Below, piece by piece: positions 1 through 64,000 of a stretch of DNA of 64,000 nucleotides. Under the pieces are notes generated by a model. The model worked only from the letters and a program-made list of their open reading frames with translations, made no database searches and was not told the DNA's origin. This DNA is from Thermonema rossianum DSM 10300 (lineage in GTDB: Bacteria; Bacteroidota; Bacteroidia; Cytophagales; Thermonemataceae): NCBI RefSeq assembly GCF_000426825.1, contig NZ_AUGC01000005.1:124001-188000 (forward strand), in the 5' to 3' direction. The translations under genes and the position numbers were made by a program. Position 1 is the stretch's first letter. Each line of letters opens with the position of its first letter.

Positions 1-1
1 G

Positions 2-166
2 GTGGAGTATATCACCGGGCGCGATGGTGAGCGCCTGATGCTTTCTAAGTATAAAATATTCAAAGCGACACGCCGCGATGGCATTGAAGTAGAGGTGCAA
101 ATGGCCTATCAAGCCATTGATATGGAGCGCGAGCGCTTGTATGTGGCTACGATTCGTCCACTCTAA
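2..166 (+). CDS. C-terminal end of a truncated protein (possibly PAS-like)
   Basis: An open frame enters from the left edge and ends at a TAA at 164-166, giving the last 54 residues of a protein whose start lies outside the window. The tail alternates charged and beta-type residues (RRDGIEVEVQMAYQAIDMER... VATIRPL). This resembles the last strands of a PAS fold, where a 'DG..v.vev......v..irdi' pattern is common, but 54 residues are not enough to prove it. The stop is followed 12 bases later by the next gene on the same strand, so the two may be co-transcribed. Frame and stop are certain; function is a guess. Confidence 0.55.
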   Translation: MEYITGRDGERLMLSKYKIFKATRRDGIEVEVQMAYQAIDMERERLYVATIRPL

Positions 167-178
167 AAACGCTTCAAT

Positions 179-946
179 ATGCAACGAACAGTAATCCATG
201 TTTTCTTAGCCGCTGTATTTTTGGGAGTGAGTGCTTGTGCTACTTTGCAGGGTATCAGTACCCAAATAGACGGCTGGGAGGGAATAGGACAACAGCCGCT
301 TACCGAACGAGAGATAGCCGCCGGCTTGAAAGAAGCCCTCGAAGTGGGTATCTCAAAAGGCGTGGAGCAGCTGATGAAAGAAAATGGTTATTATGGCAAC
401 CCTTCCATCAGGATATTGTTGCCCCCCGAAGCCCAAGAGGTGGAGTCGGTGATTGTGCGCCACGTACCACAAGGGCAGGCACTTATCGATAAGGTGGTGT
501 TGAAGATGAACCGTGCGGCTGAAGAAGCAGCCAAGCAAGCCAAGCCCATTTTTGTAGATGCCATCAAGCAAATGACCATCGTAGATGCACGCAATATTTT
601 ATTTGGCAAAGCAGATGCAGCTACACAATATTTGCGGGCAAAAACCTATGACCGTTTATTCGAAGCTTATTACCCGCAAATCAGGGAAGCCATGGAAAAA
701 GTGGGGGCACAACAAGCATGGCAGGCACTGGCACAGCCTTACAATCAATTGGCAGCATCGCCCTTGGGTAGTACCGTGGGAGCTTCGAAGACTGTCCCCG
801 AGGACGTATCCCGTTATGTAACGGAGCGGGCACTCTATGGTTTGTTTGTGAAAGTGGCAGAAGAAGAGCTTAAAATACGCGAACAAGCTACTGCCCGTAT
901 TACCCCGCTTTTACAAAAAGTGTTTGGCGAATTGGATAAGCGCTGA
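179..946 (+). CDS. DUF4197 family lipoprotein
   Basis: 255 aa. Residues 1-19 are a lipoprotein signal peptide with lipobox VSAC and the lipidated cysteine at 20. The mature part matches DUF4197: '[19 protein letters not shown]' near the start, then '[19 protein letters not shown]' and '[14 protein letters not shown]', followed by an '[19 protein letters not shown]' segment. The family is widespread in Bacteroidota and Proteobacteria and has no established function. The protein should be anchored in a membrane facing the periplasm. It ends 25 bp before a strong hairpin shared with the convergent DUF2807 gene. Confidence 0.88.
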
Positions 947-970
947 GGCTACAGGTCCGTTGCAAAACAC

Positions 971-996
971 AAGCCCCGCCCATCTGGGCGGGGCTT
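971..996. terminator. Bidirectional terminator hairpin, copy 1
   Basis: An 11-bp perfect stem (AAGCCCCGCCC / GGGCGGGGCTT) with an ATCT loop lies between the convergent DUF4197 and DUF2807 genes. On the minus strand it is followed by TGTGTTTTGC, a weak T-rich tail. Nearly the same hairpin recurs at 2084-2115 behind the paralogous DUF2807 gene. Confidence 0.75.
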
Positions 997-1025
997 GCAG
1001 CTTGTTGCCTTCTAAGTAAGGCGTT

Positions 1026-1955
1026 TTACTCTTTTACTGCCTTGGCAGTACCCGAGCCCAAGCTTTGTATGTTCACATGTTCGGGCTGCCCTTTATAATG
1101 AATAGTTCCTGAGCCGGCAATCCGGGCTTCTATGCTGTTGGTGACCATCACTTCGACATCACCGCTGCCCAGTATGTTTATGTCGGCAGAAGCTGCTTGT
1201 AAATCGTAGGCTTCGACAATGCCGGAACCTTGCAGGTCTATTTCCAGTACATCGGCACGGCCGTGCAACGTGATTTTACCGCTTCCCATTTGTTCTACAC
1301 TGATTTTTTCGCAGAGGAGGTTAGCTTCTATTTCGCCGCTTCCTTGGTTTTCGATAAAATAGTTCTTGCCTTTTAACTTGTTTTTAATCAATACACTACC
1401 ACTGCCCATGACGCTTATGCTGGCAGTAGGGGCTTGTAAATCATAAGCTTCGACAATGCCGGAGCTTTGCAGGTCTATTTTCAGTGCGTTGGTGCGGCCG
1501 TGCAACGTGATTTTACCGCTTCCCATTTGTTCTACACTGATTTTTTCGCAGAGGATGTCAGCTTCTATTGCGCCGCTTCCGCGGTTTTCAATAAAACAGT
1601 TTTTGCCTTCCAATTTGCTTTCCATCAATACCGCGGCGCTTCCGTTATTGATTACTGCCGTAAGATTGGTAAAAGTGACGGTAATGGTTGTATTGGCATT
1701 GTCGCGCCATCGTTGGATGTTACTTTCCCTTTTGATGTACAGTCGATTCCCTTTGACGTAAGTTTTGATTTCTTCCAAAGGAAGCCGGGATTCTATGCGT
1801 GCTTCTGTTTTGCTGCCGGCACGCAGTATTACGAGAAAGCTACCATCTACTTCCACTTGTGAAAAAGCAGGTAAGGAGCGGGTAGCAACTTTTTGTGCCC
1901 AAACGCCTGCACTCCACAGCATGAGGGCGAACATGAAGCAAAAGTTTCTTTTCAT
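1026..1955 (-). CDS. Secreted head-GIN/DUF2807 protein with an internal 79-residue duplication
   Basis: 309 aa. Residues 1-20 are a Sec signal peptide (cleavage after VWA). The rest is a DUF2807 (putative auto-transporter adhesin, head GIN) beta-helix marked by regularly spaced GSG triplets ('VEVDGSF', 'MGSGKITLHG', 'ILGSGDVEV', 'SLGSGTAKAV'). Residues 115-193 and 194-272 are tandem copies of one unit. The downstream paralogue at 2148-2840 has a single unit and is 230 aa, shorter by exactly 79 residues. The start is supported by the same pre-start sequence in both genes (signal peptide, then 'ggttttaatg' upstream). These proteins are predicted to be exported; the biological role is unknown. 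Confidence 0.88.
   Translation of the reverse strand: MKRNFCFMFALMLWSAGVWAQKVATRSLPAFSQVEVDGSFLVILRAGSKTEARIESRLPLEEIKTYVKGNRLYIKRESNIQRWRDNANTTITVTFTNLTAVINNGSAAVLMESKLEGKNCFIENRGSGAIEADILCEKISVEQMGSGKITLHGRTNALKIDLQSSGIVEAYDLQAPTASISVMGSGSVLIKNKLKGKNYFIENQGSGEIEANLLCEKISVEQMGSGKITLHGRADVLEIDLQGSGIVEAYDLQAASADINILGSGDVEVMVTNSIEARIAGSGTIHYKGQPEHVNIQSLGSGTAKAVKE
1140..1613 (-). repeat. Tandem 237-bp intragenic duplication
   Basis: Two adjacent 237-bp units (1140-1376 and 1377-1613) inside the DUF2807 gene encode 79 residues each. A 61-bp block is identical between them (1258-1318 versus 1495-1555), and most remaining differences are single substitutions. The frame is kept, so the duplication lengthens the beta-helix by whole turns. 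Confidence 0.9.
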
Positions 1956-2083
1956 AGGGCAAAGTGGTTTTAATGACTCTGTGAAGCTATTTACAAAATT
2001 TAAATATTTTATGAAACGGAAAAAAGAAATAGCCGGGTGGTCACTCTTGAGGGCTTTGTTACGTGTGCCTCACTGCAAAACAC

Positions 2084-2115
2084 AAGCCCCGCCCATCTTT
2101 GCCGGGGCGGGGCTT
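2084..2115. terminator. Terminator hairpin, copy 2
   Basis: 11-bp stem AAGCCCCGCCC (2084-2094) / GGGCGGGGCTT (2105-2115) with a 10-nt loop. It lies downstream of the minus-strand DUF2807 gene at 2148. Sequence and position match the copy at 971-996, including the following 'cttgttgccttcta' segment, so gene and terminator were duplicated together. Confidence 0.75.
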
Positions 2116-2147
2116 GCGGCTTGTTGCCTTCTAATAAGTAAGGCGTT

Positions 2148-2840
2148 TTACTCTTTTACTGCCTTGGCAGTACCTGAACCCAAGCTTTGTACTTGTACAC
2201 GCTCGGGGCGCCCTTTGTAATAAATATCGCCTGAGCCGGTAATTTTGGCGTCTATATTGTCGGTGACTGTTACTTTGGCATCGCCGCTGCCCAGTATGCT
2301 TATGTCAGCAGAAGCTGCTTGTAAATCGTAGGCTTCGACGTTGCCGGAGCCGCGCAATTCTATTTCCAGCTTGTCGGTGCCGCCGTGCAATACAATTTCA
2401 CCGCTTCCTACTTGCTTGATACTAAGCTTTTCGCAAAGGAAGCTGGCTTCTACTTTACCACTTCCTTTATTTTCGATAAAATAGCTTTTGCCTTCTAATT
2501 TACTTTCAATCAATACGTCGGAGCTGCCGCTATTGACTACGTCCGTAAGCTTGGTAAAGGTAACGGTAATGGTTGTCTTGGAGTCGTCGCTCAGGCGTTT
2601 GAGGCTGGTTTTTCTTTTGATGTACAGGCGGTTGCCTTTAATGTAAATTTTGATGTCGTCCAAAGGAATGCCCCGGGACTCTATGCGCGCTTCTTCTTTG
2701 TTACCGGCGCGCAGTATGACAGTGAAATCACCATCTACTTCCACTTGTGAAAAGGTGGTCAAAGTGCGGGTAGCAATTTCTTGTGCCCAAGCACCTGCAC
2801 TCCACAGCATAAGAACAAGTATTAAGATGTTTTTCTTCAT
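2148..2840 (-). CDS. Secreted head-GIN/DUF2807 protein (short paralogue)
   Basis: 230 aa from the MKKNILILVL start at 2840. A longer in-frame start at 2888 would put 16 non-signal residues ahead of an obvious signal peptide, and the paralogue starts at the equivalent point. The signal peptide ends at GAWA-Q. The DUF2807 body has GSG repeats and one copy of the unit that is doubled in the neighbour. C-termini match closely (SLGSGTAKAVKE). It lies upstream of its paralogue on the same strand, separated by about 190 bp that contain a hairpin. Predicted exported; function unknown. Confidence 0.87.
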   Translation of the reverse strand: MKKNILILVLMLWSAGAWAQEIATRTLTTFSQVEVDGDFTVILRAGNKEEARIESRGIPLDDIKIYIKGNRLYIKRKTSLKRLSDDSKTTITVTFTKLTDVVNSGSSDVLIESKLEGKSYFIENKGSGKVEASFLCEKLSIKQVGSGEIVLHGGTDKLEIELRGSGNVEAYDLQAASADISILGSGDAKVTVTDNIDAKITGSGDIYYKGRPERVQVQSLGSGTAKAVKE

Positions 2841-3000
2841 AGGACAAATTGGTTTTAATGTTTTTGCAAAATTATGCACAAATTTCATGCATAAACAAAA
2901 CGAGCTATTTTTTCATTTCTTGTGTCTAAATTGTAGTTTTACGTATGTCTGCGCCTGTCGCATTTTTTTAGTGAAAAATATAGTTTAAAATCAATACTTT

Positions 3001-4053
3001 ATGAGAAGGAAAAGAAGAAACACCAATGTGCTTCATCAACTGTTGGGGCGTTTGTTGCGTGCGCCCCGTTTTTGGGGGTTCGTTATTATACTGGCAGTCA
3101 TTCTTTATGTGTTTTTGCCGCATGAAAAAGTAGGTTTATTTTTGCGACCTTTTGCCGGCAGCTCATGGGCAAAAACACTCTACACTGCTAAATACGAATA
3201 TTTCCCCAATTCGGATACGCCCCCCTTGGCAGATTTGCTGAAGCACACCAAGGCGGTGAGGCAGTCTTCCGACGACGGGCAGGAGCCGGTACCATCTGAA
3301 CAAGAAACCGAGGTGCCGTCCGCTACCGGCAAAGAGCAAGCGGAAATATGGGTTTTGGATGAAGACTTCGCATTTCCGGCGCCCGTGTCTAACTGTACCG
3401 TCGTGCGCCATAAAGCCTTTACGCTTTGCTATGACGAAGCGCATGAGTTGCCCCGTTGGGTGGCTTACCGCTTGGATTATAAAGAGTTGGAGGGTAACCT
3501 GGAACGCTTGAATAACTTTTCGCCCGACCCTGCGGTATCTACCGGTACCGCGCACTCTTCCGATTATACACGCAGCGGTTATGACAGGGGGCATTTGGCA
3601 GCGGCAGCCGATTTCGAATTTGACAAACAAGCCTATGAGGAAACTTTTCTCATGAGTAACATAGCACCGCAAACGCCGGAGCTCAACCGGGGCATATGGC
3701 GGGAATTGGAAGAGCAGTGCCGGCGTTGGGTGCGTCGCGACAAATCGCTCTATATCGTCACAGGACCTATTCTTAGCAAGCGGCCGCGTAAGATAGGAAA
3801 ACGTACTAAGGTATCGGTGCCCAAAGCCTATTATAAGGTTATTCTGGATATGCGTGAGCCGGAAATAAAAGCCATTGCTTTCATTATGCCCAACAGCAAA
3901 AACTTGAAGGATGATTTTATGGACTATGTGGTAAGCATCGACGAGGTGGAAGCGCAAACCGGCTTGGATTTCTTCCCTGAATTGAGTAAGGACCCGGCGC
4001 TTGAGCGGGTGTTGGAAGGGGAGGTGCACCCTGAATACTGGCTGAAAAATTAA
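3001..4053 (+). CDS. Membrane-anchored DNA/RNA non-specific endonuclease (NUC/EndoG family)
   Basis: 350 aa. A basic N-terminus (MRRKRR) precedes one transmembrane segment at about 24-40, then a variable linker, then the NUC domain from about residue 150. The catalytic DRGH motif is D195-R196-G197-H198. The metal-site segment 'MSNIAPQTPELNRGIWRELE' carries N221, N230 and E238, as in EndoG and Serratia nuclease. The family cleaves DNA and RNA without sequence specificity using Mg2+. The single N-terminal helix, with no cleavable signal, suggests an anchored enzyme facing the periplasm, useful for nutrient scavenging or defence; that role is inference. The gene starts 160 bp from the divergent DUF2807 gene. 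Confidence 0.9.
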   Translation: MRRKRRNTNVLHQLLGRLLRAPRFWGFVIILAVILYVFLPHEKVGLFLRPFAGSSWAKTLYTAKYEYFPNSDTPPLADLLKHTKAVRQSSDDGQEPVPSEQETEVPSATGKEQAEIWVLDEDFAFPAPVSNCTVVRHKAFTLCYDEAHELPRWVAYRLDYKELEGNLERLNNFSPDPAVSTGTAHSSDYTRSGYDRGHLAAAADFEFDKQAYEETFLMSNIAPQTPELNRGIWRELEEQCRRWVRRDKSLYIVTGPILSKRPRKIGKRTKVSVPKAYYKVILDMREPEIKAIAFIMPNSKNLKDDFMDYVVSIDEVEAQTGLDFFPELSKDPALERVLEGEVHPEYWLKN

Positions 4054-4135
4054 AAATACTGCATGGAAAAGCAGCTTCAGCCCGTTTATATGCATTTTAT
4101 TTTTATATTTCAAAAACAATTAAACGCACTCAACT

Positions 4136-4579
4136 ATGTTGGATTTCAATAATGCCATAAGAGAGGTAGCCAAGCGCTTCAATGCCCAAATAAAAGAAAT
4201 CTCGCCCGGTGTGTATGCGCTCGATATCCCTTTTGTTACCAAAGGTGGAGTGAACCGCTATCAGTTTGTTTATGCATGGATGGTGAAGGGGCGTTCCAAA
4301 GGACGTGACTGCTTTTATTTCAACAGCAAGGTGGGCACCTATCATTCGCAGGTGAATTTGAAAAAAATAGTGAGGGAGGCCGGCTTTGCCAATAGTGCCA
4401 CCATTACCATTATAGACGACAAACAAACGGATGGCTCGCCTTGTGAAACGCTCATTGTGCAGGCTGCTCCCCTGGCAGAGCATGTGACTTCGGTCGATGA
4501 AATGGCTGATATTGTTTGGGAAGTGGCTGAAATGGCTGACGTGCTTGAAGAAAAGTATTTCGGAGGTGATAAGTACTGA
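4136..4579 (+). CDS. Conserved hypothetical protein
   Basis: 147 aa, with no signal peptide or membrane segment, so probably cytoplasmic. The N-terminal half looks alpha-beta ('NNAIREVAKRFNAQIKEISPGVYALDIPF' region). The C-terminus is an acidic helix (VDEMADIVWEVAEMADVLEE) ending in KYFGGDKY. The overall pattern recalls small YbjN/type III chaperone-like folds, but I cannot confirm that. The gene has its own terminator at 4606, 26 bp past the stop, and is probably monocistronic. Confidence 0.75.
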   Translation: MLDFNNAIREVAKRFNAQIKEISPGVYALDIPFVTKGGVNRYQFVYAWMVKGRSKGRDCFYFNSKVGTYHSQVNLKKIVREAGFANSATITIIDDKQTDGSPCETLIVQAAPLAEHVTSVDEMADIVWEVAEMADVLEEKYFGGDKY

Positions 4580-4605
4580 TAAACACCCGGTTTTATCTTG
4601 CTGTG

Positions 4606-4637
4606 CAGCTCCTGTGGCGGGAGCTGTATTTTTTTTG
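4606..4637 (+). terminator. Rho-independent terminator
   Basis: 7-bp stem CAGCTCC (4606-4612) / GGAGCTG (4620-4626), followed by a T-run at 4629-4636. It ends the hypothetical gene at 4136-4579. Confidence 0.8.
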
Positions 4638-4704
4638 AAAAAAGTTTGCTATTGTATGTTCTTTTTGATTAACTTTACTTTGTATCTCAAAGGTAAAGTG
4701 AAAA

Positions 4705-5037
4705 ATGAAGGAAATACTGCCTTATATTGATAAGCTGCTGGAAAACAAATACCGTCTGGCCATCATGGCGGCGCTCATGAAAAAACCGGGGCTCACTTTC
4801 AATGAAATGAAAGAAGCCCTGGGACTGACAGATGGCAACTTGTCAAGCAATACCATTTTGTTGGAAGAGCGGGGGTATATCGAAACAGACAAGCGCTTTG
4901 TTGGGCGCCGCCCGCTGACCACTTACCGGCTCACCAAGAAAGGCTACAATGCCTTTGCTCGTCATTGCGAATATTTGGCAAAGGTCATCAGCGGTGAGTT
5001 TAGTTTAGACGAGGATCAATCGGATAATTCGCAATAA
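4705..5037 (+). CDS. Winged-helix transcriptional regulator (HTH_34 type)
   Basis: 110 aa, a single winged-helix domain: 'NKYRLAIMAALMKKPGLTFNEMKEALGLTDGNLSSNTILLEERGYIE' is the HTH, followed by the wing 'RRPLTTYRLTKKGYNAFARH'. This is typical of the small MarR/PadR-like HTH_34 proteins of Bacteroidota, which are usually monocistronic. The 3' end overlaps the convergent yqgE gene by 38 bp, so transcription of one could interfere with the other. Targets are unknown. Confidence 0.87.
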   Translation: MKEILPYIDKLLENKYRLAIMAALMKKPGLTFNEMKEALGLTDGNLSSNTILLEERGYIETDKRFVGRRPLTTYRLTKKGYNAFARHCEYLAKVISGEFSLDEDQSDNSQ

Positions 5038-5557
5038 TGCGGTATTCGCCCCCCATATTGCGCAGGATGGTACGCCATAGTTCGCCCGGGGGCGTATCAA
5101 AAAGCAATGGGGTGGCACACTCGGTTACAATCCATGTGTCTTGCTCTATTTCGGCATCGAGTTGACCCGGTGACCAGCCCGAGTACCCCAAAAAGAAACG
5201 AATGTCCTGTGCCGGCAGTTGTCCGGTATTTAGTAAGCTTTTGACCACTTCAAAATCGCCGCCCCAGTACAAATCCTCTTGCAATTGCACCGATTCGGGG
5301 ATGATAGCGCCTGCGCGATGCACAAAATGCAGGGTGTTTTGTTCTACCGGGCCGCCAATAAAAAGTGGAATGTCGCCGGCATAGATGTCGTCCAGCACAT
5401 CACTTAAATGCAGGTTGGTCGTTTGGTTGAGTACCAAACCAAAAGTGCCGTGTTCTTGGTATTCACAAATCAGCACTACCGTGCGCTCAAAGTTAGGGTC
5501 CCCCAGAAAGGGCTTGGCTATCAGTATGCTACCGTTTTTTGGTTTCGATTCAGACAT
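5000..5557 (-). CDS. yqgE: YqgE/AlgH family protein (DUF179)
   Basis: 185 aa from MSESKPKNG at 5557. An upstream in-frame start at 5599 adds 14 residues ahead of the family's usual N-terminus and is less likely. Family hallmarks are the start 'GSILIAKPFLGDPNFERTVVLICEY', then 'GTFGLVLNQ', 'PLFIGGPVEQNTLHFVHR' and 'FFLGYSGWSPGQLDAEI'. YqgE/AlgH proteins are cytoplasmic and conserved; a regulatory role has been proposed but the biochemical function is not established. The last 38 bp overlap the convergent winged-helix gene. Confidence 0.92.
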   Translation of the reverse strand: MSESKPKNGSILIAKPFLGDPNFERTVVLICEYQEHGTFGLVLNQTTNLHLSDVLDDIYAGDIPLFIGGPVEQNTLHFVHRAGAIIPESVQLQEDLYWGGDFEVVKSLLNTGQLPAQDIRFFLGYSGWSPGQLDAEIEQDTWIVTECATPLLFDTPPGELWRTILRNMGGEYRIIANYPIDPRLN

Positions 5558-5665
5558 TCTGCTGTTTTCTTTTTTAGAAAATAAAAAGCTTTTGCCCAAA
5601 AAATAAAATATTCAAACTTTTTTGAGTAAATTTTTAATGCATTTGTTTTTGGAAACCCCACGCCT

Positions 5666-8600
5666 ATGAATGTTATTTTACGCATCTGCCTTTTGCTGCT
5701 GTATATTCTTTCCATATCGGGCGTCCGGGCGCAGCCGTCGCAGCGCCCGGCTTTTGTGCGCAATGCCGGACAATGGGCAGCTGAAGTGCTTTATAGAGCA
5801 GACTTGCCCGGCGGCTTCCTCTTCGTGTATGCCGATAGCCTGCAGTTTTCTTGGTATGATGCTGAACGGGTGGCATCGCTCAAGCACGGCGAGCGACTGG
5901 CCCAATGGACAGCACCGCAGCAGGCTTTGCAGGTGCATAGTTATGTAATTCGTTTTAAAGGTGCAAACAAGGTGCTGCCTTCTTGTGATGAAAGCAGCCG
6001 GCAACTTCCTGTAAAATACTTTCTGCCGGGCGAAGAGCAAGGGGCGGCGTCTCAGGTGCGGCGCATAGAAAGCAGCGCTTGTTCCGGGCTTCGTTTTGCT
6101 AATGTGTATGACCGTATAGACCTGCGCCTGCTGACCACCCCCGAAGGGCATATAAAATACGAGTTTTGGCTTCATCCAGGGGCAAAACCGGCTGATATTC
6201 GTTTAGAATATGCTTATACACAGGGCTTGCGCATTACAAAAGAAGGGCATCTGGCTATTAAAACCATCTTTGGAGAGGCTTTGGAGCTGGCACCCGTGGT
6301 GTATCAACTCAAAGACGGGCAAAAGAAGCCTCTAAAGGCGCGTTATGCCTTGAAGAAAAATACGCTTAAGTTCATCCTCGAAGACTACGACCCCTCTGCA
6401 ACGGTAGTGATAGACCCTGAATTGGTGTTTTCTACCTATTCGGGGGCTGCTTCTGACAACTGGGGGAACACGGCTACCTACGATGAAGAAGGGGTCTTAT
6501 ACTCGGGCGGCACTGCCTACGGCAGCAACTTTCCCAATCCCCCGGGTATCTTTACCATAGGACCGGGCGGCACTTCCGCCAATTTTCCTCTGGTGACCGA
6601 CGTGGTGATTTTCAAGTACAATCCTACCGGCACACAGCTCGAATACATTGCGCTCATAGGTGGCAGCAGCTCGGAGGTGCCCCACAGCTTGGTGGTCGAT
6701 CATAACCGCGATTTGGTAATTTTGGGCACTACCAGCTCTACCAACTTTCCCACGACCGACGGTTCTACTTTTCATGGCGGGGTACCTGTCAGTAGCGTTT
6801 TGGGCAACAGTTACGCCAACGGCAGTGATATTTTTGTAATAAAACTGGGCTTTGACGGGAACTTGAAGGCATCTACTTTGATAGGCGGAAGCAACAATGA
6901 TGGCATCAAACTTTACAGCGCAGGCACTTATATTCATAATTACGGCGACGAGTTCCGTGGCGATATTTACGCAGATGCCAACAACAACTTGTATATTGCT
7001 TCAACCACACGCTCGGCGACCATTGCCGGAGTCACCGGCAGCCTGAACGGTGCCCAGGATGGTTTGTTCTTGAAGTTGGACAGTAACCTTCAGTTGATTT
7101 GGGGGCATTACGTAGGAGGCAGTGGGGTAGATATGGCGCTTTCGGTGCGGGAAGCCCCCAACGGCGATTTGTATGTTGGCGGAGGAACTACCAGCGCCGA
7201 CCTGCCGAATACCGCCAATGCCTATCTTTCTGCTGCGCAAGGCAGCGATGACGGTTTTGTGGCGCGCTTCTTGCCCGATGGCACTTGGCTGCAGACTACT
7301 TATTTGGGCACCGCTGCCGCCGACATGGTTTTCTTTGTAGATACCGACGCACAAGGGCAGGTATATGCTTTCGGACAAACTTATGGTAACTATCCTGTAT
7401 CGGCAGGGGTGTATGCGGTGCCCGGCAGCGGGCAGTTTGTGCATAAGCTGGCTACCGACCTGCGCTCTTCTGTTTGGAGCACGACCGTGGGTTCGGGCGA
7501 TGGCGCGCCCGATATTTCGCCAACGGCTTTTTCGGTGGTAACGGAAAATGACTGTGGAAATATTTACTTCGCCGGCTGGGGCGGTGCCATCAACCGGGCT
7601 GTCAATGGAGGCATCAACAATAATGCATCGAGCAGTACCGAAAATTTGCCCACTACTTTCGATGCCTACCGTCGAACCACGGTCAATGGCAATGATTTTT
7701 ATATTGCAGTACTGGAAAAAGATGCCAAAAGCTTGTTATACGCTACCTTCTTTGGCGAAGACAGCCCCAACGAGCGCGGCGATCATGTAGATGGCGGCAC
7801 CAGTCGATTTAGCAAAAGCGGTACCATTTACCATGCCGTTTGTGCTTCTTGTGGCGGCACCAATGGCTTCCCGGTGACCGAGGGGGCATGGTCTGCCAAC
7901 AATAATTCTTACAACTGCAACAATGCCGTGTTTAAATTCACATTGGACCTCGAAGCTACTTTCGAAATACAAAACCCGGCTTTAGGTTTTAGCGTGGTGA
8001 ACAGTGGCGATAAGGTATGCGCGCGCCGCCTGTTCTTCGATTACCAAGCCATAGGGGCAGAAACCTTTGTCTGGGATATTTACGACGCACTTGGAAACAA
8101 AATATACACACAAAGCGGCGAAGCCGACTTCTTTTATGAATTTACCGAAGAAGGGGTGTACACCGTCAATCTGACGGTGATTAACTTTTCGTCCTGTGCC
8201 AAGGTGGCACGTGCTTCGCAGACCGTCGAAATAGTTTTCCCCCCTTTTACTGTCAGTGATGATGTTAGCATTTGCTATGGCGATACGGTGCAACTGCTGG
8301 CTGCCGGTGCCGACACCTATGAATGGTCACCCGCCGAGGGACTTTCAGACCCTACGATAGCCAACCCTTTGGCTTTTCCCTTGCAGTCAACTACTTATTA
8401 CGTGCTGATGCGTGACAAAGCAGGTTGTGAATACCGCGACAGCGTCCGGGTGGAAATATTGCCTTTTGAGCCGGTAAGCATAGAAGTTGAAAGGGTTCCT
8501 TCATGTGCCATGACTGACGGCGTTCGCTTGAGAGCGGTGGGCGGCTTGGATTCCTATACTTACCGCTGGCAAATGGGCGATGGCAGCATACTCGAAGGGG

Positions 8601-8947
8601 CTGCCCCTGATGTGTATTTCTACACTCAAGGTGGCACTTATGACATTCTTCTGCTGGTCGATACCGGTGATTGTGTCGCAAAGCTAAAACAGTCTATTCA
8701 GTTGGAAGAAAAGCCGGTGCCGCCCAATGTCATTACGCCCAATGGTGATGGTATCAATGATGTGTTTGTATTGCCCGAAGCGGGGGCGAGGCTACAGGTG
8801 GTGAATCGTTGGGGAAAAGTGGTGTATGAAAGTGCCAATTACCAAAACGACTGGGGCGGCAGCGACCTGCCGGCAGGCGTGTACTTCTTTTATACCGTAG
8901 CACCCAATGGCAAAGAGTGCCGGGGATGGTTGCACCTGTTGCGCTAA
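5666..8947 (+). CDS. Giant secreted protein: DUF7948-like/SBBP repeats, PKD-like modules, CHU_C sorting domain
   Basis: 1093 aa. A signal peptide (cleavage near GVRAQ) is followed by an N-terminal domain beginning 'FVRNAGQWAAEVLYRADLPGG' (DUF7948-like). A long beta-propeller-like region of SBBP-type repeats follows at about 250-750 ('GDLYVGGGTTSADLPNT', 'NNNLYIASTTRSATIAG'). PKD/Ig-like modules lie at about 790-1010. The C-terminus is a gliding-motility-associated (CHU_C) domain: 'NVITPNGDGINDVFVLPEAG...VVNRWGKVVYES...WGG...LPAGVYFFY'. That domain marks substrates of the type IX secretion system. The protein is predicted to be surface-exposed or released; its ligand is unknown. It is a single-gene unit ended by the palindromic terminator at 8950. 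Confidence 0.93.
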   Translation: MNVILRICLLLLYILSISGVRAQPSQRPAFVRNAGQWAAEVLYRADLPGGFLFVYADSLQFSWYDAERVASLKHGERLAQWTAPQQALQVHSYVIRFKGANKVLPSCDESSRQLPVKYFLPGEEQGAASQVRRIESSACSGLRFANVYDRIDLRLLTTPEGHIKYEFWLHPGAKPADIRLEYAYTQGLRITKEGHLAIKTIFGEALELAPVVYQLKDGQKKPLKARYALKKNTLKFILEDYDPSATVVIDPELVFSTYSGAASDNWGNTATYDEEGVLYSGGTAYGSNFPNPPGIFTIGPGGTSANFPLVTDVVIFKYNPTGTQLEYIALIGGSSSEVPHSLVVDHNRDLVILGTTSSTNFPTTDGSTFHGGVPVSSVLGNSYANGSDIFVIKLGFDGNLKASTLIGGSNNDGIKLYSAGTYIHNYGDEFRGDIYADANNNLYIASTTRSATIAGVTGSLNGAQDGLFLKLDSNLQLIWGHYVGGSGVDMALSVREAPNGDLYVGGGTTSADLPNTANAYLSAAQGSDDGFVARFLPDGTWLQTTYLGTAAADMVFFVDTDAQGQVYAFGQTYGNYPVSAGVYAVPGSGQFVHKLATDLRSSVWSTTVGSGDGAPDISPTAFSVVTENDCGNIYFAGWGGAINRAVNGGINNNASSSTENLPTTFDAYRRTTVNGNDFYIAVLEKDAKSLLYATFFGEDSPNERGDHVDGGTSRFSKSGTIYHAVCASCGGTNGFPVTEGAWSANNNSYNCNNAVFKFTLDLEATFEIQNPALGFSVVNSGDKVCARRLFFDYQAIGAETFVWDIYDALGNKIYTQSGEADFFYEFTEEGVYTVNLTVINFSSCAKVARASQTVEIVFPPFTVSDDVSICYGDTVQLLAAGADTYEWSPAEGLSDPTIANPLAFPLQSTTYYVLMRDKAGCEYRDSVRVEILPFEPVSIEVERVPSCAMTDGVRLRAVGGLDSYTYRWQMGDGSILEGAAPDVYFYTQGGTYDILLLVDTGDCVAKLKQSIQLEEKPVPPNVITPNGDGINDVFVLPEAGARLQVVNRWGKVVYESANYQNDWGGSDLPAGVYFFYTVAPNGKECRGWLHLLR

Positions 8948-8949
8948 AT

Positions 8950-8979
8950 AGAAGAGGCATCCGCGCGGATGCCTCTTCT
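8950..8979. terminator. Perfect-palindrome bidirectional terminator
   Basis: A 30-bp perfect palindrome (15-bp arms, AGAAGAGGCATCCGC on the left) sits 3 bp after the CHU_C gene and 22 bp from the 3' end of the convergent lipoprotein gene. Flanking T-runs are weak on both sides. Confidence 0.75.
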
Positions 8980-9001
8980 AAATGTGAAAATCGCAGGGCT
9001 A

Positions 9002-9670
9002 TTATAGACCCCTTGTTAAGAGCTCAGCCATAAGCACATAGCGTTCATCAAAAGGAATTTGTTGAACGCCCAGAATGGCATAGCCCATGGAATTTTGTTT
9101 GGCAGGAATACGCAATACCTCTTTGTCACCGGCTTTGACAACCACCTGCTCGCCTTTTTGAACCGCTTCGCAAATTTCCTTACCTTGATGATATACCTTT
9201 ATTTTACCGCTTTCTTTTCGTTTGATTTCGTAAGGGTTTTCGTTTTCTTCATTGTCACTTATTTTTACTTTATCGTCATAAAGTTTTACTTTCCATAGGA
9301 GTTGACCATTGGTGGTTTTTAGCTTGAATTTGCCGTCTTCATAGGCTTTTACCTCAATGAAATCATACCCGTCGGTGCTGTAGATGCGCTTTTCCCGGCT
9401 TTTGGCACGGGCTTCAATCGTACGGTTGTTGTCCACTTTTAGCGTAAAGCCGCCGTTTTGGTCGAATTTGATTTCAAAGACCGTATTCCCCTCTGCATCT
9501 TGAACCGCCACTTGTTCTACCGGGCTTTGTTTGGGAATGGCGGTGCCCTGTGTGCTTACTTCTTTTTGCTTTAAGCCGTTACCGGCCTCTTCGGACGACT
9601 CCTTTTGGTCGCAGGCAACCAGCCCTATGCTGAGAAGCAAGGAAAATAAAACTGCATGATGATAGCGCAT
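9002..9670 (-). CDS. Hypothetical lipoprotein
   Basis: 222 aa. The signal peptide has lipobox LVAC and the lipidated cysteine at 20, followed by an acidic serine/glutamate linker (DQKESSEEAG). The mature part is rich in lysine and beta-type residues, with repeated 'G.f.lk......ie.k.y.dgkfklkt' patterns, suggesting a small beta-sandwich or barrel. I do not recognise the family. It lies 25 bp downstream of ppk1 on the same strand and may be the third gene of a clpP-ppk-lipoprotein unit. Confidence 0.8.
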   Translation of the reverse strand: MRYHHAVLFSLLLSIGLVACDQKESSEEAGNGLKQKEVSTQGTAIPKQSPVEQVAVQDAEGNTVFEIKFDQNGGFTLKVDNNRTIEARAKSREKRIYSTDGYDFIEVKAYEDGKFKLKTTNGQLLWKVKLYDDKVKISDNEENENPYEIKRKESGKIKVYHQGKEICEAVQKGEQVVVKAGDKEVLRIPAKQNSMGYAILGVQQIPFDERYVLMAELLTRGL

Positions 9671-9695
9671 GGTTTATGGCATTTAGGGTGAAACA

Positions 9696-11921
9696 TCAGT
9701 CGAACAAACGGGCTTGCGCAACAGCTTTTTCGCTAACACGGTAAAACTCTTTGTGTACATTGAACAGGCGCTCGCCTTGCTTCGGCATTATCTTGGTGTA
9801 GGTGCCGTCTTCCTGCATTTCGTAAGCATTGACGTTGTCGCGCCAACAAGAAGCCAATATATGAATGGCTTGCTGCTTGGCCAGAGGGTCCACAATTAAA
9901 AAGAGCGACTCTATGCGCCGTTCAAAGCTGCGTACCATGACGTCGGCACTGCCGCCGTAAATGAGCGGATCGCCTGCATTATGGAAATAGTAGAGGCGGG
10001 AGTGCTCCAGGTAATCGCCCACGATGGAGCGTACCTCTATGTTGTCGCTCAAACCGGCGCGTTGGGGACGTAAGCAGCAAATGCCCCGCACAATCAACTT
10101 AATGGGTACGCCTGCCTGTGAAGCAGCATACAATTCATCGATAACGATTCGGTCTTCCAGCGAGTTAATTTTAATGCAAATACCACTCGGCTTGCCTTGC
10201 TTGGCGTTGTCTGCTTCTTGTCTGATGAGCTGAATGAGCGCCTGGCGCATATCGCGCGGCGATGTGATCAGATATTGGTAGGCATCCGGAATGGAGTGCC
10301 CCGTAATAGCATTGAAAAACTCCGATACGTCTTGTGCATAGGTTTCGTTGGCACTCAGCAGGCCTATGTCGGTATAAAGGCGTGCCGTGTCTTCATTGTA
10401 ATTCCCACTTGCTACATGTACATAGCGCCGCACCTCATTACCTTCTTTGCGTACAATCTGCAGCAACTTGGTGTGTGTTTTATACCCCCCGATGCCATAC
10501 ACAATATAACAGCCGGCCTTTTGCAAGCGCTGCGCTTCGCGTATGTTGTTTTCCTCGTCAAAGCGCGCCTTCAGCTCGAACAATGCTGAAACGTGTTTTC
10601 CATTTTCAGCAGCCTTCAATAAAGCTTCTGTGACCCGCGAGTGCCGCGAGAGCCGGTAAATGGTCATTTTAATGGAGAGCACGTTCGGGTCTTCGGCTGC
10701 ATCTTCAAGCAAGCGCAACACCCATTCAAAGGAGTTATAGGGGTGGTGCAGCAAGATGTCTTTTTGGCGAATAAGTTCAAAAATATCAGCCTCGCGTTCG
10801 TTTTGATGAATGCCCAGCGGCAATACCGGCGCAGGGAAAGCCGGTAATTTGGTTTTGAAATCGGGGTGTTTGATGATTTCCCAAAGTGCCGTAAGGTCGA
10901 TGAGCTCACTGATTTCAAAAATATTGTAATGGTCTATGTCCCAACGGTTGGTGAGTATGTTTAACAACCACTCGGAAAATCCGGGTTGTATTTCCAGGCG
11001 TACCACGCGCCCGGTACGGCGGGTTTTGAGCTTTTGCCTTACCTCCTCGATGAAATCGGCTTCCATGTCATCGCTTTCATCGAGTGTGAAGTCACCATTG
11101 CGGGTAATGCGAAAAGTGTTGGCCGACAGAATCTCTACATTCCGGTAAAGTACATGAATATGTTTGCGAATGATTTCCTCTATGGGTATAAAAAGAAGCT
11201 CGTTGCCTCTTTCTATGGTATAGAAGCGGGGCAAGTTTTGGGGCACCTGAATGAAAGAAGCTTTTTTGGCGCGCTTTTCCGATTGAGGGTTGATGGTGAC
11301 CACGCCAAAAATAAGCGACTGCGGACGAAGAATAGGGAAGGCGTGGAAGCTGTCGAAGACCATGGGGGTGAGCATGGGATAGAGCGTCCGCTCGAAATAG
11401 TTGCGTATTTCTTCCTGCTCTTCTGCTTTCAGGCTGTCAAGGTTGTTGACAATACAAAAACCATTGCGCTTAAATTGTTGCTTGAGGTCTGTAAATACCT
11501 TGTATTGCTCTTTGACAAACTCTTGCGCCTTGCTAAGCAAAGTGGCACGGAAGGGGCGTTCCCGCAAGCCTGAATAATCCAGGCGCTCTTTGTCGTAATC
11601 CAGGTAGTTATAAAGGCTTCCGACGCGTATGGTGAAGAACTCGTCTAAGTTGGAAGCCGTGATGGCTAAAAACTTGAGTTTTTCGAACAGATTGCGGCGG
11701 CTGCTGCGGCACTGGTCCAACACCCGCTCATTGAATTTGAGCCAGCTCAAATCCCGGCTGATATACCGGCTTTGGTCAATGATGGTGCTCAGGCGCTTGT
11801 CCGGATACGACGCTTGGTGGGTATTGGCACTAAAAACGCCCCGTTCCGGGCTTGCTTTAGGGTCAAGCCCGGACTCCCGGCGTCTTTCTTTTTCGGGTGT
11901 GCTTTCTTTCACTTTTACCAT
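9696..11921 (-). CDS. ppk1: Polyphosphate kinase 1
   Basis: 741 aa. The enzyme reversibly polymerises the gamma-phosphate of ATP into polyphosphate. The N-terminal domain starts 'YISRDLSWLKFNERVL' at about 53. The catalytic C-terminal half carries 'GYKTHTKLLQI' with H483, the equivalent of the autophosphorylated histidine, and 'YVHVASGNYNEDTARLYTD' with the second conserved histidine H502. 'SADVMVRSFERRIESLFLI' and the C-terminal 'KQGERLFNVHKEFY' also fit. About 45 charged residues precede the family's normal start. The start codon overlaps the end of clpP by 7 bp, which points to co-transcription. Confidence 0.96.
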   Translation of the reverse strand: MVKVKESTPEKERRRESGLDPKASPERGVFSANTHQASYPDKRLSTIIDQSRYISRDLSWLKFNERVLDQCRSSRRNLFEKLKFLAITASNLDEFFTIRVGSLYNYLDYDKERLDYSGLRERPFRATLLSKAQEFVKEQYKVFTDLKQQFKRNGFCIVNNLDSLKAEEQEEIRNYFERTLYPMLTPMVFDSFHAFPILRPQSLIFGVVTINPQSEKRAKKASFIQVPQNLPRFYTIERGNELLFIPIEEIIRKHIHVLYRNVEILSANTFRITRNGDFTLDESDDMEADFIEEVRQKLKTRRTGRVVRLEIQPGFSEWLLNILTNRWDIDHYNIFEISELIDLTALWEIIKHPDFKTKLPAFPAPVLPLGIHQNEREADIFELIRQKDILLHHPYNSFEWVLRLLEDAAEDPNVLSIKMTIYRLSRHSRVTEALLKAAENGKHVSALFELKARFDEENNIREAQRLQKAGCYIVYGIGGYKTHTKLLQIVRKEGNEVRRYVHVASGNYNEDTARLYTDIGLLSANETYAQDVSEFFNAITGHSIPDAYQYLITSPRDMRQALIQLIRQEADNAKQGKPSGICIKINSLEDRIVIDELYAASQAGVPIKLIVRGICCLRPQRAGLSDNIEVRSIVGDYLEHSRLYYFHNAGDPLIYGGSADVMVRSFERRIESLFLIVDPLAKQQAIHILASCWRDNVNAYEMQEDGTYTKIMPKQGERLFNVHKEFYRVSEKAVAQARLFD

Positions 11922-12514
11922 TCAAACTTATCTATGATTTTGTCCACAATACCATAAGCTACCGATTCCTCGGCATTCATCCAATAGTCGCGATCAAAAT
12001 CCTTCATGATTTTTTCCACGCTGTGCCCACAGTTTTCAGCCAATATTTTGGCACCTAATTCTTTGGTTTTTAAGATTTCCTTAGCCGTAATGGCAATGTC
12101 GCTGGCTTGTCCTTGCACCACGCCGCCTATGCTGGGCTGGTGTATCATCACGCGCCCGTGAGGGAAAATGAAGCGTCGCCCTTTGGTGCCCCCCGATAGC
12201 AGAATGGAACCCATGGATGCAGCCAAGCCCATACAAACGGTGGCTACCGGCGATTGTATCATTTGCATAGTGTCGTAGATAATCATGCCGGAGGTAACAA
12301 CCCCGCCGGGGCTGTTGATAAGCAGGGTGATTTCTTTGCCCGGCTCCATGCTGTCGAGGTACAACAGGCGCTCCACCACATACTTGGCCGATTGGTCGGT
12401 AACAGGACCCCACAAAAAGACTTTGCGCTCTTCTAAGAATTTATTTTCAAATTTATTACCTGCTGCTAACTCTTCGAATAATTCCCGAAGCTCTTTGTTG
12501 TTTGATGTTGTCAT
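11915..12514 (-). CDS. clpP: ATP-dependent Clp protease proteolytic subunit
   Basis: 199 aa from MTTSNNKEL at 12514; an in-frame ATG at 12541 would add 9 residues. ClpP is the serine peptidase that forms the two-ring degradation chamber fed by ClpX or ClpA/C. The catalytic triad is visible: S100 in 'MGLAASMGSILLSGG', H125 in 'MIHQPS' and D176 in 'DFDRDYW'. Length is normal for the family. It is the first gene of a unit with overlapping ppk1. The upstream 180 bp contain the terminator of the preceding dehydrogenase. Confidence 0.96.
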   Translation of the reverse strand: MTTSNNKELRELFEELAAGNKFENKFLEERKVFLWGPVTDQSAKYVVERLLYLDSMEPGKEITLLINSPGGVVTSGMIIYDTMQMIQSPVATVCMGLAASMGSILLSGGTKGRRFIFPHGRVMIHQPSIGGVVQGQASDIAITAKEILKTKELGAKILAENCGHSVEKIMKDFDRDYWMNAEESVAYGIVDKIIDKFEW

Positions 12515-12658
12515 AGTTATTGTTGTTTTTAAACTATTCAATTGATGATTTTATACCGAAAATAAAGCTTTTTTACATAAAGAAAAAGCAAAAGCAGTGC
12601 CTATAGTTCTTTATTCTCGGAGGTGATTTTGCAACTGGTTTGCTCATAGGTAGTTAAC

Positions 12659-12688
12659 AAAAAAAGATGGCTGACAAATTGCCAGCCA
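12659..12688 (-). terminator. Rho-independent terminator
   Basis: TGGCTG (12668-12673) pairs with CAGCCA (12683-12688). On the minus strand the stem is followed by seven T's (plus-strand A-run 12659-12665). It ends the dehydrogenase gene at 12718. Confidence 0.8.
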
Positions 12689-12717
12689 TGCTGTCAAAGT
12701 TTCTGATACGAAAAAAG

Positions 12718-13977
12718 TTATACCAGTTTTTGCAATGCTATTTCAAAAGCTTTTGCCGAAAGCTCTGTGGGTTTGTCCTGCTGTTCCCGGATGCGTTCAA
12801 GTGCTTGGCGTATGGTTTGTGAGGTGTCTGCAAAAATAGCTTCATCGGTGAGCACTTCATCTTCATAGGTCATCAAATAAGCAAACACACGCGCCATGCC
12901 GCAGTTGGCGATGAAGTCAGGAATCACCGACACACGCTCATCGGCATATTGGGCAATAGGACCGTAAAATATTTCTTCATCAGCAAAAGGCACGTTTGCG
13001 CCACAAGAAATAACCTCCAGCCCGGCGGCAATCATGCGATCGAGGTGCTCTTTTTGTACCAAGCGCGAAGCCGCAGCCGGTACAAAAACTTCTGCGCCTA
13101 TGTCCCAAATGCGTGCATTGGCTTCGGCAAAGGGTATCATGTCGGCAGCAACCAAAGCATTGCCCTTGCGCTGAACAAACAGTTCTTTGACTCTTTCAGG
13201 GCTCAAACCGTCGGGCGCCAGCAAGCCGTTGTCTTTGTCTATGATACCCACGATACGAACCCCCATTTCGGCAAGATACAAGGCAGCGGCAGCACCTACA
13301 TTGCCCCAGCCCTGAATAATGGCACGTTTGCCTTGTATTTCGCCGCCCCAAAGGTCGTAGAAGTGGCGGACGGCTTCGGCAACACCATAGCCGGTAATCA
13401 TATCGGCTACTGTGTACTTCTTCCCGGTAGAAGGCGTGAAGCGCGGATCTTCAATCACTTTGGAAACGCCTTGGCGAAGATTGCCTATCTTTTTGATTTT
13501 TACCGGCTTGGTAGGCTGAAAATGCCCGTTGACTATCCCTTCTTGCGGGTGCCACAAGCCATAGGATTCGGTGATGGGAATTACCTCATGAATTTCGTCC
13601 ACGTTCAAGTCGCCCCCTGTGCCGTAGTAGTTTTTTAACAAAGGAAACACGGCTTTATACCAGCGTCGCAGCACTTCTTCCTTGCGGGGGTCAGCGGGGT
13701 CAAAGTTGATGCCTGACTTGGCGCCCCCGATAGGTGGTCCGGAAACAGTAAATTTTACTTCCATGGTCTTGGCCAGTGACTCCACTTCCCTTTTATTTAG
13801 CCCTTTGCGCATGCGGGTGCCACCGCCGGCAGCGCCTCCTCGCAATGAATTGATAACCACCCATCCTTCAGCTCCGGTTTCTGCATCGTGCCATTCGAAA
13901 ACGATTTCCGGTGCTTTTTCTTCAAATTTTTTCAATAAGTCTTTTACTACCTCTTTCGACACGGTTTTGGTTGTCAT
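12718..13977 (-). CDS. Glu/Leu/Phe/Val family amino acid dehydrogenase (glutamate dehydrogenase-like)
   Basis: 419 aa from MTTKTVSKE at 13977; a start at 14049 would add 24 residues that do not look like part of the family. The substrate-binding domain holds 'RGGAAGGGTRMRKGLNKREVESLAKTM' and the catalytic-lysine loop 'PIGGAKSGINFDP'. The Rossmann NAD(P) site is 'IIQGWGNVG'. The C-terminal half includes 'ANCG', as expected. Reaction: oxidative deamination of an amino acid, or the reverse amination of a 2-oxoacid. The sequence lacks the N-terminal length of classical hexameric GdhA and could act on glutamate or branched-chain amino acids; the substrate cannot be fixed by eye. Confidence 0.9.
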   Translation of the reverse strand: MTTKTVSKEVVKDLLKKFEEKAPEIVFEWHDAETGAEGWVVINSLRGGAAGGGTRMRKGLNKREVESLAKTMEVKFTVSGPPIGGAKSGINFDPADPRKEEVLRRWYKAVFPLLKNYYGTGGDLNVDEIHEVIPITESYGLWHPQEGIVNGHFQPTKPVKIKKIGNLRQGVSKVIEDPRFTPSTGKKYTVADMITGYGVAEAVRHFYDLWGGEIQGKRAIIQGWGNVGAAAALYLAEMGVRIVGIIDKDNGLLAPDGLSPERVKELFVQRKGNALVAADMIPFAEANARIWDIGAEVFVPAAASRLVQKEHLDRMIAAGLEVISCGANVPFADEEIFYGPIAQYADERVSVIPDFIANCGMARVFAYLMTYEDEVLTDEAIFADTSQTIRQALERIREQQDKPTELSAKAFEIALQKLV

Positions 13978-14064
13978 AGGATTGATATTTTTCTTTGAAT
14001 TATTCAATGCTGTCTTTATAAAGTGCATTTTGGTGTTCAAAGATACCACATTTTTATGAAGCTA

Positions 14065-14105
14065 AGAAAAAAGCAAGCGGTCCATGGGGAAAGTACCGCT
14101 TGCTT
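14065..14105 (-). terminator. Rho-independent terminator
   Basis: 11-bp stem AAGCAAGCGGT (14071-14081) / ACCGCTTGCTT (14095-14105). On the minus strand it is followed by a T-rich tail (plus-strand A-run 14065-14072). It ends the NUDIX/hypothetical operon. Confidence 0.82.
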
Positions 14106-14128
14106 GCTTTTGGGAGTAAGGGTTTATA

Positions 14129-14452
14129 TCAGACAGCAACTTGCATTCGATTGGGCAAGTCGGTGTGGTCGGAAAGCAAAATAACACCTATAGCCGAGCG
14201 CACACCACGCATAAAAGATTCAAAGCTTGTGTGGCGGTGTTGGCGCAATACCTCGGCACACGCTTCAATGGCCTGCTGGCGCAGGTAGGGGTTTACCGGT
14301 CCGGCATTGAGCATTGCCAAGGTGTCTTCGATAATAAGTGCGGCAAGTTCTTCATAACGCCCGGCGGCATGATACGCTTGAAACTCTTCTTCTGACAAGC
14401 TTCTTTCTTTTACCGGCATAAGCGTGGGGGAGTATAACTCTTCCATAAGCAT
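14129..14452 (-). CDS. Small hypothetical protein translationally coupled to a NUDIX hydrolase
   Basis: 107 aa from MLMEELYSPT at 14452. This ATG overlaps the TAA stop of the upstream NUDIX gene as TAATG, the usual geometry of translational coupling; a start at 14497 would run back into that gene. The protein is soluble and mostly helical ('SEEEFQAYHAAGRYEELAALIIEDTLAML', 'RQQAIEACAEVLRQ'), with no motif I recognise. Context suggests it is always made together with the NUDIX enzyme. Confidence 0.75.
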   Translation of the reverse strand: MLMEELYSPTLMPVKERSLSEEEFQAYHAAGRYEELAALIIEDTLAMLNAGPVNPYLRQQAIEACAEVLRQHRHTSFESFMRGVRSAIGVILLSDHTDLPNRMQVAV

Positions 14453-15147
14453 TATAATTTGATATGATTGAATTTTTGCTTTATTACACACTCCCATACG
14501 AAACGTATGGAAGTATAAGTAGGTTGAAAAAAATTGGAAATTTCTTCATAAGGCACCCACAGGGCTTCTTCTATGCTCTCTTCCGTTTGTGGCTTAGGTG
14601 GTGAACATTCGCCGGCTTTCAAAAGATACCAGTAAGTTCGTTTGAGTACGATTTGACTGCCCATTTTATAGGTATGGTAAGTATCGCATATGAATGCCTC
14701 TATTTCTGCCTGTATGCCGGACTCTTCTTCTACCTCGCGGCGGGCTGCCTCTTCGGGCTTTTCGCCCTCTTCCATTTTTCCTTTGGGAATATCCCACTTG
14801 CCCAAGCGCTTGATGACCAAAAAAGAGGCACAAGAGGGGGCATAGACTACACCTCCGGCAGCTTCCAAATAAAGGAAATACTTTTTTAAAGTTTTAAGTA
14901 CTTTTTCAGCCTTCGACGTGCGTATTTCTAAAAAATAAATGAAGGGGTTGTATTCCTTTGCAAGCTGTTCTATGATTTGTAAAATAGTTTCCACAGACGG
15001 CTCTATGAGACATATACGCCCCCTGTGGGCAAGGGTCTCTTCTGCTGAAGCATTGCGCAAGGTTAGGTCGAAAGCGGAGGTGTCAGGGTCGGTATTGTGG
15101 TCTCGAATAAATACCGGAATGTCATTGAGAAATAAATTCATGCACAT
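14452..15147 (-). CDS. NUDIX hydrolase with an N-terminal extension
   Basis: 231 aa (the internal ATG at 15141 is an equally good start). The NUDIX box spans about residues 123-145: GKMEEGEK followed by PEEAARREVEEESGI, with the full G-x5-E-x7-REVxEE pattern that binds Mg2+ and the diphosphate. About 95 residues precede the NUDIX domain, including 'IYFLEIRTSKAEKVLKTLKKYF'; this extension is of unknown fold. The substrate is a nucleoside diphosphate linked to some other moiety and cannot be narrowed further. Operon with the next small gene (TAATG overlap); divergent from the SDR gene. Confidence 0.92.
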   Translation of the reverse strand: MCMNLFLNDIPVFIRDHNTDPDTSAFDLTLRNASAEETLAHRGRICLIEPSVETILQIIEQLAKEYNPFIYFLEIRTSKAEKVLKTLKKYFLYLEAAGGVVYAPSCASFLVIKRLGKWDIPKGKMEEGEKPEEAARREVEEESGIQAEIEAFICDTYHTYKMGSQIVLKRTYWYLLKAGECSPPKPQTEESIEEALWVPYEEISNFFQPTYTSIRFVWECVIKQKFNHIKL

Positions 15148-15268
15148 TGCATCTTATCAATTTGCAATTTTAATTAAAAAATTACATTGTTAAAAGTCTT
15201 TTTTAACTTTTTTCCAAAAAAGTCGTACCCTAAAACTAAGGTATTCGTTCACTAACGAGTGTAAAGTT

Positions 15269-16108
15269 ATGATAAAAAATATACTTTTGACCGGTGCCAC
15301 TTCCGGTATTGGCAAAGCTGCTGCCAAAAAGTTACTACAAGAAGGACATTTTTTGATTTTGCCCTATCGCAATGAAGAGAAAGCCACTGCTTTAAAAAAA
15401 GAATTGGAGGCTATTGCACCGGAACGCTTCGATTTACAGTTTTGTGATCTTGCTTCCTTTGAGTCTATCCGGGCATTTGCCGCTTATGTGAAAAATACTT
15501 ACCCGCACATAGATGTGTTGATCAATAATGCAGGCGTGTGGAATCAACGTTTTCGTGAAAGCAAAGATGGAATTGAGCTGACTTTTGCAGTCAATCATTT
15601 GGCGCCTTTCTTGCTGACCAACTTGCTTTTGGATTTGCTTCGTAAGGCAGAGCGGGCGCGAGTGGTGAATGTTAGCTCTGACCTGCACCAGGGAACCATC
15701 GATTTCGATGATATAGAGTTCCGGAAAAAGGAATATAATGGAATAGCAGCTTACCGCCAGTCTAAATTGGCAAATATTCTTTTCACCAAAGAGCTGGCAC
15801 GCCGTCTGCAGGACGAAGGCATCACAGCCAATGCTTTAATGCCCGGCTTTATAGCTACCAACATATTCCAGGATTTAAACTTTTTTGCCCGCTTGATGAT
15901 AAAAATCATGGCCAAGTCGCCGGAAAAAGGGGCAGAGACCATCGTTTACTTGGCGTTGAGCCCCGAAGTGGAAGGCATTACCGGCAAGTATTTTAAAGAC
16001 AAAAAGGAGGCCATATCATCACGCCAATCACAAAACATAGAGCTTGCCAAGCGCTTGTGGGCAGTCAGTGAGCAGATGACAGGCTTGCATGTATCTGTTA
16101 GTGAATAA
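15269..16108 (+). CDS. Short-chain dehydrogenase/reductase (SDR), retinol-dehydrogenase-like
   Basis: 279 aa. Cofactor motif TGATSGIG at 8-15, NNAG at 86-89, catalytic serine in 'VVNVSSDLH' near 136, and Y162-x3-K166 in 'AYRQSK'. The layout, with a C-terminal 'ANALMPGFIATNIF' and no quinone-type insert, resembles the RDH/WWOX-like branch acting on lipophilic alcohols or ketones; the actual substrate is unknown. The 3' end overlaps the convergent threonine synthase gene by 11 bp. Confidence 0.93.
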   Translation: MIKNILLTGATSGIGKAAAKKLLQEGHFLILPYRNEEKATALKKELEAIAPERFDLQFCDLASFESIRAFAAYVKNTYPHIDVLINNAGVWNQRFRESKDGIELTFAVNHLAPFLLTNLLLDLLRKAERARVVNVSSDLHQGTIDFDDIEFRKKEYNGIAAYRQSKLANILFTKELARRLQDEGITANALMPGFIATNIFQDLNFFARLMIKIMAKSPEKGAETIVYLALSPEVEGITGKYFKDKKEAISSRQSQNIELAKRLWAVSEQMTGLHVSVSE

Positions 16109-17225
16109 TCTTTTGAATGGTATCAACAGCTTTTAAGCCGGTAGAAGTAAGTACACTGACTATCGTTTCGCCTTCTTCTGCCTCTTGCAGCAGATAGCGC
16201 CGGGCGCCGGCAATTACCGCTGCGCAGGTGGGCTCCACAAAATAGCCTTTCCGGGCAAGTATCTTCACCATCTCTACTATTTCCGTTTCTTCAACGGCAA
16301 TAAATTTGCCTTTGCTTAGTTCTACATACTGCAGCATCTGGGTGCCACGCAGCGGGTTGTTTACGGCCATGCCTTCGGCAAGGGTCTTCTTTGCGGGGCG
16401 GGGCTGTATGAAGGCTTCGCCGCGAACAAAGGCTTCGTAAAGAGGGGCGCAATTTTTAGCTTGCACGCCAATGAGCTTAGGCATCTTGCTGATAATGCCT
16501 GCTTGTTTAAGCTCTCTGAATCCCAAATAACAACCGATAAGCAGAGAGCCGTTGCCTGCCGGCACAACCACTGTGTCAGGGGCTTGCCAGTGCAGCTGTT
16601 CGCATACTTCGTAAGCAAAAGTTTTTGTGCCTTGAAAAAAGAAAGGGTGCCATACGTGACTGGCATAATGGTACTGTTGAGCAAAGGAGTAGGCGACTTG
16701 TGCTACCTCGTCGCGTGTGCCTTTCACCAAATGCACTTTGGCACCATACAGTTTGATTTGTGTGATTTTAGCCGGCGAGGTATCGGCCGGCACGAATATG
16801 TCGCAGGCAATACCGGCTTTGGCGCAGTAGGCAGCCAGCGAAGCCCCCGCATTGCCTGATGAGTCTTCTACCACACGACGCACGCCCCACTCTTTTAGTT
16901 TGCTTACCAATACGGCTGTGCCCCGGTCTTTGAATGAGCCGGTGGGGTTCATGTATTCTATTTTTACTTTCAGCGCTTTGCCTTCCAGCTCTATGTCGTG
17001 CATGGGAGTGGCACCTTCCGAAAGGCTTACCACCGATGAAGGATGTTCAATAGGCAGCGCTTCCCAATAGCGCCAGAGCGTTTTGGGCCGCTTGCCGATG
17101 CGCTCCAATGGGAAGCGGGGCGAAAAATGCAGGTCAAGAACGCTGCCCTCTTCGCTGCACCATAGAGGCATGTCGGCGGGGTATTCTTTCCCGCTTTGCA
17201 AGCAAATAAGTTTGGCTTCTTTCAT
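16098..17225 (-). CDS. thrC: Threonine synthase (PLP-dependent)
   Basis: 375 aa from MKEAKLICLQ at 17225. It catalyses the last step of threonine synthesis: O-phospho-L-homoserine to threonine plus phosphate. The PLP lysine is K99 in 'NPTGSFKDRG'. The cofactor phosphate loop is 'PAGNGSLLIG', and 'EDSSGNAGASLAAYCAKAG' fits the fold type II family. The start 'LICLQSGKEYPADMPLWC' recalls the zinc-ribbon-like head of this threonine synthase class, although only some cysteines remain. Other fold II enzymes, such as threonine dehydratase, lack this N-terminus. Likely monocistronic; its 3' end overlaps the SDR gene. Confidence 0.88.
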   Translation of the reverse strand: MKEAKLICLQSGKEYPADMPLWCSEEGSVLDLHFSPRFPLERIGKRPKTLWRYWEALPIEHPSSVVSLSEGATPMHDIELEGKALKVKIEYMNPTGSFKDRGTAVLVSKLKEWGVRRVVEDSSGNAGASLAAYCAKAGIACDIFVPADTSPAKITQIKLYGAKVHLVKGTRDEVAQVAYSFAQQYHYASHVWHPFFFQGTKTFAYEVCEQLHWQAPDTVVVPAGNGSLLIGCYLGFRELKQAGIISKMPKLIGVQAKNCAPLYEAFVRGEAFIQPRPAKKTLAEGMAVNNPLRGTQMLQYVELSKGKFIAVEETEIVEMVKILARKGYFVEPTCAAVIAGARRYLLQEAEEGETIVSVLTSTGLKAVDTIQKIIH

Positions 17226-17395
17226 TGCTCGGCTATGAAAACACAAACCCAAGCTATTTAAAAAAAAGTATAATACCTAATACTTGGAAAAGCAGTAAAG
17301 TATTCAGTGTTTTGAATTGTTTTCGCGCTATTTTTTGTTAGATTTGTACAGTACACCGGGTGTTTGTTTACCACACTGTAAAACAATATTTTGCG

Positions 17396-18151
17396 ATGCG
17401 CTTCGTCTTTTTTCCTTTTCTTTGTTTTGCCTTTTGTGTTGCTTTGCAAACAACACAAGCACAAAGCGTTTTTGAAGATGCTTACACGCGTGAATATGCC
17501 TTTGGATTGAATATAGCCTCAAACGGCGGCTTCCCTTCCGGCGTTTATTTCCGTTACGGCAAGGTGAAAACAGCGCGTGTAAACAATATATGGGGGCTGG
17601 AAATAGCCGGTATTAAGCACCCCAAAGAGCGCAAAGTGCAAAACCCCTTTGGTCAGGGCAATGCTTTCGTATATGGCAAGGTAAATTACCTCTTTAGCAT
17701 ACGCCCGGAGTATGGCAAAGACTTGATTCTCTTTCGTAAGGCACCTAACGAAGGCGTGCAGGTAGATGTAGTGCTGGCTGCCGGTCCTTCCATTGCCGTC
17801 ATTAAGCCCTACATGATACTATACGATTATTCGCCGGATGGCATCATACCGCAAATCAGAGAAGAGCGCTACGACCCGAATATACATACCAATCCCAATC
17901 GCATTGCCGGAAGAGGAAGTTTCTTTAGTGGTTTTGGGCAAAGCGATATAGCTTTGGGGCTGCATTTACGCTTGGCCATGAGTTTTGAAGTGGGCGCTTT
18001 TCAGTCGAACCTTACAGGCATCGAAGCAGGCTTTTTGCTCGAAGCCTTCGACCGCACCATTACCATCTTGCAAGACAGCAATGGCAGTGTGGAAAATAGC
18101 TCGGTATATAACGCTGCTTATCTGAGTTTTTTCTTTGGCGGGCGTAAATAA
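17396..18151 (+). CDS. Predicted outer-membrane beta-barrel protein
   Basis: 251 aa from [10 protein letters not shown] at 17396; the longer start at 17360 adds 12 residues before the signal peptide. A signal peptide with cleavage near TTQAQ is followed by alternating amphipathic strands ('[22 protein letters not shown]', '[30 protein letters not shown]') and an aromatic-rich end ([10 protein letters not shown]). This is the usual profile of small PorT/outer-membrane-barrel type proteins. No specific family or ligand is recognised. It lies 72 bp upstream of lipA. Confidence 0.78.
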
Positions 18152-18222
18152 AGCCTAAACCATTCTTGGCTTCTGCTTGTTTATTTGTAAACTTGCACTT
18201 CCAAACGATAAGATTTAAGGCT

Positions 18223-19095
18223 ATGATAGAATTACCTGTTGTACCTTCCGAGCGAAGAAAAAAGCCCTCTTGGTTGCGTGTTAAATTACCTACGGGGAAG
18301 AACTACCTGCATGTTCGTCAGTTGGTTGATAAATACAAGTTGCATACTATCTGCGAAAGCGGCAATTGCCCCAATATGGGCGAGTGCTGGGGAGCAGGCA
18401 CGGCTACCTTCATGATTTTGGGTAATGTATGTACACGCAGCTGCACTTTTTGTGCTGTGGCAACCGGGCGTCCAAATGAATATGATGAAGACGAGCCGCG
18501 CCGGGTGGCAGAAGCCGTCAAGCTTATGGGCGTGAAGCATGCTGTCATTACTTCGGTCAATCGTGACGAGCTCAAAGACCGCGGGGCCGAAATATGGTAC
18601 CGCACCGTGCGTGCTATCAAGGAAGTATCGCCCGAGACAACCATAGAAACGCTTATCCCCGATGTAAGAGGCTCATGGGATGCCCTGTACCGCATGATAG
18701 AAGCAGGGCAGGAAGTGGTGTCTCACAATATGGAAACGGTCAAGCGCCTTTATCGCAGAGTGCGCCCGCAGGCCAAGTATGAGCGCAGCTTGGAGCAGCT
18801 GCGCCGCATCAAAGAATACGGCAAGCGCACCAAAACCGGCATCATGGTAGGCTTGGGTGAAACCGATGAAGAAGTATTTGAAATTATGGATGACCTCTTG
18901 GAATGCGGGGTAGATATTCTTACCATCGGGCAGTATTTGCAGCCTACCAAAATGCACCTTGAAGTAGTAGAATATGTGCACCCCGAGAAATTTAAAATGT
19001 ACGAGGAAGTAGGACTGAAGAAAGGTTTTAAATACGTGGAGTCAGGTCCATTGGTGCGTTCTTCTTACCATGCCGAACGGCACGTAAATGTGTGA
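18223..19095 (+). CDS. lipA: Lipoyl synthase
   Basis: 290 aa from [10 protein letters not shown] at 18223. This radical-SAM enzyme inserts two sulfurs into octanoyl groups on lipoyl domains. The auxiliary cluster cysteines are C44, C49 and C55 ('[12 protein letters not shown]'). The radical-SAM CxxxCxxC is C70, C74 and C77 ('CTRSCTFC'). The C-terminal RSSY motif, whose serine ligates the auxiliary cluster, is in '[11 protein letters not shown]'. Length is normal. A 165-nt segment with several hairpins and a terminator follows the stop. Confidence 0.97.
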
Positions 19096-19184
19096 TTTTG
19101 AAAAAAATCCGGAAAAAATTTGGATGTTATCTTTTGAATTTGTATATTCATGTTAATGACATACATACATTATCATCCTTCAAT

Positions 19185-19303
19185 TAGACGTGTGCTACGC
19201 AAGTAGCGCGAGTCTATCAACCAAACGCTGATAGGAGCCTACCAAGCGGGCTCAGCCAAACGTCGCTTCTCTTACATAAGTAGGAGAAGCGACGACGTTT
19301 TTT
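19185..19303 (+). ncRNA. Candidate structured RNA downstream of lipA
   Basis: Consecutive hairpins are visible. Hairpin 1: GCTAC (19194-19198), tetraloop GCAA, GTAGC (19203-19207), with an outer TAGAC (19185-19189) / GTCTA (19212-19216). Hairpin 2: CTATCA (19214-19219) / TGATAG (19229-19234), loop ACCAAACGC. Hairpin 3: GAGCC (19235-19239) / GGCTC (19249-19253), loop TACCAAGCG, abutting hairpin 2. Then the linker AGCCAAACG leads into a terminator. The motif RCCAARCG occurs three times, twice in loops. The outer stem of hairpin 1 and hairpin 2 share 19214-19216 and exclude each other. A weak promoter-like TATCTTTTG is at 19128-19136. It could be a stand-alone sRNA or a structured lipA 3' UTR; I recognise no family. 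Confidence 0.5.
19261..19303 (+). terminator. Strong Rho-independent terminator
   Basis: 11-bp perfect stem CGTCGCTTCTC (19261-19271) / GAGAAGCGACG (19284-19294), followed by ACG and a run of six or more T's. It ends transcription from lipA and/or the candidate RNA, and overlaps the stop of the convergent lipoprotein gene. Confidence 0.88.
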
Positions 19304-19733
19304 AGGGTGCTTGTTTTTCAAAGTGAAGTTGCAGGCTTCCTTTTTCAAGAATGAGTTTTTCTTTTTTGAGCTTCTTTACATGAAAAGTGTCTTGCCTGTT
19401 GCCATAAGTAAAGATGAGTAGTTCTTCTTTTGGGAGAAGGGTGTAAAACCCTTGGGTTTTCAGCAAATTACGTTGAAATTGAAAATATTTCCCGCCGTCG
19501 AAAGAAAGGCGATAGCTGCCCAACTTTTCTTTTATGTCATGGGGTTGGGGCGTGCTTTTGTTGCTTTGCAGCTCTGTGGTTAATGAATCGACAGAAAGCT
19601 CGTCTTGCCATTGGCTTTGGTTAAAATCCAGCAGCCACTCACCCCGTAGCTGCTCATGAGGCGAAGCGCTGCAAGCACTAAGAAACACAAGGCATAACAA
19701 GAGCCATCGGGCGGTTTTGTATTTACTCTTCAT
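19302..19733 (-). CDS. Hypothetical lipoprotein
   Basis: 143 aa. The signal peptide has lipobox LSAC and the lipidated cysteine at 21. The mature part begins 'SPHEQLRGEWLLDF', a 'l.G.W.l' start seen in lipocalin-like small lipoproteins, with several predicted strands after it. It lies 2 bp downstream of the propeller sensor gene on the same strand and is almost certainly co-transcribed with it, so the two may work together at the envelope. Function unknown. Confidence 0.78.
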   Translation of the reverse strand: MKSKYKTARWLLLCLVFLSACSASPHEQLRGEWLLDFNQSQWQDELSVDSLTTELQSNKSTPQPHDIKEKLGSYRLSFDGGKYFQFQRNLLKTQGFYTLLPKEELLIFTYGNRQDTFHVKKLKKEKLILEKGSLQLHFEKQAP

Positions 19734-19735
19734 GC

Positions 19736-22441
19736 TTAATGCTTATTATCGTTGTTGGGTGGTGTTTCTTTTATTTCCCTTTTTTTGTCGCCGGCTTGAA
19801 AGCCGGTACCATCAGAAGTGACTTCCATGGGTTCTGTCCGGCGCAACTCTACACTGATGACGCCCTCCGGCTTTTCTATGATTTTTCGTACCCGCCGTTC
19901 AAGCGGCAACAAGTAGTAAGCCAGTATTACGTTCATCACCAGCTTAAATACCGGAACGCCACCGCTGAAATTATCGACATAAGGCTCCACCATGATGATT
20001 ATAAACTCAACCGTAGTGATAATGCTGACGATAGTAAGTATGCTGGTGGCGCGGGCATCTTTCTTGCGTCTGTTCAGATAAATGGAAAGCAGCAGCAAAG
20101 AAAGCAAAAACAGGATTTCTAAAATGTAAAACCACCAGGTCTCGTAGAAGGGAGGGCGCACATATAGCTTAATGCTTTGGGTTTGTGAGATGAGTCCTTC
20201 CGGAGTGCGTGCACGCACAAGCAAGCGATGCATACCGGTGGGCAAGTAAGCAAACTCAATATAGGGCGTGCTTCGCCATGCCGACCATTCCGACTCACCC
20301 TCACCTTCTATTTTATATTGAAATTGAGTGCGCTCACCGGCAAGGTAATAGGGGTAGGCTATGTGAAACACCAAGTGGCTGCTTTGGGGTGGCACTTCCA
20401 CGCCTTTGATTTCCCGCCCGTCTTCGCTAAGAAAGGGTAGGTAAGTGTCTTCATCTGTTTCAATGAAGCGTATGATGGGGTGCGAGGGTATGGCGGGGGA
20501 GGAAGTTGTTTCTTTCGGAATAAAAAATATGTTATTGGAGGCTACTATCCAGTAGTTGCCTTGGTAATCTACAGCAAGCACCTGCAGCTCGTCGAAATAA
20601 TTCACCAGCCGGTTGGTAAGAGGCTTTAAAGATTTATTTTGCAGGAGTAGCCACTGCCTGTTTTTGAGCAAGAAGAAAGCCTCTTGTTGGCTGTCGTAGA
20701 GGAAGGACAAAGGGTAATAACGGTTCAGCGCCTGATAGGGCAATAGCATGCCACCTAAAATTTCTTTGTGGAGTAGCGCCCCCTCTTTTGATAAGAAAAA
20801 GACATTTTCGCCTTGTTTTCCCACCCAGAGTGGCTGTATTGCTTGTGTGTGCAGCTCCATGCGGTAGTGACGGGCGAAGGTGCCATCGGTGCGTAAATGC
20901 ACGATGAGGCAGCCATTAAAAAGTCCCAGGTAAAGCTTGTTGCCGGCCAACATCAGGTTGGTGACATCATCAGGAATAGCAGCTATGCGATCTACCACTT
21001 TCCAATATCCACGGTACTCCCTGATGGCTATAAGTCCTTTTTCTGTGGCAGCATATAACATATTGCGCTTAGGTGCCCCATAAATGGCATACACATGCAG
21101 GTTGCGCATAATGGGGTAGCCGGTATGCCGGGTGACTTCATAAAGCCCCGTGCTGGAAGCTACCAATAATTTGCCTTTATAGTTGAGCAGCTGCTTACAC
21201 TTGGCGTCTATGTTTTTGATTTTCTTAAAATAATAGGGCACAGACTGCATGATGTAAGCTTTGAGAGCGTCTTCATAGGGGTTGCGCTCTTTTTCTACAA
21301 CAACGGTTTGTTGCTGCCGGGCAAACAGACGTTTGCGCTCATTGGCATATACTTTCCGGCTTACGACCTGCTCGCCCCGGATCTTGTCGAGCACAAACAG
21401 ACCGGCCGTAGTGCCTACGTACAGCTCCGGGCCCAAGCGTATAAGGCTACTGATAGAGCCTTCCAAGCCGGGATAGGTAGAAAAAACACGTAAGGGAGAC
21501 TGCAAGGCTACCCGGCTGCATCCTTGCGCGTGGCTAATCCACAAACCACCTTGCTTGTCTTCATAAATAGCCGTGGTTTCATCGTCTTTCAAGCCCGTTT
21601 CGTAATTGAGAATGTCAGTGACAATGCCACTGCTTTTATCCACTACAATGCAACCACCGGATAAAGTGGAAAACACAAAGCGCTGCCCATCACTTAGCGG
21701 GAGCATTTCATTTAGTAAAAACGTTTCGACATAGCGCGTGGCGGGGCTTCGATAGGGCATAAAATGAAGTCCGTCGAACAACCACAGGCGATTGTCGGGG
21801 CTGCTGCACAAGCCTCTTTGCTTGTCGAAAGGAATGTATTGGATTATGCCTGTTGTTTTTAAATTGTTGCCCGGGCGGCCGCTAAGGTGCATTTGCTTGC
21901 CATCCAAATGATAAATTCCCTTCCCGGGAGCAGAGGCATAAGCTTCGCCCCGGTGCAAAAAAAAGCCATTGAAGGAACTGTTTCGTGGAGCATGATAACG
22001 ATAAAGCAGGCGACGCCGGGTAATAGAATAAGCATAAGTGATGTTGGGGGTTTGTGCCCATAATGTGTCGCCTTGAAGCATGATTTTGCGCACGTTGCCT
22101 TCGGTAGTAAAGACAGAAGAAAAAACAACCTTGCCTTTGCTGTCAAATTGCAGATATCCTACCTGCCCTTTGCCACCTGCCCAAATACAACGCCTTTGAG
22201 AGTCGTAGGACAAGCTGTAAAGTGTGACGGGTATTTTGTGTACATGCTGCTGCTGACCATCATAAGTCACAATCCCCTCCGGCGTGGAAAAACACAGTAT
22301 ATCATTGTCAAAAGACTCAATGTCATAGGCATGGGCGCCAAAGTCATAGTTTTGAATAAAAAGGTTGCCACGCTGCGCATAAATCAAGCTGCTTATGCAA
22401 CATAAAAGAAATGAGGCAGCAAAAAAAACGACTTTCTTCAT
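19736..22441 (-). CDS. Two-component-type beta-propeller/Y_Y_Y sensor protein without a kinase domain
   Basis: 901 aa from MKKVVFFAAS at 22441; an in-frame start at 22483 lacks a signal. A signal peptide (cleavage near IYAQ) precedes a long periplasmic region with propeller-type repeats ('DILCFSTPEGIVTYDG', 'GGLWISHAQGCSRVALQSPLRVFSTYPGLEGSI'). A Y_Y_Y domain ends with 'FAYLPTGMHRLLVRARTPEG' at about 700-765. About four membrane helices follow (near 775-880), then a short cytosolic tail of about 45 residues. Hybrid two-component sensors normally continue into a histidine kinase; here there is no H-box or ATPase. It may be a regulator or envelope sensor that acts through a partner. Divergent from the TonB receptor gene. 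Confidence 0.88.
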   Translation of the reverse strand: MKKVVFFAASFLLCCISSLIYAQRGNLFIQNYDFGAHAYDIESFDNDILCFSTPEGIVTYDGQQQHVHKIPVTLYSLSYDSQRRCIWAGGKGQVGYLQFDSKGKVVFSSVFTTEGNVRKIMLQGDTLWAQTPNITYAYSITRRRLLYRYHAPRNSSFNGFFLHRGEAYASAPGKGIYHLDGKQMHLSGRPGNNLKTTGIIQYIPFDKQRGLCSSPDNRLWLFDGLHFMPYRSPATRYVETFLLNEMLPLSDGQRFVFSTLSGGCIVVDKSSGIVTDILNYETGLKDDETTAIYEDKQGGLWISHAQGCSRVALQSPLRVFSTYPGLEGSISSLIRLGPELYVGTTAGLFVLDKIRGEQVVSRKVYANERKRLFARQQQTVVVEKERNPYEDALKAYIMQSVPYYFKKIKNIDAKCKQLLNYKGKLLVASSTGLYEVTRHTGYPIMRNLHVYAIYGAPKRNMLYAATEKGLIAIREYRGYWKVVDRIAAIPDDVTNLMLAGNKLYLGLFNGCLIVHLRTDGTFARHYRMELHTQAIQPLWVGKQGENVFFLSKEGALLHKEILGGMLLPYQALNRYYPLSFLYDSQQEAFFLLKNRQWLLLQNKSLKPLTNRLVNYFDELQVLAVDYQGNYWIVASNNIFFIPKETTSSPAIPSHPIIRFIETDEDTYLPFLSEDGREIKGVEVPPQSSHLVFHIAYPYYLAGERTQFQYKIEGEGESEWSAWRSTPYIEFAYLPTGMHRLLVRARTPEGLISQTQSIKLYVRPPFYETWWFYILEILFLLSLLLLSIYLNRRKKDARATSILTIVSIITTVEFIIIMVEPYVDNFSGGVPVFKLVMNVILAYYLLPLERRVRKIIEKPEGVISVELRRTEPMEVTSDGTGFQAGDKKREIKETPPNNDNKH

Positions 22442-22501
22442 AAGAATAGTGCTAATGCTACAACAAGCAAATCTAAGACGCACAGATTGATAAAAAAAAT
22501 C

Positions 22502-22540
22502 ATCTAAATTTTTTGTTTAGATTAAATCTAAATAAATTTG
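22502..22540 (+). promoter_or_regulatory. TonB-receptor promoter with a palindromic operator filling the spacer
   Basis: A Bacteroidota promoter is visible: -33 TTTG at 22512-22515 and -7 TAAATTTG (TAnnTTTG) at 22533-22540. The 17-bp spacer is exactly the palindrome TTTAGAT-TAA-ATCTAAA (22516-22532). A third half-site, ATCTAAA, lies at 22502-22508. On the minus strand, CAAATCTA at 22468-22475 reads TAGATTTG, a perfect -7 element for the divergent propeller gene. TTTAG/CTAAA inverted repeats are typical of DtxR/MntR-type operators. A similar repeat overlaps the promoter of the DtxR-led operon at 57784-57805. Confidence 0.7.
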
Positions 22541-22574
22541 CATCGTTTGCTTATGCACAAAACCGCAGCGATTT

Positions 22575-25010
22575 ATGAAACCTCGAGCCGTCCTTTACTT
22601 TCTTTTGTGCTTTGTCTGTATTTTGCCGGCATCTGCCCAGCAGTTGTTGCAAGGAGTGGTGACCGATGAGCAAGGCAACCCTTTGCCGGGCGCAACCATA
22701 GAAGTAAGCCCCGTTGAACGCTTCGCAGTGGCCGACGGGCAAGGACACTTCGTCTTGGAAGTGCCTTATCAAGAAGGGCTGGTGCTGAAAGTTGAGTTTG
22801 TTGGCATGGAGTTGCTTACAGTGCCCCTTCGTCCCGGGCATTGGCAAGCCCCCCTGCAGCTGCGTATGAAAGCCAAAGAAGAAATGCTTGCAGAGGTGGA
22901 AGTGACAGCTGCCCGTGAACAGACTTTCGGAGTACGCAGCTTGTATAGTGTGGAAGGAGTGGCCATTTATGAAGGGAAGAAGACCGAGGTGGTAGAGCTG
23001 CAAGATATTGTTGCCAATTTAGCCACTAATAACTCGCGGCAAATATTTGGCCGCATCCAGGGCATTAATATATGGGAAAGCGATATGGCCGGCTTGCAAT
23101 TGGGCATTGGCACGCGTGGATTGAGTCCCAAGCGTACGGCCAATTTCAACACCCGCCAAAATGGCTATGATATGAGTGCCGATGCGTTGGGCTACCCCGA
23201 AAGTTATTATGTGCCGCCTGCCGAAGCGCTTGAGCGCATTGAGTTGGTTAAGGGGGCCGCTTCGCTGCAGTACGGCACACAGTTTGGCGGCATGCTCAAT
23301 TTTGTAATGAAGAGCCCGCGCACTGATAAGCCCTTTCACATAGACACCCGCCAAACCATTGGTTCGTGGGGCTTTTGGAATAGCTACACCGGAGTAGATG
23401 GTGCTTTGGGAACCAAAGTTAAATATTTTACTTTTTATCAATACAAGCAGGGCAATGGTTGGCGCCCCAATTCACAGTTTCATAGTCACACTGCCCACAC
23501 TCAGTGGCATTTTGACCTGAGCAAGCGCTTACACTTGCGTGCAGAATATACCCACATGCAGTACTTGGCCAAACAGCCCGGCGGCTTGATGGATGCCACC
23601 TTTGAGCAGGACCCTTCCGTTTCGTTTCGCAATCGCAATTGGTTTGCCGTCCGTTGGAACTTACCGGCCTTGATGCTTGATTACCGGGCATCAGACCACA
23701 CCACTTTGAACTTGCGGGCATTTGCCAATCTGTCGTCCCGGCAGGCTTTGGGCGTATTGTTGCCGGCTTACAAAGCAGACGACCCCACGCAAAATCGCAC
23801 CTTGATTCGCGATCTTTACCGCAACTGGGGCGTAGAGGGGCGTTTGCTGCACGATTACAAACTAAAAGGGCGCAGCCATCACTTTTTGGCAGGAGTGCGT
23901 TATTATCATGGGCTTACCTACAAGCAACAAGGCGAGGCAGATGCCAGTGACCAACCACGCTTTGAGTACTTAAACCCCCATGATTTGGAAAAGTCGGACT
24001 ATCAATTCCCCGGGCGCAACGTGGCGGTTTTTGCTGAAAACATATTTTTCTTAAACAAGCGATGGAGCATCACTCCGGGCATACGTTATGAATATATCAA
24101 CACTTTGGCAGATGGTTATTACAAGTTGCGCGCTTATGACGCGGCGGGCAACCTGATTGCCGAAGAGCGGGTCGATGAGTCTTTTGACCTGAAGCGGGCT
24201 TTCTGGTTAGGAGGTATCGGCATTACTTTCCGTCCTGCAGATAACCGGGAGTTATATGCCAACGCCAGCCAAAACTACCGGGCAGTTACTTTTAGCGACT
24301 TGCGCATAGATAATCCCAACTTCCGCCTGGACCCCAATATACGCGATGAGCGGGGCTACAGCACCGAGATAGGCTTCCGGGGACAGTTGCCCGGCCGTTT
24401 TCAGTGGGATGTTAGCTTGTTTTATATGCGCTACAATAACCGCATTGGCTTTGTGACACTCTTAGATGAGCGAATTTATAATGAGTACCGTTTCAAAACA
24501 AATGTAGGTGATTCGCAACATTATGGTTTGGAGCTGTATGGCGAATACAACCTGGCTTCTTTGTGGAAGCAAAATGCCACTTGGCAATGGCGCCTGTTTA
24601 GTAGCTTTACTTATGCCGAAGCCTATTATCTGAGCGCCAACAGCGATACTTGGAGCAGGATAGAAGGCAACCGGGTAGAGTTTGCACCGCGTATTATCTG
24701 GCGTGCCGGCCTGTTTGCCGAGCGTGGTCCCTGGCGATTGAGCTTACAACACAACTACGTGTCAGAACAGTTTAGCGATGCCGACAACACTTCGGGGCGT
24801 GTGGCGTCGGCGGTGGTGGGTATCATTCCGGCATATCATGTAACCGACCTGAGTATTTCTTATAAACGCGAGCGCTGGACGGTGGAAGGTAGTGTAAATA
24901 ACCTATTGAACCAAAAGTATTTTACCAACCGGGCAGTAAGCTATCCCGGGCCGGGTATCATCCCCGCCGATCCGCGTAGCTTTTTCCTTACCTTGGGTAT
25001 CTCTTTGTAG
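22575..25010 (+). CDS. TonB-dependent outer-membrane receptor (FecA-like)
   Basis: 811 aa. Signal peptide (cleavage near ASAQ), then a carboxypeptidase-regulatory-like beta domain at about 24-110 ('QGVVTDEQGNPLPGATIEV'). A plug domain follows, with 'NNSRQIFGRIQGINIWESD', 'GIGTRGLSP' and 'ERIELVKGAASLQYGTQFGGMLNFVMKSP', then a 22-strand barrel ending 'SFFLTLGISL'. The plug resembles Fe(III)-dicitrate-type receptors. It imports a ligand across the outer membrane using TonB energy. The promoter carries a DtxR-type palindrome, so iron, manganese or another metal chelate is the likely ligand (inference). Transcribed away from the propeller sensor, 134 bp apart. Confidence 0.95.
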   Translation: MKPRAVLYFLLCFVCILPASAQQLLQGVVTDEQGNPLPGATIEVSPVERFAVADGQGHFVLEVPYQEGLVLKVEFVGMELLTVPLRPGHWQAPLQLRMKAKEEMLAEVEVTAAREQTFGVRSLYSVEGVAIYEGKKTEVVELQDIVANLATNNSRQIFGRIQGINIWESDMAGLQLGIGTRGLSPKRTANFNTRQNGYDMSADALGYPESYYVPPAEALERIELVKGAASLQYGTQFGGMLNFVMKSPRTDKPFHIDTRQTIGSWGFWNSYTGVDGALGTKVKYFTFYQYKQGNGWRPNSQFHSHTAHTQWHFDLSKRLHLRAEYTHMQYLAKQPGGLMDATFEQDPSVSFRNRNWFAVRWNLPALMLDYRASDHTTLNLRAFANLSSRQALGVLLPAYKADDPTQNRTLIRDLYRNWGVEGRLLHDYKLKGRSHHFLAGVRYYHGLTYKQQGEADASDQPRFEYLNPHDLEKSDYQFPGRNVAVFAENIFFLNKRWSITPGIRYEYINTLADGYYKLRAYDAAGNLIAEERVDESFDLKRAFWLGGIGITFRPADNRELYANASQNYRAVTFSDLRIDNPNFRLDPNIRDERGYSTEIGFRGQLPGRFQWDVSLFYMRYNNRIGFVTLLDERIYNEYRFKTNVGDSQHYGLELYGEYNLASLWKQNATWQWRLFSSFTYAEAYYLSANSDTWSRIEGNRVEFAPRIIWRAGLFAERGPWRLSLQHNYVSEQFSDADNTSGRVASAVVGIIPAYHVTDLSISYKRERWTVEGSVNNLLNQKYFTNRAVSYPGPGIIPADPRSFFLTLGISL

Positions 25011-25544
25011 CTTTAAAACAACTTTGGTTTTCAAAGTCTATACTTGCTTGCCTGTCTTTATTCAATCACGGAGGCAAGGCAGTGCTGCCTTATGAACGGT
25101 CATTTTTTCTTTTGTCATTTCGAACGGAGCGTGGTGGAGTGAGAAATCTCGCTTGCTCGAAGCGTGTTTATTTGCCATTCTTGAGCCATCTTGTCAAGCC
25201 GACGGAAAGAGGTAAAAGAAGAGTGCTTGCTTTTGCTCGAAGCGCTAAGGAGAGAGTACTAAAACTCAGCCACTTTTGGAAAAGTAAATGGCTATTCAAT
25301 AAAAACAAAATACTTTGAACTACAAAGCGACAAGGTTTTTCTACTCTTTGCCATATACAGACAGGCAGTTTGATTGGACTTAGGTTGCAGGTGTTTTATG
25401 GCAGTCACAATTTTGTTTGAGGATGAGCTGTCTGTTCTTGGAACAGGCGCATCGCGTCTTTGGTTTTGCCCAAATAAAGACAAAAGGCTTGACTTTTTTA
25501 AAGAGCAATTTGTTAAATAGTAAGCCACGTAAAAAAAAGACGAT
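25011..25544. other. 534-bp intergenic region with one dispersed repeat, no gene
   Basis: This is the longest gene-free stretch in the window. It holds a REP-like element at 25113-25150. A small direct repeat GCTCGAAGCG occurs twice (about 25154 and 25237), and a short hairpin CTGTTC-TTG-GAACAG lies near 25433. Open frames running through it have no recognisable protein character. The leader and promoter of the rtcB-like gene must lie in the last 150 bp, but I see no clear TAnnTTTG box. Confidence 0.7.
25113..25150 (+). repeat. REP-like dispersed element
   Basis: The sequence starts TGTCATTTCGAACGGAGCG and ends GTGAGAAATCTC. It closely matches the 'GTCATTTCGA..GAAGCG...GGAGAAATCTC' intergenic repeat found in many copies in Bacteroidota genomes. 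Only one copy is present here. Its origin and function are unsettled. Confidence 0.6.
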
Positions 25545-26990
25545 ATGAAGCCGGATGTAAATACACTTACCGTTTTGCTGGGTGACAAAAACATAGCCAA
25601 GCAGGCATATAGAATAATCAAGCGGTTGCGAAAAAAGGGTGTAACTGAGGAAGAGATACAGCAAATGCTGCAGGAGATACAAGCACATCCCCATCTGTAT
25701 GTAAACCATGAAGATTGGGGGCGTGTGGCTGCCTTCCTTTTGGATGCTCCGGAGGTGGGCAATGGCGAGCGTGAACAAACGGAGTCCGAGCCCCTGCGTG
25801 CGCAACCTTTGCCTTATTCCGTTTTTGGTGCGGACTACATCGATGCAGAGTCGATACAGCAGATGAATAATGCCATGCGCTTACCGGTGGCTGAAGCCGG
25901 GGCGCTCATGCCTGATGCACATGTGGGATATGGAATCCCTATTGGTGGAGTGCTGGCTACTCGTCAAAATGCGGTTATTCCTTATGCCGTAGGGGTAGAT
26001 ATTGCCTGCCGTATGTGTCTTTCTGTGTGGGATATAGAGGCAGCTTACATAGAAAAGAAAAAAGACACACTGAAAAAGTTTTTGGGCGAGCATACTTTCT
26101 TTGGTATTGACGTGTCGAATCCTTCCCCGCTGCCCGATGATATATGGGATAAACCTGAATGGAGAGCCACGAAAGTCATCCGTTCGTTGCGCAAGAAGGC
26201 AGAGCGGCAAATTGGAACGAGTGGTACGGGCAATCATTTTGTAGAGTGGGGTGTTTTGGAAGTCATGGAAGAAGATAAGGACTTGGGGCTGCCCAAAGGG
26301 CAATATTTGGCTTTATTGAGCCATTCGGGCTCGCGCGGCTTTGGGGCTGCCATTGCCAATTATTATTCCAAGTTGGCAAGAGAGCGTTCGCACCTGCCCA
26401 AAGAACTGGCCCACTTGGCGTGGCTTTCGCTCGATACAGAAGAAGGGCAGGAGTATTGGATAGCCATGCATTTGGCCGGCGATTATGCTTCGGCCAACCA
26501 TCACCAAATACATCGCCGGATAGCGAAAGCATTGGGTTTGCAGCCGGTGAAGATGGTAGAAAACCATCACAATTTTGCGTGGAAAGAGCAGCTGCCCGAC
26601 GGGCGCACGGCTATTGTGCACCGCAAAGGTGCCACACCGGCGCACGCCGGCGCATTGGGGGTTATTCCCGGCTCCATGACCCAAGCCGGTTATGTGGTAA
26701 AGGGATTGGGAAATGCCGCTTCGTTGAATTCCGCTTCGCATGGTGCCGGGCGACTGATGTCGCGGAGGGCTGCTTTCCGGCAAATATCGCAAGAGCAGGT
26801 GCGCCGGATACTGCAGGAGCATGGCATTGAGTTGATAGGAGGCGACTTGGACGAAGCGCCCATGGTGTACAAAGACCTGAAGGAGGTGATGAAGGTACAA
26901 ACGAACATTGTAAAGCCTTTGGCAGCTTTTTATCCTAAGATAGTGCGCATGGCAGAGCCCGATAGACGTCCATGGGCACGGGAAGATTGA
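25545..26990 (+). CDS. rtcB: RtcB family RNA ligase, divergent paralogue type
   Basis: 481 aa. RtcB joins RNA 2',3'-cyclic phosphate or 3'-phosphate ends to 5'-OH ends using GTP and Mn2+. Metal ligands are present: C155 in 'GVDIACRM', N230 and H231 in 'GTGNHFVE', H260 in 'SHSGSRG', H341 in 'ENHHNFAW'. The guanylylated histidine is H399 in 'SASHGAGR'. Several motifs deviate from the usual forms: GVDIACRM for GVDIGCGM, GTSGTGN for GTLGGGN, SHGAGR for CHGAGR. About 90 N-terminal residues precede the core, starting with a helical 'KQAYRIIKRLRKKGVTEEEIQQML'. No archease or RtcA neighbour is seen, so it may serve RNA repair. Confidence 0.93.
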   Translation: MKPDVNTLTVLLGDKNIAKQAYRIIKRLRKKGVTEEEIQQMLQEIQAHPHLYVNHEDWGRVAAFLLDAPEVGNGEREQTESEPLRAQPLPYSVFGADYIDAESIQQMNNAMRLPVAEAGALMPDAHVGYGIPIGGVLATRQNAVIPYAVGVDIACRMCLSVWDIEAAYIEKKKDTLKKFLGEHTFFGIDVSNPSPLPDDIWDKPEWRATKVIRSLRKKAERQIGTSGTGNHFVEWGVLEVMEEDKDLGLPKGQYLALLSHSGSRGFGAAIANYYSKLARERSHLPKELAHLAWLSLDTEEGQEYWIAMHLAGDYASANHHQIHRRIAKALGLQPVKMVENHHNFAWKEQLPDGRTAIVHRKGATPAHAGALGVIPGSMTQAGYVVKGLGNAASLNSASHGAGRLMSRRAAFRQISQEQVRRILQEHGIELIGGDLDEAPMVYKDLKEVMKVQTNIVKPLAAFYPKIVRMAEPDRRPWARED

Positions 26991-27050
26991 TTTTTTGTAT
27001 TTTTTTGAAAAATAAAATACATGCGATATTGAATTTTGAAAAAAGCATTT

Positions 27051-27953
27051 TTAAAAGAATAAAAATTGGGCAGTACGGTAGGTATTGGCATGAGCTTCGA
27101 TAATATCGGCAAGGCGGGGCGAATAACCGCCCCCCATACTTACCACCACAGGTACTTGCCCTTGGCGGCAGTATTGAAAGACCAGCTCATCGCGACGGCG
27201 GCACCCGTCGATGCTGAGTGACAAGCGCCCCAGCTTGTCGGTAGCCAGCACGTCCACACCTGCTTGGAAGAAAACAAAGTCCGGTTGAAAGCGGCTGAAC
27301 AAGCTATCTAAGTTTTTTTCGAGCTCATAAAGGTAAAAACGATCGCCGGTGCCGTCGGGAAGGTGCACGTCACAGTCCGAGGTCTCTTTCAAACGCGGGT
27401 AGTTGTTGGCGCCATGCATACTGAAGGTGAATACGGCGGACTCATGACGGAATATTTCGGCGGTCCCATTGCCTTGGTGCACATCCAAATCAATAATAAG
27501 GATGCGTCGTGCCTTCTGCCGGTCAAGCAAGTAGCGGGCAGCCAAGGCAATGTCGTTTAACAGGCAAAAACCTTCGCCCCGGTTGGTAAAGGCATGGTGA
27601 GTGCCCCCGGCAATATTCATGGCAATGCCATACTGCAAGGCATACTCGGCGCATTGAATGGTGCCTTGTGCAATGACGCGCTCTCTTTCAATGAGCTGCC
27701 GGGATAGTGGGAATCCTGTTGCTCGAATTTCTTTGGGAGTCAAAGTGAGATTTTGCAGCTTGTTCCAATATTCAGCTGTATGCACACGCAAAATGTGCTC
27801 TTCATTGAGAAGAGTAGGGGTGAAGAAACTTTCATTTGTAAGAGTTCCTTCATAAAGGAGCTGTTCGGGCAATAAGTTGTATTTTTCCATAGGAAATCTA
27901 TGCCCGTCAGGCAAGGGGTGGCAATACAAAGGTGACCAAGCTACTTTTAACAT
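27051..27953 (-). CDS. Histone deacetylase/AcuC/AphA family hydrolase
   Basis: 300 aa. Zinc-dependent deacetylase fold: 'GGTHHAF' (general-base histidines), 'IIDLDVHQGNGTAEIF' (zinc-binding Asp and His), 'PDFVFFQAGVDVLATDKLGRLSLS' (second zinc Asp) and 'VSMGGGYSP' near the end. In bacteria this family removes acetyl or other acyl groups from proteins, polyamines or small molecules; the substrate here cannot be told. Convergent with the rtcB-like gene and probably monocistronic. Confidence 0.93.
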   Translation of the reverse strand: MLKVAWSPLYCHPLPDGHRFPMEKYNLLPEQLLYEGTLTNESFFTPTLLNEEHILRVHTAEYWNKLQNLTLTPKEIRATGFPLSRQLIERERVIAQGTIQCAEYALQYGIAMNIAGGTHHAFTNRGEGFCLLNDIALAARYLLDRQKARRILIIDLDVHQGNGTAEIFRHESAVFTFSMHGANNYPRLKETSDCDVHLPDGTGDRFYLYELEKNLDSLFSRFQPDFVFFQAGVDVLATDKLGRLSLSIDGCRRRDELVFQYCRQGQVPVVVSMGGGYSPRLADIIEAHANTYRTAQFLFF

Positions 27954-28060
27954 GTTGTATCTTGTGAGAATAAAAAGGGCGTAATCTTTGCGCTAAGATA
28001 AAAAAACAGCTTAGGGAATTAAAGGTTTTCATATTTTCAATAACTTAACTTGCCGGTTTT

Positions 28061-28621
28061 ATGAAATCAAATTCGTATCTTTTAACTAGCGAAAACGCTT
28101 TGTTGTCAAAAAAGGGAATTATGAACTTTATTGGAACAGTTCGAGAAGCTTATCTGTACAGCCTTGTACTTTTTTTGCTTTCCATGTTTGCTTTGGCTGT
28201 AGTAAAGGTGATGCTTTTTTTAGAAAACAATGAGGTGTTCACCTTTTTGTTGTTGAATACCGAGTGGGTGATTGTGGGCGGATGGTTTTTGTTGTGTATC
28301 GTGTGTGCCTGGATGGTGGCGGTCATACGTGCCAAGTATCATACGCGCTGGCGTTTGTTTCTTCGCTCTTTTGTAGTGGGGGTGCTCGTGGAGCTTGTAG
28401 CGGTTGGCTTGTTTGCCTTTTTTGCGTACGGTATCCGGGTCCTTGTGAGCATGAACGATGTGTTGGGGTTGATTACCAGTTTGTTGGCGAGTTATGGTGG
28501 AGCGGCAACCATTCCTTATCTGTTTGTTTTGTTTTTTATTGGACATCCGTTTCTCTATGCAGGAATCAGTATGCTTCTGCATAAGTTCATGCCCCACAAA
28601 ATGTCGGCAATGACTGCGTAA
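28061..28621 (+). CDS. Hypothetical inner-membrane protein, four to five helices
   Basis: 186 aa (a second possible start is the ATG at 28121). Hydrophobic segments lie at about 33-52, 62-88, 99-124, 134-145 and 148-175, with short basic loops between (IRAKYHTRWR). No conserved motif is recognised. It has its own terminator at 28647, so it is probably not part of the oxidase operon that follows. Confidence 0.7.
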   Translation: MKSNSYLLTSENALLSKKGIMNFIGTVREAYLYSLVLFLLSMFALAVVKVMLFLENNEVFTFLLLNTEWVIVGGWFLLCIVCAWMVAVIRAKYHTRWRLFLRSFVVGVLVELVAVGLFAFFAYGIRVLVSMNDVLGLITSLLASYGGAATIPYLFVLFFIGHPFLYAGISMLLHKFMPHKMSAMTA

Positions 28622-28646
28622 CTTTTTCAAAACATGAAGCGCTTTC

Positions 28647-28682
28647 AAGCAGGCACTGAAACCAACGGTGTCTGCTTTTTTT
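28647..28682 (+). terminator. Rho-independent terminator
   Basis: 10-bp stem AAGCAGGCAC / GTGTCTGCTT with one G-T pair, followed by T's. It separates the membrane-protein gene from the cbb3 operon. Confidence 0.78.
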
Positions 28683-28786
28683 GTGTCAATGACAAGAATC
28701 ATCGGCGCCGGCAACTTTAGTCATTCCGGGTGGAAGCCTAATCCCCTACTTTTATGCATAGAAAAAGGCTAAAACCAAACGGAATT

Positions 28787-30928
28787 ATGACTGAAAAGTT
28801 TTATTACGACAACAAGATTGTGCGAGCGTTCCTTATCGCTACCGTTGTTTTTGGGGCGATAGGTATGCTGGTGGGTTTGATTGTAGCCATTCAGCTTTAT
28901 TATCCGGCGCTGAATTTGGGGCTGCCTTACACCACCTTCGGGCGTATCCGTCCGCTACACACAAATGCAGTGATTTTTGCATTTGTGGGAAATGCCATCT
29001 TTGCGGGGGTGTATTACTCCATGCCCCGCCTGCTGAAAACCCCTATGTTTAGCAAAACACTTAGCTGGATTCATTTCTGGGGCTGGCAGTTGATTATCTT
29101 GTCAGCAGCTATTACGCTGCCATTGGGGTACACTACCTCTAAAGAGTATGCCGAGCTGGAGTGGCCCATCGACATCGCCATTACCATCATCTGGGTGGTG
29201 TTTGGCTGGAATATGCTGGGCACCATTTTGCGCCGGCGCGAACGCCACATGTACGTGGCCATCTGGTTCTATATCGCCACTTTCATTACGGTGGCTGTCT
29301 TGCATGTGGTTAACTCTTTCGAGCTGCCCGTAAGCTTCCTTAAAAGCTACTCTTGGTATGCCGGTGTGCAAGATGCATTGGTGCAGTGGTGGTATGGGCA
29401 CAATGCCGTGGCATTCTTCCTGACAACGCCCTTCCTTGGTTTGATGTATTACTACCTGCCCAAGGCAGCGAACCGTCCGGTTTATTCTTACCGTCTGTCT
29501 ATCGTACACTTCTGGTCGCTGATATTTATTTATATCTGGGCCGGTCCGCACCACTTGCTATACAGCACCTTGCCCGACTGGGCGCAAAGCTTGGGCACCG
29601 TGTTTTCTGTCATGCTGATTGCGCCTTCGTGGGGTGGGATGCTCAATGGTTTGTTGACCTTGCGTGGCGCTTGGGACCGTGTGCGCGAAAACCCCATTTT
29701 GAAATTCATGGTGGTGGCTGTAACCGCCTATGGTATGGCTACCTTCGAAGGCCCCATGCTTTCGCTTAAAAACGTCAATGCCATCTCTCACTTTACCGAC
29801 TGGACCATAGCGCACGTGCACATTGGTGGTTTGGGATGGAATGGTTTTATGACCTTTGGTATGCTCTACTGGCTGGTGCCCAAGATGTGGAATACGGAGC
29901 TTTACTCGAAGCGTTTAGCTAACACACACTTTTGGTTGGGTACTTTGGGTATTATCTTCTATGCACTGCCTATGTATTGGGCAGGCATCACACAAAGCCT
30001 GATGTGGAAGGAGTTTACTCCGGACGGTATGTTGCAATATCCTAACTTCCTGACTACGGTTACCCAAATTGTTCCCATGTATGTACTGCGTTCTATTGGT
30101 GGGGCACTGTACTTGACAGGTTTCTTTGTGATGGTGTATAACCTCTGGAAGACGGCTGCACAAGGAAGCTTTGTAGCGGAGGAAGCAGCCGAAGCACTTG
30201 CCCTGAAGCCTGTACATGCCAAGAATGAATATTGGCATGCTATCTTGGAACGTAAGCCCGTGCTCTTTACCGTGTTGAGCTTGGTTGCCATTCTGATAGG
30301 TGGTATTGCGCAAATGATACCTACCTTCCTGGTGGAATCGAACATTCCTACCATTGCGGCAGTGAAGCCCTATACGCCCTTGGAGTTGATTGGACGTGAT
30401 ATTTACATTCGCGAAGGCTGCAATAACTGCCACTCTCAGTTGGTGCGTCCCTTCCGTTCGGAGGTGGTGCGCTATGGCGAGTATTCCAAAGCCGGCGAAT
30501 ATGTTTACGAGCATCCTTTCTTGTGGGGCTCCAAACGCACCGGACCGGACTTGATGCGCTTAGGTGGGAAGTATCCCGACAGCTGGCACTACAACCACAT
30601 GTATGACCCCACCAGCATGTCGCCCGGTTCTATCATGCCACCTTACCCTTGGTTGTTCGAACAGAAGTATGACAAGGAGGAAGTAAAAGGTAAAATAGCC
30701 GCCATGCGCACTTTGGGCGTGCCCTATCCGGAGGGATACGAGCAAGAAATGGCACTGAAAGATATAGACAAGCAAGCCCAACGTATTGTTGCCAGCCTCA
30801 ACAAAGACGGCATCCAGAATGTGGCACCCGATGACGAAATAGTTGCTTTGATAGCTTACTTGCAGCGTCTGGGTACAGATATCCAAAAGGTAGATGCTGA
30901 GGCACAAACGCAAGCAGATACCAAGTAA
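28787..30928 (+). CDS. ccoNO: cbb3-type cytochrome c oxidase, fused subunits I and II (CcoN-CcoO)
   Basis: 713 aa from MTEKFYYDNK at 28787. Residues 1 to about 480 are the 12-helix haem-copper oxidase subunit I of the cbb3 class ('GRIRPLHTNAVIFAFVGNAIF', 'QWWYGHNAVAFFLTTPFLGLMYYYLPK', 'WAGPHHLLYSTLPDW', 'IAHVHIGGLGWNGFMTFGMLYWLVP'). A further membrane helix leads into the CcoO domain with one haem c site, 'EGCNNCHSQLVRPFRSEVVRYGEYS', and 'PGSIMPPYPWL' providing the distal Met. Fusion of CcoN and CcoO is usual in Bacteroidota. This is the catalytic core of a high-affinity terminal oxidase that reduces O2 and pumps protons. Confidence 0.96.
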   Translation: MTEKFYYDNKIVRAFLIATVVFGAIGMLVGLIVAIQLYYPALNLGLPYTTFGRIRPLHTNAVIFAFVGNAIFAGVYYSMPRLLKTPMFSKTLSWIHFWGWQLIILSAAITLPLGYTTSKEYAELEWPIDIAITIIWVVFGWNMLGTILRRRERHMYVAIWFYIATFITVAVLHVVNSFELPVSFLKSYSWYAGVQDALVQWWYGHNAVAFFLTTPFLGLMYYYLPKAANRPVYSYRLSIVHFWSLIFIYIWAGPHHLLYSTLPDWAQSLGTVFSVMLIAPSWGGMLNGLLTLRGAWDRVRENPILKFMVVAVTAYGMATFEGPMLSLKNVNAISHFTDWTIAHVHIGGLGWNGFMTFGMLYWLVPKMWNTELYSKRLANTHFWLGTLGIIFYALPMYWAGITQSLMWKEFTPDGMLQYPNFLTTVTQIVPMYVLRSIGGALYLTGFFVMVYNLWKTAAQGSFVAEEAAEALALKPVHAKNEYWHAILERKPVLFTVLSLVAILIGGIAQMIPTFLVESNIPTIAAVKPYTPLELIGRDIYIREGCNNCHSQLVRPFRSEVVRYGEYSKAGEYVYEHPFLWGSKRTGPDLMRLGGKYPDSWHYNHMYDPTSMSPGSIMPPYPWLFEQKYDKEEVKGKIAAMRTLGVPYPEGYEQEMALKDIDKQAQRIVASLNKDGIQNVAPDDEIVALIAYLQRLGTDIQKVDAEAQTQADTK

Positions 30929-30934
30929 TTCACA

Positions 30935-30950
30935 GGGGGGCTCGCCCCCC
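30935..30950 (+). other. GC-only intercistronic hairpin between ccoNO and ccoQ
   Basis: GGGGGG (30935-30940), loop CTCG, CCCCCC (30945-30950), with no T-run. It lies 6 bp past the ccoNO stop and 20 bp before ccoQ. A stable stem without a terminator tail inside an operon typically protects or blocks nucleases, setting unequal transcript levels; that role is inferred. Confidence 0.6.
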
Positions 30951-30970
30951 ACTCTAAAACCGGTAAAACT

Positions 30971-31141
30971 ATGTTTAAGCATTATTTCGAACTGATTGAT
31001 GGCGTAGCTACTTATCCCATCTTCTCTTTGATTGTCTTCTTTGTCTTCTTCATTGCCTTGGGCATACGGGTATTTAGCATGAAGAAGGAAGTGGTAGAAG
31101 AAATACGCCGCATCCCTTTGGAAGATTCCAAGGATGTTTAG
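30971..31141 (+). CDS. ccoQ: cbb3 oxidase small subunit, CcoQ-like
   Basis: 56 aa, starting MFKHYFELIDG. One membrane helix at about 17-35 ('IFSLIVFFVFFIALGIRVF') is followed by a charged tail with paired lysines and glutamates. Size, single helix and position between ccoNO and ccoP fit CcoQ/FixQ, the assembly and stability subunit of cbb3 oxidase. Sequence conservation in the family is low, so the call rests mainly on context. Confidence 0.82.
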   Translation: MFKHYFELIDGVATYPIFSLIVFFVFFIALGIRVFSMKKEVVEEIRRIPLEDSKDV

Positions 31142-31178
31142 TAGAAGTGTAAAAACCAACTATAAAAAACAATAAAGT

Positions 31179-31949
31179 ATGGACTTTGCTAATATGACCC
31201 AAACCGATTGGATGCTGCTTGCCATCCTGGTATTGATAGGCATCATAGCCATCCTGGTGTTGCTGACCGGTATTTATGTAGCTTCTGTGCTGCGTATCAT
31301 TCTCAAGCAGCAAAGCGGCGAGGAAGAGTATGAATCGTTATGGAGCCGCTGGCTTAAGAAAATAGGAGGCACCGAACAACCGGTAGAAGTGCAAGAGCAA
31401 GAATTGATGCTGGAGCACAATTACGATGGCATTCGCGAGTTGGACAACCACATGCCCCCATGGCTGAAATTCCTTTACTTCGCTACGGTTGTCTTTTCGG
31501 TCGGATACCTGCTGGTGTACCATGTGTTTGAGTGGGCACCCTTGCAAGAAGAAGAGTTTCAAATAGAAATGCAGCAGGCGGCTATTGCCATTGAAGAGTA
31601 CCGGAAAACACAGGCCAATTTGATAGATGAAAGCAATGTAGAAGCGCTAACCGATGCCGCTGCTCTGGAAGCCGGAAAGGCCATTTTTGTACAGAATTGT
31701 GCGGCTTGTCATGGTAATGAAGGGCAAGGGGGCGTTGGTCCCAACCTTACGGATGACAGCTGGTTGCACGGCTGCGACATCAAAGATGTGTTCAAAGTGG
31801 TAAAATATGGTGTGCCGCAAAAGGGGATGGTGCCCTGGCAAAACAAGTTGAAGCCACAAGAAATTCAGCAAGTAGCTTCTTATGTACTGAGCCTGCGTGG
31901 AACCAATCCGCCCAATCCCAAAGAGCCACAAGGCGAGCCTTGTAAGTAA
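31179..31949 (+). CDS. ccoP: cbb3-type cytochrome c oxidase subunit III (CcoP), mono-haem
   Basis: 256 aa. First membrane helix at about 10-38. The FixP N-terminal signature follows ('EHNYDGIRELDNHMPPWLKFLYFATVVFSVGYLLVYHVF'), where the second helix lies. The haem c domain has CAACH in 'FVQNCAACHGNEGQGGVGPNL' and the distal Met in 'KGMVPWQNKL'. Proteobacterial CcoP has two CxxCH motifs; only one is present here, as in other Bacteroidota. It delivers electrons to CcoO/CcoN. A terminator-like hairpin follows at 31958. Confidence 0.95.
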   Translation: MDFANMTQTDWMLLAILVLIGIIAILVLLTGIYVASVLRIILKQQSGEEEYESLWSRWLKKIGGTEQPVEVQEQELMLEHNYDGIRELDNHMPPWLKFLYFATVVFSVGYLLVYHVFEWAPLQEEEFQIEMQQAAIAIEEYRKTQANLIDESNVEALTDAAALEAGKAIFVQNCAACHGNEGQGGVGPNLTDDSWLHGCDIKDVFKVVKYGVPQKGMVPWQNKLKPQEIQQVASYVLSLRGTNPPNPKEPQGEPCK

Positions 31950-31957
31950 CAATCATA

Positions 31958-31991
31958 AGGTGGAGGGGAGAAGAGCCCTTCCGCCTTTTTC
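31958..31991 (+). terminator. Attenuator-like terminator between ccoP and ccoG
   Basis: 12-bp stem AAGGTGGAGGGG (31958-31969) / CCCTTCCGCCTT (31977-31988) with two G-T pairs, followed by five T's. It probably lets only part of the ccoNOQP transcript reach ccoG, so structural subunits are made in excess of assembly factors. Confidence 0.68.
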
Positions 31992-32019
31992 CCGGTGAAT
32001 GAGCCAAAAAAGAATAGCC

Positions 32020-33444
32020 ATGAGTAATAAAATCCTCACCGATATAGAATATGAAGAGCTGTACAGAGACCACGTTTCTTTTGTTGATAAAGAAGGGAAG
32101 CGGGTCTGGATACATCCCAAAAAGCCTAAAGGACGCTTTTATAAGTACCGCACATGGGTAAGCTGGTTTTTGCTGGCTGTGTTTTTTTCCATGCCCTTTA
32201 TTTATGTCGATGGGCATCCTTTCATGATGTTCAATGTGTTTGAACGCACTTTTATCATTTTCGGGCAGGTGTTCTTCCCGCAAGACTTTATCATTTTCGG
32301 TTTGACAATGCTTGCCTTCTTTGTGTTTGTTATTCTCTTTACGGTGATTTACGGGCGTATCTGGTGCGGATGGGTGTGCCCGCAGACCGTTTTTATGGAG
32401 ATGGTTTTCCGTAAAATAGAATACTGGATAGAAGGCGATCGCAATCAGCAATTGAAGCTTGAAAAACAGCCGTGGAATAAAGAAAAGATATTGAAGAAAG
32501 TAGCCAAGCATGGCATATTTATGCTGATAGCCCTGCTGATTGGGCATACTTTTATGGCTTATCTCATTGGTTTAAAAGAAACTATAAAAATAGTAACGCA
32601 GCCGCCTACTGAACACTGGGCCGGCTTCTTGGGGGTAGTGGGGTTTAGCGGACTCTTTTACTTTGTGTTCAGCTATATACGTGAGCAAGCTTGTATTTTG
32701 ATTTGCCCTTATGGCAGGCTGCAGGGCGTGCTGGTCGATAACGACACCATGACAGTGGCGTATGATTACAAGCGGGGCGAACCGCGTGGAAAACTTAAAA
32801 AAGGCAAACAGAATGGGGCGCAAGGCGACTGTGTGGATTGTACGCTCTGTGTACAGGTGTGCCCTACCGGTATTGATATTCGCAATGGCACGCAAATGGA
32901 GTGTGTGGGGTGTACGGCTTGTATCGACGCTTGCGATGCCGTGATGGAAAAGGTAGGCAAGCCAAAGGGGTTGATACGCTATGCTTCAATCCGGAGTATA
33001 GAAGAAGGCGTTCCCTTTCATTTGACTAAAAGAGCGTGGGCCTATTCGGCTGTGTTGCTGGTGTTGCTTGGTATCATTGGGGCGCTGGTATTTGGCAGAA
33101 GCACTACCGAAACCATAGTGCTGCGCACGCCGGGGCAGCTGGCTCAGCTGCATGAAGATGGCACCGTCAGCAACTTGTTCAATGCATCGATTGTCAATAA
33201 GTCCTTCGACACCTTGCGGGTGCAACTGGAAGTAGTGGAGCCGCGCGGACGTGTTGAGCTCGTTGGTGAAAAAAGCACAACGATGGTACTTAAACCTGCC
33301 GAAAAAAGAGAAATGGTCTTTTTCGTTTACCTGGATAAAAATAGTATTAAAGGAAGAAAAACTTCTTTGAAGTTCAAAGTTAGGGATGCAGATTCCGGTG
33401 AAACGCTTGAGACCGTTAAAGCAAGTTTCTTTTCAAACTATTGA
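32020..33444 (+). CDS. ccoG: Cytochrome oxidase accessory protein CcoG (FixG/RdxA)
   Basis: 474 aa from MSNKILTDIE at 32020; an ATG at 31999 is also in frame. Several membrane helices are interleaved with 'IYGRIWCGWVCPQTVFMEM' and a polyferredoxin segment. Two [4Fe-4S] sites are visible: 'CVDCTLCVQVCPTGIDI' and 'CVGCTACIDACDAVMEKVG'. The periplasmic C-terminus is an Ig-like domain with another membrane helix at about 345-363. CcoG is needed for maturation of cbb3 oxidase; it has been proposed to reduce Cu(II) for insertion. The position directly after ccoP fits. Confidence 0.95.
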   Translation: MSNKILTDIEYEELYRDHVSFVDKEGKRVWIHPKKPKGRFYKYRTWVSWFLLAVFFSMPFIYVDGHPFMMFNVFERTFIIFGQVFFPQDFIIFGLTMLAFFVFVILFTVIYGRIWCGWVCPQTVFMEMVFRKIEYWIEGDRNQQLKLEKQPWNKEKILKKVAKHGIFMLIALLIGHTFMAYLIGLKETIKIVTQPPTEHWAGFLGVVGFSGLFYFVFSYIREQACILICPYGRLQGVLVDNDTMTVAYDYKRGEPRGKLKKGKQNGAQGDCVDCTLCVQVCPTGIDIRNGTQMECVGCTACIDACDAVMEKVGKPKGLIRYASIRSIEEGVPFHLTKRAWAYSAVLLVLLGIIGALVFGRSTTETIVLRTPGQLAQLHEDGTVSNLFNASIVNKSFDTLRVQLEVVEPRGRVELVGEKSTTMVLKPAEKREMVFFVYLDKNSIKGRKTSLKFKVRDADSGETLETVKASFFSNY

Positions 33445-33469
33445 CAAAACTTTAAAAAACACTGGAGCT

Positions 33470-33907
33470 ATGAAAATTAGTTGGGGGTATAAGGTCGTGA
33501 TACTGCTTGGAGGCTTCGTTGCCTTCATGAGCTACCTGGTGTCTATTTGTGTGGCACAGGATGATATACATTTGGTAGATAAAAACTACTACAAAGAGGA
33601 GTTGGCATATCAAGAGCGTATAGATGCCATAGCACGCACGCATGCTTTGGCACAGCAGCCCCTTGTTGAGTATCAGAAGGAAGAGAAAAAAATAAAGGTG
33701 CTCTTGCCTTATGCTGCTATCGAGCAGGGGGAGGTGCTGTTTTACCGTCCGTCGGATGCACGACTTGATAAGCGCATAGCCATTCAACGAGGACAAACGG
33801 AGTACCTGCTGGATGTTTCTACCTTGCTGCCCGGTTATTGGGAGGTGAAAATTCACTGGATGATGGATGGGCAACGCTATTACATGGAGAAAAAGTTGTA
33901 CTTGTAA
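33470..33907 (+). CDS. ccoH: cbb3 oxidase assembly protein FixH/CcoH
   Basis: 145 aa from MKISWGYKVV at 33470. One N-terminal membrane helix (about 7-25) precedes the FixH signature 'DDIHLVDKNYYKEELAYQERIDAI' and a small periplasmic beta domain ('LLPGYWEVKIHWMMDGQRYYMEKKLYL'). FixH/CcoH is an assembly factor of cbb3 oxidase. It starts 25 bp after ccoG and ends 4 bp before the TauE/SafE-like gene, so the three are one unit. Confidence 0.92.
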   Translation: MKISWGYKVVILLGGFVAFMSYLVSICVAQDDIHLVDKNYYKEELAYQERIDAIARTHALAQQPLVEYQKEEKKIKVLLPYAAIEQGEVLFYRPSDARLDKRIAIQRGQTEYLLDVSTLLPGYWEVKIHWMMDGQRYYMEKKLYL

Positions 33908-33911
33908 TTTT

Positions 33912-34583
33912 ATGATAAAGACAGGAGTTGTATTGTTGGCGCTGAGTGGCGCTTTTCATTGTGTGGGCATGTGTTCCCCACTGATTGCGGCTTTGCATGC
34001 CGGGCGTCCGTTGACATGGCAGGTGCAGTATCATGCCGGGCGTATTTTTTCGTACTTGTTGCTGGGAAGCTTCGCGGGTATGCTCAGTGCCGGCATGGCA
34101 TTTTTTCTTACGCAACAACAGCTGTCTGTATTGTCCGGTCTGCTGCTGCTTTTTTATGTACTGATGGAATGGTTGGGAAAAAACAAGGCAGCTTACCGTC
34201 TATCGAACAGATTGAGGGAGCTGGCACAACACTATGGTAAACAAGGGGGCGGGTTCTTCCTGGGGATGGCCAATGGTTTGTTACCTTGTGGTTTGGTTTA
34301 CGGTGCAGCTTTTCTATCGGCGGCAGAAGGAAATATGTTGCGCGTGTGGAGCAATATGCTTCTGTTTGGGATAATAACCACCGTGCTGTTGGTAGGTGTC
34401 CGGTGGATGTGGCGCCGGTTGTTGTCGTATTTGAAGCCGATATTCAGTGGTGTGGCGCTCCAGCGCCTGGTGATGGTTCTTTTGGCCGCTTTTCTGATAA
34501 TAAGAGGACTTGGACAAGGCGCCTGGTGGAGCCCGGCTGTAAAAATGACAGCAGGTGAGCGCCCGGTTGTAGAGTGTAGGTAA
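33912..34583 (+). CDS. Sulfite exporter TauE/SafE (DsbD_2-like) membrane protein of the cbb3 cluster
   Basis: 223 aa from MIKTGVVLLA at 33912. Six membrane helices. 'LSGAFHCVGMCSPLIAAL' is the HCxGMC motif of the DsbD-transmembrane-like family found after ccoH in many Bacteroidota cbb3 clusters; 'GMANGLLPCGLVYGAAFLSAAEG' is the second half-repeat. Cys residues in both halves suggest metal (copper) or thiol handling during oxidase assembly. CcoI (copper ATPase) and CcoS, usually neighbours, are not in the window. Confidence 0.88.
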   Translation: MIKTGVVLLALSGAFHCVGMCSPLIAALHAGRPLTWQVQYHAGRIFSYLLLGSFAGMLSAGMAFFLTQQQLSVLSGLLLLFYVLMEWLGKNKAAYRLSNRLRELAQHYGKQGGGFFLGMANGLLPCGLVYGAAFLSAAEGNMLRVWSNMLLFGIITTVLLVGVRWMWRRLLSYLKPIFSGVALQRLVMVLLAAFLIIRGLGQGAWWSPAVKMTAGERPVVECR

Positions 34584-34609
34584 GTTGGTTTTAGCCGGTT
34601 TATATAAAG

Positions 34610-34651
34610 AAAGGGACAGCGGCTTTTGTTAAAATGAGCTGCTGTCCCTTT
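34610..34651. terminator. Bidirectional terminator between the cbb3 cluster and tRNA-Arg
   Basis: 11-bp stem AAAGGGACAGC (34610-34620) / GCTGTCCCTTT (34641-34651) with a 20-nt loop. It lies 26 bp past the TauE-like gene and 16 bp past the 3' end of the minus-strand tRNA, so it can end both transcripts. Confidence 0.75.
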
Positions 34652-34666
34652 GGTTCTATCAAGGAG

Positions 34667-34738
34667 TGGCTGCGTCAGGAATCGAACCTGAATCTTGGGT
34701 TCCGGAGACCCACGTACTATCCATTGTACTACGCAGCC
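34667..34738 (-). tRNA. tRNA-Arg (CCG)
   Basis: 72 nt on the minus strand. Acceptor GGCTGCG / CGCAGCC with discriminator A; D-arm GTAC / GTAC; anticodon stem TGGGT / ACCCA with loop CTCCGGA, giving anticodon CCG; T-arm TCAGG-TTCGATT-CCTGA. CCA is not encoded. Decodes CGG. Confidence 0.95.
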
Positions 34739-34792
34739 ATTCGCTGGCAAAAATAAAGCTTTTTGCCTATATGCACAACTTTTGTAAGCTTT

Positions 34793-35884
34793 TTATATTT
34801 CCAACCAACCGGCATAAGCCCCCCATACGTAGGCTATGTAGATGGCTATGAGCGAGTAGCCGAGCAAGCGGGTGGCATAAAAACGCGAGAAAACAAAAGC
34901 CAAAACAACCAAAAGCAAGGAAGCAAAAAGCAAGACCACCGAAGAAATGATGTTGGCGCTGCCAATGTTACTGATATCGCCGTGCAGCGAGGTATAAATA
35001 AGCACAGGGAGCCCCAAACTCATAAGTATATCAAAGATGTTGCTACCAATGGCATTGGCAATGGCCATATCGCCGCGTCCCTGCTTGGAAACAATGTAGG
35101 AAGAGATGATTTCAGGCATGGATGTTCCACCTGCAAGGATAGTAAGGGCTATAATCTCGGTGGGAATGCCTATTAGTAATGCCAGGCGCTCGGCTGCCAT
35201 CACCATCCAATAGGAAGCCAGTGCAATGACGCCAAGACACAGAATAAAGACAGGATAAGTCCAGGCGGGGCGTTTTTCCGGATTGGGAACGAGGCGTATC
35301 AGCAAGCGAATCGGGGTGGTGATGATATCCAGCACTTTGCGTAAGGTGCTTTTTTGAGGGAGCACATCTTCTATGGCATACTCTTCTTTTATCTCTTCCG
35401 CTTGTTTGGCTTCATTGTCAATATATTTCATCCACAGGTTTAAGAATAGCAGATAAAAGACGTAACATCCTACCAATATGCCGCCTTCCAAGAGGGTTAG
35501 TTTGTTGTCTTGCACAAAAAGAAGCAAAAGAACAACAGAGAAAGCGTAGAAGCTGCTATCGCGCAAAATAGGCTTCCAATTAAGCTTACTTCTGTTGGCA
35601 ATGCAAGCAAAGCCTATCACTACAAGTATTTGGAAGATGGCAGAACCTACAATGGTGCCTACGCCGGTGGCCGGATGGGCACCGGTCAGGAATAAGGCAA
35701 AAAGTGCGGTGGCTATTTCCGGTGCACTGGTACCAAAAGCCAGAAGAGTAGCCCCCGATACGCTTTCCGATAGCTTCAGTTGAGCTGCAATGTTGTCCAA
35801 GCTTTTGATAAAAAGCGCATCTACTATCTCGGACATGAGATAAAAAGAAAAAAGAATAATAGCTACATCTATCACGATTTCCAT
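34793..35884 (-). CDS. Sodium/calcium exchanger family protein
   Basis: 363 aa, about ten membrane helices. The two alpha-repeats that form the ion pathway are clear: 'SGATLLAFGTSAPEIATALFALFLTG' near residue 42, and 'LTILAGGTSMPEIISSYIVSKQGRGDMAIANAIGSNIFDILMSLG' near 245. The central cytosolic loop is charged ('YIDNEAKQAEEIKEEY'). The family exchanges Ca2+ (or K+) against Na+ or H+. It is a single gene, with no obvious partner nearby. Confidence 0.93.
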   Translation of the reverse strand: MEIVIDVAIILFSFYLMSEIVDALFIKSLDNIAAQLKLSESVSGATLLAFGTSAPEIATALFALFLTGAHPATGVGTIVGSAIFQILVVIGFACIANRSKLNWKPILRDSSFYAFSVVLLLLFVQDNKLTLLEGGILVGCYVFYLLFLNLWMKYIDNEAKQAEEIKEEYAIEDVLPQKSTLRKVLDIITTPIRLLIRLVPNPEKRPAWTYPVFILCLGVIALASYWMVMAAERLALLIGIPTEIIALTILAGGTSMPEIISSYIVSKQGRGDMAIANAIGSNIFDILMSLGLPVLIYTSLHGDISNIGSANIISSVVLLFASLLLVVLAFVFSRFYATRLLGYSLIAIYIAYVWGAYAGWLEI

Positions 35885-35958
35885 AAGCGTGCGTTTTAGG
35901 CAATGAACAGAATATGCATGAATGAATATATAAAAAATTTATGTTGCTACATCATATG

Positions 35959-37158
35959 CTAATCATTAAACGCACGATTAATTGATTCGTTAAGAATTTG
36001 AGCGGCCATTTCTATTTCTGCTTCGGTGATGGTGAGTGGGGGAGCAATGCGTATGGAATGGTTGTTGAATAAAAACCAATCGACAATAACACCGTTATGC
36101 AAGGCATGCCGGATGACTTCTTGCAGTATCTCCCATGAGCCTACGTCAACAGCCATCATGAGTCCTTTACGCCGGATCTCTTTAATGTGTGGATTGTGGC
36201 CCAATAGTTTTTCCAGCAGTTGCCCTTTTTGCTCTACTTCCGGCAATGCGTCTTTAATAATGTGAAGAGCAGCCAAACCTGCCGCACAGCTCAGAGGATG
36301 CCCGCCGAAGGTGGTGATATGCCCTAAGATAGGGTCGTGAGAAAGGGTGCGCATGATTTCTTGGGGTGCTATAAAAGCACCGAGGGGAAGACCGCCACCT
36401 AAGCTTTTGGCTGAGAGCAATATATCGGGGGTGGTGTGGTAGTGCTCCAGCGCCCACCAGGTGCCGGTGCGTCCCATGCCGGTTTGTATTTCATCGAAGA
36501 TAAGTAGTGCGCCGGTTTCTGTGCAACGCTTACGTAATTGTTTCATCCATTCTTGCCCGGGTATTTGAACGCCACACTCAGCGCGAATGGGCTCAATGAT
36601 AACAGCAGCGGTTTGGGAAGTAATTTTTTCTAAATCACTTTGACTTTCAATGTTGATATAATTCACAAAAGGCAATAACGGACGAAACGCACGTTTATAA
36701 GTTTCCTGACTTTGCAAAGACAAAGCGCCCTGGGTGGAGCCATGATAGGCATTTCTTGCTGCTATTATCTCAAAGCGGCCGGTATAACGCTTGGCTAACT
36801 TCATGGCGCCTTCTACCGCTTCGGCACCGGAATTGGTAAAATAAACGGTATTTAAAGAAGGGGGGAGGGTGTTTACGAGTGCTTGCGCAAAGGCAACCTG
36901 GGGGGCTTGCACATATTCACCATATACCATTGTGTGCAAGTGCTTCCGGGCTTGTTCGCAAATGGCTTGCACTATGGCAGGGTGACTGTGCCCTACATTA
37001 CTCACTGCAATGCCCGAAATGAGGTCTATATATCGTTTGCCTTGTGTATCATAGAGATAGACGCCTTCTGCACGTTCTATCTCAAGCAGGAGAGGGGCCG
37101 GGCTGGTTTGTGCAAGATGTTGTAAAAATAAAGCGCGGTAATTGGGTAAGTGTTTCAT
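35959..37158 (-). CDS. Class III PLP-dependent aminotransferase
   Basis: 399 aa. Fold type I, class III (AAT_III): 'GKRYIDLISGIAVSNVGHSHP', 'FTNSGAEAVEGAMKLAKRYTGR', 'LIFDEIQTGMGRTGTWWA' and PLP lysine K251 in 'ILLSAKSLGGGLPLGAF'. Members include acetylornithine, 4-aminobutyrate and ornithine aminotransferases. The length and the 'YHGSTQGALSLQ' segment fit acetylornithine/GABA-type enzymes, but the substrate cannot be decided. No arginine-synthesis gene is adjacent. Confidence 0.9.
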   Translation of the reverse strand: MKHLPNYRALFLQHLAQTSPAPLLLEIERAEGVYLYDTQGKRYIDLISGIAVSNVGHSHPAIVQAICEQARKHLHTMVYGEYVQAPQVAFAQALVNTLPPSLNTVYFTNSGAEAVEGAMKLAKRYTGRFEIIAARNAYHGSTQGALSLQSQETYKRAFRPLLPFVNYINIESQSDLEKITSQTAAVIIEPIRAECGVQIPGQEWMKQLRKRCTETGALLIFDEIQTGMGRTGTWWALEHYHTTPDILLSAKSLGGGLPLGAFIAPQEIMRTLSHDPILGHITTFGGHPLSCAAGLAALHIIKDALPEVEQKGQLLEKLLGHNPHIKEIRRKGLMMAVDVGSWEILQEVIRHALHNGVIVDWFLFNNHSIRIAPPLTITEAEIEMAAQILNESINRAFND

Positions 37159-37196
37159 TGCTATAGTTTTTAACTACTCTTTACTTGCAAAGTAAA

Positions 37197-37221
37197 GAAA
37201 AAGCCCTCATCTGAGAGGGCT
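37197..37221 (-). terminator. Rho-independent terminator
   Basis: Stem AGCCCTC (37202-37208) / GAGGGCT (37215-37221). On the minus strand it is followed by T's (plus-strand A-run at 37198-37202). It ends pdxH. Confidence 0.78.
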
Positions 37222-37249
37222 AAGCGATTGCCTTTATAAAAGAAGACCA

Positions 37250-37894
37250 TCAAGGCGACAGGCGCGCTATGCGCCATAAACCATTGTCTTCAAGGCGATA
37301 ACATATGCGGTCATGCAAACGATTGGGGCGCCCCTGCCAAAATTCAAAGTAGCCGGGCTCTACCATGTAACCGCCCCAATGAGGAGGACGTGGGATGATC
37401 TCGACCCCTTCATATTGTTTTTCTACTTCTGCTAAGCGTTTTTCAAGGAAATCACGTCCCGGAATCTCTTCGCTCTGCATAGACACCCAAGCCCCTATTT
37501 GAGAGCCACGCGGACGGCTATGGAAATACTCATCGGAAGCTGCCCCGGGCAGTTTCGACACCTTGCCTTCGATACGCACTTGCCGCTCCAGTTCTGCCCA
37601 AAAGAAAGTAAGCGACACCCAAGGTGTTTTTTCTATTTCTTTTCCTTTATGGCTCAGATAGTTTGTGAAGAAAACAAAACACCCTTCTTCTACACCTTTC
37701 AGCAGCACAATACGCCCCTTGGGGCGCTCGTCCAATCCAATAGTGCTGAGGTGCATGGCATTGGGCTCAAGTACTTCGGCATGCAAGGCTTCCTCAAACC
37801 ACTGCATGAACTGCTTGACAGGATCTTTGTTTACTTCATGCTCAGACAAGGAGCGACTGCTGTATTCTCTTCTGATAGAAGCTATTTTATCCAT
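37250..37894 (-). CDS. pdxH: Pyridoxamine 5'-phosphate oxidase
   Basis: 214 aa from MDKIASIRRE at 37894; a start at 37936 adds 14 unsuitable residues. This FMN enzyme oxidises pyridoxine or pyridoxamine 5'-phosphate to PLP. Signature regions are 'MHLSTIGLDERPKGRIVLLKG', 'FFTNYLSHKGKEIEKTPWVSLTFFW', 'RQVRIEGKVSKLP' and the C-terminal 'WQGRPNRLHDRICYR...GLWRIARLSP'. Length is normal. A perfect palindrome at 37917-37932 lies between this gene and the divergent DUF349 gene. Confidence 0.96.
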   Translation of the reverse strand: MDKIASIRREYSSRSLSEHEVNKDPVKQFMQWFEEALHAEVLEPNAMHLSTIGLDERPKGRIVLLKGVEEGCFVFFTNYLSHKGKEIEKTPWVSLTFFWAELERQVRIEGKVSKLPGAASDEYFHSRPRGSQIGAWVSMQSEEIPGRDFLEKRLAEVEKQYEGVEIIPRPPHWGGYMVEPGYFEFWQGRPNRLHDRICYRLEDNGLWRIARLSP

Positions 37895-37916
37895 AATTAT
37901 TAATTTTGTGTTAAAA

Positions 37917-37932
37917 TTGCTAAATTTAGCAA
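37917..37932. promoter_or_regulatory. 16-bp perfect palindrome in a divergent promoter region
   Basis: TTGCTAAATTTAGCAA is a perfect inverted repeat in the 77-bp space between pdxH (minus) and the DUF349 gene (plus). Its core TAAATTTA is one base from a TAnnTTTG -7 box on both strands, so it could be an operator or a shared promoter core. Confidence 0.45.
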
Positions 37933-37971
37933 GCATATAAAAGAGATTTCGTCATTTAAAAAACGAAGCGT

Positions 37972-39858
37972 ATGAATTACGAAGAGAAAAGCCCGAAAAT
38001 GGAGCAAACGGCTCATGAAGCCCCTCAGAGTCAAGAGGATGTGTTGACTAATGCAACTGAAAACCAAGAGGTGGAAGAAGAAATGGAAGAAGATGTGGAA
38101 CATGAAGAAGAGTTGCCGGAAGAAGATTATTCCACCTACTCTAAGGATGAGCTCTACGAAACATTGCGTGCAGCTCACCCGGTCAATAAATTATCAAAAG
38201 AAGAAGTAGAGCAGTACTATCGTCTGCTCACTAAAATAGAGCCTTTTTTCAAAGCCATCATTCAGGACGAGCGCGAGCAGGCCCTCGAGAAATACCTTGC
38301 CGATGGGGGCGAAGCCGATGGTTTTGAATATCGCTTGGATGAAAAAGCCAAGCACTTTTTCGAAATAGCCAAGGCACTCCGTCAGCGCCGCCAGGCCATC
38401 CGCCAGGAACTGCAGGAGGCTTTGCGCAATAACCTGAAACGCAAACAAGAGATATTGGACGAGTTGCGTCATGCGGTGGAAAGCATAGAGACGGAAGAGA
38501 CCATCCGGCAGGTAAAGCACCTGCAGGCAGAATGGCGCAAAACGGGACCCGTTCCCAAACGCTTCGCCCGCGACCTGTGGGCACGCTACAATGCACTCAT
38601 CGATATGTTCTACAACAACCTGTCTTTGTTCCATGAGTTGAAAGAACTGGACAGGAAGAAAAACCTGGAAGCTAAAGAGGAAATATGTGCTAAAATAGAG
38701 GCGCTGGTTGAATTGCCGGCCCGGGAGGCTTTCCGCCAATTGAAGGTGTTGCAGCAGGAGTACCGCCACATAGGACCGGTGCCACAAGAAGAAAAAGATA
38801 ACATATGGGAGCGCTACAAGAAAGCTGTCAATGCTATTTATGAAAAGCGCCGCCGTGAGGATGAGCTGTTTAAACAACAACTTCAGGAAAATCTTGCCAA
38901 GAAAAAAGCACTGGTAGAAAAGCTGACACCTTTTGCCGAGTTCGACTCGGACCGGATTAAAGAATGGAATGCCAAAACCGAGGAGATTAAAGCCATACAA
39001 AAAGAATGGGAGGAAATAGGTCCGGTGCCGCGCGAAGAGGGCAAGGAGGTGTCGAAGTCATTCTGGAGCAAGTTCAAGCAGTTCTTTAAGCGCAAAGGCG
39101 AGTTCTTCCACAAACTCGACGAAGAGCGCCAGCAACACTTGTTGAAGAAGCAAGAGCTTTTTGAAAAAGCAAAAGCCATCATAGAAGAAAGTACGGAAGA
39201 AACTATAGAAGAAGCAGCCAAGCAACTCAAAAAGCTGCAAGACGAGTGGCGAAAGATAGGCAGTGTGCCCGAAAAAGCCCGTAAGAAAATAGAAGAGGGC
39301 TTCCGTAAGCTGATGAATGACTTTTTCGATAAGCGCAGAGCCATTCATAGCAAAAAAGAAGAGGCTTTTGTTGAAAACTTGAAAAAGAAAGAAGCGCTCA
39401 TAGAGCAAATCAATGCACGCACTGAAGAGGTGCTGGCAAATGTGGAACCTGAAGATGAAGTAGAGCAGTGGATAGAAGCGTGGGTAGCCATTGGACATGT
39501 GCCCCGGAAAGACATATCGCGTATCCAGAATGCCTTTATTAAGGCTATGCATGAGCTGGTACAGCGCTTCCCCGGCTTAGATGAAGAAAGTCGCGAAGAG
39601 CTCGACTTGTCTATTACCATCCGTCTTGCCAAGCACAAGGCAGGCGGAGAACGCAAGCTGCGTCAAAAACGTAATCAAATCATGCATAAAATACGCAGCA
39701 TACGCGAGGAAATTGATACTTTGCGCAACAATATCGAATTTTTTGGTGAATCTTCAGAGGCTGCCAAGATGCGCGAAGCTTATGAAGAACGCATAGCCAA
39801 AGCTCAAGAGCAGCTGCATGTGCTTGAAAAGAAACTGGAGCTAATAGACAGTATATAA
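37972..39858 (+). CDS. DUF349 repeat protein, highly charged coiled-coil
   Basis: 628 aa, dominated by Lys/Glu heptads. An acidic N-terminal tail (about 1-55) precedes at least five DUF349 repeats of about 70 residues, each with a 'lq.eW..iGpVP' core: 'LQAEWRKTGPVPKRFARDLW', 'LQQEYRHIGPVPQEEKDNIW', 'IQKEWEEIGPVPREEGK', 'LQDEWRKIGSVPEKARKKI' and 'IEAWVAIGHVPRKDIS'. A C-terminal coiled coil follows. There is no signal peptide, so it is cytoplasmic. The role of the family is not established. Likely monocistronic, ended by a strong terminator. Confidence 0.92.
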   Translation: MNYEEKSPKMEQTAHEAPQSQEDVLTNATENQEVEEEMEEDVEHEEELPEEDYSTYSKDELYETLRAAHPVNKLSKEEVEQYYRLLTKIEPFFKAIIQDEREQALEKYLADGGEADGFEYRLDEKAKHFFEIAKALRQRRQAIRQELQEALRNNLKRKQEILDELRHAVESIETEETIRQVKHLQAEWRKTGPVPKRFARDLWARYNALIDMFYNNLSLFHELKELDRKKNLEAKEEICAKIEALVELPAREAFRQLKVLQQEYRHIGPVPQEEKDNIWERYKKAVNAIYEKRRREDELFKQQLQENLAKKKALVEKLTPFAEFDSDRIKEWNAKTEEIKAIQKEWEEIGPVPREEGKEVSKSFWSKFKQFFKRKGEFFHKLDEERQQHLLKKQELFEKAKAIIEESTEETIEEAAKQLKKLQDEWRKIGSVPEKARKKIEEGFRKLMNDFFDKRRAIHSKKEEAFVENLKKKEALIEQINARTEEVLANVEPEDEVEQWIEAWVAIGHVPRKDISRIQNAFIKAMHELVQRFPGLDEESREELDLSITIRLAKHKAGGERKLRQKRNQIMHKIRSIREEIDTLRNNIEFFGESSEAAKMREAYEERIAKAQEQLHVLEKKLELIDSI

Positions 39859-39883
39859 GCACCGACTTTCAGGCAGGCTTTTT

Positions 39884-39923
39884 AAAAAGAGAGACCGGCA
39901 TTCGCCCGGCCTCTCTTTTTTTT
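39884..39923 (+). terminator. Rho-independent terminator
   Basis: Stem AAAAAGAGAG-a-CCGG / CCGG-c-CTCTCTTTTT with a short loop and eight T's, directly behind the DUF349 gene. It also lies at the 3' end of the convergent gene at 39931. Confidence 0.85.
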
Positions 39924-39930
39924 GTGTGTT

Positions 39931-40635
39931 TTACATGTCAAAATAAGGAAAGACCTTTGCCGTTTTTATACTACCATCTGCCAAGTTGTATAATTTGGCT
40001 TTAAACCGGTACATATCTCCGGGATGAAGGCTTTTAATTATCCTATATCTATCGTCCATATATGAAAAAGAGATATTTTTTACTCTGACTACCTGTCCGG
40101 AATCGTTGTATCCGACGATGACCACTGCCGGATACTGACAGGCTACTGTGCCGGTGGCTTTATATGTCCCCGTAATTTGAAAATCATTGCCGGTGCGCTC
40201 AATATGCAGGTCCTCTATTTTGGCTGCCATGGGCGGTTGTTTGTCATACAAACGACCGGTAGCTTTAAGTTTGCAATAACCAAAAGTACCACTTAGTTTT
40301 TTCTTGTCTCTTGTTCTTTCGAACGGCGCCGTTTCATTGGGTGCAATCACATCCAAAGCCGCATAAGTTTCGTCTGTCGCCAAGGTGCCCGCATCACGCG
40401 CTGTGAACCTGTCCACCCCCAGAGGCTTGCCATTCTTATCGAAATACTCTATCGTGATTTTTACCTCGCCCAAGTAAGAGGTGAAGGTGTTTTTCACTTC
40501 CCCCAATATTTTGATATATTCGCCTTCATCTATCACTGACCATTGCAAGATATTTACCTCTTGCCTGTTCTGTGCTTTTGCCACGCTACAAGACAAAAAC
40601 ACACAAAGAATAATTAAAAAGCCGTTTTTTTGCAT
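39931..40635 (-). CDS. Secreted protein with an FxLYD-like domain
   Basis: 234 aa from MQKNGFLIIL at 40635. Signal peptide with cleavage near AKAQ. The first domain ('YIKILGEVKNTFTSYLGEVKITIEYFDKNGKPLGVDRFTARDAG...DETYAAL', with 'PNETAPFER') matches the FxLYD pattern, an Ig-like fold common in secreted bacterial proteins. A second, similar beta domain follows ('DFQITGTYKATGTVACQYPAVVIVGYNDSGQVVRVKNISF'). Exported; function unknown. Divergent from mscS. Confidence 0.78.
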   Translation of the reverse strand: MQKNGFLIILCVFLSCSVAKAQNRQEVNILQWSVIDEGEYIKILGEVKNTFTSYLGEVKITIEYFDKNGKPLGVDRFTARDAGTLATDETYAALDVIAPNETAPFERTRDKKKLSGTFGYCKLKATGRLYDKQPPMAAKIEDLHIERTGNDFQITGTYKATGTVACQYPAVVIVGYNDSGQVVRVKNISFSYMDDRYRIIKSLHPGDMYRFKAKLYNLADGSIKTAKVFPYFDM

Positions 40636-40724
40636 GTTTTTACTTTTTTTGTTATCAATACAGTACATGTACGATGTAGTGAAAAGAATAGTTTAATTAT
40701 TCAAAACTAAAAACGAGAATTTGT

Positions 40725-41549
40725 ATGAATTTGAACATTGAAGAAATTTTACGCACCCTTACTACGGCTGCCAAAGAGTTTGCCCCTCGTTTCTTGGGCG
40801 CACTTGTCGTATTAATTATCGGTTGGCAGCTTATCAGAATCGGACGACGTTATATAAAAAAGTACCTCGAATCGAGCAAGATAGACCCCACCGTTAAACC
40901 TTTCCTGGAGACAGTCATCATCATTACACTGAAAGTGTTGCTTTTGGTAAGTGTGGTTTCTATGCTGGGGATTGCCACCACTTCTATACTTACCATGCTG
41001 GGGGCGGCAGGCGTGGCGGTAGGCCTGGCACTGCAAGGAAGCCTTTCCAATTTGGCAGGTGGTATATTGATACTTATTATCCGTCCTTTCAAAGTGGGGG
41101 ACACCATCGAGGCGCAAGGGGTTTTAGGTGTTGTACAAGAAATTCAAATATTCAACACCTACATAAAGACCTTTGACAACAAGGTGGTTATTTTGCCCAA
41201 TGCCAACTTGTCGAACGGTAATATCATTAATTATTCCCGTGAACCCATTCGCCGGGTAGATATGACCTTTACCTGCGGTTATGATGATGACTTTAAAAAA
41301 GCCAAACAATTGCTTCAAGAAATTGTAGAGAATCACCCTTTGGTTTTAAAGGACCCGGCACCAAACGTGTTTCTACAGCAACTGGGCGACAGCGCACTGC
41401 ATTTTGCGGTACGCCCGTGGTGTAAAACAGAAGACTATTGGACCGTGTATTCGCAGATTCATGAGGCAGTGAAAGAACGCTTCGACCGGGAAGGTATCAG
41501 TATCCCTTACCCTCAAAGAGACGTGCATTTGTATCAAGTAAGCAAATAA
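40725..41549 (+). CDS. mscS: Small-conductance mechanosensitive channel (MscS family)
   Basis: 274 aa. Three N-terminal helices; the pore helix TM3 is the Gly/Ala-rich 'MLGAAGVAVGLALQGSLSNLAGGILILIIRPFKVGDTIE'. The beta domain 'VVQEIQIFNTYIKTFDNKVVILPNANLSNGNIINYS' and the alpha-beta C-terminus follow. Length and architecture match E. coli MscS (286 aa). It releases solutes during osmotic downshock. Confidence 0.95.
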   Translation: MNLNIEEILRTLTTAAKEFAPRFLGALVVLIIGWQLIRIGRRYIKKYLESSKIDPTVKPFLETVIIITLKVLLLVSVVSMLGIATTSILTMLGAAGVAVGLALQGSLSNLAGGILILIIRPFKVGDTIEAQGVLGVVQEIQIFNTYIKTFDNKVVILPNANLSNGNIINYSREPIRRVDMTFTCGYDDDFKKAKQLLQEIVENHPLVLKDPAPNVFLQQLGDSALHFAVRPWCKTEDYWTVYSQIHEAVKERFDREGISIPYPQRDVHLYQVSK

Positions 41550-41601
41550 GGTATAACTTTTGCTTTCTTTTATACGTTTACAAAGGCAGAAGTCCAAAAA
41601 T

Positions 41602-41958
41602 ATGAGAGGATATATAAAGTCAATCGCCGGGATACTGTTTGTTTGTGTTTTGTTATTGAATGGGGCTTGTGCCAAGCGGTGTCAAGTCAGCGGATGTATG
41701 ATTGTTGATGACCACACGCATTTCTTCGGTGCAGAAAATGCCCAAGACGGCAGCCTGATTGACCGTTCCAATGTTGAAAGCAAGGACTTAAAGGTGTATA
41801 GTGGCACCGTTTGGTGGCGCAGGTTGTTCAAAAAAACTCACCGTACCGATGAAGGCAAGCGTTATAAAGTCTTTGATAAAGAAAAACATACCGGCTTAGA
41901 CAAAAAACGTATCAATAAAATATCCTTAAAAAAACAAAAAGGCGGCTTTGACAAATAA
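41602..41958 (+). CDS. Small hypothetical lipoprotein
   Basis: 118 aa from MRGYIKSIAG at 41602. Signal peptide with lipobox NGAC. The mature part has Cys residues close to the lipidated one (KRCQVSGCMIVDDHTHF), then a basic C-terminus with several Lys-rich stretches. No family recognised. It lies 52 bp downstream of mscS on the same strand and is followed by its own terminator. Confidence 0.7.
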   Translation: MRGYIKSIAGILFVCVLLLNGACAKRCQVSGCMIVDDHTHFFGAENAQDGSLIDRSNVESKDLKVYSGTVWWRRLFKKTHRTDEGKRYKVFDKEKHTGLDKKRINKISLKKQKGGFDK

Positions 41959-41977
41959 GCCCCGCCTTACAGAATAG

Positions 41978-42012
41978 AAGGGCTGTTTTGATAGGAAAAA
42001 CAGCCCTTTTTT
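41978..42012 (+). terminator. Rho-independent terminator
   Basis: 12-bp perfect stem AAGGGCTGTTTT / AAAACAGCCCTT with a 7-nt loop and a T-run, 20 bp past the small lipoprotein gene. Confidence 0.87.
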
Positions 42013-42066
42013 CGTATCTTGCCCCAGTTTTGACCGTTTTAAGCAGAGTTTTAAAAGAATGTTTCT

Positions 42067-44571
42067 ATGAATGAGCAACCCAATATTATTCCAATTAATA
42101 TAGAAGACGAAATGCGCACCGCTTACATCGACTACTCTATGTCGGTGATTGTGTCGCGCGCCTTGCCGGATGTACGTGATGGGCTTAAACCGGTGCATCG
42201 TCGTGTGTTGTACGGTATGGCAGAGCTGGGCTTGTATCATAATAAGCCCTATAAAAAATCGGCGCGTATCGTTGGTGAGGTGTTGGGGAAATATCACCCT
42301 CATGGTGACGCCTCCGTTTATGATACTATGGTGCGTATGGCGCAAGATTGGTCTTTGCGTTACCCGCTGGTTGACGGACAAGGCAACTTCGGTTCAATAG
42401 ACGGGGATTCGCCCGCCGCCATGCGTTATACCGAAGCCCGTCTCAAGCGAATTGCGGAAGAGTTATTGGCAGACATCAACAAAGATACCGTTGATTTTCA
42501 GCCTAACTTTGACGATTCCTTGCAAGAACCCACCGTATTGCCTGCTAAAATACCCAACCTGTTGATGAACGGCGCTTCCGGTATTGCCGTGGGCATGGCT
42601 ACCAATATGGCCCCTCATAACTTGACTGAGCTGGTAAATGGTATTTTGGCTTATATAGACAACCCGGATATTACCATTGATGAGCTAATCAAATACATAC
42701 CTGCGCCGGACTTTCCTACCGGAGGCGTTATTTACGGTTACAAAGGTGTGAAATCTGCTTACAAGACCGGCAAAGGACGTGTAGTCATCCGTGCACGTGC
42801 CGAAATAGAAGAAACTAAATCCGGAAAACAACAGATTGTGGTTACCGAAATCCCCTATATGGTAAACAAAGCGTCGATGATTGAAAAAACGGCGCAGCTT
42901 ATTAATGATAAAGTGATTGATGGGATTTCGGATCTGCGTGACGAGTCGGACCGTCAAGGATTGCGCATTGTATATGAACTCAAGCAAGGGGCTATTCCGC
43001 AAGTAGTGCTGAACAACCTGTTTAAGCACACCCAACTGCAGTCTTCATTTAGCATTAACAATGTGGCTTTGGTGAAGGGACGTCCGGTTGTGCTTAATCT
43101 GAAGGACTTGATTTATCACTTCGTAGAGCACCGCCATGAGGTGGTTGTGCGCCGTACACGTTACGACTTGAATGAAGCGGAAAAGCGCATTCATATTTTA
43201 AAAGGCTATTTAATAGCACTTGACCACCTGGATGAAGTCATTCAGCTGATTCGAGAGGCTATAGACCCTGAAACAGCCAAGCAGCAGCTAATGGAGCGTT
43301 TTGGCTTGTCGGATGTTCAAGCAAAAGCCATATTGGATATGCGTTTGCAGCGCCTGACCGGACTGGAACGTAACAAAATTGTAGAGGAGCATAACAAAGT
43401 AGCCGCACAAATAGAAGAGCTGAAAGCCATCCTGGAGGATAAAAGCAAGCGCATGGCCATCATCAAAGAAGAGTTGCTTGAAATTCAGCAAAAGTATGGT
43501 GATGAGCGTCGTACCGGCATCGTGCACGCTGCAGGCGACATATCTATAGAGGACATGATCCCCGATGAAGCAATGGTGATTACCGTTTCGCATCAGGGAT
43601 ATATTAAACGAACCCCCCTTACCGAGTACAGAACGCAAAGCCGTGGCGGCGTGGGCGCAAAAGGTGTATCCACCAAAGACGATGACTTTACAGAACATCT
43701 TTTTGTAGCCTCCAACCATAACTACCTGCTTATCTTTACTGAATTTGGTAAGGTCTATTGGTTAAAAGTGTATCAAATACCGGAAGGAAGTAAAACATCG
43801 AAAGGACGTGCCATCCAGAATCTGATTCAAATTGAACCGGAAGATAAAATCCGGGCTATTTTGAATGTGCCCAGTCTTGAAGACGAAGATTACATAAATA
43901 ATCATTACGTGGTGATGTGTACAGAGCAGGGCACTATAAAGAAAACTGTGCTGGAGGCTTATTCCCGTCCACGCCAAACCGGTATTAATGCGATTAACAT
44001 CATAGAAGGCGACCGCCTCTTGGATGTGGAAATTACCGATGGGGATGCCCACATCATTATTGCTACGCGCGAGGGGCAAGCCATCCATTTCCATGAATCG
44101 GAAGTGCGCCCCATGGGACGCACCGCCACCGGTGTTCGAGGTATCTCGCTTGCAGATGGAGATACGGTGATAGGTATGGTCTGTGTGGCAAGCGAAGACG
44201 AAGACCTGCTGGTGGTTTCGGAAAAAGGATATGGCAAACGCTCAAAAGTAAGTGACTACCGGATTACCCGGCGCGGCGGTAAAGGCGTACGTACTATGAA
44301 TATTACCGAAAAAACCGGAAAACTGGTAGGAATAAAAGCCGTAGAAGATGATGATGAAATTATGATTATCAATAAATCAGGCATTACCATACGAATGCGT
44401 GTGAGCGATATTCGTGTAATGGGGCGCGCCACTCAGGGCGTTCGACTCATCAAGTTGACCAAAAAAGATGCAATATCATCTATTGCAAAAGTTGATAAAG
44501 ATAACGAAGATGAGGAAAATGCATCTGAAGTGGCAAATAATGACGTTAATACAGAGGATTCAGTAGAATAA
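42067..44571 (+). CDS. gyrA: DNA gyrase subunit A
   Basis: 834 aa. Type IIA topoisomerase breakage-reunion subunit with DNA-cleaving Tyr121 in '[10 protein letters not shown]'. The N-terminal '[37 protein letters not shown]' is canonical. The six-bladed C-terminal beta-pinwheel carries a GyrA-box-like '[11 protein letters not shown]'. The E. coli Ser83 equivalent in '[10 protein letters not shown]' is Ala82, and the Asp87 equivalent is kept (Asp86). The acidic C-terminal tail is usual. It lies 24 bp upstream of a TPR protein gene, probably one transcript. Confidence 0.96.
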
Positions 44572-44595
44572 ATTTCAAATAAAAGTCAAACAACC

Positions 44596-45651
44596 ATGAA
44601 AAGAACCGTTTTATCTATCTTTTTCCTTATTGCAGGGATTTTGGCTGCATATGCACAAGGCGGCCTGGGCAATGCCATCATGGCATATGAAGCCGGCAAG
44701 TTAGACCAAGCCAAGGCGGCTATAGATGAGGCTATCAAGCATCCCAAGGCAAGTACCAAGTCTAAAACTTGGTACTACTATGGTAAAATATATGCGGGCA
44801 TAGCTTCTGACCCTACCGGCTTGTTCGTGAACTTAGACAAAGATGCTACTTTCAAAGCCTATGAAGGCTTTAAAAAAGCCATGGAGCTGGAGCCGGAGAA
44901 AAAAGGTTATTATGATGATGCCAAGGCAGAGATGGAGCAATTATATGCCATCGCTTTGAATCGCGCTGTCTCTTTCTATCAAGAACAAGACATTGATAAT
45001 GCGCTGAAAAACCTTGAGCTTTCATTAAGCATTCAACCTAAAGATACCACGGCGCTTATTTACTCTGCCGCCATGGCATATGAGGCTGATCAAAAAGATA
45101 AATATGTTACTTACACCAAGCGCTTTTTGGAATTGGACGATGTTCCTTATGAAAAAAAAGCGGAGCATTACTATAACTTGATTTTGGTGCTCTACGGTGA
45201 AATGAAGAAGCCCGAAGAAGCTATTGCCATAGCTGAAATGGGCTTGAAAGAAAATCCGAAAGATGCACGTCTTTACGAGCTGATAGCAGCCATCTATGAT
45301 GAACAAGGGGAAACAGACAAAGCGCTGGAATATTACACGAAAGGGGCAGAGTTATTCCCTGATAATTTTGTGTTGAATGCCAATACCGGCTTTGCTTATT
45401 ATAACAAGGCAGTGGAAGTAGCAGAAGAGGTAGAGAGCATGGACAGCAGCTTGAAAAAGTCAGAAGTAGAAGCCAAGCTAAAACAGATGGATGAGCTTTT
45501 GAAAACTGCTTTGCCTTATTTAGAGCGTGCCCACCAAGCCAAGCCGGACAATAAAGACGTGATTTCCCTTTTGGCTAAGATTTACTACCGTTTAAAAATG
45601 GAAGACAAGGGGAAAGCAATGGATGCCAAATTAAAGGCATTAGGCAACTAA
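44596..45651 (+). CDS. Secreted TPR protein
   Basis: 351 aa. Signal peptide (cleavage near AYAQGG). Repeated 34-residue TPR helices run through the whole protein: 'IMAYEAGKLDQAKAAIDEAIKHP', 'ALNRAVSFYQEQDIDNALKNLELSLSIQP', 'KALEYYTKGAELFPDNFVLNANTGFAYYNKA' and 'ALPYLERAHQAKPDNKDVISLLAKIYY'. It should be a periplasmic or envelope protein-interaction scaffold; the partner is unknown. Directly follows gyrA and ends at a strong terminator. Confidence 0.9.
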   Translation: MKRTVLSIFFLIAGILAAYAQGGLGNAIMAYEAGKLDQAKAAIDEAIKHPKASTKSKTWYYYGKIYAGIASDPTGLFVNLDKDATFKAYEGFKKAMELEPEKKGYYDDAKAEMEQLYAIALNRAVSFYQEQDIDNALKNLELSLSIQPKDTTALIYSAAMAYEADQKDKYVTYTKRFLELDDVPYEKKAEHYYNLILVLYGEMKKPEEAIAIAEMGLKENPKDARLYELIAAIYDEQGETDKALEYYTKGAELFPDNFVLNANTGFAYYNKAVEVAEEVESMDSSLKKSEVEAKLKQMDELLKTALPYLERAHQAKPDNKDVISLLAKIYYRLKMEDKGKAMDAKLKALGN

Positions 45652-45683
45652 AAGGAATCAAGGTAAAAGTTATAAATACAGAA

Positions 45684-45708
45684 GGGGGCTCAATGAGCCC
45701 CCTTTTTA
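45684..45708 (+). terminator. Rho-independent terminator
   Basis: 8-bp stem GGGGGCTC / GAGCCCCC with an AAT loop, then five T's. Ends the gyrA-TPR unit and faces the convergent thiolase gene. Confidence 0.88.
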
Positions 45709-45728
45709 TTGTGCCATTGTCTGTGGTT

Positions 45729-46907
45729 TTATACTCGCTCTACGATGATAGAAGTAGCGCCACCACCACCATTACAGATGGCTATTTGACCACGTTTTGC
45801 ATTCTTTTGTTGCAATACGTTCAGAAGGGTTGTCATGATGCGGGCGCCGGAACAACCTAAGGGGTGTCCTATTGAAACGGCGCCGCCAAACACATTCATT
45901 TTATCTACGGGAACTTCCATTAACTTGCTGAAAGCAAGTGCCACGACGGCAAAGGCTTCATTCACTTCAAAATAGTCAATGTCATCTTTTGACAAACCGG
46001 CTCTTTGCAATGCTTTATTGGCAGCTGCTACCGGTGCAGTAGTAAACCATTGAGGCTCTTGTGCCGCGTCGGCGTAAGCGACAATTTTGGCAATCGGCTT
46101 TACGCCCAACTCCTCTGCTTTTTCTTTGCTCATCAATACCAAAGCAGCGGCACCATCATTGATGGTAGAGGCATTGGCAGCGGTTACCGTGCCGTCGGGT
46201 GTGAATGCAGGGCGTAAAGCAGGTATCTTCTCAAAAATTACTTTTTTGTATTCTTCATCTTCATCTACAATGACACTTCCTTTACGTCCTTTTACTTCTA
46301 CGGGCACAATTTCATTTTTAAACCATCCCTTTTCTGTTGCCTCGGCAGCTAATTTGTAAGAGCGAATGGCATATTCATCTTGCTCTTCCCGGCTGATATT
46401 GTATTTCTTGGCAGTGGCATCGCCATAGCACCCCATGGCGCCTTTGTCGTAGGCATCCTCCAAGCCGTCTTTTGCCAAACCGTCTATCAGTTCGGCATGT
46501 CCATATTTATAGCCAAAACGAGCCTTTGGTACGTAATAGGGGACGTTACTCATGCTCTCCATGCCGCCGGCAACAACGATGTCGGCATTGCCGGTTAAGA
46601 TGCTCTGAGCAGCAAAAACGATGGCTTTTGCACCGGAAGCACATACTTTATTTACGGTAGTGCAAGGGGTTGATTTGGAAAGACCGGCATAAATGGCGGC
46701 TTGACGTGCCGGGGCTTGTCCTAAGTTAGCGCTTACTACGTTCCCCATAAATACTTCCTCAACGGCATCAAAGGCAATTCCGGCTTTTTCTACCGCACCT
46801 TTGATAGCCACAGCACCTAATTCAGTGGCTGACAGAGTGGATAAAGCGCCCCCAAAGCTTCCCAAGGGAGTGCGTACGGCTGAAACGATATAAACTTCTT
46901 TATTCAT
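45729..46907 (-). CDS. atoB: Acetyl-CoA acetyltransferase (thiolase)
   Basis: 392 aa. Catalyses reversible condensation of two acetyl-CoA to acetoacetyl-CoA. The nucleophile is C89 in 'NKVCASGAKA'. The catalytic His is in 'VSIGHPLGCSGAR' and the second Cys in 'ICNGGGGATSIIVERV'. Length matches biosynthetic thiolase II. It could also be a degradative 3-ketoacyl-CoA thiolase, but the short size favours the acetoacetyl-CoA type. A 3-hydroxyacyl-CoA dehydrogenase at 60388 could work in the same pathway. Confidence 0.94.
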   Translation of the reverse strand: MNKEVYIVSAVRTPLGSFGGALSTLSATELGAVAIKGAVEKAGIAFDAVEEVFMGNVVSANLGQAPARQAAIYAGLSKSTPCTTVNKVCASGAKAIVFAAQSILTGNADIVVAGGMESMSNVPYYVPKARFGYKYGHAELIDGLAKDGLEDAYDKGAMGCYGDATAKKYNISREEQDEYAIRSYKLAAEATEKGWFKNEIVPVEVKGRKGSVIVDEDEEYKKVIFEKIPALRPAFTPDGTVTAANASTINDGAAALVLMSKEKAEELGVKPIAKIVAYADAAQEPQWFTTAPVAAANKALQRAGLSKDDIDYFEVNEAFAVVALAFSKLMEVPVDKMNVFGGAVSIGHPLGCSGARIMTTLLNVLQQKNAKRGQIAICNGGGGATSIIVERV

Positions 46908-46940
46908 AACAATATTTTTTTTGATTAGTACAAATATACA

Positions 46941-47507
46941 TTACCATTCTATATTTTCTCTACTTTGTTGACGCCCTTTTTTTCGCTGAAGATGGTGTCT
47001 TTCGTTATTTTGAATAGATTGCAGTATCTGTTGTATGTTGCTTATCTTTGGAGTAGGCTTGTTTTGATTTTCCGACGGGCTTGGTATAGGAGCGCGTTCT
47101 TTTTGCCTGTGTAATAGTAATTCCAAGTTATATGCGGCATCGGGGAGGGGGTAGGCTATCAACGAGTTTTTGAAATGCCGGATAGCTTGGGCGGAATGCC
47201 CTGCCTCAAAGGAAGCTACACCTTTTATAAGATGAATGTAAGCCCGCTGTTTGGGGCTGCACTGATTCATAGCAGGAAGTGGGAGTTGTATGATGGTTTC
47301 CCACGCCTTTGCTTGATAATGGCAAAGTAAAGTAAAAATGTAGGTGTCCGGGTTATTTACCAATGAGTATGCCTCCCATGAAGCCCCGGCAGCTTGTTTA
47401 TACTGTTTTTCTGCATAAGCTATTTTTGCTTCTTCTATATGATAATTATACAAGGGGGCCACAAAGTAAATGTATAATAACTGCAGCCATGTGAGACCTA
47501 ATATCAT
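46941..47507 (-). CDS. TPR protein of a Bat-type locus (BatC-like)
   Basis: 188 aa. An N-terminal hydrophobic segment (about 5-22) acts as membrane anchor. TPR-like helices follow ('EEAKIAYAEKQYKQAAGASWEAY', 'HLIKGVASFEAGHSAQAIRHFKNSLIAYP'), then a basic, Gln-rich tail. It overlaps the VWA gene by 4 bp (ATGA), so the two are translated together. BatC-like TPR proteins accompany BatB VWA proteins in aerotolerance loci; this is a compact version. Confidence 0.78.
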   Translation of the reverse strand: MILGLTWLQLLYIYFVAPLYNYHIEEAKIAYAEKQYKQAAGASWEAYSLVNNPDTYIFTLLCHYQAKAWETIIQLPLPAMNQCSPKQRAYIHLIKGVASFEAGHSAQAIRHFKNSLIAYPLPDAAYNLELLLHRQKERAPIPSPSENQNKPTPKISNIQQILQSIQNNERHHLQRKKGRQQSRENIEW

Positions 47508-48475
47508 CGTTTGAAGTGGATTAAGGGTAGGGGAAAAGACAAATCTAAAATTAAAAACAAGATAGCAAGCAGCAAAGGCATGTGATAAATATTGTCAGTG
47601 GCTATATGTTGCCTATTGGTGATCGTCGTGCTGTTTTCGTTAATGTTTCTAATCAATGTGGCTGTATCATCCACTTCCGGCGCAATTTGATACACTCTGC
47701 AATCGGTAAGTTTGTTGCATAGTTTATTCGCATTTTCAGGTATGGCTTTACTAATTACAGCCCGTCCATCTTTTTTGAGTACGCCACCTTGCCATGGAAT
47801 ATACTCACCGGTGACACTTCCTACCACCACTTGATAAAAGGAAAGATTGTATAAGGTTGCCTCCCGGAACAAAGAAGCAGCGGGTAGTTCACTACTCTCC
47901 CAATCGCTGAAACATATAATAGAGTTTTTTACGCCTTCTTTATGATTTTTTTTGACATTTTCCATAGCAAGCGCATAAGCTTGGCTGATATTAGAGCCAC
48001 CACCTGAAGTAAGCCCAAAGGTCATAGGAGGAATATATAAATCTAAAATAGCCTCTTTATCATGAGTAAGTGGGCAGTAAATGAGTGCTTCATTGGTGAA
48101 TAATATGATGCAATAGCTACCGTTTGTTTGCTGTATGATTTGAGATAAGGTATATTTTGTGCGTTCGAAACGCCCGGGTGGAGTGTCTTGAACACGCATG
48201 CTGTTTGATAAATCTACAAGTAAGTACATGTGGTGGTTGTCTGCACTCACTTCTTCTTGCACTATTTTTTTAAACGGCGCCAACAGCGCCACAATCACGC
48301 AGCTAATGGTCAGTAAGCGAAGTACACTCTTGAATAGGAATGCTCTTCTGTTGTAATGGAGAAAAGGATAGCGTTTTTCTATGATATATACCTTTCGCCA
48401 GTTAAGCAATAAAAACAGCGCAAATACGCTGAATATACCAAACTCAAACAAGGAGGGGGGGAGTAAAAAGTGCAT
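47504..48475 (-). CDS. VWA-domain membrane protein (BatB-like)
   Basis: 323 aa. Two N-terminal helices (about 10-25 and 52-68), a VWA domain with MIDAS motif DLSNS in 'YLLVDLSNSMRVQDTPPGRFERTK', then 'CFSDWESSELP'. A C-terminal helix follows ('MPLLLAILFLILDLSFPLPL'). This layout fits the Bat (Bacteroides aerotolerance) family. The protein sits in the inner membrane with the VWA domain outside. Other bat genes (BatA, BatD) and the MoxR ATPase are not adjacent. Confidence 0.87.
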   Translation of the reverse strand: MHFLLPPSLFEFGIFSVFALFLLLNWRKVYIIEKRYPFLHYNRRAFLFKSVLRLLTISCVIVALLAPFKKIVQEEVSADNHHMYLLVDLSNSMRVQDTPPGRFERTKYTLSQIIQQTNGSYCIILFTNEALIYCPLTHDKEAILDLYIPPMTFGLTSGGGSNISQAYALAMENVKKNHKEGVKNSIICFSDWESSELPAASLFREATLYNLSFYQVVVGSVTGEYIPWQGGVLKKDGRAVISKAIPENANKLCNKLTDCRVYQIAPEVDDTATLIRNINENSTTITNRQHIATDNIYHMPLLLAILFLILDLSFPLPLIHFKR

Positions 48476-48601
48476 ACCAAACCGCTTAATGTCCTGTGCA
48501 AAGTTACATAAGACAATGGTATTTTAATTGAAAAAAATACAACTTTAATGGCTTAATCTTCAATATTTTAAATTTTCTTTTTAAAAAAAGTAGTTAATTT
48601 G

Positions 48602-48633
48602 TTTGGACAATATGGAATAGTGCTCTATATTTG
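48602..48633 (+). promoter_or_regulatory. Promoter of the tRNA cluster
   Basis: -33 TTTG (48602-48605), 20-bp spacer, -7 TATATTTG (48626-48633), a perfect match to the Bacteroidota TTTG-N17-20-TAnnTTTG consensus. It lies 20 bp upstream of tRNA-Ser. The preceding 120 bp are AT-rich, including A/T tracts, which would suit an UP-like activating element. Confidence 0.8.
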
Positions 48634-48653
48634 CATTGCAATTCAACGGAAAA

Positions 48654-48743
48654 GGAGAGGTGGCCGAGTGGTCGAAGGCAGCAGTTTGCTAAACTGCCGT
48701 ACCGCCCAAAGCGGTACCGCGGGTTCGAATCCCGTCCTCTCCT
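48654..48743 (+). tRNA. tRNA-Ser (GCT)
   Basis: About 90 nt. Acceptor GGAGAGG / CCTCTCC; anticodon stem-loop 'GCAGTTTGCTAAACTGC' with anticodon GCT; long variable arm 'CGTACCGCCCAAAGCGGTAC' typical of class II tRNA; T-arm GCGGG-TTCGAAT-CCCGT. The base after the acceptor stem, the discriminator, reads T743, unusual for tRNA-Ser. CCA is not encoded. Confidence 0.94.
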
Positions 48744-48752
48744 CTAACAGTT

Positions 48753-48827
48753 CGGGGCGTGGCGCAGCCCGGTTAGCGCACCTGCTTTGGGAGCAGGGGG
48801 TCGCAGGTTCGAATCCTGCCGCCCCGA
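48753..48827 (+). tRNA. tRNA-Pro (TGG)
   Basis: 75 nt. Acceptor CGGGGCG / CGCCCCG with discriminator A; anticodon stem CCTGC / GCAGG with loop TTTGGGA, anticodon TGG; T-arm GCAGG-TTCGAAT-CCTGC. CCA is not encoded. Nine bases after tRNA-Ser. Confidence 0.96.
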
Positions 48828-48856
48828 CTTTTCTTTCTCAATACATGAACACACAA

Positions 48857-48930
48857 GGTCCCGTAGCTCAACCGGATAGAGCAACTGCCTTCTAAGCAGT
48901 CGGTTGCAGGTTCGAGTCCTGCCGGGATCG
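48857..48930 (+). tRNA. tRNA-Arg (TCT)
   Basis: 74 nt. Acceptor GGTCCCG / CGGGATC (one G-T pair) with discriminator G; anticodon stem ACTGC / GCAGT with loop CTTCTAA, anticodon TCT; T-arm GCAGG-TTCGAGT-CCTGC. CCA is not encoded. Last gene of the tRNA operon. Confidence 0.96.
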
Positions 48931-48941
48931 CTTAGGTACTA

Positions 48942-48983
48942 AATGGCTTATTCTTATCTCAAAGAATAAGCCATTATTTTTTA
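48942..48983 (+). terminator. Terminator of the tRNA operon
   Basis: 14-bp perfect stem AATGGCTTATTCTT (48942-48955) / AAGAATAAGCCATT (48962-48975) with a 6-nt loop, then a T-run. Confidence 0.88.
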
Positions 48984-48986
48984 TCT

Positions 48987-49022
48987 AAAAAAATAGGGAA
49001 GGTGTAAACAACATACCTTCCC
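48987..49022 (-). terminator. Terminator of citrate synthase
   Basis: 8-bp stem GGGAAGGT (48996-49003) / ACCTTCCC (49015-49022). On the minus strand it is followed by a T-run (plus-strand A's 48987-48993). It abuts the tRNA terminator back to back. Confidence 0.82.
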
Positions 49023-49048
49023 CAATTGCTTATAAAAGGGCTCGTCTT

Positions 49049-50341
49049 TTATCTCTTGTCCATGGGCACGTAGTCTCTTTCATTAGCGCCCACATAGAGC
49101 TGACGAGGACGGCCAATAGGATCGCCGTTTTCGCGCATCTCTTTCCATTGAGCAATCCAGCCCGGCAAGCGTCCTAAGGTGAACATAACGGTAAACATGT
49201 TGACCGGTATGCCCATGGCTTTGTAAATAATGCCGGAATAGAAGTCAACATTCGGATACAGCTTTCTTTCTTTAAAGTAATCGTCATTCAAAGCGGCGTG
49301 CTCCAGCTCTTTTGCAATATCCAACAAGGGGTCTTTGATTCCCAGCTTATTCAATACGTTATCTGCTTGTTGTTTGATGATACGTGCCCGCGGATCGAAG
49401 TTTTTATATACACGGTGCCCAAAGCCCATCAAACGGAAATCAGAGTTTTTGTCTTTTGCCATTTCAACGTATTTCTTCACATTGCCGCCGTCTGCTTTGA
49501 TCATCTCAAGCATTTCTATCACTTTCTGGTTGGCGCCACCGTGCAGCGGTCCCCACAAAGCGCTAATACCTGCTGAAATAGCGGCATAGAGGCTTGCATG
49601 CGAAGAACCTACAATACGTACAGTAGATGTCGAGCAGTTTTGTTCATGGTCGGCATGCAAAATCAAAAGGACATCCAGGGCACGGGCTACCACAGGGTCA
49701 ACCTCGTAGTCCTCCACCGGAAGAGCGAACATCATGTGCAAAAAGTTCTCGCAGTAGTTCAAGCTGTTCTTGGGGTAGTTGACCGGGTGCCCCTGCGAGT
49801 TCTTATAAGACCATGCTGCCAAAGTAGGTACTTTAGCAAGCAAGCGGATGATGTTTAAATCGGTTTGCTCTTCAAAACTTAGTGCAGCTTCTTCGGGACG
49901 CGGATAGAAAGCAGAAAGAGAAGACACCAATGCCGAAAGCACGCCCATGGGGTGTGCATTGGCAGGGAAGCCGTCAAATATTTTCCGTATATTTTCATTT
50001 ACCATTGTGTGGCGAGTAACCTTGTTTACAAAGGTTTCGTATTCGCTCTTCGAAGGCAACTCGCCATAAATAAGCAAGTAAGCTACCTCTAAAAAGGTAG
50101 ATTTTTCTGCCAGCTGCTCAATGGGGTATCCACGGTAACGTAATATCCCTTTTTCGCCATCCAGAAAGGTGATGGCGCTTTTGGTTGAGCCTGTGTTTTT
50201 GAAGCCCAAATCTAAAGTGATCAATCCGCCGGTCTCTGAGCGAAGCTTGCTGATATCCAAGGCTTTTTCGCCTTCTGTACCGGTAAGAACCGGAAGCTGG
50301 TACACCTGACCGTTGTAATGAAGTTCAGCGTATTCTGACAT
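49049..50341 (-). CDS. gltA: Citrate synthase (type II, hexameric class)
   Basis: 430 aa. Condenses acetyl-CoA and oxaloacetate, the entry to the TCA cycle. Catalytic residues are in 'ALWGPLHGGANQKVIEML' (His), 'LMGFGHRVYKNFDPRA' (His) and 'PNVDFYSGIIYKAMG' (Asp). The family signature 'DHEQNCSTSTVRIVGSSHASLYAAISAGISAL' is intact. The N-terminal 'KALDISKLRSETGLITLDLG'-like region with 'GFKNTG' is the usual gram-negative form, which is often NADH-inhibited. Monocistronic. Confidence 0.97.
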   Translation of the reverse strand: MSEYAELHYNGQVYQLPVLTGTEGEKALDISKLRSETGGLITLDLGFKNTGSTKSAITFLDGEKGILRYRGYPIEQLAEKSTFLEVAYLLIYGELPSKSEYETFVNKVTRHTMVNENIRKIFDGFPANAHPMGVLSALVSSLSAFYPRPEEAALSFEEQTDLNIIRLLAKVPTLAAWSYKNSQGHPVNYPKNSLNYCENFLHMMFALPVEDYEVDPVVARALDVLLILHADHEQNCSTSTVRIVGSSHASLYAAISAGISALWGPLHGGANQKVIEMLEMIKADGGNVKKYVEMAKDKNSDFRLMGFGHRVYKNFDPRARIIKQQADNVLNKLGIKDPLLDIAKELEHAALNDDYFKERKLYPNVDFYSGIIYKAMGIPVNMFTVMFTLGRLPGWIAQWKEMRENGDPIGRPRQLYVGANERDYVPMDKR

Positions 50342-50487
50342 AGGAACTATTTGTTTATGTTTTTACCTCTCAAAAAACCTCAGCTAAATTAGAAAATTTT
50401 AAGTAAAAGGGAAAGAATGGCGGTTTATTTAATGTATAAAATCAAGATTCGAATGCTTACTTCACCACCTGCTTAACATAATATTTT

Positions 50488-51189
50488 TTATAAACATTTC
50501 AGCAAAAGTGCCGACAAAATTCCCCACACAAAACTCACCAACGTACCAACTAAAATGTATTCCGTCAGCTTTCTATCTTTAGACTTTGACAGGTCACCAA
50601 AACGAAAGACTGACTTTGCTGCCAATAAAAAACCTATGGCTGCATAAAAGTTCAAATTGATAAACAAAAAAATTAATAGTCGTTCCAAAATGCCTATATA
50701 TGCGCCGGCTTGTGGGAGAGAGCTGTGATTCAGGGCGCCCAAACGCCATCGTTGCATAAATATCCCAATGGCAATAGATGCCACATAGGTGTTTAAAGAC
50801 AGGGAGACGAACAGACTTAATAGTGTATGAGTATCTAAACTCTCTTTCAAATGTATGGCTTCCTTTGGAAACAGAAGCAGGGTCAAACCGGCAATGACAC
50901 TCACATGCAGGGATTGGTCTATAAGGAAGCCCCTAAATCCGGATAGATAGTAAATCTTTACAATGTCTATCAGCAGATGTGAAGTAAATAACAAAATATA
51001 TATGTAAATATACATTCCGGATATTTCTTGTAGAAGTAAAGCCGTGAGTATAGCATGCAACAAGGCGTGCGCATACAACCATATGGACTGTATCCGCTGT
51101 CGAGCCTTGTGTGCTACGATGTACTTGTTTTGGAGCAAGAAATCGGCAGCAATATGAGCAGCCAATAATTTTAAAAAGAACAGCTGCAT
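50488..51189 (-). CDS. DUF3307 membrane protein
   Basis: 233 aa, about seven membrane helices. Starts 'FFLKLLAAHIAADFLLQNKYIVAHKARQRIQSIWLYAHALLHAIL', the conserved DUF3307 head with 'AHxxADFxLQ' and 'HxxxH', then 'LFTSHLLIDIVKIYYL' and 'FLIDQSLHVSVIAGL' with further His/Asp pairs inside the membrane. These polar intramembrane residues suggest a metal or catalytic role, but function is unknown. It overlaps the upstream SatD-like gene by 19 bp and is its constant partner in many genomes. Confidence 0.87.
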   Translation of the reverse strand: MQLFFLKLLAAHIAADFLLQNKYIVAHKARQRIQSIWLYAHALLHAILTALLLQEISGMYIYIYILLFTSHLLIDIVKIYYLSGFRGFLIDQSLHVSVIAGLTLLLFPKEAIHLKESLDTHTLLSLFVSLSLNTYVASIAIGIFMQRWRLGALNHSSLPQAGAYIGILERLLIFLFINLNFYAAIGFLLAAKSVFRFGDLSKSKDRKLTEYILVGTLVSFVWGILSALLLKCL

Positions 51190-51788
51190 TTATATTCAAT
51201 TTGGTCTTTGAAAATATTTATCATTTCCTTTAGTTCTACGTAATGAGCTCTTTTTAGTGCTTCACTGATGGTGCTTTGTGCTTTCCCTAACTGTTCTGCC
51301 AATTGTATTTGCGTGAGGTTAGGATTTTGCAGCAGGGCATACAACGCACGGGACTCTGCCACTGTCCATTTGTCGGCAAAAGTAAGCGCCAGGTGCAAGA
51401 CCAAGTTCCAATATTCATCATATTTTTGTCCAAAACAAGACTCGAGCGCCATGTTGTATTGCGATAAGCTATCGAAAGCTTGGCCGGAAAGGATATACGC
51501 TTCCCCGTTAGATTCCGCCAGGCTGCGTCCGCTGTAAGTCTCTTTGCCTATGCCAATACCTATACGCACGTCCAGTCGTACGCTACGCAAGGCACTTTTC
51601 AATAAAAAGCAAGCAAGGAGTGCCTGTGGTGCCTGCACCTTTAACTGAAAGCTGTCCCCCCGGTAAAGTATCCAATCTGATGGTGTGCTTCCCCAGTAAG
51701 CAAGCGCCTCTTGTAAAATGGGAAGCCATTGAGCAGTGGGTGATGAACGGGAGGCTATTATATCACCTGTTAGGACTGCAAGAATCAA
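51171..51788 (-). CDS. SatD family protein with a C-terminal HTH
   Basis: 205 aa. The N-terminal domain 'ILAVLTGDIIASRSSP...WILYRGDSFQLKV...LDVRIGIGIGKE' resembles the nucleotidyl-cyclase-like SatD domain (conserved D near the start, then GDSFQ). The C-terminal 'NLTQIQLAEQLGKAQSTISEALKRAHY' is a helix-turn-helix. It looks like a one-protein sensor and regulator for the DUF3307 membrane protein encoded in overlap downstream. Signal and target are unknown. Confidence 0.83.
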   Translation of the reverse strand: MILAVLTGDIIASRSSPTAQWLPILQEALAYWGSTPSDWILYRGDSFQLKVQAPQALLACFLLKSALRSVRLDVRIGIGIGKETYSGRSLAESNGEAYILSGQAFDSLSQYNMALESCFGQKYDEYWNLVLHLALTFADKWTVAESRALYALLQNPNLTQIQLAEQLGKAQSTISEALKRAHYVELKEMINIFKDQIEYKCSCSF

Positions 51789-51860
51789 TATATTATCGGT
51801 TTTTAAGGCTATATGTTATGTATATTGTCTTTTTAAACGATATATGATTCATCAAGGTTA

Positions 51861-53255
51861 CTATTTCCCAATGCAAAACTTTGAGAAAATATTGCCCAGC
51901 AGATCTTCTGTAGTGATCTCTCCGGTGATTTCACCTAAAAAGTGTAGTGCTGCCCGTACATCCATGGCCACCAAGTCACTTGGTAATTGCGAAAGCAAAC
52001 CATGTTCTGCCTGCGATAGTGCCTGCTCTGCTTTTTCCAGAAACTCGTAATGACGGGCGTTGGTAACAATGATGTCTGTTTGAAGAGATGCTTCCCATTG
52101 CTGCACTCTGCGAAGAAGTTCTTTCTTAAGGCTTTCTACATCTTTCTCATTTTTGGCTGATATGAATATAAGCGGGTAGTTTTCGAGTGTTTTCTGTAGC
52201 ATAGATATCTTATGTGACTCGCCGGTAAGCATATCTATTTTGTTGCCCAATAAAATATAGGAAAGCTTGTAGGTTTCCAATTCCCGGATGGCAGCTTCTA
52301 TCTCTTCGGTGGTAGCAGTATTTACATCAAACAAATAAAGGACAATAGACGCCTCTTTCATTTTTTGCCGGGCACGCTCTACACCTATTGCCTCGATTGC
52401 ATCGCTTGTTTCTCTTATGCCAGCTGTATCTATAAAACGGAAGGTGATGCCTTCAATAGTAATTTCATCCTCTATCACATCACGGGTGGTGCCCGCTATG
52501 TCCGACACAATAGCCCTTTCTTCCTGAAGAAGCGCATTTAAAAGCGTGGACTTCCCTGCGTTGGGTTTCCCCACAATGGCTACCGGTACACCTCGCTTGA
52601 GGACATTGCCATAGCGGTACGATTCTTTTAAATGATGTACGACCTGCTGTATTTCTCTAAGCAGGTTGAGTAGTTGTGTCCGGTCGGCAAACTCCACATC
52701 TTCTTCCGAGAAGTCCAACTCCAGCTCCAGTAAGGAGGCAAAATGAATCAACTGTTCTCTTAGTTTTTTTATCTTAGAAGAAAAATGTCCACGCATTTGT
52801 TGCATGGCAACTTTATGCGCTGCCGATGATTGCGAGGCTATCAGGTCAGCCACGGCTTCTGCTTGCACCAGGTCAAAGCGCCCGTTTAAGTAGGCTCGCT
52901 TGGTAAATTCACCCGGTTCGGCCATGCGGGCTCCTGCTTCCAGCAACAAGCTCAATACTCTTTGTACAATATAAGGAGAACCGTGTGTCGAAATTTCTAT
53001 GCTGTCCTCCATAGTAAAGGAGCGCGGCGCTCTAAAGGCTGCCAAAAGGACTTCATCTACTACTTCGTTGTTAAAGTCAACTATTTTGCCAAGGTGTAAA
53101 GTGTGTGTTTCAATTTGGTCTATATCTTTTCCCTTCCATATTTTTTTCACTATCCGGAAGGCCTCCTTCCCCGAAATTCTGATTACCGCCACGGCTGACT
53201 GCCCGGGAGGGGTTGCAGGAGCTACGATCGTATCCCAATTATTTTGATTTTGCAT
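51861..53255 (-). CDS. mnmE: tRNA modification GTPase MnmE
   Basis: 464 aa. With MnmG it modifies the wobble uridine of tRNAs (cmnm5U and related), using folate and GTP. N-terminal folate-binding part 'TIVAPATPPGQSAVAVIRISG'. G-domain motifs: P-loop 'GKPNAGKSTLLN', switch 'GTTRD', 'DTAGIRE' and 'GNKID'. The C-terminal catalytic Cys is in the terminal 'FCIGK' (CxGK). The start overlaps the upstream metal permease gene by 17 bp, so it may be read through from the metal operon. Confidence 0.96.
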   Translation of the reverse strand: MQNQNNWDTIVAPATPPGQSAVAVIRISGKEAFRIVKKIWKGKDIDQIETHTLHLGKIVDFNNEVVDEVLLAAFRAPRSFTMEDSIEISTHGSPYIVQRVLSLLLEAGARMAEPGEFTKRAYLNGRFDLVQAEAVADLIASQSSAAHKVAMQQMRGHFSSKIKKLREQLIHFASLLELELDFSEEDVEFADRTQLLNLLREIQQVVHHLKESYRYGNVLKRGVPVAIVGKPNAGKSTLLNALLQEERAIVSDIAGTTRDVIEDEITIEGITFRFIDTAGIRETSDAIEAIGVERARQKMKEASIVLYLFDVNTATTEEIEAAIRELETYKLSYILLGNKIDMLTGESHKISMLQKTLENYPLIFISAKNEKDVESLKKELLRRVQQWEASLQTDIIVTNARHYEFLEKAEQALSQAEHGLLSQLPSDLVAMDVRAALHFLGEITGEITTEDLLGNIFSKFCIGK

Positions 53256-54111
53256 ATAACCAAGGTTTTAAAAGTCCCTTTTTGGGAGATACAAAGATAG
53301 CCACTAATAAACATATGCCCATGCTGAGGACAGTTGCGCCACTTACAGAGACGCCCCACCACAGGGCAATGAAATAACCGGATACAGCACACAAAATGCC
53401 CGTAAGAATGCAAAGTCGGAGCATAGCAGACAAACTATAACTAAACAGATAGGCAATAGCAGGTAATGCCGTGAAGTAAGCTATAACCAAGATAGAGCCA
53501 ACCATTTCGAAGGAAGCCACGGTAGTAAACGAGACCAATCCCATTAAGGTATAATGTAAAATGCTTGTGGAAATGCCTATAGTGGAAGCAAAAACACCGT
53601 CGAAGCTCATCACTTTGAGCTGCTTATAGTTTAGCAATACAAAAGCCAGGTTTATAATGAAAATACCTAAAAGCAAATAAAACGCTTTAGGTCCTGCCAC
53701 TTTTCCGTTTATAACCAAAACATCGAAGAGCGTATGCGACACTTCGCCATAAAGTACACACTCTTGGTCTAAGTCCACACGAAAGGCAAGAGAAGATATG
53801 AGTATGATACCTAAGGCAAACATAGAAGTGTAAATGCTACCTATAGAAGCATCCTCATGAAGGTTGTAACGCTTGGCAATAGACTCTATCAACCATACCG
53901 TAGCAAAGCCGGACAGCCCGGCACCTATAAGTAGCCATATAGACTGGAGAGACTCCGTGAATAAATAGGCGATAACTATTCCGGGTAATACCGCATGAGA
54001 TATGGCATCTACCAGCATGCTCATTCGTCGCAGTATAATGAAGCTACCTAATATGCCACAGCAAGCGGCTGTTAAAGCAGAGTTTACTATAATCCACCAA
54101 TCGCTAATCAT
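53239..54111 (-). CDS. Metal ABC transporter permease (MntB/ZnuB family)
   Basis: 290 aa, eight to nine helices, ABC-3 family. 'TAACCGILGSFIILRRMSMLVDAISHAVLPGIVIAYL' is the typical head; 'LMGLVSFTTVASFEMVGSILVIAYFTALPAIAYLF' is the coupling region. It pairs with the permease of the preceding gene, whose end it overlaps by 4 bp. Imports Mn2+, Zn2+ or Fe2+ across the inner membrane. Unlike its partner it has no extra domain. Confidence 0.93.
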   Translation of the reverse strand: MISDWWIIVNSALTAACCGILGSFIILRRMSMLVDAISHAVLPGIVIAYLFTESLQSIWLLIGAGLSGFATVWLIESIAKRYNLHEDASIGSIYTSMFALGIILISSLAFRVDLDQECVLYGEVSHTLFDVLVINGKVAGPKAFYLLLGIFIINLAFVLLNYKQLKVMSFDGVFASTIGISTSILHYTLMGLVSFTTVASFEMVGSILVIAYFTALPAIAYLFSYSLSAMLRLCILTGILCAVSGYFIALWWGVSVSGATVLSMGICLLVAIFVSPKKGLLKPWLYAKSK

Positions 54112-55364
54112 GGTATATCTTTTTGATGAGGATCCTTTTTGGGAAAATTCATTATTGTAAGCAGGTGCGCTTCTACTTCCGGTGTGATGTAGTGCTCTAT
54201 ATCTTCGGCACTTTCATGCAAATGATCTTCCGGAAGTTGCAAGTATTCACTCAGGTATAACTCCCACAAGCGGTGAAGGCGGACAATGCGTTTGGATGCC
54301 GCTTTTCCCGCGGGAGTGAGCTGTATTTTGTTGTTAGAAAACTTTATCAACTTTCTTTTTTCGAGTTTTTTACAAATCTTTTCTATTCTGCTAAAAGACA
54401 TTCTGGTTGCCTTGTGTAAAGCAAAGATATCTACTGTTTCTGTTTTAATTGACTCCATCAACTTGTAAAGAGATTTTAGTACATGCTCCTCATCTATCTT
54501 GTCTTGATGTCTTTTTTTAGCTTTTAGTTTACTATACAAACTATTGTATTTACCGAGTAGCAAACTGACTATTAACACGCCAAAAAGGCTTACAACTATT
54601 GCCGGACCTGTGGGGATGTGGGGGACCAGTAATGAAAGCATAATACCAAAAGCACTTGCTACAAAAGAGACCAAGCCGGCAACAATGATTCCGCCTGTAA
54701 AGGAGCGTTTCCAGAAATGTGCTATTGAGGGAGGAAGTACAAACATTGCAGACATAAGAACGATACCGACACTTTGGAGCCCGGTCATTACCAGCAGGCA
54801 TAAAAAGACAATAAATAAAGCTTCCACTATTTTAAATGGAAAGTTCAGTGTGCCGGCAAACTGAATATCAAATACCCAGATCTTAACAGCACGAAACCCC
54901 AAAATAAAAAGGGTAAGAATTGCCACGCTGATGATAGCAATAACCTGTGCATCAAGGAGCGATAGGGTAGAGGCTTGACCAAATATGAACCTGTCTATAC
55001 CGCTTTGGTTTCCCCATGGTAATTGCTGTATGTAAGACAAAAACAAAACACCTATGCCAAAAAAGATAGACAAGGTACTCGCCAATAAGATATCTTCCGA
55101 TAATACTTTTTTTCTGTGCAAATACTGCACAATATAGGTTGCAAGCATAGCTGTACTGCTCCCACCCACCAAAAACCAAAATATATTTTTTTCGCGAAAC
55201 ACTAAAAAAGCTATACACACGCCCGGCAAGACGGCATGTGTAATTACGTCGCCTATGAGTGCCTGTTTTTTATGGAACAGTATGCTTCCCAAAACGGAAG
55301 ATGAAACGCTTAAAAACAAGGCACTAATGAGTATATACCAGGTAGAAGGCAATAGCTCCATCAT
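54108..55364 (-). CDS. Metal ABC transporter permease fused to a DtxR-like domain
   Basis: 418 aa. Residues 1 to about 270 are an ABC-3 permease ('LGSILFHKKQALIGDVITHAVLPGVCIAFL', 'TGLQSVGIVLMSAMFVLPPSIAHFW'). A basic linker (SKLKAKKRHQDK) leads to a cytosolic winged helix at about 300-355 ('VDIFALHKATRMSFSRIEKICKKLEKRKLIKF...LTPAGKAASKRI') and a DtxR dimerisation/metal domain. Its ligands match DtxR: H364 and E368 in 'LHRLWE', H383, E387, E390 and H391 in 'HESAEDIEH'. A transporter carrying its own metal sensor could be gated by cytosolic metal. Overlaps both neighbours by 4 bp. Confidence 0.93.
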   Translation of the reverse strand: MMELLPSTWYILISALFLSVSSSVLGSILFHKKQALIGDVITHAVLPGVCIAFLVFREKNIFWFLVGGSSTAMLATYIVQYLHRKKVLSEDILLASTLSIFFGIGVLFLSYIQQLPWGNQSGIDRFIFGQASTLSLLDAQVIAIISVAILTLFILGFRAVKIWVFDIQFAGTLNFPFKIVEALFIVFLCLLVMTGLQSVGIVLMSAMFVLPPSIAHFWKRSFTGGIIVAGLVSFVASAFGIMLSLLVPHIPTGPAIVVSLFGVLIVSLLLGKYNSLYSKLKAKKRHQDKIDEEHVLKSLYKLMESIKTETVDIFALHKATRMSFSRIEKICKKLEKRKLIKFSNNKIQLTPAGKAASKRIVRLHRLWELYLSEYLQLPEDHLHESAEDIEHYITPEVEAHLLTIMNFPKKDPHQKDIP

Positions 55365-56131
55365 AAACTTTGTTTTATAATATGAGCGATTTTTGTTAAA
55401 GTTGTCAACTTTCCTCCATAAGTTTTTTGTAATAAATCCGGAGTAAAAGCCTGTTCAGTAGGGGCAGAGGCAACCAAATATCCGTTAAGCAGAACAACCC
55501 AGTCAAAGTATTCGTAGGCAGAGTACAAATCATGGTGAACAACTATAATGGTTTTCCCTTGTTCTTTCATTTCCTTCAGTAAGGCAACAATAGCATGCTC
55601 AGTAGCGATGTCGATGCCGGTAAATGGCTCATCCATGAAATAAATGTCGGCATCCTGCGCGATAGCTCTTGCCAAAAAAACCCGTTGTTGTTGTCCACCT
55701 GATAATTCAGAGACCTGTCGCTTTGCCAAAGGGGCAATTCCTACGCGCTCCATCGCGCTGCTTACGATTGCTTTATCCTGTGGCGTAAGTTTCTTTAGTA
55801 ACCCTAAATAGGGGAAGCGTCCCATCTCTACCACTTCTTGCACGGTTATAGGAAAATCCCAATTCACCTCTTCTTTTTGTGGCACATAAGCTACTCGCTG
55901 TTTTACTTTACTCAATGACTCACCGAATAACTTTACATATCCACTATGAACAGGTACTAAGCCCATGATAGCCTTAATCAATGTGGACTTTCCTGCACCA
56001 TTAGGCCCAATTACACCGGCCAATACGCCGGATGGAAGAGTGAAGTCTATATTCCAAAGTGCTGTTTTGTTATTGTAGCGCACACTCAGGTCGTGTACTT
56101 CCAGTATCGCCTTTTCAACTTGTTGTATCAT
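55361..56131 (-). CDS. Metal ABC transporter ATP-binding protein
   Basis: 256 aa. Walker A 'GPNGAGKSTLIKAIMG', signature 'LSGGQQQRVFLARAIAQ', Walker B 'DIYFMDEPFTGID' and switch 'VVHHDLYSAYEYFD'. The pattern matches MntA/ZnuC/TroB ATPases. Lies 3 bp after the binding-protein gene and overlaps the permease start by 4 bp. Energises the uptake system. Confidence 0.95.
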   Translation of the reverse strand: MIQQVEKAILEVHDLSVRYNNKTALWNIDFTLPSGVLAGVIGPNGAGKSTLIKAIMGLVPVHSGYVKLFGESLSKVKQRVAYVPQKEEVNWDFPITVQEVVEMGRFPYLGLLKKLTPQDKAIVSSAMERVGIAPLAKRQVSELSGGQQQRVFLARAIAQDADIYFMDEPFTGIDIATEHAIVALLKEMKEQGKTIIVVHHDLYSAYEYFDWVVLLNGYLVASAPTEQAFTPDLLQKTYGGKLTTLTKIAHIIKQSL

Positions 56132-56134
56132 GGT

Positions 56135-57070
56135 TTACTTAATATTATCAACTATTAATCGTGTGTTGAATAAAATCATCTTTAAATAAGTATTTGCAGG
56201 AGAGTTATCATCGCCCAGAGAATCTGAATACAAACCGGGTACAAGCTTCACTATATGCCCTTTAGACTTACAACCTTCCACTACACTTTGCAAGGCTTTG
56301 GGCGAAACAGTTGTCTCCGCAAATATGGCCTTTACATCGTTTTCTATTATGTAATTCACTAACTCCGTAACATCATATAAACCCGCTTCTGACATAGTGG
56401 AAATTCCCTGCAAACCTTTTACTCGTAATTTGTACCGGCGACCATAATACTCAAAGGCATCGTGGGCAGTAATTAATATCCTGCGTTGCTCCGGTACCGC
56501 TTCAAACATGGCTACTATATTTGTGTGGACACTGTCTATTGCCTGCTTGTACAAGCTTGCATTCTTGTTAAGATATGATTTCATGGAAGGGTAGTGGGTC
56601 ACCAATTTATTAAGGGCTTCATCGGTAACTAATTTCATAAGGAAAGGGTCGAACCAAATATGCGGATCATAGGTAGAAGCACCCACCTGTATTAGTTGCT
56701 CTTTGGGTAATGCATCCCCCAAAGCATAACAGGGTTTTTGGCGTGCCAAGCTATTAAGCGCTTCGCTTAGCTTCCCTTCTAAGTGTAAGCCATTGTAGAA
56801 AATAATGTCAGCTTTTTTGAAAAGAACAAAATCCCTTTGCGTTGCTTTGTACAGATGGGGATCGACACCCGCGCTCATTATGCTGATGACCTCCATCGAA
56901 TCGCCCGCAATGTGTCGAATAACATCGGCCATTATGTTTGTGGTGACCACTATGAGCGGCCGCTGTTGTGTGGCATTCTCATGCTTACCGGAAGAGCAGG
57001 CGCACAAATAAATGGCACATGCAGTAATAAATATTATGTTAAACAACAGTGATTTAATGGTTGCTTTCAT
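56135..57070 (-). CDS. Metal ABC transporter substrate-binding lipoprotein (TroA-like)
   Basis: 311 aa. A lipoprotein signal ends at 'LCAC' (Cys25) or 'ITAC' (Cys18). Cluster A-I fold with metal ligands H72 ('GVDPHLYKAT'), H137 ('YDPHIWFDP'), H203 ('TAHDAFEYYG') and D283 ('YSDSLG'). The His-His-His-Asp set is that of TroA, which binds Zn2+ and Mn2+; PsaA/MntC proteins have Glu at the third position. 'IFAETTVSPKAL' is also conserved. It has no His-rich loop, arguing against a dedicated zinc scavenger. The start overlaps the regulator gene by 17 bp. Confidence 0.94.
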   Translation of the reverse strand: MKATIKSLLFNIIFITACAIYLCACSSGKHENATQQRPLIVVTTNIMADVIRHIAGDSMEVISIMSAGVDPHLYKATQRDFVLFKKADIIFYNGLHLEGKLSEALNSLARQKPCYALGDALPKEQLIQVGASTYDPHIWFDPFLMKLVTDEALNKLVTHYPSMKSYLNKNASLYKQAIDSVHTNIVAMFEAVPEQRRILITAHDAFEYYGRRYKLRVKGLQGISTMSEAGLYDVTELVNYIIENDVKAIFAETTVSPKALQSVVEGCKSKGHIVKLVPGLYSDSLGDDNSPANTYLKMILFNTRLIVDNIK

Positions 57071-57722
57071 GGTTTACAATGATTTGGGAGGCTACTAAGT
57101 GAGATAAATTTATTATTCGGTTGTTTATATCAACTTCTATGCTTAAATCAAAAGGTATTTTGTCGATAATAACAATACTCGAACCTATTGATAGGTTTAT
57201 TTTATTCAAATAGCTTAAAAAGTCTTTTTCGTCATTTTTTACTGCAACGACCACTAATTCTACACCAATGGGAGCGTGAGAAAGCGGAAAACCTTCTATT
57301 GGCTGAAGTTTCCCGTCAGGGGAGGGGATAGGATCCCCATGAGGATCATACTTGGGATATCCCAAGTATTCATCCAACCGGCTAATAAGCAATTCACTTT
57401 CTATATGTTCCAGTTGCTCAGCGACAGGATGAATCTCTTCCCAGGTAAAGCCCAGACACTTTACCAAAAAAGTTTCCCACAAACGGTGTTTCCTTACTAT
57501 GCTTAATGCCAGTTGTCTTCCTTTCGATGTCAGGCGTATTGGCTTGTAAGGTTCATAATGAATAAGCCCTTTTTTTGTTAATTTTTTTAACATATCGCTT
57601 ACCGAGGCAGGTGTGTTTCGGAGCGTCTGTGCAATGGTTTGATTGTGCGCAGGCTCGCCTTTCTCCTCCAAAGCATAAATGGTTTTCAAATAATTCTCTT
57701 CCGAGAGCGAAAGCTTAAGCAT
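57054..57722 (-). CDS. DtxR/MntR family metal-dependent repressor
   Basis: 222 aa. Winged helix (about 1-72: 'SEENYLKTIYALEEKGEPAHNQTIAQTLRNTPASVSDMLKKLTKKGLI'), dimerisation/metal domain (about 73-140) and a C-terminal SH3-like domain. Numbering aligns with DtxR: H79, E83, H98, E105 and H106 are conserved. C102 is replaced by E102 and M10 by N10, a change that moves away from the iron-sensing DtxR set toward MntR (Mn2+). So Mn2+ is the likelier effector (inference). First gene of the uptake operon; the TTTAG/CTAAA repeat at its promoter suggests autoregulation. Confidence 0.94.
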   Translation of the reverse strand: MLKLSLSEENYLKTIYALEEKGEPAHNQTIAQTLRNTPASVSDMLKKLTKKGLIHYEPYKPIRLTSKGRQLALSIVRKHRLWETFLVKCLGFTWEEIHPVAEQLEHIESELLISRLDEYLGYPKYDPHGDPIPSPDGKLQPIEGFPLSHAPIGVELVVVAVKNDEKDFLSYLNKINLSIGSSIVIIDKIPFDLSIEVDINNRIINLSHLVASQIIVNHESNH

Positions 57723-57753
57723 GTCTGATAGCTGTTATTAAGTTGTTATATAG

Positions 57754-57805
57754 CGAATATATATCTAAGTTTTATAAAAAACAAAATTTAGACAAAACTA
57801 AATTT
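57754..57805 (-). promoter_or_regulatory. Promoter and DtxR-type operator of the metal-uptake operon
   Basis: Minus strand. A -7 like TATATTCG (plus CGAATATA, 57754-57761; one mismatch to TAnnTTTG) and a -33 TTTTG (plus 57782-57786) are 20 bp apart. A perfect inverted repeat AAATTTAG-N6-CTAAATTT (57784-57805) overlaps the -33 box. TTTAG-N6-CTAAA has the form of known MntR-type sites. A further half-site TCTAAG lies in the spacer at about 57764. Binding there would block RNA polymerase. Confidence 0.7.
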
Positions 57806-57836
57806 ATTGTTAATGAATTTAACAATACGCTGTTAA

Positions 57837-58079
57837 TTAACAAGTTACATTTGATATATTGATGGGTTTTCCGGGGTGCAGCCAGTGAAAATCTAAAAGC
57901 TCATAGGGTATCTGATTGGCGCGCAATACGCTTTGTGTGCTATACTCTGGCAAGGCGGTTATTTGGTTATGGAGTGCTATACTTCCTGAGAGGGTAGCTG
58001 TATTAAAACAGGGTAATCCTGTATCGATTAAATCTATTGCACCGGGCTTGTCATTGCAGGTATATTGTTCTATCTTCAT
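57837..58079 (-). CDS. Possible small protein, weak
   Basis: 80 aa open frame (MKIEQYTCNDKPGAIDL... ending NISNVTC) in the 470 bp between the metal operon and dapD. No signal peptide or membrane helix, and no family recognised. It is the only stop-free stretch here that looks non-random in composition. No promoter or RBS is evident and nothing supports expression, so it may be chance. The rest of the region holds the operon promoter (57754-57805) and the AT-rich dapD leader. Confidence 0.3.
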   Translation of the reverse strand: MKIEQYTCNDKPGAIDLIDTGLPCFNTATLSGSIALHNQITALPEYSTQSVLRANQIPYELLDFHWLHPGKPINISNVTC

Positions 58080-58192
58080 GCCCAGACAGGTGTTTAATGC
58101 ATGATTTCATGCAGAATAAAATTTTGATAACATTTATAACTCATTGTTAATCAGAAAAAAATAATTAGTTGTTTAAAGTAAAACTTAAAACT

Positions 58193-59011
58193 ATGGAATT
58201 GGAAAACTTAATACTCAAGGCTTGGGCCGATCGCACTCTCCTGCAAGATGCAGCCACACAGAATGCCATTCGACAAACCATCGACTTATTGGACAAGGGG
58301 CAAATACGAGTAGCCTACCCTACCGGGGAAGGGGAATGGATGGTTAATGAATGGATAAAAAAGGCTGTTATCATGTATTTTCAGATTCAACCCATGGAAA
58401 CCATCAAGATTGGACCTTTTGAATTCTATGACAAAATACCGCTGAAGTCGAAGTATGAAGAAAAGAAGGTGCGCGTAGTGCCGCATGCTATAGCCCGCTA
58501 CGGCGCTTTCGTCAATGAAGGAGTCATCTTGATGCCTTCTTATGTCAATATAGGCGCCTATGTTGACAGTGGTACCATGATAGACACATGGGCAACTGTG
58601 GGTAGCTGCGCCCAAATAGGGAAAAATGTGCACATTAGTGGGGGTGTGGGAATTGGTGGTGTGTTAGAGCCGCCTCAGGCCGCGCCTGTTATTGTAGAAG
58701 ATGGTGCTTTTATTGGTTCCCGTTGCATTATAGTGGAAGGGGTGCGTATAGGAAAGGAAGCTGTGTTGGGTGCCAATGTAACGCTCACAATGAGTACAAA
58801 GATTTTTGACGTATCGAATCCCGATGACGTGAAGGAGTTAAAAGGATACGTTCCGCCTCGTTCCGTGGTAATTCCGGGCTCTTATCCGAAAAAATTTGGC
58901 AATCAGGAGTTTCACGTGCCGTGTGCCCTGATTATCGGAAAAAGAAAAGAGAGTACAGACCTTAAAACTTCGCTGAACCAGGCACTCAGAGAGTTTGAAG
59001 TAACGGTGTAA
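58193..59011 (+). CDS. dapD: Tetrahydrodipicolinate N-succinyltransferase
   Basis: 272 aa from MELENLILKA at 58193; a start at 58169 adds eight residues. Succinyl-CoA-dependent step of lysine/diaminopimelate synthesis. A helical N-terminus (about 1-85) precedes a left-handed beta-helix of hexapeptide repeats: 'GVILMPSYVNIGAYVDSGTMIDTWATVGSCAQIGKNVHISGGVGIGGVLEP' with 'VEDGAFIGSRCIIVEGVRIGKEAVLGANVTL'. The conserved 'PPQAAPVIVEDG' and C-terminal 'PCALIIGKR' are present. Single gene. Confidence 0.97.
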   Translation: MELENLILKAWADRTLLQDAATQNAIRQTIDLLDKGQIRVAYPTGEGEWMVNEWIKKAVIMYFQIQPMETIKIGPFEFYDKIPLKSKYEEKKVRVVPHAIARYGAFVNEGVILMPSYVNIGAYVDSGTMIDTWATVGSCAQIGKNVHISGGVGIGGVLEPPQAAPVIVEDGAFIGSRCIIVEGVRIGKEAVLGANVTLTMSTKIFDVSNPDDVKELKGYVPPRSVVIPGSYPKKFGNQEFHVPCALIIGKRKESTDLKTSLNQALREFEVTV

Positions 59012-59104
59012 GATGTAACATTTTTTAGTTACTTTTCGTATATTGCTGATATTTAACAAAGGTAGTGACCGCAATAACTTTAAAATACGAAAAGTACTAA
59101 TACT

Positions 59105-60289
59105 ATGTGCAGGCTATGGACATCTTCGCGTTACTGGGCAATGAGACTTATTCTGCTCTCATTGCCTTTTGCTGCATGCTCTCCTTACAAGCAAGCAATG
59201 AGAGGGGGCAAAAAGGGAGCAATAGCCCGGCAAGAACAACTGTTGAAAGAGTATCAAACCAAGTTGCTGCAGCTTAAAGAAGATTCAATGGAGCTTGCCC
59301 GTCAGGCAGATGAGTTGGTGCGTATGCTGGGGGAGTCGCAGCTCAAAGAGCGGCGCAATGCACAGAAACTGTACCAATACGCTCAATTGCTTGACAAAGC
59401 ATCCGTTTATCAAGAGCAGCTGGAATACATACGCAGACAGATAGTTCATACATTACTTACTCATGAAATAGACAATATTCAGGTAGTGAAGGAAAAGAGA
59501 GGCGTGCGTATCACCATTTTGGATGAGCTTCTCTTCCCGCCCGGTAGCGCTCGTATTAACAGTGAAGGCCAGAATGCCATTAAATACCTAAGTGAAACCC
59601 TTGGCGAAATTGCCGGTATCACCATCATTATAGAAGGGCACACAGACAATGTTCCTCTCCGGAATCATCCTGTTTATAAAAACAATTGGGAGCTGAGCTT
59701 AGCGCGTGCTTCCGAGGTTGGGCGTTACATGGTTCGCTTTAATTTCCCCCAAGACAAGGTATCAATTTCCGGGAAAGGTGATTTGTATCCACTTGCCGAC
59801 AACTCCACTCCCGAAGGGCGGCGCCTCAATAGGCGAACGGATATTATCGTTATGCCGGAACAAACCGAAATATTGAACATGGTTTTTGATGGCCTGGAAG
59901 AAGGAAACACCCAAAACACCATCGTTATGCCTGTCCGGCAGTTTATAAACGAAGGTGAAGAAAAAAAAAACTCAGCTTCGCTGAATGAAAAAACAGGGGA
60001 GAAAAACAACATAGAAGAAAACAGTGAAGTCATATATGGCACACCTGTTGGCAAGCTACGCAAGAATGAAAGCAATGCACAACAAGAAAAACACCTTACT
60101 AATCATCAAATAAGTTCAAAAACAAACAATGGCAATACATTTTCATTCAATCAAGTATGGAAAAATATGCAGCCATATTTAAGCGGGATAGAGAGCTATC
60201 TCGCTTTTTCGCCTTTATGGAAGGCTGCCGTTGTTTGTTACGTACTCTTTCAGCCGGAAGCAAATTGTAATACTCTTTTGATTATTTAA
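59105..60289 (+). CDS. OmpA-family peptidoglycan-binding lipoprotein with a long C-terminal tail
   Basis: 394 aa (the ATG at 59141 is a possible start). Lipoprotein signal with lipobox FAAC. A coiled coil at about 45-115 ('RQEQLLKEYQTKLLQLKEDSMELARQADELV') leads to an OmpA domain at about 150-260. Its peptidoglycan-binding residues are in 'IIIEGHTDNVPL...NWELSLARASEVGRYM' and 'GKGDLYPLADNSTPEGRRLNRRTDI'. A tail of about 120 residues follows: low-complexity Asn/Glu/Lys-rich, then a hydrophobic end 'WKAAVVCYVLFQPEANCN'. Such a tail is unusual. Tethers outer membrane to peptidoglycan. Confidence 0.9.
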   Translation: MCRLWTSSRYWAMRLILLSLPFAACSPYKQAMRGGKKGAIARQEQLLKEYQTKLLQLKEDSMELARQADELVRMLGESQLKERRNAQKLYQYAQLLDKASVYQEQLEYIRRQIVHTLLTHEIDNIQVVKEKRGVRITILDELLFPPGSARINSEGQNAIKYLSETLGEIAGITIIIEGHTDNVPLRNHPVYKNNWELSLARASEVGRYMVRFNFPQDKVSISGKGDLYPLADNSTPEGRRLNRRTDIIVMPEQTEILNMVFDGLEEGNTQNTIVMPVRQFINEGEEKKNSASLNEKTGEKNNIEENSEVIYGTPVGKLRKNESNAQQEKHLTNHQISSKTNNGNTFSFNQVWKNMQPYLSGIESYLAFSPLWKAAVVCYVLFQPEANCNTLLII

Positions 60290-60330
60290 GCCTTAAAAAA
60301 GGAACGGAAGATAGAATCATATTGATGAAT

Positions 60331-60366
60331 AGCACAAAAGGCAGCTTTAAAGCTGCCTTTTGTGCT
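60331..60366. terminator. 36-bp perfect-palindrome bidirectional terminator
   Basis: Arms AGCACAAAAGGCAGCTTT and its complement meet without a loop at 60348/60349. It separates the OmpA gene from the convergent dehydrogenase gene (3' end at 60388). The A-rich arm supplies a T-run on the opposite side in either direction. Confidence 0.82.
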
Positions 60367-60387
60367 TGAGGGGCTTTTGGACAATCA

Positions 60388-61281
60388 TTACTTTTGGAAA
60401 CGAGGTGATGGTTTTAGCTCCTTAGGATTACTCCAGTCATAAAAACCACGTCCGCTTTTGGCTCCCAGCTCGCCGGCTTCCACCATATTGACCAGTAGGG
60501 GACAAGGTGCGTATTTGTCCTTTCCAAAGCCTTCATAAAGCACTTTCAATATAAATAAGCATACGTCCAAGCCAATAAAGTCAGCCAATTGCAAAGGCCC
60601 CATAGGGTGTGCCATTCCTAACTTCATTACCTGATCGATTTCTTCCACACCGGCAACCCCTTGAAATAAGGTTTCAATGGCTTCGTTTATCATGGGCATT
60701 AAAATACGGTTGGATACGAATCCCGGGTAATCATTTACTTCTACCGGCACCTTGTTTAAAGCAACGGATAAATCCATTACGGTTTTAGTAGTCTCATTAT
60801 CAGTAAGGTAGCCCCTTATTACTTCAACCAACTTCATAACCGGCACCGGGTTCATGAAGTGCATGCCGATAACTTTTTCCGGACGTTGAGTAACAGCGCC
60901 TAAGGTTGTGATAGAAATAGAGGAGGTGTTGCTTGCCAAGATAGCATGCGCCGGTGCGTGTGCATCTATCTGACGGAACAAATCCTTTTTGATGTCTATA
61001 CGCTCAGTAGCCGCTTCTATTACAATGTCGGCCTGCTTAACAGCGGACGTTAACTCGGTAGAAGTAGCGATGCGGGCAAGGGCTGCTTCTTTGTCTGCCT
61101 CGGTCAATATCCCTTTCTTTATCTGCCTGTCCATATTGGCCGAAATGGTGGACAGAGCCTTGTCGAGGGCTTCCCGGCGAATGTCTACCATCGTTACTTG
61201 ATAGCCGTGTTGTGCAAATACATGACAGATGCCATTTCCCATTGTACCGGCACCTATAACTACTGCATTTTTAATTTCCAT
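60388..61281 (-). CDS. 3-hydroxybutyryl-CoA / 3-hydroxyacyl-CoA dehydrogenase
   Basis: 297 aa. NAD-binding 'VVIGAGTMGNGICHVFAQHGYQVTMVDIR' at the start, then 'ILASNTSSISITTLG', catalytic His in 'GMHFMNPVPVMKLVEVIRG', and 'DYPGFVSNRILMPMINEAIETL' with 'LGMAHPMGPLQLADFIGLD'. Single-domain length matches Hbd/PaaH rather than the multifunctional FadB. Interconverts acetoacetyl-CoA and 3-hydroxybutyryl-CoA; it may pair with the thiolase at 45729. Confidence 0.95.
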   Translation of the reverse strand: MEIKNAVVIGAGTMGNGICHVFAQHGYQVTMVDIRREALDKALSTISANMDRQIKKGILTEADKEAALARIATSTELTSAVKQADIVIEAATERIDIKKDLFRQIDAHAPAHAILASNTSSISITTLGAVTQRPEKVIGMHFMNPVPVMKLVEVIRGYLTDNETTKTVMDLSVALNKVPVEVNDYPGFVSNRILMPMINEAIETLFQGVAGVEEIDQVMKLGMAHPMGPLQLADFIGLDVCLFILKVLYEGFGKDKYAPCPLLVNMVEAGELGAKSGRGFYDWSNPKELKPSPRFQK

Positions 61282-61479
61282 AGTTGTTTATGTTTTTGTG
61301 AGTATTGAAGATTGAAAGACCTTCCAAAGGTATAGAAAAGTAGAAGTAAAATCAATGTTACATTTTTTATCACATGTTAATAACATATGTAAATTACAGT
61401 AGTAAAACCATTGCTTAACAAAAGTTAATTGTTAATTTTATACGCAAAATCAAGTCAAAACCTATAAACATTTGTAAAT

Positions 61480-61875
61480 ATGAGTACAAAAGTTAATTTA
61501 GTTAACGAACGTTTTAAACAATTGTTAAAAATTTTAAACACAACACCTTCTCAATTTGCAGATACTATGGGCGTACCCAGGGCTACCATTTCGCATTTAT
61601 TGGCCGGAAGAAATAAGCCAAGTCTCGATTTCATAAGTAAGCTCCATGAGACATATCCGCACATCAATGTAAATTGGTTGTTGTTTGGAGAGCTGCCCAT
61701 TTTCGAAAACACCAACGCAAACCAACGTTCTGAAACCAATCAGTTGCTGCCATCGTTTCCTGTTAGTGATTATGAAAAGATTACAGGCAAGCGCATCGAT
61801 AAAATCATTATCTTTTATTCAGATCAAACCTTTGAGCTCTTTCATGCATCACTTGATGACGCTTCTTCAAAGTAG
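61480..61875 (+). CDS. Cro/C1-type HTH regulator (XRE family)
   Basis: 131 aa. N-terminal HTH at about 10-70: 'RFKQLLKILNTTPSQFADTMGVPRATISHLLAGRNKPSLDFISKLHETYPHINVNWLLFGE'. The 'WLLFGE' end is typical of Bacteroidota XRE proteins. A C-terminal tail of about 55 residues has no known domain ('RIDKIIIFYSDQTFELFHAS'). The 198-bp upstream region is AT-rich with a direct repeat GTTAATTGTTAATT near 61423-61437, a possible autoregulatory site. It ends 37 bp before the next gene. Confidence 0.9.
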   Translation: MSTKVNLVNERFKQLLKILNTTPSQFADTMGVPRATISHLLAGRNKPSLDFISKLHETYPHINVNWLLFGELPIFENTNANQRSETNQLLPSFPVSDYEKITGKRIDKIIIFYSDQTFELFHASLDDASSK

Positions 61876-61912
61876 AAACAGGTACTGTATTAAATGTAAA
61901 ATAAGTTACATT

Positions 61913-63271
61913 ATGTTAAGTAGGAAAAAAGAAATCCTTCTCGCCGCCTTTATGGTTGTTGTATTTAACTTTTATTTGGCGGCTCAAATGCAAGATATTT
62001 TTGTGATTAATTATTCGGACACAAATGCAGTAAAAGCAAAGTTTGGAGTGCTTTTATTTCCTGACGATACACTTCTGCACGGAAAGTACTACACTTATTT
62101 CAAGAGTGGCAGAAAAGCTGTAGAAGGTGTATATGAAAAAGGATTACGGGTCGGGGTGTTTTATCAATACTACGATAGTACCGGCTCCCCTATCGAAGCC
62201 ATTGCCCACTACAATCAAGCCGGCAAGCTGGATGGTGACTATATTGTTTTTTACCCAAATGGCGACACACTTCAATACACCCTATACCGGAACGATATCA
62301 TGTTACTTTCCAAGTCTTTTTATCAAGGCAATATATTGCGCAATGTCAGCCGCTTCAAAAATGGAAAGCTACATGGCGAAGTGCTTGAATATTATCCTAC
62401 AGGTATATTGAAGAGCAAGATTTACTATGAAGAAGGCAAGCAACATGGAAAAGCCTACCTTTACTACCCGTCAGGGGCACTAAAAGCCGAAGAAGACTAT
62501 GTCAATAGTTTTCAAGACGGATGGATTCGCACCTATTTTGACACAAACGGCACCACTAAAGGCGCACCGGCAATAGAAATGCAAGTAAAAAGAGGGGTGC
62601 GAGATGGAATCTTTAAAAGATATGATCCGCAAGGGCACCTTTTAGAAGAAGGTTTTTTCAGACAAAACCTCCCTCATGGCGAATACAAAGAGTATTATCC
62701 AAGCGGGCAAATACGTCGCAAAATAGTTTATGATTTAGGAACACGCATAGGGCAAGCACTTCATTACCACGAAAACGGGCAAGTTGCCAAAGTGATCGAT
62801 TATAAAGACCGGGAAATACAACAATCCATTGTGGAGTTCGACACATCCGGAAATAAACTTCGCGAGTATCAACTCTACAAACACAAACCACATGGAAAAT
62901 GGATAGAGTATTATCCCGGCGGTGCGATAAAAGAGAAAAGACAGTATAAGGACGGGCTATTGGACGGCTGGGTGAAAACCTATGATGAACAAGGTCATTT
63001 GCAAAAAGAAGAGCCTTACAAGGCAGGGCGAATGGAAGGTGAAGCTATTTACTACTACCCCAACGGTAAGGTTCATAAAAAGGTGACATACAAATATGGA
63101 CGCAAACACGGTACGTACGTAGAGTACACAGCCGAAAGCACGGAAAAACAAAGAGGGCAATTTGCCAACGACCTGCCCCATGGCGAATGGATAATAACAT
63201 CGGAAAACGGGAAAAAAAGAGTACTTTACCAACATGGTGTAATTATGAAAGAAGAGCCTCTGCAACCTTGA
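61913..63271 (+). CDS. Secreted MORN-like (YwqK-type) repeat protein
   Basis: 452 aa from MLSRKKEILL at 61913; reading frames extend upstream to 61685, overlapping the regulator, but the signal peptide fixes this start. After the signal peptide (cleavage near LAAQ) come more than a dozen MORN_2/YwqK repeats of about 23 residues with a 'G.....y.p.G.l......y..g..hG' core, e.g. 'GKLHGEVLEYYPTGILKSK' and 'GKQHGKAYLYYPSGALKAE'. Such proteins are often labelled antitoxins, but this one is exported and has no toxin partner. Probably an envelope scaffold; co-transcribed with the XRE gene. Confidence 0.87.
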   Translation: MLSRKKEILLAAFMVVVFNFYLAAQMQDIFVINYSDTNAVKAKFGVLLFPDDTLLHGKYYTYFKSGRKAVEGVYEKGLRVGVFYQYYDSTGSPIEAIAHYNQAGKLDGDYIVFYPNGDTLQYTLYRNDIMLLSKSFYQGNILRNVSRFKNGKLHGEVLEYYPTGILKSKIYYEEGKQHGKAYLYYPSGALKAEEDYVNSFQDGWIRTYFDTNGTTKGAPAIEMQVKRGVRDGIFKRYDPQGHLLEEGFFRQNLPHGEYKEYYPSGQIRRKIVYDLGTRIGQALHYHENGQVAKVIDYKDREIQQSIVEFDTSGNKLREYQLYKHKPHGKWIEYYPGGAIKEKRQYKDGLLDGWVKTYDEQGHLQKEEPYKAGRMEGEAIYYYPNGKVHKKVTYKYGRKHGTYVEYTAESTEKQRGQFANDLPHGEWIITSENGKKRVLYQHGVIMKEEPLQP

Positions 63272-63339
63272 TAAAATCCATTGTATGACAACTAAAATTC
63301 GTAACTTGCTTGCCCAAATCAAACCCGGTTTCTACGTTT

Positions 63340-64000
63340 ATGTTAGCAGCTATTCAATACACTGATTTTGACTTTCCCGGATTAAAAAACAAGCAACGCG
63401 GCAAAGTAAGGGATCTGTACTTTCTTAAAGATCGCCTCATTATGGTCGCCACTGACCGCATCTCAGCCTTTGATGTTATTTTGCCACGTGCTATCCCCTA
63501 CAAAGGGCAAATATTGAATCAAATTGCACTGCATTTTTTAGAACACACCACCGATATTGTACCAAACTGGGTAATGGCATCGCCGGACCCCAACGTGACT
63601 ATAGGGAAGATATGCAAGCCCATTCCGGTGGAAATAGTAGTACGGGCTTACCTTGCAGGGCATGCATGGCGCCAATACAAAGCCGGGCACCGTACATTGT
63701 GCGGCGTAGCTCTGCCGGATGGACTTAAAGAAAACGATCGCCTCCCTACCCCTATCATCACCCCAACTACCAAAGCACAGAGCGGGCACGATGAAGATAT
63801 TAGCAAAGAGGAAATCATTCAGCGGGGCATAGTTTCTGCCGAACTCTACGAACAAATAGAGCAGACAGCCCTTCGGTTGTTTGAACGGGGCACTCAAATG
63901 GCCAAAGAGCGAAATTTGATTTTGGTAGATACGAAATATGAGTTTGGCTTGTATGAGAACGAGCTCCATCTTATAGATGAGGTTCATACGCCGGACTCTT
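63340..64000 (+). CDS. purC: Phosphoribosylaminoimidazole-succinocarboxamide (SAICAR) synthase, 5' part
   Basis: 220 aa visible; the gene runs off the right edge. Purine synthesis: CAIR plus aspartate plus ATP gives SAICAR. Motifs: '[41 protein letters not shown]', '[17 protein letters not shown]', '[15 protein letters not shown]' and '[13 protein letters not shown]...[10 protein letters not shown]'. The start is the ATG at 63340, following 68 bp of AT-rich spacer. This is the long (about 300 aa) class. Confidence 0.96.

Follow-up and report, generated by a model that had tools for sequence, protein, structure and literature searches.

The stretch just downstream of lipA raises the question of whether it carries an RNA gene of its own or only the tail of the lipA transcript. 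Terminators between convergent genes are ordinary, and the intrinsic terminator found here (19261-19303, + strand) lies at the end of a convergent gene (19302-19733). A preliminary description of the window, the whole 64-kb stretch of DNA analysed, had reported an unrecognised structured RNA at 19185-19303. The element does lie there, but its full extent is greater, since the conserved unit reaches upstream to about 19120. Judged from its sequence, it is probably a free-standing, genus-restricted regulatory RNA gene of about 149-150 nt with its own promoter and terminator. The predicted small RNA (~149 nt from promoter to terminator) spans 19155-19303 on the + strand.

Conservation in the sister species and a promoter-like site

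The element is also present after lipA, at the same position, in one of 59 relatives. This relative is the other genome of the genus (G001, here the sister species), and the RNA gene is single copy in each genome of the genus. Between 19143 and 19303 the two species are 88% identical, compared with 83% for the lipA DNA and 49-77% for the remaining intergenic stretches that could be aligned in the syntenic part. The longest identical run of the whole window-sister comparison (19201-19241, + strand, 41 nt) covers the 3' side of hairpin P1, the AACCAAACGC segment and the start of hairpin P3, and it exceeds all other identical runs among everything alignable in the window. Constraint on the RNA is greater than on lipA and on every other intergenic stretch compared.

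Other identical runs were seen elsewhere in the window. At 50361-50396, 36 bases are identical in the sister species; they immediately precede a minus-strand gene, whose product resembles citrate synthase at its N-terminus, and are probably its promoter or 5' UTR. The 35 identical bases at 22506-22540, which precede the gene of a TonB-dependent receptor (22575), are a possible regulatory site.

A promoter-like site of the Bacteroidota -33/-7 type, TTGGAT-N17-TATATTCA (19120-19150, + strand), lies about 60 nt after the lipA stop codon, and its counterpart in the sister species reads TTGCAT-N17-TATATTCA. Both tRNA units of the window are preceded by TTG-N20-TAnnTTTG (TTGGAC-N17-TATATTTG upstream of the + strand cluster and TTGTGC-N17-TATTTTTG upstream of the - strand tRNA). 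The site of the RNA, TTG-N20-TATATTCA, shares the TTG-N20-TAnnTT layout and spacing of these tRNA promoters in both species, and ends in TTCA instead of TTTG. The relaxed pattern that it fits occurs 10 times in the window against a chance expectation of 4.5, and a generic sigma-70 scan found no promoter for the RNA. The promoter box of Flavobacterium psychrophilum has been mapped at -12 to -5 (PMC9723704), and the same placement here predicts a transcript start near 19155. It is this conserved promoter-like site, together with the terminator, that separates the RNA from lipA, and the conserved promoter and conserved body favour an independent RNA over a plain terminator of convergent genes.

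The two genomes differ further downstream. In the window, the genes within the 3.2 kb that follow the RNA are on the opposite strand. Both minus-strand genes found after the RNA in the window are missing from the sister species (L002:1315-1500). What remains there of the 915-aa gene (window 19736-22483) is a fragment that resembles part of it, so most of this gene was deleted in the sister. Some 350 nt beyond the RNA in the sister lies the first intact gene seen on the same strand, which encodes a TonB-dependent receptor.

Predicted folds and the repeated motif

Compared with shuffled sequences, the reported region has a fold z of -6.9, mostly due to the terminator. When the terminator is left out, the window RNA still has a z of about -3.1 to -3.6, and the sister RNA one of -2.1. 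The terminator had been called strong, and it does contain a 15-pair stem (19261-19294) followed by the U-run CGTTTTTT, conserved in the sister. Hairpin P1 and the terminator are robust predicted folds in both species. P1 (19185-19216, + strand) pairs UAGAC with GUCUA and UGUGCUAC with GUAGCGCG. Its GNRA tetraloop is kept, as GCAA in the window and GAAA in the sister, and its stem differs by a single change, A-U to G-U. The predicted pairing probability of P1 in the window RNA is 0.82-0.99 at 37 °C or above. It is preceded by a 5' tail (19155-19184, + strand) that is predicted to be mostly unpaired and contains an invariant ATACATACATTATCA at 19161-19175.

The centre of the RNA is predicted to form competing helices. 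Two abutting hairpins had been described, and their stems CTATCA/TGATAG (19214-19219/19229-19234) and GAGCC/GGCTC (19235-19239/19249-19253) do adjoin each other. The first of them, H2 (19214-19234, + strand), presents the conserved first motif copy in its loop, ACCAAACGC. Its stem is present, but it is predicted to be a minor conformer against P1 and P0 rather than the main fold. P0 is a long-range alternative stem (19170-19234, + strand) in which UUAUCA (19170-19175) pairs with UGAUAG (19229-19234), identically in both species. This pairing is new relative to the preliminary description. It competes with H2 for UGAUAG and is itself weak, with a predicted pairing probability of 0.4 at 37 °C. 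H2 also competes with the outer part of P1, as had been claimed: the closing stem 19185-19189/19212-19216 overlaps it at 19214-19216, and the competing helices are identical in the sister. The mean pairing probability of H2 in the window RNA is 0.18 at 37 °C and 0.05 at 60 °C, and its predicted occupancy in the sister is 0.40 and 0.11; at 25 °C the values are 0.44 for the window and 0.78 for the sister. The central segment is predicted to be mostly unpaired at 50-65 °C. The second hairpin, P3 (19235-19253, + strand), holds the second motif copy in a loop that is not conserved, and its stem is predicted to pair weakly in the sister.

Stem changes between the species preserve pairing, with two stem pairs altered on one side only, in a comparison limited to two sequences. 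The only double change falls in a pair predicted outside the transcript, upstream of its start. On a further reading, the RNA would change conformation with temperature or a ligand: UGAUAG would switch between P0 with the 5' tail and H2 at the P1 flank and so hide or expose the invariant AACCAAACGC seed. We regard this reading as improbable.

The motif CCAARCG occurs at 19221, 19242 and 19256, so the three copies reported earlier are present. The significance given to them did not hold, with comparable triples (some one-degenerate 7-mer, non-overlapping, within ~43 nt) at 18 places in the 64-kb window. The first copy, within the AACCAAACGC segment, is invariant between the two species. The second reads CTAAGGC in the sister, where the P3 loop is CTAAGGCA. 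The third, CCAAACG at the foot of the terminator stem (19256-19262, + strand), reads CCC-ACG there (linker GCCC-ACG). Since the sister has neither copy 2 nor copy 3, the repeat is unlikely to be the functional feature. Titration or multi-site binding by repeated loops, as proposed earlier, is not supported, given that two of the three copies are not conserved, and a sponge sRNA built on the motif was rejected on the same ground. The suggestion that AAACG segments take part in attenuation is likewise not supported: AAACG before the terminator makes a longer terminator foot in an alternative register (AAACGUCG/CGACGUUU), it is not conserved, and no + strand gene follows for 3.2 kb.

Distribution and candidate functions

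The covariance search proposed in the preliminary description gave no homologue beyond the genus. Across 390 genomes of the order, covariance models matched only the window genome (G000) and G001, and among 395 genomes drawn from the phylum they matched only G000, the sister presumably not having been drawn. Weak matches in other genomes (L045-L048, 20-25 bits), as well as one at a second place in G000 (L049), pair poorly, probably lie inside coding sequence and are about as numerous as chance predicts for 390 genomes; they were dismissed as chance. In other members of the family, nothing similar lies just after lipA. A 21-letter pattern had no exact match in 84,980 species genomes, and a looser one gave 94 stretches there, of which the best among the 80 loci listed reached 20 bits, a chance level. 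The sole match on a viral contig lies in sequence that looks coding, and no similar DNA was found in plasmids and phages. These species-genome, viral, plasmid and phage collections may omit near relatives of the window. Within the collections searched, the RNA thus appears confined to one genus.

The absence of a recognised family, stated earlier, agrees with an Rfam scan: at the gathering threshold only four tRNAs were found in the whole window and no family was assigned to the RNA, and relaxed thresholds gave chance matches only in its region. The 6S-Flavo model (RF01685) matches nothing between 19050 and 19350 up to E = 10, and a 6S identity was rejected on this search. Nor did the model match anywhere in G000 or G001 up to E = 1, which leaves the 6S gene of the genus unaccounted for. 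The bacterial small SRP RNA (RF00169) was likewise rejected, its model matching nothing in the region up to E = 10. In G000 and G001 as a whole no SRP RNA match was seen either (E up to 1, about half of the candidates scored), while most relatives matched; the SRP RNA of the two genomes may be divergent, or the search itself may have been limiting. The RNA is therefore best listed as a candidate for a previously unlisted, lineage-specific sRNA of a known class, the intergenic sRNAs, and not as a motif-repeat sponge.

What such an RNA would do can be judged from its parts. With about even confidence, we favour a free-standing, genus-restricted sRNA with its own sigma-A promoter and terminator, most likely acting in trans by antisense pairing. 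It would be transcribed from this promoter, end at the intrinsic terminator and pair with mRNAs independently of Hfq. Its seeds would be AUACAUACAUUAUCA, within the mostly unpaired 5' tail, and the AACCAAACGC segment that separates P1 from P3, with P1 and the terminator as stabilising structure. No Hfq was found in the genome or its relatives by a search that recovered Hfq in 5 of 14 control genomes. Near-matches of two seed candidates in both genomes include no antisense match shared at a gene start. P1 itself (19188-19209) is complementary at 20 of 22 bases to the end of an nqrC-like coding sequence in both species (E ~0.07; L158:1501-1522 and L157, at G000:C7:140984-141005 and G001:C1:663531-663552). 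No other near-match to P1 was seen in both genomes, and the complementarity is probably due to chance.

The main rival to antisense pairing is an sRNA that acts by binding a protein or the polymerase, in a 6S-like or sponge-like manner, through the P0-P1 bulge or the AACCAAACGC strand. The strongest constraint falls in one structured block (19201-19241), P0, an internal loop and P1 are predicted to make an irregular hairpin, and the genus has no 6S-Flavo match to account for its 6S gene. However, only one motif copy is conserved, which speaks against multi-site titration, P0 is weak, and the RNA neither matches 6S nor has its ends paired as in 6S; on balance such a role is unlikely. Still less probable is that the locus is only the lipA 3' untranslated region with its terminator, possibly yielding a processed 3'-UTR RNA without a promoter. 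The RNA does directly follow lipA in both species, where a terminator is expected, but a conserved promoter-like site intervenes, conservation extends far beyond the terminator, and lipA of other family members has nothing similar just downstream.

A tiny mRNA or leader peptide is improbable. The frame 19156-19206 encodes MTYIHYHPSIRRVLRK (sister MKYIHYHHLIRRVLRK), stays open and gap-free across the two species, and three of its six changed codons are synonymous. It has only 16 codons, its AUG lies 1 nt from the predicted start and its stop falls inside P1. The P1 stem and GNRA loop would explain the synonymous changes equally, the most conserved part lies mainly beyond the stop codon, and this genome has no same-strand gene downstream to attenuate. 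That last point bears equally on a cis-acting attenuator or riboswitch, which we consider very improbable because no same-strand gene follows for 3.2 kb in this genome. The competing helices identical in both species and the receptor gene on the RNA strand of the sister would suit it, but the terminator takes no part in the helix competition.

Comparison with known small RNAs

If transcribed, the RNA would be a new lineage-specific sRNA in a Bacteroidota branch without an Hfq match, and its extremely conserved candidate seed would offer an entry point to RNA regulation in such bacteria. We know of no sRNA targets in that branch. Taken alone, it would be one among many sRNAs revealed by Bacteroidota transcriptome studies, and of an ordinary kind.

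Like 6S RNA and 6S-Flavo (RF01685), this RNA is small and has an irregular hairpin with an asymmetric open region. Unlike 6S, its ends are not paired together, it has a separate terminator hairpin, and its enclosing stem is weak, with 6 pairs only. The central hairpin of this RNA is probably much stronger than that of GibS and other Bacteroides sRNAs. In Bacteroides, which has no obvious Hfq or ProQ, a large number of intergenic sRNAs that possess a start site and a terminator of their own, GibS among them, have been mapped (PMC7366714). With the high-confidence members of this group (GibS and others) the RNA shares a predicted sigma-A type promoter, an intrinsic terminator and an intergenic location (PMC7366714). 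It differs in being confined to another order. The independent transcripts Rfp1-89 of F. psychrophilum are short (median 176), lack coding potential and are in many cases structured, and their promoters carry a TAnnTTTG-type box (PMC9723704). No homologue of the predicted RNA was found in the 395 phylum genomes. It resembles Rfp1-89 in being short and structured and in having a similar promoter box.
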